From positions 1 through 19,036 of the forward strand of contig VBJR01000351.1 of assembly GCA_005880175.1 (NCBI GenBank): DNA of 19,036 bases, given 5' to 3'. A model generated the notes under the pieces. The model saw only the letters and a list, made by a program, of their open reading frames with translations. It searched no databases and was not told the origin of the DNA. The position numbers and the translations under genes were made by a program. Position 1 is the first letter of the stretch; every line of letters begins with the position of its first letter. Shown here piece after piece: positions 1-19,036 of the stretch. The DNA comes from Chloroflexota bacterium (GTDB lineage: Bacteria; Chloroflexota; Dormibacteria; Dormibacterales; Dormibacteraceae).

Positions 1-600
1 CGCTTCCTGGCCGTGGACCTCGGCCAGGTCCACCTCGGGCGCCGGCTCGGCGGCGGCCCGGGCCGGGGCGCCGGCGAACGGCTCCAGTCGCGCCTCGCCG
101 ATCAGGTGGGCGACCACGGCGCCCAGGCTCGGACAGGGGAGGACGCGCACGACACCGGCGAGCGCGGCCTCGGCGGCGTCCTCGACCGGCACGAACAGGT
201 CCGTGACGCCCTGCTGCGCCAGGGACCGGGCCAGCACCAGCACACCGTCCACGTGCCGGACCCCGCCGTCGAGCGCCAGCTGGCCGACGAACGCCGCGCC
301 CGCCGGCGCCCGGCGGTCCAGCTCGGCCAGGCAGATCCCGACGCCGATCGCCAGGTCCAGCCAGGGCCCGTCCTTGGACAGCTCCGCGGGCGCCAGGTTG
401 ACGGTCAGGCGGCGCGGCGGAAAGCTCAGCCCGGTGTTGCGGATCGCCGACCGGACCCGCTCCCTGGCCTCCCGCACCGAGCCGCTGGCCAGCCCGACCA
501 GGTGGAAGCCGGGGGAGCCGGCCGGGGCGACGTCGACCTGGACCTCGACGACGCGCCCCTCCAGACCGCGGACGAGCCCGCTGAGCACGGTGGCGAACAT
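1..600 (-). CDS. comM: YifB/ComM-family Mg-chelatase-like AAA ATPase, N-terminal part (3' end outside window)
   Basis: The minus-strand frame starting at the ATG at 600 is open to the window edge (200 codons). It begins MFATVLSGLVRGLEGRVVEV and contains GFHLVGLASGSVREARERV (residues about 31-49) and FPPRRLTVNLAPAELSKDG (about 60-78), followed by PWLDLAIGVG. These are the hallmarks of the N-terminal Lon-protease-like (ChlI-type) domain of the YifB/ComM family. Known members are about 500 residues long, with an AAA core after this domain that would lie outside the window. ComM acts as a helicase in branch migration during natural transformation in some proteobacteria; its role in high-GC Gram-positives is not established. 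A TTGGCG-17-TACGCT promoter lies 7 bases before the ATG, with no Shine-Dalgarno sequence, so the mRNA is probably leaderless. Family assignment is firm; function is inferred. Confidence 0.9.
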   Translation of the reverse strand, partial: MFATVLSGLVRGLEGRVVEVQVDVAPAGSPGFHLVGLASGSVREARERVRSAIRNTGLSFPPRRLTVNLAPAELSKDGPWLDLAIGVGICLAELDRRAPAGAAFVGQLALDGGVRHVDGVLVLARSLAQQGVTDLFVPVEDAAEAALAGVVRVLPCPSLGAVVAHLIGEARLEPFAGAPARAAAEPAPEVDLAEVHGQEA

Positions 601-607
601 GCTCGGC

Positions 608-636
608 AGCGTATCGGGGGCCGGCGCGGGCGCCAA
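608..636 (-). promoter_or_regulatory. Leaderless promoter of the ComM-like gene
   Basis: On the minus strand TTGGCG (636-631) is followed after 17 bases by TACGCT (613-608), and 7 bases later by the ATG at 600. Spacing and sequence fit a housekeeping actinobacterial promoter whose transcript begins at or beside the start codon. Confidence 0.5.
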
Positions 637-710
637 CCCAACCTGTTAAGTCCGCTCGAGAGGTTAGAGGTCGGCGTTCTGAGCTCTGCCGGCGCGTGCC
701 GATCTTCGGG

Positions 711-1583
711 TCAGCTCGCCCCCGCCAGCTCGGCCTGGACCGGGTCGTTCAGGGCCGGCTCGGGCGTCCACTCGCCCCCGGCGTCCACGTAGCCCGCCGG
801 CTGGTCCACCTCGTGGCCCAGGACCAGCAGCCAGCGGTGGGCCGACGCCTCCTCCAGCAGGCGCGTCTTCTCCTCGATGGTGCGCAGCACGTCCAGGTCG
901 GCCGAAGCCACCCAGGGGACGCGCAGGTTCGGGCGCAGGCCCACCAGGTCGCCCGTCATCACGCAGGACAGGTCCCCGGACGCGCGCACCACCAGGAGCT
1001 GGTGCCCCGGCGTGTGGCCGCCGGTCTGACGCACGAGCACCCCCGGCGCCACCTCCGCCTCGCCGTCGACGAGCTCCAGCAGGCCCGCCTCCGCCACCGG
1101 CAGCAGGTCGTCCTCGACGTACCCGGCGCGGGAGCGGACGTCGGGGTGCAGCGCGAAGTCCCATTCGCGGCGCTGGACCACGTGCCTGGCGCGCGGGAAC
1201 GTCAGCTCGACCGCGCCGCCCGGACCTCGCCTGGTGAAGCCGCCCGCGTGGTCCCAGTGCAGGTGCGTCGTCAGGACCAGGTCCACCTCGTCCGGGCGCA
1301 CGCCGAGGCGGCCGAGCGACCGGAGCAGCCCGTCCGGCTCCCAGACGCGGTACTGGCGCGCCTGCTTCTCGCCCAGCTTGGTGCCCATGCCCGTCTCGCA
1401 GACGATCACCCGGCCGCGGTGGCGGATCACCGCCCCGACGCACGCGGCCCGCACGAGGTTGTCCTCGTCGGCCGGCCGGCGGCGCTGCCACATCGCCTTC
1501 GGCACCACGCCGAACAGCGTCCCGCCGTCCGGATGCCAGCCCCCCGCGACCAGCAGGTGGATCTCGAAATCGCCCAACCGCAC
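711..1583 (-). CDS. Metallo-beta-lactamase-fold hydrolase
   Basis: This 290-residue protein has the MBL-fold metal site: THLHWDHAGG (H107, H109, D111, H112), GGHTPGH (H190), TGD (D212) and LGHE (H257). Such a full set supports two active-site metals, usually zinc or iron. The layout, with a long N-terminal strand region including VCETGMGTKLG and an HTPGHQ third motif, resembles the AHL-lactonase/alkylsulfatase-like branch of soluble cytoplasmic MBL hydrolases. The substrate cannot be read from sequence. The start is a GTG at 1583, six bases after a TAGCCT box at 1595-1590 and without a ribosome-binding site, so it is probably leaderless. It is divergent from Ku with 59 bases between the two starts. 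There is no sign of a pathway link to its neighbours. Confidence 0.88.
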   Translation of the reverse strand: MRLGDFEIHLLVAGGWHPDGGTLFGVVPKAMWQRRRPADEDNLVRAACVGAVIRHRGRVIVCETGMGTKLGEKQARQYRVWEPDGLLRSLGRLGVRPDEVDLVLTTHLHWDHAGGFTRRGPGGAVELTFPRARHVVQRREWDFALHPDVRSRAGYVEDDLLPVAEAGLLELVDGEAEVAPGVLVRQTGGHTPGHQLLVVRASGDLSCVMTGDLVGLRPNLRVPWVASADLDVLRTIEEKTRLLEEASAHRWLLVLGHEVDQPAGYVDAGGEWTPEPALNDPVQAELAGAS

Positions 1584-1603
1584 GTCGCCAGGCTACCCCG
1601 CTG

Positions 1604-1631
1604 TTCGCAGGTGGGCGCTCTACCGTAAGAT
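1604..1631 (+). promoter_or_regulatory. Candidate promoter of ku
   Basis: TTCGCA (1604-1609), a 16-base spacer and TAAGAT (1626-1631) precede the Ku ATG at 1643 by 11 bases. No clear Shine-Dalgarno sequence is present, so the leader would be only a few bases. It lies back to back with the minus-strand TAGCCT box of the MBL hydrolase (1590-1595). Confidence 0.4.
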
Positions 1632-1642
1632 CCGAGCTACCG

Positions 1643-2488
1643 ATGGCACGTTCGATGTGGAAGGGCGTGATCAGCTTCGGGATGGTGAGCATCCCTGTCC
1701 GGCTGTATGTCGCCACGGAATCGCACTCGGTGTCGTTCCGGCAGCTGTGCGCCGAGCACCTGTCGCCGATCAAGTACAAGCGGTGGTGCCTGTCCGGCGA
1801 CCACGAGGTGGCGTTCTCCGACATCGTCAAGGGCTACGAGGTCGGGGCCGACAACTACGTGGTGATCCAGGACAACGAGCTCGACAACCTGCCACTGCCG
1901 ACCGCGCGCTCGATCTCCATCGGGGAGTTCGTCCCCAACGACGACATCGAGGGTGGGCTCTACTTCAAGTCCGCGTACTACATCGAGCCCGAGCAGGCGG
2001 GGCTGAAGCCGTACCACCTGCTCCGCCAGGCGCTGGCCGAGACGGGCATGACGGCGGTCGCGAAGATCGCGTTCCGCGACCGGGAGCACCTCTGCTCGCT
2101 GCGCCCGGTGGACGGCGTGCTGCTGATGAACACGCTGCACTGGCCGGACGAGATCAGGCCGGTCAGCGAGCTCAAGGGCGTGGACGGCGACGTGGACGTC
2201 AACCCGCGCGAGCTGCAGATGGCGAAGGCGCTGGTCGAGAACCTGGCCGAGGACCGCTTCGACCCGGGCCGCTTCCACGACGACTACCACGAGGCGCTCA
2301 TGGAGGTCGTCAACGCCAAGGTCGAGGGCCAGGAGGTCGTCGCGGCGCCGGACGTGGAGTCCGCCCCGGCGGTCATGGACCTGATGGAGGCCCTGAAGGC
2401 GTCCGTGGACCAGGCCAAGAAGCAGCGCACCGCGAAGGCGCGGACCACCACCCGGAAGCCGGCGGCGAAGAAGGCGGCGGCGGGGTAG
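1643..2488 (+). CDS. ku: Ku protein, non-homologous end joining
   Basis: This 281-residue protein opens MARSMWKGVISFGMVSIPV, the conserved N terminus of bacterial Ku, and continues with KYKRWC, GYEV, YYIEP and the LCSLRPVDGVLLMNTLHW block (about 152-169). Bacterial Ku forms a homodimeric ring that threads onto double-strand break ends and recruits an ATP-dependent ligase. The C terminus (about residues 254-281) is rich in lysine, alanine and threonine (AKKQRTAKARTTTRKPAAKK), like the basic tails of actinobacterial Ku proteins that help bind and thread DNA. Length is normal for the family. The ligase gene follows 83 bases downstream on the same strand, the usual NHEJ pairing. The ATG at 1643 matches the family's N terminus exactly. 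Confidence 0.96.
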   Translation: MARSMWKGVISFGMVSIPVRLYVATESHSVSFRQLCAEHLSPIKYKRWCLSGDHEVAFSDIVKGYEVGADNYVVIQDNELDNLPLPTARSISIGEFVPNDDIEGGLYFKSAYYIEPEQAGLKPYHLLRQALAETGMTAVAKIAFRDREHLCSLRPVDGVLLMNTLHWPDEIRPVSELKGVDGDVDVNPRELQMAKALVENLAEDRFDPGRFHDDYHEALMEVVNAKVEGQEVVAAPDVESAPAVMDLMEALKASVDQAKKQRTAKARTTTRKPAAKKAAAG

Positions 2489-2549
2489 CACCCCGGTCCG
2501 GAGGTGCGCCTCCCGGGGCGGGGGTAGCGCACACCGGTCCAGAAGTGCG
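2482..2549 (+). repeat. Diverged tandem duplication between ku and ligase
   Basis: The end of ku plus flank (GGGGTAGC then CACCCCGGTCCGGAGGTGCG, 2482-2508) recurs as GGGGTAGC then CACACCGGTCCAGAAGTGCG (about 2522-2549). The 20-base cores (2489-2508 and 2530-2549) match at 17 of 20 positions. The first copy includes the Ku stop codon. This looks like an old tandem duplication; a regulatory role is not evident. Confidence 0.5.
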
Positions 2550-2571
2550 GTTCGCCTACCCTGTGGGAGCG

Positions 2572-3606
2572 ATGGCCGACCAGCTCGCGATCGAGCTGGA
2601 TGGGACACCGACCGCGATCCGGCCGATGCAGGCCGTCTCCGGCGAGGCCCCGTTCAGCTCACCCGAGTACTTCTTCGAGGTCAAGTGGGACGGTCTCCGC
2701 TGCCTGCTCTTCGTGGGCTGGGACCGCCAGGTCCGGCTCCACGACCGCAGCCTGAACGACGTCACCGCGCTCCTTCCCGAGCTCCGCGACATCGGCCGGC
2801 AGGTCGCGCCCGGGTCCGTCCTCGACGGCGAGCTGGTCGCCACCGACGAGCAGGGCCGGCCCGACTGCATCGCGCTCCGCCGCCGGCTCCTGGCGGGCGC
2901 CGAGCTGGTGGACAGGGTGCCCCTCGCCTACCTCGCGTTCGACGCCCTCCACCTGGCGGGCCGGCCCCAGGCCCGCCAGCCGCTGCACCGGCGCCGGGCC
3001 CGGCTCCAGCGGTCCGTCACCCCCGGCGGCCACCTGTTCGTGCCGTACCACATCGAGGGCGAGGGCGTCGAGCTGTACGAGGCCTGCCTGGAGCGCGGCC
3101 TCGAGGGCGTGATGGCCAAGCACCGCGACTCCACGTACGTGCCCGGCCAGCGCAGCCCGTTCTGGCTGAAGATCAAGGCCGTCAAGAGCGACGACTTCCT
3201 CGTCATCGGCTCCACGGCTGGCCGGCCGGGCGAGCCGTTCGGCGCGCTCCTGGTCGGCTACCACGAGCACGGGCGGCTCTTACCCTGCGGCGCGGTGGGG
3301 GGCGGCTACGACGAGGACGTCGCCGAGGCCATCGCCGCCCGGCTGGCCGAGCTGGCCACCGAGGAGTGCCCCCTCCGTCCCGCGCCCGTGGTCACCGCGC
3401 CCGTGCGCTGGTGCCGGCCCGAGCTGGTCATCAGCATCCGCTACTCGGAGTGGGCGCCCGACGGCACCCTCCGCTTCCCGATCTTCAACGGCCTCCGCCC
3501 GGAGGTCCACCCGGCCGAGTGCGTCCGGCACCGGCCGCGCGTCGTGCTCGCCGGCCGCACCCAGCCGGGCACGCCCGCGTACGACCTGGCCCGCTTCCCC
3601 TTCTGA
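2572..3606 (+). CDS. ATP-dependent DNA ligase (LigD/LigC-type ligase domain only)
   Basis: This 344-residue ligase carries the nucleotidyltransferase motifs in order: motif I EVKWDGLR with the adenylated lysine at K38, motif III LDGELVA (about 84-90), motif IV LEGVMAKH (about 178-185) and motif V FWLKIKAVKSDDFLVIG (about 199-215). An OB-fold domain follows (about 220-344), including RWCRPELVISIRYSEW. It seals breaks using ATP and, next to ku, is very probably the NHEJ ligase. The polymerase and phosphoesterase domains found in full LigD are absent, so this is the compact form. The start chosen is the ATG at 2572, nine bases after TACCCT and preceded by GGGAG; upstream reading in this frame overlaps ku and is low-complexity, so it is not coding. 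Confidence 0.92.
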   Translation: MADQLAIELDGTPTAIRPMQAVSGEAPFSSPEYFFEVKWDGLRCLLFVGWDRQVRLHDRSLNDVTALLPELRDIGRQVAPGSVLDGELVATDEQGRPDCIALRRRLLAGAELVDRVPLAYLAFDALHLAGRPQARQPLHRRRARLQRSVTPGGHLFVPYHIEGEGVELYEACLERGLEGVMAKHRDSTYVPGQRSPFWLKIKAVKSDDFLVIGSTAGRPGEPFGALLVGYHEHGRLLPCGAVGGGYDEDVAEAIAARLAELATEECPLRPAPVVTAPVRWCRPELVISIRYSEWAPDGTLRFPIFNGLRPEVHPAECVRHRPRVVLAGRTQPGTPAYDLARFPF

Positions 3607-4243
3607 CGCCGGCCGGTCCGGGGCCAGAAGAAGTGCGTGGACTCACAAAACAGGCCTTCGTGACTATCGCATTATCGATAGATGGGACCTGCTGAAACGT
3701 TCCCCGGCAAGCGCGACGAACGCAAGCGACCGGACGCGGACCTCGGCACCCAGCTCGAAGACCTGATCCAACATGGCGGCGCGCCCGGCGCGACGTCATC
3801 GAAGACGAGCCGCTCTGACGAGCGAACCGGCCGCCCGACCGCCAGCCCGGCATCCGGCGGCGGCGGGCTGGCCGGGGTCCTCGTACACGGGCGCGGACGG
3901 ACGCCCGGTGCGGGACGCAGATGCGCTGGACCGCATCCGCCGCCTCGTGGTGCCGCCCGCGTCGCGGCCGACCTGGCCCGGCCGGGCCTGGCACACGACC
4001 GCGTCGGCAACCAGGCGTACGCGCGGCAGAACGACTCGTTCGGGCTGACCACGCCTCACGACCGCCACGTGCGCTGCACGGCCAACGACCTCCGCACCCG
4101 GGGGAGCGTCAGCGCTCGGGCTCCGGTGGTTCGCCGAGTCCGAGCCGCCGGGATCCGAGCGGGGGGCGCCGGCGGTCGAGGGCCTGCGGCCCGAGGAGGG
4201 CGGCCTGGTCAGGCTGCTGCGGGGCGAGGGGTCGCCGGTCCCC
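3607..4243 (+). pseudogene. Decayed region with a DNA topoisomerase IB remnant
   Basis: No intact gene is seen here. In one plus frame (about 3837-3880) the sequence reads DRQPGIRRRRAGRG, then in the next frame (3881-3962) SYTGADGRPVRDADALDRIRRLVVPPA. Joined, these match the N-terminal segment of bacterial (poxvirus-like) topoisomerase IB, where PGI-RR-AG-GF-Y precedes DG-V-D---L-RI--L-IPPAW. A one-base indel near 3880 breaks the frame, the catalytic region is missing, and the expected downstream block is not recognisable. From about 3980 a third frame reads AHDRVGNQAYARQNDS and TTPHDRHV, which looks protein-like, but I do not recognise it. An ATG at 3682, directly after a palindrome, starts the string MGPAETFPGKRDERK; this may be another scrap. 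The region is best treated as degraded genes. Confidence 0.5.
3664..3681. repeat. AT-rich inverted repeat CTATCG-N6-CGATAG
   Basis: CTATCG (3664-3669) and CGATAG (3676-3681) are perfect six-base arms around CATTAT. The element directly precedes an ATG at 3682 and is one of seven AT-rich GATA/TATC islands in intergenic positions of this window. It could be a promoter -10 region or an operator. Confidence 0.45.
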
Positions 4244-4564
4244 TCAGCCCTTGTCCGCCTCCTCCTCTCCCTCCTCGCCGTGCTCCACGATGTCGCCGTC
4301 CGTGAACAGGATGTCGCGCAGCACCGTCCGCCACGCCGGTGTTCGGCGGAGCAGGAACTCCAGGTCCATGCCGAAGTGCTTGAACTCCTCCCGCTGCGCG
4401 TCGGCCATGATGGCCCGCGCCTCGGCGTCCCGCTCGACGTCCAGTCGCTGCTGGTACCAGCCGATGGCCTCGGCCTCCTCGGTCAGCGAGGCGATCATGC
4501 GCGCGAAGGTGCGACCCTCCGGGCTGAGCTCCTGGGCGGGCTCGTGGTACTGCTCGAAACCCAT
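4244..4564 (-). CDS. EncFtn-type (encapsulated ferritin-like) protein without obvious encapsulin
   Basis: This 106-residue protein has the EncFtn pattern: YHEPAQELSPEGR at the N terminus, LTEEAEAIGWYQQR (27-40) and QREEFKHFGMDLEFLLRR (57-74). Residues E30, W36, Y37, E60 and H63 align, at a constant offset of two, with the ferroxidase-centre residues E32, W38, Y39, E62 and H65 of Rhodospirillum rubrum EncFtn. The family forms ring decamers whose iron centre is built at a dimer interface, and it normally works inside an encapsulin shell. The C terminus is acidic (HGEEGEEEADKG) and shows no recognisable encapsulin-targeting peptide, and no encapsulin gene is in the window. A strong AAGGAGG lies seven bases before the ATG. 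It is transcribed divergently from ppa across a 55-base gap with a 19-bp palindrome. Confidence 0.85.
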   Translation of the reverse strand: MGFEQYHEPAQELSPEGRTFARMIASLTEEAEAIGWYQQRLDVERDAEARAIMADAQREEFKHFGMDLEFLLRRTPAWRTVLRDILFTDGDIVEHGEEGEEEADKG

Positions 4565-4576
4565 CGAAGTGCCTCC

Positions 4577-4610
4577 TTGCGTTGGCCAAACCTGATAGCG
4601 ATACTATCAG
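4577..4610 (+). promoter_or_regulatory. ppa promoter overlapping a 19-bp palindromic operator
   Basis: TTGCGT (4577-4582), a 17-base spacer and GATACT (4600-4605) form a reasonable promoter for ppa, giving a very short leader before the ATG at 4620. Overlapping it is the inverted repeat CTGATAGCGATACTATCAG (4592-4610; seven-base arms, five-base centre). A protein bound there would cover the plus-strand -10 and the divergent EncFtn promoter. A near-identical palindrome occurs at 9814-9832. Confidence 0.55.
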
Positions 4611-4619
4611 CGGGACGTC

Positions 4620-5093
4620 ATGGAGATCGAGGTCGTCGTCGAGGTGCCCAGGGGCAGCGGCAACAAGTACGAGGCGGACCACCGGACCGGGGCGATCACG
4701 CTCGACCGGCCCCTCTCCCCCGCGCTGCGCTACCCCACCGACTACGGCTACGTGCCCGGCACGCTGGGCGAGGACGGCGACCCGCTCGACGCGCTCCTGC
4801 TCCTGGAGGAGCCGGCGTTCCCGGGCTGTCACGTCCGCTGCCGGCCCGTCGGCCTGTTCCGCATGCGGGACGAGGCCGGACCGGACTGCAAGCTCGTCGC
4901 GGTGCCCCACTGGGACGCGCGGGCCGAGCTCGGCGACCTCTCCGACTCGCTGCTCGCCGTCATCCGCCACTTCTTCGAGGTCTACAAGGACCTGGACCCC
5001 GACCGGCACAGTGAGGTGCTCGGCTGGGCCGAGAGGCCGGCCGCCGAAGCCGAGCTGCTGGCCGCCCGCAAACGCTTTGTCGAGCGCGCCTGA
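4620..5093 (+). CDS. ppa: Inorganic pyrophosphatase (family I)
   Basis: This 157-residue soluble enzyme hydrolyses pyrophosphate to phosphate, pulling biosynthetic reactions forward. Family I active-site residues are visible: E8, K16 and E18 (GNKYE), R30, Y42/Y44 (DYGYVPG), D52, D54 and D57 (EDGDPLD, the metal-binding signature), D84, D89 and K91, and Y126-K127 near the C terminus. Length and order fit the hexameric bacterial form. The ATG at 4620 is only a few bases from the predicted transcript start, with no Shine-Dalgarno sequence. It shares a divergent promoter region with the ferritin-like gene and is followed after 38 bases by an unknown gene. Confidence 0.96.
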   Translation: MEIEVVVEVPRGSGNKYEADHRTGAITLDRPLSPALRYPTDYGYVPGTLGEDGDPLDALLLLEEPAFPGCHVRCRPVGLFRMRDEAGPDCKLVAVPHWDARAELGDLSDSLLAVIRHFFEVYKDLDPDRHSEVLGWAERPAAEAELLAARKRFVERA

Positions 5094-5131
5094 CTTCCAC
5101 ACTGGTCCCGCATCCCGTACCCTCCTCGCCC

Positions 5132-5599
5132 ATGGTGGTCGCCGTGCCCCAGGACGCGCTCGACGAGCTGGCGGCCGCCTGGTCGGAGCTGGATCGCTGC
5201 CGGCCCCGGCACCGGACCGGCGTGCCCCACGCGTACCGGGTCGTCCGCCGCTGGGCCAGCTCGGCCCTCGTCGTGGACGGCCTGCTGGCGGCCGCCCTGA
5301 GCGGCGCGTACGAGGGCGTCCGCGTGGAGGAGGACGGCGGACCGCAGCTCGTGGCCCCGCGCTGGGCCTGGGCGCTGGTCCTGGCGGGCCACCGCATGCC
5401 GGGCGTCCTGGCGGCATCGGACGCCCCGGAGCAGCTGTACCGGGACCTGTACTGGCGGGCTGTCGAGGAGCTGCCCCCGGCGACGGAGACCGGCGGCCGG
5501 GACGAGTACGTCCGGCACCTGGCGTCGCGGCCGGTGCGCCGGCCGGCGTCGGCCACCACGGCGTTCCGGCTCACGATGGCCAGGTACTGCGCGGGCTGA
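5132..5599 (+). CDS. Hypothetical protein, 155 residues
   Basis: I do not recognise a family. The protein is soluble-looking and mixed helical, with no signal peptide, membrane segment or cysteine cluster. Notable stretches are LDELAAAWSELDRCRP (about 10-25), VPHAYRVVRRWASSALVVDGLLAAAL (31-56), a tryptophan-rich WAWALVLAGHRMPGVLAASD (about 78-97) and YRDLYWRAVEELPP (103-116). Codon use matches the neighbours and no competing frame is convincing, so it is probably a real gene. TACCCT lies eight bases before the ATG with no ribosome-binding site, suggesting a separate leaderless transcript or read-through from ppa 38 bases upstream. It converges on the DUF2231 gene, and its stop codon lies inside the shared terminator hairpin. 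Confidence 0.7.
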   Translation: MVVAVPQDALDELAAAWSELDRCRPRHRTGVPHAYRVVRRWASSALVVDGLLAAALSGAYEGVRVEEDGGPQLVAPRWAWALVLAGHRMPGVLAASDAPEQLYRDLYWRAVEELPPATETGGRDEYVRHLASRPVRRPASATTAFRLTMARYCAG

Positions 5600-5615
5600 C
5601 GAGGGTCAGCCCGCG
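5590..5615. terminator. Bidirectional terminator hairpin containing both stop codons
   Basis: CGCGGGCTGAC (5590-5600) and GTCAGCCCGCG (5605-5615) are perfect 11-base arms around GAGG. The plus-strand TGA (5597-5599) and the minus-strand stop (5608-5606) both lie in the stem. There is no T-run on either side, as is common for terminators in high-GC actinobacteria. Confidence 0.75.
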
Positions 5616-6196
5616 GTCATCCGGTCGCGGCCGTCCCCAGGCGAGCCGTCGGGCATGCGGTCCACGTCGCTCCTCTCCCACTCCGGCGTGGAGGTCGAGT
5701 TGACGACCCGGAACCCGTAGTCGTAGACCAGCGCCCCGCCCAGCGTCGCGCCCGGGACCACGACGACCGCCGCGACGACCGCGAGCACCACGACCAGCGC
5801 GCTCGGCCCGCTCGCTCCGTGCCCGATCCACGAGAGGACCGCCGCGACGAGCGCCAGGACCGTGGCCGTCACCATCACGAGGGCGTGCGCGTTGGCCGTC
5901 CGGCGCACCTGCGTGCCGGCCTCCGTCGTCCGCCAGTCCACCAGCCCGGTGAGGGCGGCCAGCGCGGCCACGACGACGCCGGCGGTCAGCAGCCAGGTGG
6001 CGGCGACGAACGCGTCGTGGCCCCACGCGGTGTCCCGACCGATGGCCGCGACGACGTCGAACACGGCCGCCAGCAGGTAGCCGGCGATCGGCACGTGCAC
6101 GAGCGCGGGATGCGTCGGGAGCCCATCCCAGCCCGCTGGTCCCTGGAAGGCCCGGCCCCGAACCGTGAAGGCGGGCCGGAAGCTGAATCGTGCCAT
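5606..6196 (-). CDS. DUF2231-family membrane protein
   Basis: This 196-residue protein contains LPTHPALVHVPIAGYLLAAVF (about 26-46, split here by residue limits into THPALVHVPIAG and YLLAAVFDVV), the DUF2231 hallmark, and TGLVDW in the middle. Four hydrophobic stretches are visible: about 36-52, 63-85, 100-120 and 130-155. It is therefore a small inner-membrane protein with a polar C-terminal tail that includes YGFRVVN and an acidic, charged end. Members of this family are widespread and of unknown function; some have been linked to redox or haem-containing membrane proteins. The start chosen is the ATG at 6196. No good Shine-Dalgarno sequence is present, and CTGATAG lies 11 bases upstream on the minus strand (6214-6208). 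It is divergent from the patatin-like gene. Confidence 0.85.
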   Translation of the reverse strand: MARFSFRPAFTVRGRAFQGPAGWDGLPTHPALVHVPIAGYLLAAVFDVVAAIGRDTAWGHDAFVAATWLLTAGVVVAALAALTGLVDWRTTEAGTQVRRTANAHALVMVTATVLALVAAVLSWIGHGASGPSALVVVLAVVAAVVVVPGATLGGALVYDYGFRVVNSTSTPEWERSDVDRMPDGSPGDGRDRMTAG

Positions 6197-6230
6197 GCCT
6201 TCGCATGCTATCAGACTGTATGAATATGTT

Positions 6231-7223
6231 ATGTCGCCTCTATCAATTTCACTCGGGCGGGCCGCGCCCCGGACCGGCCTGCTGCTCGGCGCCGGCGGCG
6301 TCCTCGGCGGCGCCTGGCTGACCGGCGCGCTGGCGGCCCTGTCCCGGCTCACGGGCTGGCAGCCTCACCACGCCCGCGTCATCGTCGGCACGTCCGCCGG
6401 CGCCGTGATCGCCGCGCTGCTGGCGGCGGGCGTCGCGCCGGCCGACATCCTCTCGGCCTCGTCCGCGGCGGCCCGGGACGACGGCCCCCTGGCCGACCTC
6501 CTGCTCGAGCGGACGTACCGCAGCGCGAGGCGATGGCCTCGGCTGCTGCCAGGCTCGCTCGGGCTGGCTGGCCGGGCGCTCCGCGACCGGGCCCTCCTCC
6601 GCGTGCTCTGCGGGCTGCTGCCCCGGGGCCTCGTCGCGACCACCACGATCGAGGCGGCCGTCGCGCGCGTGGTGCCGGAGGGCTGGGCGCCGCACCCCGC
6701 CTGCTGGATCGTCGCCAGCGACTACGGGACCGGCGACCGCGTGGTCTTCGGCAGTCCGGGCGCGCCCCGGCCCCCGCTGGCGAGGGGCGTCGCGGCCTCC
6801 TGCGCGATCCCGGGCCTCTTCAGCCCGGTGGGCATCGCGGGCCGGTGGTACGTGGACGGCGGGCTCCGGTCGATGTCCAACGCGGACGTCCTAGAGCGCC
6901 AGCGGCTGGACGCCGTCATCGCGCTCAACCCGATGTCCGGCCGCGCCGGTCCCCGGCGCCGGGCGCCGCTGGAGCGGATGATGGCGGCCGTCCGGGCCTG
7001 GAGCGCCGCCCGGGTGGACGCCGAGCTGCGACGCCTCCGGGAGGCCGGCACGCCGGCGCTCCTGATCGAGCCGACCGAGGACGACCTGGACGCGATCGGA
7101 CCGCGGGTCATGGACGCCCGGCGCGCCCGCCGCGTCGCCGAGCTCGCCCGGGAGACGACCGCCGCCGAGCTGGAGCGGCCCGCCGCGCGGCCGTGGATGG
7201 ACGCGCTCAGCCGGGCCGGATGA
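6231..7223 (+). CDS. Patatin-like phospholipase / acyl hydrolase
   Basis: This 330-residue protein has the patatin fold signatures: the glycine-rich oxyanion loop LLGAGGVLGGAW (18-29), the nucleophile elbow GTSAG with S55, and the second catalytic residue in YVDGG with D209. The Ser-Asp dyad is complete, so it should hydrolyse lipid or other acyl esters. The typical ASCAIPGLF block (188-197) precedes the aspartate. There is no signal peptide, so a cytoplasmic or membrane-surface role is likely. The ATG at 6231 is chosen because the family's first strand begins soon after it. Upstream in-frame ATGs at 6165 and 6195 would run into the divergent DUF2231 gene. No ribosome-binding site is visible; the upstream DNA is AT-rich (about 6206-6230). 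Confidence 0.88.
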   Translation: MSPLSISLGRAAPRTGLLLGAGGVLGGAWLTGALAALSRLTGWQPHHARVIVGTSAGAVIAALLAAGVAPADILSASSAAARDDGPLADLLLERTYRSARRWPRLLPGSLGLAGRALRDRALLRVLCGLLPRGLVATTTIEAAVARVVPEGWAPHPACWIVASDYGTGDRVVFGSPGAPRPPLARGVAASCAIPGLFSPVGIAGRWYVDGGLRSMSNADVLERQRLDAVIALNPMSGRAGPRRRAPLERMMAAVRAWSAARVDAELRRLREAGTPALLIEPTEDDLDAIGPRVMDARRARRVAELARETTAAELERPAARPWMDALSRAG

Positions 7224-7338
7224 GTGCGCCGGCACCGTCAACCTCCTCCCCCCCAAAGGCGCATAATACGTGATAGTCAATCCATAACTTTTCACCTACT
7301 TCTTGGTGTGGGAGTCGATTCGAACCGGAGGTGGACCG
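7224..7338 (+). promoter_or_regulatory. AT-rich upstream region and ribosome-binding site of the PAS kinase
   Basis: The only AT-rich island here (7262-7292) holds CATAAT (7262-7267), TGATAG (7271-7276) and CATAAC (7283-7288), any of which could be a -10 element. No convincing -35 is seen. A strong GGAGGTG sits six bases before the ATG at 7339 and decides that start over the GTG or ATG codons further upstream. Confidence 0.35.
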
Positions 7339-8517
7339 ATGCTGAGCGACCGGGACCGCAGGGTCATCGAGGGACCGCTGCCAGGGACCGCCGACGCCTT
7401 CCGCCTGCTGGTCTGGGGCGTCAAGGAGTACGCGATCTTCATGCTCGACGCGAGCGGCGTGATCGTGAGCTGGAACGAGGGCGCCGAGCGGATCAAGGGC
7501 TACCGGCAGGAAGAGATCATCGGCAGGCACTTCTCCGTCTTCTACGAGCAGCCCGACATCGACGCCGGCAAACCCGACTGGGAGCTGCTGGTGGCGGAGC
7601 GGGAGGGCCAGTTTCAGGACGAGGGCTGGCGGCTGCGCCAGGACGGCAGCCGGTTCTGGGCCAGCGTCACCATCACCGCCCTCCGCGACGAGGCCGGCGT
7701 CCTGCGCGGCTTCGGCAAGGTCACCCGCGACATCACCGACCGCAAGATGGCGGCGGACCGGCAGACTGAGCAGCAGCGGCGCGAGGTCGGGAAGCTCCGC
7801 GACCACGCCAACCGGCTGGTGCAGCTGGAGCAGACCAAGAGCGAGTTCCTGAACGTGGCCTCGCACGAGCTCCGGGGACCGCTGGCGGTGCTCCGCGGCT
7901 ACCTCTCGATGGTGGAGGACGGCACGCTCTCGCCGGACGAGCTGCCCCGTGTCATGCCGATCATGTCCGGCAAGCTGCAGCAGATGGAGCTGCTCGTGCA
8001 GCGGATGCTCGAGACGGCGCGGCTGGAGGCCAGCCGGTTCGAGCTGCAGACCGACCTGCTCGACCTCACCGACCTGGTGGAGCAGATGGTCGCCCGCTAC
8101 CGGGTGTTCGTGCAGGACACGCACGCGCTCTCGCTGTCGCGGCCGGAGGTGCCGGCCGTCGTCCGCGGCGACGCCCGCCGTCTCGACACGGTGCTGTCCA
8201 ACCTCATCGACAACGCGATCAAGTATTCGCCCAGCGGCGGCCCGGTCGCGTGCATCGTCGCGACGACGCGAGGACGGGTGTTCGTCAGCGTGGAGGACCA
8301 CGGCGTGGGCATCCCGGAGGAGGCCATCGGCCGCCTCTTCACCCGGTTCGGCAGGATCGTGACGGCCGAGAACGCGCACATCGACGGGACCGGGCTCGGC
8401 CTGTACCTGGCCCGGGAGATCGCGCGCCGCCACAGTGGCGACATCCTCGTGGAGTCCCGCGAGGGCTACGGCAGCCGGTTCACGCTGATGCTCCCGCTCA
8501 GCACCGAGCGCCGGTAG
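7339..8517 (+). CDS. PAS-domain sensor histidine kinase (soluble)
   Basis: This 392-residue kinase has a PAS domain with PAC motif (about 20-135: WNEGAERIKGYRQEEIIGRH then FGKVTRDITDRK), a short coiled linker (about 136-168), a HisKA dimerisation domain with the H-box VASHELRGPLAVLRGY (phosphoacceptor H176), and a HATPase domain. The latter has the N-box LIDNAIKYSP (N292), G1 box DHGVGIP (320-326), F box LFTRFG and G2 box GTGLGLYLA (350-358). No transmembrane segment is present, so it senses a cytoplasmic cue such as redox state, light or a ligand. The PAS sequence pattern GRHFSVFY is common in soluble soil-bacterial kinases. No response regulator is adjacent; the nearest receiver trace is the broken piece near 11900-12020. 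The start is set by GGAGGTG six bases upstream. Confidence 0.93.
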   Translation: MLSDRDRRVIEGPLPGTADAFRLLVWGVKEYAIFMLDASGVIVSWNEGAERIKGYRQEEIIGRHFSVFYEQPDIDAGKPDWELLVAEREGQFQDEGWRLRQDGSRFWASVTITALRDEAGVLRGFGKVTRDITDRKMAADRQTEQQRREVGKLRDHANRLVQLEQTKSEFLNVASHELRGPLAVLRGYLSMVEDGTLSPDELPRVMPIMSGKLQQMELLVQRMLETARLEASRFELQTDLLDLTDLVEQMVARYRVFVQDTHALSLSRPEVPAVVRGDARRLDTVLSNLIDNAIKYSPSGGPVACIVATTRGRVFVSVEDHGVGIPEEAIGRLFTRFGRIVTAENAHIDGTGLGLYLAREIARRHSGDILVESREGYGSRFTLMLPLSTERR

Positions 8518-8567
8518 AGCGTCCAACCGGGGCCGACGAGCAGGGTATCGAGCTCTGAGAGGGGCCT

Positions 8568-8849
8568 GTGGTCCCGGAGCCGCTCACGCCCGAGACCGCC
8601 CTGGCACCGGCACGAGGTCAACGACGCCGCCAACCCGCTGCACCTGGAGCGCCGGCTGGCCTCCGACGGCCGCGTGGTCCGCTACGAGGTGGCGTGGCGT
8701 GGGTGGGCGGGGCCGACGTGCTGTTCGACCGGGCCAGGCTGGGCGAGGTGGGCGGTCTCACGTTCTGGCCCCAGCTCCCGCCCGACCACTGCTGCCCGGC
8801 GCCTGGCGGGACTGAACCGCGCCTGAGCTCCCCGGAGCCGCCGGACCGC
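8568..8849 (+). pseudogene. Decayed small ORF with two apparent frameshifts
   Basis: A GTG at 8568, after GAGAGGGG, begins VVPEPLTPETAL. From about 8602 the protein-like text continues one frame over as WHRHEVNDAANPLHLERR and VVRYEVAW. From about 8696 it returns to the first frame as VGGADVLFDRARLGEVGG and LTFWPQLPPD. The second switch falls on a direct five-base repeat (GGCGT twice, about 8689-8698), as a small tandem duplication would produce. The family is not recognised. Either a short gene of roughly 90 codons has been broken, or these are chance open stretches. Confidence 0.35.
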
Positions 8850-9014
8850 TCAGAGGCGCGTCATGCCGATGACGGCCAGGGCCAGGAGCAGGCCGACCCC
8901 GGTCCAGCCCATGAGCCGCAGAGCGGCCCGGGCCGCCGCCGCCCGGCGTCGCCGCCGCAGCAGCGACAGCCGTTCCTCGAGGTCCGCCAACGGGGTCCGG
9001 CCGTCCTCGCTCAC
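8850..9014 (-). CDS. Small single-pass membrane protein, 54 residues
   Basis: This minus-strand reading frame begins at a GTG (9014) and reads VSEDGRTPLADLEERLSLL, then a run of five arginines, an alanine-rich helix, and a single membrane segment (about 36-50, GWTGVGLLLALAVIG) near the C terminus. The basic stretch before the membrane helix predicts a cytoplasmic N terminus. It starts 13 bases after the stop of the upstream small zinc-ribbon gene, with AGGGTGAG before the GTG; an in-frame GTG at 9023 is an alternative start. The family is unknown. It is probably the last gene of a three-gene operon of tiny proteins. Confidence 0.55.
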   Translation of the reverse strand: MSEDGRTPLADLEERLSLLRRRRRAAAARAALRLMGWTGVGLLLALAVIGMTRL

Positions 9015-9027
9015 CGGGCTCACCCTG

Positions 9028-9258
9028 TCAGCGCCGCCCGCCGGGCTCGTACACGGTGAGGCAACGCCGGCAGTGCCGCAGGGCGGGGTCGGCGGCGTCC
9101 GGCACCGACCGGATGCAGCCGCACTCAGGGCACCGGGGCAACGCGGCCAGGAGGGCCGCGATGACCGCGGCGGCGCCGGCCAGGAGCACGACTCCCTCGT
9201 TGATCATGTGCTCGTACTCATCCTCGAACAGGGGCGAGGCGCCATCGCGGCGCCCCAC
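9028..9258 (-). CDS. Small membrane protein with a zinc-ribbon-like cysteine motif
   Basis: This 76-residue protein has an acidic N terminus (FEDEYEH), one membrane helix (about 23-40, VVLLAGAAAVIAALLAAL), and a C-terminal CPECGC followed 19 residues later by CRRC. This looks like a four-cysteine zinc ribbon facing one side of the membrane. No named family is recognised. The start is uncertain: a GTG at 9258 gives the full length, while an ATG at 9207 would give 59 residues and begin just before the helix; neither has a strong ribosome-binding site. It lies 13 bases after the 49-residue gene and 13 bases before the 54-residue gene, so all three are probably co-transcribed. Confidence 0.6.
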   Translation of the reverse strand: MGRRDGASPLFEDEYEHMINEGVVLLAGAAAVIAALLAALPRCPECGCIRSVPDAADPALRHCRRCLTVYEPGGRR

Positions 9259-9271
9259 CCCGCGCCGCTCG

Positions 9272-9421
9272 CTACCGCGGCTCCATCGTTTCCCGGTACT
9301 CGGGAGGTTCCTCGTCCGTCCGCTCGCCCTCGCCGTCGCCCTCGCCGCGCTCGGCGCGGCGGCGGAGCTCGTCGGCCGACTCCTTGACGTCGCCCACCTT
9401 CTGGCGCGCCTTGCCCTTCAT
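9272..9421 (-). CDS. Small CsbD-like stress protein, 49 residues
   Basis: The protein reads MKGKARQKVGDVKESADEL followed by a highly charged tail (RRRAERGEGDGEGERTDEEP). The opening resembles the CsbD-like general-stress family (K-G-x-x-x-x-VGD pattern), but the match is short and tentative. It is hydrophilic, probably flexible or helical. The ATG at 9421 is 13 bases from a perfect AAGGAGG (9441-9435). A nearer ATG would encode only two codons and stop (ATG AGA TGA), overlapping the real start. Upstream is a 140-base foldable leader ending in a strong hairpin. Longer in-frame starts (for example at 9520) would read through that hairpin and are not favoured. Confidence 0.6.
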   Translation of the reverse strand: MKGKARQKVGDVKESADELRRRAERGEGDGEGERTDEEPPEYRETMEPR

Positions 9422-9561
9422 CTCATCGCTGTCGCCTCCTTGGAATGGAAAGGGGGCCCCGCGAAGGGAGCCCCCTCTCAGCCTCGGCAGGGCCGCTCTC
9501 GGCGAGCTGGCCCCGTACATGGGGTGGGTTGGGAAGCAGCTGCGCTGCCCGAGGCCAACTA
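9422..9561 (-). promoter_or_regulatory. Candidate structured 5' leader (riboswitch-like or attenuator-like)
   Basis: Between an AT-rich promoter-like island (9568-9588) and the 49-residue gene lie about 140 bases without a gene. A long-range stem pairs 9482-9490 (CCTCGGCAG) with 9545-9554 (CTGCCCGAGG, one bulge). It encloses a hairpin at 9491-9512 (GGCCGCTC pairing with GAGC-T-GGCC), a possible CCCC/GGGG hairpin at 9511-9524, and the self-complementary GCAGCTGC at 9536-9543. A second strong hairpin (9451-9476) lies next to the ribosome-binding site. A closed multi-helix unit followed by a hairpin near the Shine-Dalgarno sequence is the layout of cis-regulatory RNAs, but I match it to no known class. 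Confidence 0.35.
9451..9476 (-). terminator. Terminator-like or attenuator hairpin before the 49-residue gene
   Basis: AGGGGGC (9451-9457) pairs with GCCCCCT (9470-9476), extended by CCC/GGG inside with a single bulged base and a five-base loop. Read on the minus strand it is followed by TTT and, 10 bases on, by the AAGGAGG of the downstream gene. No minus-strand gene ends just before it, so it probably acts within the leader rather than as an ordinary terminator. Confidence 0.45.
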
Positions 9562-9611
9562 AACCCTACTATGACACTATCATTTTTTCGCGGTGGCCTC
9601 TGCCGATCTGG

Positions 9612-9776
9612 TCACCAGCGGTACCAGCGTCCGCCCCCATCTGCCGAGCGCAGCAGGAACCCGATCGCCCAGATCACGAGAGCCGCGATCAGGATGTACC
9701 AGAGGACGTTCCACACGAACCCGCCGCCGCCGAGCAGCAGCAGGATGAGCAGCAGGACGACAATGGCCGCGATCAT
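9612..9776 (-). CDS. Small two-helix 'hydrophobic protein' of the actinobacterial type
   Basis: This 54-residue protein consists of two membrane helices (about 2-16 and 24-43) and a short basic, aromatic tail GGGRWYRW. The sequence layout, with IAAIVVLLLILLLLGGGGF then WYILIAALVIWAIGFL and a glycine/arginine-rich end, is typical of the small 'hydrophobic protein' family common in actinobacteria and of unknown function. The start at 9776 is fixed by a strong GGAGGTGA eight bases upstream. It is divergent from the 201-residue gene across an AT-rich region with the 19-bp palindrome. Confidence 0.8.
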   Translation of the reverse strand: MIAAIVVLLLILLLLGGGGFVWNVLWYILIAALVIWAIGFLLRSADGGGRWYRW

Positions 9777-9813
9777 CTTTTCGATCACCTCCTCTTCAGA
9801 ACTTCGCGTTAAG

Positions 9814-9832
9814 CTGATAGTAATAATATCAC
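9814..9832. promoter_or_regulatory. Second copy of the 19-bp palindrome in a divergent promoter
   Basis: CTGATAGTAATAATATCAC matches CTGATAGCGATACTATCAG at 4592-4610 at 15 of 19 positions, with the arms TGATA/TATCA conserved. It lies midway between the starts of the small hydrophobic protein (minus) and the 201-residue protein (plus). It overlaps likely -10 boxes on both strands, including TATCAC, which sits 18 bases after TTCGCG (9803-9808) on the plus strand. Confidence 0.5.
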
Positions 9833-9860
9833 TATTCATTCGAGAAAGGAGGTAGTGGTC

Positions 9861-10466
9861 ATGTCCACCACGACCATCGTCGTCGCGGTGCTGGTGGTGC
9901 TGGCGCTCATCGCGATCGGGATCCTGGTGTGGCTCACGACGCGGGGCGGCCGCAGCCGGCGCCTGCGCAGCCGGTTCGGACCGGAGTACGACCGCGTGGT
10001 CGGCGAGACCGGCAACCGCGCCGACGCCGAGACGCAGCTGGAGCAGCGCGTCGAGGAGCGGAACCAGCTGCCGATCCGGGACCTGGAGCCGGCGGAGCGC
10101 GAGCGCTACGCCACCGCCTGGACCACGATCCAGCAGCGGTTCGTTGACGATCCCTCGGGCGCTGTGGCGGAGGCCGACGACCTCTGCACCGCCCTGATGG
10201 GCGCCCGCGGGTATCCGACGCAGGACTTCGAGCGGCAGGCGGCGATGGTCTCCGTGGACCACGCCGACGTGGTGCCGAGCTATCGCCGCGCGCACGAGCT
10301 GTCGGCGACAGCGACGACCGCTCCCGCGCCGACCGACGACCTGCGCGAGTCGATGGTCCAGTACCGGGCGCTGTTCGAGCGGCTGCTCGGCGAGCCGGTC
10401 CGGACGGCGGACGACGGTACCGGCAGCGGCCGGCGGCCGCACGCTCACGACGAGGAGGCGAGATGA
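9861..10466 (+). CDS. Membrane-anchored protein of an actinobacterial unknown family
   Basis: This 201-residue protein has an N-terminal membrane helix (about 5-26, IVVAVLVVLALIAIGILVWL) followed by RGGRSRRLRSRFGPEYDRVV and a long charged helical domain with YATAWTTIQQRFVDDP (about 80-95), EADDLCTALM, GYPTQDFERQAA and a C-terminal VQYRALFERLLGE. The FGPEYDRVV...RFVD-P...GYP pattern is a familiar family of conserved hypothetical actinobacterial proteins with no assigned function. The ATG at 9861 has AAGGAGG eight bases before it, better than the GTG at 9855. The stop overlaps the next start as ATGA, so the two genes are coupled. The cytoplasmic part resembles the downstream protein. Confidence 0.85.
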   Translation: MSTTTIVVAVLVVLALIAIGILVWLTTRGGRSRRLRSRFGPEYDRVVGETGNRADAETQLEQRVEERNQLPIRDLEPAERERYATAWTTIQQRFVDDPSGAVAEADDLCTALMGARGYPTQDFERQAAMVSVDHADVVPSYRRAHELSATATTAPAPTDDLRESMVQYRALFERLLGEPVRTADDGTGSGRRPHAHDEEAR

Positions 10467-10935
10467 CGATGGAAGACCGCAGCGACAGGGTTTCGAGCGC
10501 GACCAGGAGGACATGGAGGCGCGCCGGGCCGGCGAGCCCGCCGGCACCCCGGCCGGCGAACGCGCCGGGGAGCGCGCCGCCGACCCCGAGGCCAGGGCGG
10601 CGACCGCCGTCGCCACGGCGCCGGACGTCGAGCCCACCACCGCGGCCGGCGCCGGCGCCCCCACACCGGGGGCGGAGCCTCCGGACCTCCTCGGCGACGG
10701 CGAGCTGACCTCGCTCCGGGACCGCTGGGCGGGCCTCCAGGCGATGTTCGTGGACGACCCGGGCCGGGCCACCCGGGAGGCCGACACGATGGTGGGCGAG
10801 CTGCTCGACCACCTGCGGAGCCGGCACGAGGAGCTGCACGGCGGCGGCCGCGAGGCCGGCGGCCACGCGGACACCGAGGCCCTCCGCGTCGAGTTCCTGC
10901 GCTACCGGTCCTTCCTGCGAGTCCTGCTGGGCTGA
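10463..10935 (+). CDS. Soluble paralogue of the preceding protein, with an apparent frameshift near its start
   Basis: The coupled ATG at 10463 (ATGA overlap) reads MTMEDRSDR. The protein-like text then continues in the -1 frame from about 10489 as GFERDQEDMEARRAGEP. One extra G in the GGG at 10488-10490 would join them into a single protein of about 157 residues. Without it, translation could only begin at the ATG at 10513 (140 residues), where AGGAGG is just two bases away, too close. The domain LRDRWAGLQAMFVDDP, READTMVGELLDHL and LRYRSFLRVLLG mirrors the C-terminal half of the upstream gene, so the pair arose by duplication. The middle is low-complexity (Ala, Pro, Gly, Glu). Whether the shift is real, an error or recent damage cannot be told from one sequence. 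Confidence 0.65.
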
Positions 10936-10941
10936 TTCCCT

Positions 10942-10974
10942 CGGGGAGCCAGGCCCTCGCGCCTGGGCTCCCCG
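10942..10974. terminator. Terminator hairpin between convergent genes
   Basis: CGGGGAGCC-AGGC (10942-10954) pairs with GCCT-G-GGCTCCCCG (10961-10974) around CCTCGC, with one bulged G. It lies just after the plus-strand stop (10935) and just before the end of the minus-strand ATPase remnant (10984), so it probably serves both strands. Confidence 0.7.
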
Positions 10975-10983
10975 GGTCCGGCC

Positions 10984-11894
10984 CTACCCGGGCAGGGCGG
11001 CCCGGTGCGCCGCGTCCGGCACCGCCCCGAGCGTGATGCCGTTCTCCGTGATGTCGAACGCCTTCACCTCGGGGTCGTGCCGGCTGCCCCGGGTCTTGAG
11101 CACGGTCAGGGCGCGCTGCAGCCGGCCGTCCTGGCGCAGGTACTGCAGCAGCAGCACGTTGTCCGAGAGGTGCGACAGGCCGCGGTCGGAGACGCGGACC
11201 ACGTCGAACAGCTCCGGGACCTCCTGCGTCATCAGGAGGCTGATCCCGGCACGCGAGAACCGGCGCGTCAGCGAGTACATCCACTCCAGGAACCGGTCCT
11301 CGTCGCCGGCCGCGCGGGCCAGGTCGCCCAGGCTGTCCACGAGGGCGCGCCTGGCGCCCACCCGCTCCGCCAGGTCGATGAGCTCGTACACCCACTCGTC
11401 GATGTCCACGTCCACCGGCGACCGGCTCAGGAGGTGGACGGCCGGTGCGTCGAGCGTCCAGGGAAGATGAAGTGCAGGAAGCGGCGGAACTCCCCCTCGT
11501 CGCTCGCGAACGCGTGCAGGGCCCGGAAGCTGTCGATCACGACCATCGCCGGCCGGTACTCCTTCAGCAGGGCGTCGAGCAGGCGCTGGGTCGCCGCCAG
11601 CCCCTCCCCGATCAGCGTGGCCCCCAGGTCCTGGTAGACCACCCGCCGGCCCACCGCGCCGGCGTCGAAGAACGAGAGCGACTGGCCGTAGCGGATGATC
11701 TTGTCGAACGGCTCGGACACCGTCGTGAGGTACAGCGCCGGCCGCTCCTCGGTCGCGTTCTGGAAGACGTACTGCTGGCTCAGGATCGTCTTGCCGCTGC
11801 CGGGTCCGCCGACGATCAGGTTGATGCCGTTCGCCGGGAGGCCGCCGTGCAGGATGGCGTCCAGCCGCGGGAGGCCGCTCGCGAGACGGTCCAT
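10984..11894 (-). pseudogene. RAD55/KaiC-like two-domain ATPase with central deletion and frameshift
   Basis: From the ATG at 11894 the frame reads a KaiC/RAD55-type first domain: LPRLDAILHGGLP, Walker A GGPGSGKT (29-36), FFDAGAVGRRVVYQDLG and Walker B AMVVIDSF. It ends abruptly after FRRFLH (about 11475) and stops near 11427. In another frame, from about 11455 on, text continues as TLDAPAVHLLSRSPVDVD, then Walker B RALVDSL, LLMTQEVPELF, GLSHLSDNVLLLQYLR and VLKTRGSRHD. These belong to the second half of a second KaiC domain. Its Walker A half and the end of domain one are missing. Intact relatives carry two complete domains in roughly 480-500 residues; here about 170 or more are lost. The start overlaps the upstream receiver remnant's stop (TGATG). 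A functional pair of short proteins is unlikely. Confidence 0.75.
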
Positions 11895-12133
11895 CAGCCG
11901 GGCGGATTCCCGCCGGCCGCCGGACGGGCGACGGCGCTCGTGCCCAGGAGGTCGCGCACGACGGAGACCAGCTCCAGCGGCTCCAGCGGCTTCTGCAGGA
12001 ACGCGCTGGCGCCGACGCTCACCGCCTCGTCCAGGCGCCCGTGTACGCCGGCCGCGAGTGGGCGGCGCCCCCGCGCGGCCCGGGGCGCGGCCTGTGGCCG
12101 GCGAACCAGCTGGGCGACCTCGCCCAGGTGCGC
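11894..12133 (-). pseudogene. Truncated response-regulator receiver domain
   Basis: The minus frame ending at TGA (11896-11894) reads GRLDEAVSVGASAFLQKP then LEPLELVSVVRDLLG. This is the last third of a receiver domain with the conserved Lys-Pro pair (KP) and final helix. Upstream of about 12030 the frame loses any receiver character and reaches a stop at 12136-12134, so the phosphorylated aspartate and the acidic pocket are absent, as is a start codon. Its stop overlaps the ATPase start by one base, showing that the two were once a coupled regulator-ATPase pair. No gene is visible in the rest of this stretch. Confidence 0.6.
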
Positions 12134-12394
12134 TCAGCGGGCGGCGGAACCGTCGTCCGGCTGCACGTCCACCGCGTTCGCTGACCCGCCGAGCATCTCC
12201 TTCACGTGTCGGAGCAGCTCCTCGTTGTTGGCCTCGATGGCGGTCGCCACCGCCGACGCCAGCGCCTGGGGATCGCCCACGTCGCCGGCCTCGTCGAGAT
12301 CGGCGACGATCGCCGCCTCCAGCGCGGCGCGGCTCAGCCCGAAACGGGCGGACGCCGGCCGGTCGCCGCTCCTCGCCCTCTGCACGTCGCTCAT
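12134..12394 (-). CDS. Hypothetical small helical protein, 86 residues
   Basis: No family is recognised. The protein is rich in alanine and acidic residues and mostly helical: LSRAALEAAIVADLDEAGD (about 24-42), ALASAVATAIEANNEELLRH (about 48-67) and VKEMLGG. It ends in a polar tail (VDVQPDDGSAAR). There is no membrane segment. The ATG at 12394 is preferred over longer in-frame starts because TAGCGT lies exactly seven bases upstream (12407-12402), the spacing of a leaderless promoter, and the upstream extension is low-complexity. Its stop lies next to the receiver remnant, in the same frame, so it may once have been part of that operon. The helical repeat-like pattern hints at a protein-interaction role, which is only a guess. 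Confidence 0.55.
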   Translation of the reverse strand: MSDVQRARSGDRPASARFGLSRAALEAAIVADLDEAGDVGDPQALASAVATAIEANNEELLRHVKEMLGGSANAVDVQPDDGSAAR

Positions 12395-12545
12395 CGAGCC
12401 CACGCTACCGGAGGTGCCGGCCTGTTCGCGACCGGACGGCGACCGACCCCTGGAGGCGCTCACTCCGGATACCGGACTTGCAATGGGCGCTGTCGGGTTT
12501 CGTACAGTGGCAACGTGCCTGGCTGTCTCACCATGTCGGTCCGAC

Positions 12546-12590
12546 TTGACCAGATACTTATCTAGCGATAACTGTATGTCCAGGGTAAGG
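12546..12590 (+). promoter_or_regulatory. Promoter and ribosome-binding site of the hopanoid operon
   Basis: TTGACC (12546-12551), a near-consensus -35, is followed after 17 bases by TAACTG (12569-12574). The spacer holds the small inverted repeat AGATA-CT-TATCT (12552-12563), another of the GATA/TATC islands. AAGGA (12586-12590) lies nine bases before the ATG at 12600. This appears to be the only promoter-like region for the six overlapping genes that follow. Confidence 0.55.
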
Positions 12591-12599
12591 ACCTGACCC

Positions 12600-13604
12600 A
12601 TGACGACCCTCCTGGACCGGTACGCGGACCGCGTGGCGCGACACCTGCGGGAGACGGCGCCGCCGGTGCACTCGATGAGCGGCCTGATGGCCGCCTATCA
12701 CATGGGGTGGGTCGATCGGGACGGCCGGCCCGACACCGCCCGCCCCGGCAAGCTCGTCCGGCCCAGCCTCTGCCTGTGGGCCTGCGAGGCGACGGGCGGG
12801 GACACGGCCCTGGCCCTCCCCGTCGCGTCCGCGCTGGAGTGGGTGCACAACTTCACCCTGGTCCACGACGACATCCAGGACGGCGACCGCGAGCGGCGCC
12901 GCCGGGAGACGGTCTGGTCCGTGTGGGGCTCCTCGCAGGGCATCAACGCCGGCGACGCCCTCCACGCGTTCGCGTTCGAGCTGCTGCTGGCCCCGGGCCG
13001 GCTCACCTCGCGCCGCCTCCGGGCGGGCCGCGCGCTGGCCCGGGCGGTCCGGGAGGTGGTCGAGGGCCAGTGCCTCGACCTGGCCCAGGAGGGCCGGCTG
13101 GAGACCGGGCCCCGCCGCTACCTGCGGATGGCCCGGGCCAAGACCGGCGCCCTGCTCGGAGCGAGCATGGAGACGGGCGCGCTGCTCGGCGGGGCCCCGA
13201 GCGGCGTCGCCGCGGCCCTGCGCCGCGCCGGCCAGCTGCTGGGCCAGGCCTTCCAGGTCCGCGACGACTGGCTCGGCATCTGGGGCGACCCCGGCCAGAC
13301 CGGCAAGTCGTGTGACGGCGACCTGGGCCGGCGCAAGACCACGTTCCCCGTCCTCGCCGCCTACGCCGTGATGCGGCAGCCCGAGCGGCGCCGCTTCCGG
13401 GCGCTGTTCGCGAGCCGCGGCGAGGCGGAGGTCCCCGAGCTGCGGGCGATGCTCGAACGGCGCGGCGCCGACTGCCTCGCCGCCGGCGCCGCCCACCGGC
13501 TCGCCGGCGACGCGGTCAGGCTGGTCCGCGGCGCAGGACTGCCCCGGACGTCCACCAGGTACTTCGAGGAGTTCGCACGCCATGTCGCGGACAGGCAGCG
13601 GTAG
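12600..13604 (+). CDS. Polyprenyl (farnesyl/geranylgeranyl) diphosphate synthase
   Basis: This 334-residue trans-prenyltransferase condenses IPP with allylic diphosphates. The first aspartate-rich motif is DDIQD (D90, D91, D94) in [14 protein letters not shown], and the second is in [12 protein letters not shown] (D222, D223). The following [18 protein letters not shown] is the conserved stretch seen in this branch. GKLVRP (50-55) binds IPP. A phenylalanine (F85) lies five residues before the first motif, a position that limits chain length, so a C15 or C20 product is inferred; the downstream squalene genes need farnesyl diphosphate. It is the first gene of the operon and overlaps the isomerase gene by 23 bases. 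Confidence 0.92.
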
Positions 13605-15105
13605 AGCGGCGACGGCGAACGGCCGGGGGCCGGCCGCGACGATGGGCCGCAAGGCCGACCACATCCGCATCAACCTGCAGGAGGACGTTCGCGCCAAGGG
13701 CGTGGACAGCGGCCTCGCGGAGTACCGCTTCCTGCACCAGGCCCTGCCCGAGCTGGACCTGGGCACCGTTGACACGTCCGTCCGCGTCCTGGGCCGGCGG
13801 CTGGCCGCGCCGCTGCTGATCTCCTCGATGACGGGCGGCACGGCGCAGGCGCGGACGATCAACCGGACCCTGGCCGAGGTGGCGCAGGCGCGCGGCCTGG
13901 CGATGGGCCTGGGCTCGGGCCGCGCGCTGCTGGAGCACCCCGACGTCCAGGACACGTTCGACGTGCGGCCGGTGGCGCCGGACGCGCTCCTGCTGGCCAA
14001 CCTGGGCGCCGTCCAGCTCAACAAGGGCGTGACCGTGGACGACTGCAGGCGCCTGGTGCGCCGGCTGGGCGCGGACGCGCTCGTCCTCCACCTCAACCCG
14101 CTCCAGGAGGCGCTCCAGCCCGAAGGCGACGTGGCGTTCGGCGGCCTGCTGGCGCGGATCGAGGCGCTGTGCGGCCGGCTGGAGGTGCCGGTCGTCGTCA
14201 AGGAGGTCGGCTGGGGCATCGCGCCGGACACCGTGCGCCGGCTCGTGGACGCGGGCGTCGCGGCCGTGGACGTGGCCGGCGCCGGCGGCACCTCGTGGAG
14301 CGAGGTCGAGCGGCACCGGATCGACGACCCGGTCCGCTCCCGCGTCGCGGCCGCGTTCGCCGGCTGGGGCATCTCGACGGCCGAGGCGCTGCGCCTGGCC
14401 CGCGCGGCCGCGCCGGACACGCCCGTGTTCGCCAGCGGCGGCATCCGCACCGGCCTGGACGTGGCGAAGGCGATGGCGCTGGGCGCCGACCTGGTCGGCC
14501 TGGCCCGCCCCTTCCTGCTCGCGGCCGACGAGGGTCCAGGGGCGGCCGACGACCTCGCGCTCGAGCTGGTCGAGGTGCTGCGGATCGCGATGTTCTGCGT
14601 CGGCGCCGGCGCGATCGCGGAGCTGCGGGGCACCCCGCGCCTGCTCCGCGAGGGCGAGGAGCCGGCGGCCCAGGGGCTGGCGCAGCTCACGTACCGGACG
14701 GCGGGGCCCGGCGAGTTCATCGACATCACCGACGACGTGGCCCGCGTGCTGCGCCTCGCCGGCGCCCGCCGCGGCCTGGTCCACGTGTACTCGAGGCACA
14801 CGACCGCCGCCGTCCGCGTCAACGAGAACGAGCCGCTGCTGCTCGCCGACTTCCGCCGCTTCCTGACCGGCGTCGCCCCTGCCGGCGGCGCGTACGAGCA
14901 CGACGACATGACCCGGCGCGTGGACGTGCCCGCGGACGAGCCGATCAACGGCCACGCCCACTGCCAGCACCTGCTGCTGGGCGCGAGCGAGACGCTCCCG
15001 ATCGTGGACGGCCGGCTCGCGCTGGGCCGGTGGCAGCGCCTGTTCCTGATCGAGCTGTGCTCGGCGCGCGAGCGGCAGGTGGTGGTCCAGGTCATCGCCA
15101 CATGA
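13582..15105 (+). CDS. fni: Fusion of type 2 isopentenyl-diphosphate isomerase with a YjbQ/UPF0047 domain
   Basis: This 507-residue protein has two parts. Residues about 22-355 are the FMN-dependent type 2 IPP isomerase, interconverting IPP and DMAPP: SSMTGG (81-86), [12 protein letters not shown] (109-120), LHLNPLQE (Q175, metal-binding E176), VVVKEVGWG (204-212), GAGGTSW (233-239) and [15 protein letters not shown] (283-297). Residues about 366-507 match the YjbQ/UPF0047 family: [14 protein letters not shown] (404-417), [12 protein letters not shown] (456-467) and [20 protein letters not shown] (473-492), with histidines H406, H458, H460 and H463 in the usual cluster. YjbQ proteins show weak thiamin-phosphate synthase activity in vitro; their true role is unknown. 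Normal isomerases end near residue 350. The junction (about 350-368) is an ordinary linker in one open frame. The start at 13582 overlaps the previous gene; an ATG at 13642 is an alternative. Confidence 0.9.
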
Positions 15106-15947
15106 GCGACTACGCCGAGCTGACCGCCGCGGACTCGTACTGCCGGCTGCTCGCCGCGCGGCACTACGAGAACTTCGCCGTGGCCTCGCGGCTGCTGCCC
15201 GCCGCCCTGCGCCTGGACCTGGCCCGCGTGTACGCGTACTGCCGGACCACCGACGACCTGGGCGACGAGAGCGGAGGCGACGCCACGGCCCGGCTGGGCC
15301 GCTGGCGGGACGAGGTGCTGGACCTGTTCGGGGGCCACCCGCCGGTGCACCCGGTGCTGGTCGCCCTGCGCGAGACCGTGCGCCGGCACGACCTGCCGCC
15401 GGGGCCGTTCCTCGACCTGGTCGGCGCCAACCTGCGGGACCAGCGGGTGCACGCGTACGAGACGTGGTCGGAGCTGGCGGCGTACTGCCAGCTGTCCGCC
15501 ACGCCGGTGGGCCGGATCGTGCTCCGCCTGTTCGGCCTCCGCCACCCGGACGCCGAGCGGCTGTCGGACGACGTCTGCACCGGCCTCCAGCTCGCCAACT
15601 TCGCGCAGGACGTGAGCCGGGACGCGGCGCGCGGCCGCCGGTACCTGCTGGGGTCGGAGGTCGCCCGCCTCGGGGTGCCCGGCGCGGTGCGCGCGCACTG
15701 CGACCGCGCCCGGGGCCTGCTGGCCTCCGGCGCCGAGCTGGAACGGCTGGCGTCGGGACGCCTGCGCCTCCAGCTCTCCCTGTACCGGCTGGGCGGCCTG
15801 GCGATCGTGGACGCGATCGCGCGAGCCGGGTGGGACACGGAGCGGACGCGGCCGCGCGTCTCGGCGGCGGCCAGGGCGGGCCTCGCCGTGCGCGCGGCGA
15901 TGGGCCTGAGAGGAGGGACGCATGTCGCGAACCTCGGACCGGCTTGA
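15102..15947 (+). CDS. hpnC: Squalene-route synthase HpnC (hydroxysqualene synthase)
   Basis: This 281-residue member of the squalene/phytoene synthase family has [13 protein letters not shown] (21-33), characteristic of HpnC, the first aspartate motif DDLGD (D51, D52, D55) and the second FAQDVSRD (D170, D174). In the HpnCDE route HpnD makes presqualene diphosphate from two farnesyl diphosphates, HpnC converts it to hydroxysqualene, and HpnE reduces that to squalene. Both metal-binding motifs are intact. It starts within the stop of the isomerase fusion (ATGA, four-base overlap), and its own 3' end carries the ribosome-binding site and first codons of hpnD (26-base overlap). Confidence 0.93.
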
Positions 15948-16803
15948 GCGGCCGGCGCGAGTCGAATGGCGAGCGGCCGAGCGGTACTGCCAGCGGATGG
16001 CGCGCCACGAGGCCGGCAACTTCTACTGGGGCTTCGTCTCGCTGCCCCACGACCAGCGGGTCGCCATCTACGCGCTGTACGACTTCGCCCGCCAGGTGGA
16101 CGACGAGGCGGACGCCGCGGAGCGGCCCCATCTCGCCGCCAGCCTGGAGCGGCACCGGCAGCGTGCCCGCGCCAGCGCGGCGGGCGCGCCCGACGGGGCC
16201 GACCCGGTCGCGCTGGTCCTGGCGAGCGCGGTGCGGCGGTACGCGATCCCCGAGTCGGAGCTCCAGGCCCTGATCGACGGCGTCCAGACCGACCTGACCC
16301 GGACCCGGTACGCGACGTGGGCCGACCTGGAGGCGTACTGCCGGCTCGTGGCCTCGACGATCGGCCGGATGTGCGTGCGCGTCTTCGGCTTCGACGACCC
16401 GGCGGCGCTGGACCGCGCCGACGAGCTGGGCGTGGCCCTCCAGCTCACGAACATCCTGCGCGACGTCAAGGAGGACGGCGAGCTGGGCCGGGTCTACCTG
16501 CCCGCCGAGGACCGGGAGCGGTTCGGCGTGGGCGAGGCGGACCTGCTGGCCGGCCGGCCCGGCCCGGGCTGGGAGGCGCTCGTGGACTTCGAGGCGCGCC
16601 GGGCCCGCGGGCTGTTCGCGACCGGCCTGCGGGTGCTCCGGCTGATCCCCCACCGCCCGGCCGTCTGCGTCGGCACGATGGCCGGCATCTACGAGCGGAT
16701 CCTGGGCATGGTCGAGCGCGAGCCACGGCTGCCGCTCCGGCGCCGGGCATCGCTCTCGCCGGCCGCGAAGGCGGCGGTGCTGGTGAGGTCGTGGATCGGG
16801 TAG
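15922..16803 (+). CDS. hpnD: Presqualene diphosphate synthase HpnD
   Basis: This 293-residue synthase has GNFYWGFVSLP (32-42), the first aspartate motif DDEAD (D60, D61, D64) in DFARQVDDEAD, and the second, LQLTNILRDVKED (D181, D185), followed by GRVYLP. It joins two farnesyl diphosphates into presqualene diphosphate. The phytoene-synthase-like residues and the position next to hpnC and hpnE separate it from HpnC. A strong GAGGAGGG lies just upstream of the ATG at 15922, inside hpnC. The C terminus is basic, and its last 13 bases overlap the start of hpnE. Confidence 0.93.
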   Translation: MSRTSDRLERPARVEWRAAERYCQRMARHEAGNFYWGFVSLPHDQRVAIYALYDFARQVDDEADAAERPHLAASLERHRQRARASAAGAPDGADPVALVLASAVRRYAIPESELQALIDGVQTDLTRTRYATWADLEAYCRLVASTIGRMCVRVFGFDDPAALDRADELGVALQLTNILRDVKEDGELGRVYLPAEDRERFGVGEADLLAGRPGPGWEALVDFEARRARGLFATGLRVLRLIPHRPAVCVGTMAGIYERILGMVEREPRLPLRRRASLSPAAKAAVLVRSWIG

Positions 16804-17993
16804 CGGTGGTGGGCGCCGGCCTGGCCGGCCTGTCGGCCGCGGTCGCCCTGAAGGAGGCCGGCCGCCACGTCGAGCTGTTCGAGCGCTCGCGGCTGCTGGG
16901 CGGCCCGGACCTGGCCACCCGGCTCGGCCTGGGCCGCTGGCTGCGCCTCCAGGAACGGTTCGACGTCCGCGTGTTCGCCCCGGGCCGGCCGCCGAGCCGG
17001 CTGCGGGCGGCAGACCTGCCCGCGCCGTGGCACCTGGCGGTCGGGTTCCTGCGCTACGCGGAGCTGGGCTGGGGCGACCGCGTCCGGGTGGCGCGGACGC
17101 TGCTGGCGCTGGCCGCGCGGGCCGGGGACGACCGGTCGCTGGCCACCTGGCTGCTGGCGCACGGCCAGACCGACGCCGCGCTGGCCGCGTTCTGGGAGCC
17201 GTTCTTCGTGCCCGCGCTGAACGCGCCGCTGGACCGGATCACGGTGGGCGAGGCGGCGTTCGTGGTCGCCACGGCGTTCCTGAGCGACGCCGGCGCCGCC
17301 CGTTTCGGGTTCCTCACCGTGCCGCTGGCCCGCCTCGCGGAGGCCGCGGCGGACCGGCTGGACGCCGTCCACCTGCGGACGGCGGTGACCGGCCTGGAGC
17401 GGTCGGCGGCCGGCACGGTGACGGCGGTGTGCACCGCGGACGGCCAGCGGCTCGGCTTCGACGGGTTCGTGCTGGCCGTGCCGCCGGACCGGCTGGACCG
17501 CCTGGCGCCGGGTCTCGGCCTGCCTCCGCTGGACGGGTTCGCCAGCCGGCCGATCGTGGACGTGCACCTGTGGCACGACCGGGGCACGCTCGGCTTCGAC
17601 TTCGCGGCGCTGCTGCGCTCGCCGGTGCAGTGGGTGTTCGAGAAGGCGTCGGGCTACCTCTGCTGCAGCCTGAGCGACGCCGGCGAGGTGGTGGGCTGGC
17701 CCGAGGAGCGGCTGGTCGCGCTGGGCTGGTCGGCGGTGTCCGGGCGGCTGCCGCAGCTGGCCGGCGCCCGCATGGTCCGGGGCGCCGCCACGCGCAGCCC
17801 GGACGCGACATACGCGGCCCCCGCCGGTGGGCGCCGGCCGGGCCCGGCGACGTCGGCCCCCAACGTGGCGCTGGCCGGCGCCTGGACGGACACGGGCTGG
17901 CCGGACACGATGGAGTCGGCGGTGCGCAGCGGCAACGCCGCGGCGGAGCTGCTGCTGGTGGCGTCGGCGACGGAGGCGAGCCGCGTTGCCTGA
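16791..17993 (+). CDS. hpnE: Hydroxysqualene dehydroxylase HpnE (FAD-dependent), shortened N-terminal FAD domain
   Basis: This 400-residue flavoprotein begins VDRVAVVGAGLAGLSAAVAL, the dinucleotide-binding GxGxxG of the amine-oxidase superfamily (8-13), and has LPAPWHLAVGFLRY, EPFFVPALNAP (about 137-147), FVLAVPPDRL and the C-terminal ALAGAWTDTGWPDTMESAV with its FAD-contacting residues. It would convert hydroxysqualene to squalene. Unlike relatives, LLGG (about 33-36) runs straight into PDLATRLGLGRW. The segment that normally follows GG (GR-x-S-F ... DNGQH-x-GCY, roughly 28-30 residues contacting FAD) is absent while the frame stays open. The GTG at 16791 is the only sensible start, behind GGTGAGG and inside hpnD; the stop overlaps the cyclase start by eight bases. 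Activity may be impaired. Confidence 0.85.
   Translation: MDRVAVVGAGLAGLSAAVALKEAGRHVELFERSRLLGGPDLATRLGLGRWLRLQERFDVRVFAPGRPPSRLRAADLPAPWHLAVGFLRYAELGWGDRVRVARTLLALAARAGDDRSLATWLLAHGQTDAALAAFWEPFFVPALNAPLDRITVGEAAFVVATAFLSDAGAARFGFLTVPLARLAEAAADRLDAVHLRTAVTGLERSAAGTVTAVCTADGQRLGFDGFVLAVPPDRLDRLAPGLGLPPLDGFASRPIVDVHLWHDRGTLGFDFAALLRSPVQWVFEKASGYLCCSLSDAGEVVGWPEERLVALGWSAVSGRLPQLAGARMVRGAATRSPDATYAAPAGGRRPGPATSAPNVALAGAWTDTGWPDTMESAVRSGNAAAELLLVASATEASRVA
17972..17988 (+). promoter_or_regulatory. Ribosome-binding site fixing a TTG start for the cyclase
   Basis: GGAGG (17972-17976), inside the 3' end of hpnE, is nine bases before TTG (17986-17988). No ATG or GTG occurs in the cyclase frame near here before the conserved text begins, so TTG is the most likely start codon. 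Confidence 0.6.
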
Positions 17994-19036
17994 CGCGCTG
18001 ACCGCGGCGATCGAGTGGCTCTGGCAGCGCCAGGACGGCGAGGGCTGGTGGGTCGGCGAGCTCGAGACGAACCCGACGATGACCGCCGAGCACGTGCTCC
18101 TGCTGCGGTTCCTGGGCGTGCCGCTGGACCCGATCCGCACGGGCGCGATCCGGCACCTGCTCGGCTGCCAGCGGGCCGACGGCTCCTGGGCGCTCTACCA
18201 CGACGGACCCGCCGACCTGAGCACCACGATCGAGTCGTACGTCGCCCTGAAGGTGCTGGGCGTCGATCCCGCGAGCCCGGAGCTGGCCCGGGCCCTGCGC
18301 GTCGTCCTCGACCTGGGCGGCGTGGCCCGGGCCCGCGTCTTCACGAAGATCTGGATGGCCCTGTTCGGCGCCTACCCGTGGGCGGGCGTGCCCAGCATGC
18401 CGCCCGAGCTCGTCCACTTCCCGCTCTGGGCCCCGTTCAACCTGTACGACTTCGCGTGCTGGGCCCGGGGCACGATCGCGCCCCTGCTGATCGTGATCTC
18501 GCGGCGGCCGGTCCGGCCGCTCGGGGTCGACGTGCCCGAGCTGGTCGCGCCGGGCACCGAACGGCTGCTGACGCGGGTGCCGGGGTCGGGCCTGTTCTGG
18601 TGGCTGGACGTGATCCAGAAGCTGTACGAGCGTCTGCCTCGCCAGCCCGGCCGGGCCCGGGCGCGCCGGCGGCTGGTGGACTGGATCGTCGAGCGGCAGG
18701 AGGCGGACGGCAGCTGGGGCGGCATCCAGCCGCCCTGGGTGTACTCGCTGATCGCGCTGCACCTGGAGGGCATGGACCTCGACCACCCGGTCGTGCGCCG
18801 GGGCATCCAGGGCCTGGAGGGCTTCGCGCTGGAGGACGAGGGCGGCTGGCGGTTCCAGGCCTGCATGTCGCCGGTCTGGGACACGGCCTGGGCCGTGCTG
18901 GCGCTGCGCCGGGCCGGCGTCGGGCGGGAGGACGCGCGGCTGCAGCGCGCGGTCGGCTGGCTGCTGGACGAGCAGATCCCGCCGGACGCGCCCGGCGACT
19001 GGCGGGTCAAGTGCCCGGACGTGCCCAACGGCGGCT
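17986..19036 (+). CDS. shc: Squalene-hopene cyclase, N-terminal part (3' end outside window)
   Basis: The open frame runs from the TTG at 17986 to the window edge (350 codons). It shows the family order: AAIEWLWQRQDGEGWWVGEL with TNPTMTAEHVLLLRFLG (membrane-facing start domain), QW-type repeats CQRADGSWALYHDGPADLST, RQEADGSWGG with IQPPWVYSLIALHLEGMDLD, and SPVWDTAWAVLALRRAG. It ends with VKCPDVPNGG, the stretch that normally leads into WAFEFENDNYPDVDDTA, so the catalytic DxDD would fall just outside. It cyclises squalene to hopene and diplopterol at the membrane. As the last visible gene of the operon it makes hopanoids the product. Confidence 0.95.
   Translation, partial: MPDALTAAIEWLWQRQDGEGWWVGELETNPTMTAEHVLLLRFLGVPLDPIRTGAIRHLLGCQRADGSWALYHDGPADLSTTIESYVALKVLGVDPASPELARALRVVLDLGGVARARVFTKIWMALFGAYPWAGVPSMPPELVHFPLWAPFNLYDFACWARGTIAPLLIVISRRPVRPLGVDVPELVAPGTERLLTRVPGSGLFWWLDVIQKLYERLPRQPGRARARRRLVDWIVERQEADGSWGGIQPPWVYSLIALHLEGMDLDHPVVRRGIQGLEGFALEDEGGWRFQACMSPVWDTAWAVLALRRAGVGREDARLQRAVGWLLDEQIPPDAPGDWRVKCPDVPNGG

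Follow-up and report, generated by a model that had tools for sequence, protein, structure and literature searches.

A type 2 IPP isomerase fused to a UPF0047/YjbQ domain in a hopanoid operon, and a second fusion of the same domain lineage to polyprenyl synthase

In the stretch of DNA analyzed here (19,036 nucleotides from a Chloroflexota bacterium; hereafter the window), an apparent type 2 IPP isomerase (IDI-2) runs on in one frame into a UPF0047/YjbQ domain, which raises the question of what a domain for which we know of no settled function might do on an isoprenoid enzyme. The gene is a single 507-aa frame at 13582-15105 on the forward (+) strand, with an ATG start and no internal stop. The IDI-2 domain spans residues 23-355 (13648-14646, +) and matches TIGR02151 over positions 2-336 of the 338 in the model, with 382.8 bits against a cut-off of 281.3 (hmmscan). 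A variable linker at about residues 356-368 (14647-14685, +), delimited from an alignment of relatives and carrying a long insertion in at least one of them (P0112), leads to the UPF0047/YjbQ domain at residues 369-505 (14686-15096, +). The latter is matched by PF01894 (111.6 bits, cut-off 27, residues 381-504) and TIGR00149 (101.3 bits, cut-off 67.75, residues 369-505), and is of the long type, with an extra loop of the form ...HDD..RR...DEP.NGHAHC. The initial annotation had described both domains in one open frame, and both families indeed score above their cut-offs there.

Such a gene could also be created by a missing stop codon, a frameshift or a chimeric assembly. At the three codon positions, G+C is 0.79/0.52/0.98 for the IDI-2 half, compared with 0.78/0.47/0.98 for the UPF0047 half, and third-position G+C stays at 0.95-1.0 throughout the junction. 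Because the codon pattern is continuous, no shifted frame is visible at 14640-14700, the region in which a lost stop or frameshift had been suspected. Conservation of the N-terminal Met, which is invariant in 12 aligned rows and present in at least 90% of 56, favours 13582 as the start. Both halves are under purifying selection: over eight fused-gene pairs, some with a gene in common, pN/pS values are 0.16-0.40 for the IDI-2 half and 0.26-0.44 for the UPF0047 half. Full-length homologues are found in many separate assemblies, which together with purifying selection and the unbroken codon pattern led us to reject an assembly artefact; its chance is negligible, and the fusion gene is confirmed as real and as encoding a two-domain protein.

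The fusion recurs in many uncultured bacteria. In a homologue search of 5.8 billion proteins, where 8000 matches were scored and 120 listed, PF01070 and PF01894 occur together in all 120 listed relatives, at 65-94% identity. Our own domain models likewise place both parts in 120 of 120, and a simple check gives the order IDI-2 then UPF0047 in 119, so that the further single chains that the initial annotation had proposed to look for do exist. Some relatives have named sources, among them metagenome-assembled Dormibacteraeota, Eremiobacteraeota, Binatus, Eisenbacteria and Acidoferrales bacteria. The pairwise distances of the two halves correlate across 56 proteins (r = 0.76), a value reached in 0 of 2000 permutations. 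A further search with the UPF0047 half alone returned mainly stand-alone relatives and fragments.

The AlphaFold2 model of the monomer, built from 56 sequences, has both halves folded (mean pLDDT 83.2, pTM 0.69). The N-terminal half adopts the IDI-2 barrel fold, with S. shibatae IDI-2 as the best Foldseek match (3vkj_A, E 9.3e-31, TMt 0.85) and a TMt of 0.92 to 1vcg_B. Residues R23, K24, H170, N172, Q175, E176 and K207, which we take from IDI-2 structures to be catalytic or cofactor residues, are invariant in the 56 rows. Family, fold and conserved residues are strong grounds for identifying this half as an IDI-2 that would be active as an isomerase. The UPF0047 half, when folded alone from 10 sequences, reaches a mean pLDDT of only 69.9. 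All 17 of its Foldseek matches with E ≤0.001 are YjbQ-type chains that are also found by the family profile, with 1xbf the best (E 1.8e-10) and 1vmj and 1ve0 among the others; nine distinct solved sequences match the UPF0047 profile. The histidine cluster said to be intact in this half is so: across 56 aligned relatives H406, H458 and H460 never vary, and at least 90% keep H463.

The hopanoid setting of the fusion is also borne out, by the synthase, HpnC/D/E-like and cyclase genes that overlap or flank it. The operon consists of overlapping genes in the order polyprenyl synthase, fusion, HpnC, HpnD, HpnE and squalene-hopene cyclase, all on the + strand. Its first gene encodes a trans-polyprenyl diphosphate synthase (12600-13604; PF00348, 178.3 bits), the stop of which at 13604 lies past the fusion start at 13582. 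We considered and rejected this synthase as a family 2 encapsulin cargo polyprenyl transferase, as its best NCBIfam model, NF041169, gives 301.9 bits, below the cut-off of 450. Downstream, the fusion stop at 15105 lies past the start of an HpnC-like synthase at 15102 (15102-15947; TIGR03464, 240.1 bits, cut-off 250.45), the stop of which at 15947 in turn lies past the start of an HpnD-like synthase at 15922 (15922-16803; TIGR03465, 262.5 bits, cut-off 278.6). An HpnE-like dehydroxylase follows at 16791-17993, with a GTG start at 16791 deduced from the frame (TIGR03467, 281.4 bits, cut-off 283.05, scored on 16800-17993). HpnC, HpnD and HpnE are the best family each time, yet score 1-6% under the NCBIfam cut-offs, and we therefore call these proteins Hpn-like. 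The squalene-hopene cyclase, with a presumed TTG start, is cut by the end of the window (17986-19036); its 345.8 bits against TIGR01507 cover the first part of the protein, model positions 19-370 of 640, and the cut-off of 431.1 applies to the whole protein.

Is the UPF0047 domain, then, tied to hopanoid synthesis? We surveyed GTDB species genomes and examined the loci of the best 80 of 553 confirmed relatives, a sample that favours close relatives. The IDI-2 gene is fused in 14 of these loci and unfused in 66. HpnC lies directly downstream of the fused gene in 11 of the 14, as the proposed association with hpnC/D/E would have it, and the cyclase does so at L013; hopanoid genes are missing from the loci of the remaining two fusions (L009, L012), the contig of L012 ending at the gene. 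Counting as hopanoid loci those with HpnC, HpnD or cyclase above 150 bits, 12 fused loci compare with 35 of the 66 unfused ones, mostly with the same gene order. HpnE was left out of these counts; the first 273 of the 670 residues in its query are an out-of-frame HpnD region, and low HpnE scores may be shadows of HpnD. In a tblastn search, the UPF0047 half matched each of the 14 fused loci and not one of the 66 unfused ones. At L022 and L035, inspection of the frames by eye and tblastn disposed of a separate or frameshifted UPF0047 gene downstream of IDI-2; the longer matches there in the locus scan are extended alignments.

The same picture emerges from whole genomes. A PF01894 search of 40 genomes from the 80 loci found UPF0047 in 25, comprising all 14 fused genomes and 11 of 26 unfused ones. 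In 13 of the 21 unfused genomes with hopanoid genes at the locus this search found no UPF0047 anywhere, each absence being soft because the drafts are incomplete. Within Eremiobacterota, to which the genome carrying L003 (G003) belongs by its title, a profile of the fused domain matched 64 of 149 genomes and reached fusion-level scores in four (G003, G004, G006 and G205), of which G205 carries the operon from synthase through cyclase. A required step in hopanoid synthesis is thus rejected on two counts, the 35 of 66 unfused loci with hopanoid genes and the 13 of 21 such genomes where UPF0047 was not found, and hopanoid operons seem to run without the domain. Because the domain is optional, an accessory role in salvage, pool control or assembly fits better than a pathway step.

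A second fusion bears on the same question. In genomes G001 and G020, a further UPF0047 frame runs into a polyprenyl diphosphate synthase. All 120 relatives listed in a homologue search with the 464-aa G020 protein contain PF01894 and PF00348, and by our own models UPF0047 comes first in all 120. Fetching long-frame matches yielded six more genes of this kind (L141-L146). Both fusion kinds are present in G001 and in G130, where the IDI-2 copy is cut by the contig end; UPF0047 is found in 107 of 151 sampled genomes of the phylum of G001. A MenG/UbiE-type methyltransferase adjoins the synthase fusion in five of eight loci, identified by model at L099, L145 and L146 and by eye at L141 and L143, and was not seen nearby at L083, L142 and L144. 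For the three synthase-fusion proteins that were scored, the best matches to the synthase half come from heptaprenyl synthase or encapsulin-cargo models, none of which reaches its cut-off. Where an NCBI name is shown it reads 'secondary thiamine-phosphate synthase enzyme YjbQ', a label that conceals the polyprenyl synthase half, just as 'isopentenyl-diphosphate Delta-isomerase' conceals the YjbQ half among relatives of the window protein. Neither fusion was described in the titles and abstracts among the matches listed by our search of the YjbQ/UPF0047 literature, together with isoprenoid, hopanoid or fusion, in open-licence papers. The second partner lends support to a probable link between this branch of YjbQ and prenyl diphosphates. 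The initial annotation had tied YjbQ to isoprenoid supply for hopanoids; the isoprenoid part of that proposal gains from the joining of the same branch to polyprenyl synthase, whereas a need for the domain in hopanoid supply is not supported, given that 35 of the 66 unfused loci have hopanoid genes.

The isoprenoid link belongs to the fused branch and not to all long-type YjbQ, since stand-alone long-type genes lie mostly beside non-isoprenoid genes. By eye, acyl-CoA carboxylase-like genes were seen nearby at L091 and L160-L163 and a metal-hydrolase-like gene at L086 and L157, with other kinds elsewhere; two loci recall isoprenoids, L155, which is convergent with an IDI-2 gene, and L159, which lies three kilobases from a synthase. 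Loci L001-L180 hold 112 UPF0047 frames (6 duplicates), 17 joined to IDI-2, mostly found by targeted search, and 8 joined to polyprenyl synthase, which were not found in that way. Among the other 87, the codon pattern in the 100 residues adjoining the domain (loci up to L180) revealed no convincing coding extension of at least 60 aa: third-minus-second G+C is 0.24 in the 70-aa extension of L095 and ≤0.14 elsewhere, compared with 0.27-0.54 in the domains. Further fusions were considered at L081, L096, L121, L147 and L150 and, by eye, at L149, and were rejected for a weak or non-coding pattern ahead of the domain. Locus L148 (G149), with a 468-aa frame, was likewise a candidate.

A tree of 88 UPF0047 domains, based on 143 columns only, unites the 44 fused rows, 27 of them joined to IDI-2 and 17 to the synthase, in a single clade of the long type (99/94), set apart from 21 stand-alone long-type rows and 23 short-type rows, the latter picked by hand from a larger number. 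The synthase-fused rows form one clade (100/99) nested among the IDI-2-fused rows, and L012 and L151, which share a long branch, group with them (98/76). L087, which covers the same place as L012, and the duplicates L113, L125, L129 and L130 were left out of this tree. The simplest reading is a single joining of a UPF0047 lineage to IDI-2 with a probable later move to polyprenyl synthase, or the reverse. Since a single UPF0047 lineage is common to both fusions, they do not count as separate recruitments of stand-alone domains.

The IDI-2 halves tell a different part of the history. In a quick tree of IDI-2 without bootstrap, which leaves out L087, L151, L152, loci after L080 and matches below 400 bits, 18 fused and 44 unfused rows are mixed in one clade of 62 (SH-aLRT 99). 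This mixing suggests repeated loss. On the tree as drawn the fused or unfused state changes at least nine times, of which the starred branches force only one, and an AU test of a single clade for every fused IDI-2 gives borderline values (p 0.0494 with 18 rows, 0.0557 with 16). Given these trees and the borderline test, it is likely that the UPF0047 domain was lost in the unfused relatives.

Conservation within the UPF0047 half was compared across the groups. Kept at 88% or more in both fused groups are D381, T383, H406, T408, N414, E415, E417, D423, H440, R446, E453, N456, H458, H460, C461, Q485, E491, R496 and R498, of which D381, H406, T408, D423, H440, N456, H460, Q485 and E491 are also mostly kept in the stand-alone groups. 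R446, E453, H458 and C461 are characteristic of the long-type loop; T replaces R446 in 76% of stand-alone long-type rows, and Q replaces H458 in 11% of synthase-fused ones. The synthase-fused group has changed residues that are conserved elsewhere, with P473 to L, R486 to S and L489 to A in 17 of 17 rows.

What, then, might the domain do? The N-terminal half would be an ordinary FMN-dependent IDI-2 that converts IPP to DMAPP, which would feed the synthase encoded upstream and the HpnC/D/E and cyclase proteins encoded downstream. The C-terminal half is a member of the UPF0047/YjbQ branch that is linked to isoprenoid enzymes; it keeps the conserved polar residues of the family and adds to them a His/Cys/Glu/Arg-rich loop. 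Because IPP and allylic diphosphates are common to both fusion partners, we consider prenyl phosphates, with moderate confidence, to be the probable ligand of this half. Most likely it would bind or turn over short prenyl (di)phosphates, as an optional accessory that trims, salvages or senses the pool beside an enzyme that makes or uses it. The thiamin phosphate synthase reaction breaks the C-O-diphosphate bond of an activated alcohol, and since the activity of YjbQ would break a bond of this kind, a shift from thiamin-type diphosphate chemistry to allylic diphosphates could be a small step. An isomerase with an optional module that binds or turns over prenyl (di)phosphates is our preferred reading, at a probability of roughly 45%. 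Counting against it are the dispensability of the domain in the surveyed loci, the mostly non-isoprenoid neighbours of stand-alone long-type genes, the changed residues of the synthase-fused domain, the origin of both fusions from one UPF0047 lineage and the three of eight synthase loci with no MenG/UbiE seen nearby.

Of the other readings, a structural one comes closest. UPF0047 domains are trimeric in solved relatives and an octameric IDI-2 has been solved (3vkj, by its title), so the domain could serve only to set quaternary structure: four-fold IDI-2 and three-fold UPF0047 blocks could assemble into a closed shell or a lattice in which the pathway is brought together, and the module would do likewise for the polyprenyl synthase. 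The placement of the module at the C-terminus of IDI-2 and at the N-terminus of the synthase, which would suit a portable assembly tag, the variable linker and the dispensability of the domain all fit; the conservation of H406, T408, E415, E417, H440, N456, H460 and E491 in both fusions does not, since a pure scaffold would have no need of polar, pocket-type residues, and we consider such a scaffold unlikely. Less probable again is a ligand sensor: on binding a thiamin precursor, diphosphate or a prenyl diphosphate, the domain would modulate its enzyme partner with no turnover of its own. Its optional presence on two enzymes that handle prenyl diphosphates would suit such a sensor, but the family shows weak catalysis according to the excerpts of PMC11551756 and PMC3091646. 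Low thiamin phosphate synthase activity is the one activity reported for YjbQ, and these excerpts, citing Morett et al. 2008, state that overexpressed YjbQ can replace ThiE. The domain might accordingly be the thiamin phosphate synthase of its genome, fused by chance of gene order, as the TIGR00149 score above cut-off would also allow. Our search for ThiE took in 32 of the 40 genomes searched for UPF0047, itself present in 10 of 14 control genomes from bacteria and archaea. ThiE is over cut-off in 12 of 14 fused genomes, on which ground we reject its replacement as the main role; the two in which this search found none (G007, G010) hold further UPF0047 genes, and a second isoprenoid-enzyme fusion would mean a second coincidence. 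Replacement of ThiE by the UPF0047 half is unlikely, and a thiamin role with fusion by chance is the least probable of these three readings.

Returning to the prenyl (di)phosphate module, a bolder form is possible, if doubtful: the native substrate of one UPF0047/YjbQ lineage may be an allylic or isopentenyl (di)phosphate, with thiamin phosphate synthesis a side reaction. If so, a prenyl-phosphate enzyme would have been joined both to a maker of DMAPP, for hopanoids, and to a maker of prenyl chains, which probably serve menaquinone, and the function of YjbQ, long an open question, would become testable on defined substrates. Two abundant fusions of one YjbQ lineage narrow the candidate substrates to a short list, open to assay with purified protein.

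The window protein and its operon can be set beside four known or related systems. With the type 2 IPP isomerases of T. thermophilus (1vcf/3dh7) and S. shibatae (2zru/3vkj) it has domain, fold and conserved residues in common, and it differs from them in its C-terminal UPF0047 domain and in being encoded in a polyprenyl synthase-hpnCDE-cyclase operon. The UPF0047/YjbQ proteins TM0723 (1vmj) and ST2072 (1ve0) share the fold of its second half and the H-T-T / N-E / H / N..H / G.WQ / E residues, whereas the window domain is fused and has about ten extra loop residues that are absent in most short-type rows. Gene order and families are those of operons that combine HpnC, HpnD and HpnE with squalene-hopene cyclase, except that IDI-2 and polyprenyl synthase are built in and the Hpn models fall just under cut-off. 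The UPF0047-polyprenyl synthase fusion (P0122, L083, L141-L146) has a UPF0047 domain of the same clade and likewise a prenyl-diphosphate partner, but its domain order is reversed, its partner is HepT-like and its neighbour is often of the menG type.

The fusion of a type 2 IPP isomerase (IDI-2) to UPF0047 is also present in MAGs titled 'Bacillota' (loci L001, L005, L008 and L045). The genome set places the genome carrying L001 in the same phylum as those carrying L042 and L043, whose MAGs are Dormiibacterota by title or assignment, and the 'Bacillota' title of at least the L001 MAG is therefore probably wrong. Locus L087 (1454-3582) covers the same stretch of DNA as L012, and the short contig bearing it lacks hopanoid genes. 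The fused gene is accompanied there by a gene for a polyprenyl synthase and by one whose product resembles a daptide-biosynthesis HExxH protease, the latter scoring 111.3 bits, below the cut-off of 300. One draft genome (L152, 4630-6149) has the fusion with its IDI-2 half divided between two overlapping frames.

In the window, the top-scoring model for the operon's polyprenyl synthase (12600-13604) is a family 2 encapsulin cargo, but at a score below the cut-off. Translations read by eye revealed a frame at 1643-2488 that we take to encode a Ku-like protein, followed at about 2500-3600 by what is presumably an ATP-dependent DNA ligase-like frame; the two probably form an end-joining pair.

Acyl-CoA carboxylase-like genes, as read by eye, repeatedly adjoin stand-alone long-type UPF0047 genes (L091 and L160-L163).

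A second fusion, in which UPF0047 forms the N-terminus of a polyprenyl diphosphate synthase, is widespread. It occurs at L099 (1702-3093, minus strand), L083 (1011-2441, minus strand) and L141-L146, and MenG/UbiE adjoins it in five of these eight loci. Some automatic names (YjbQ) mask its synthase half.
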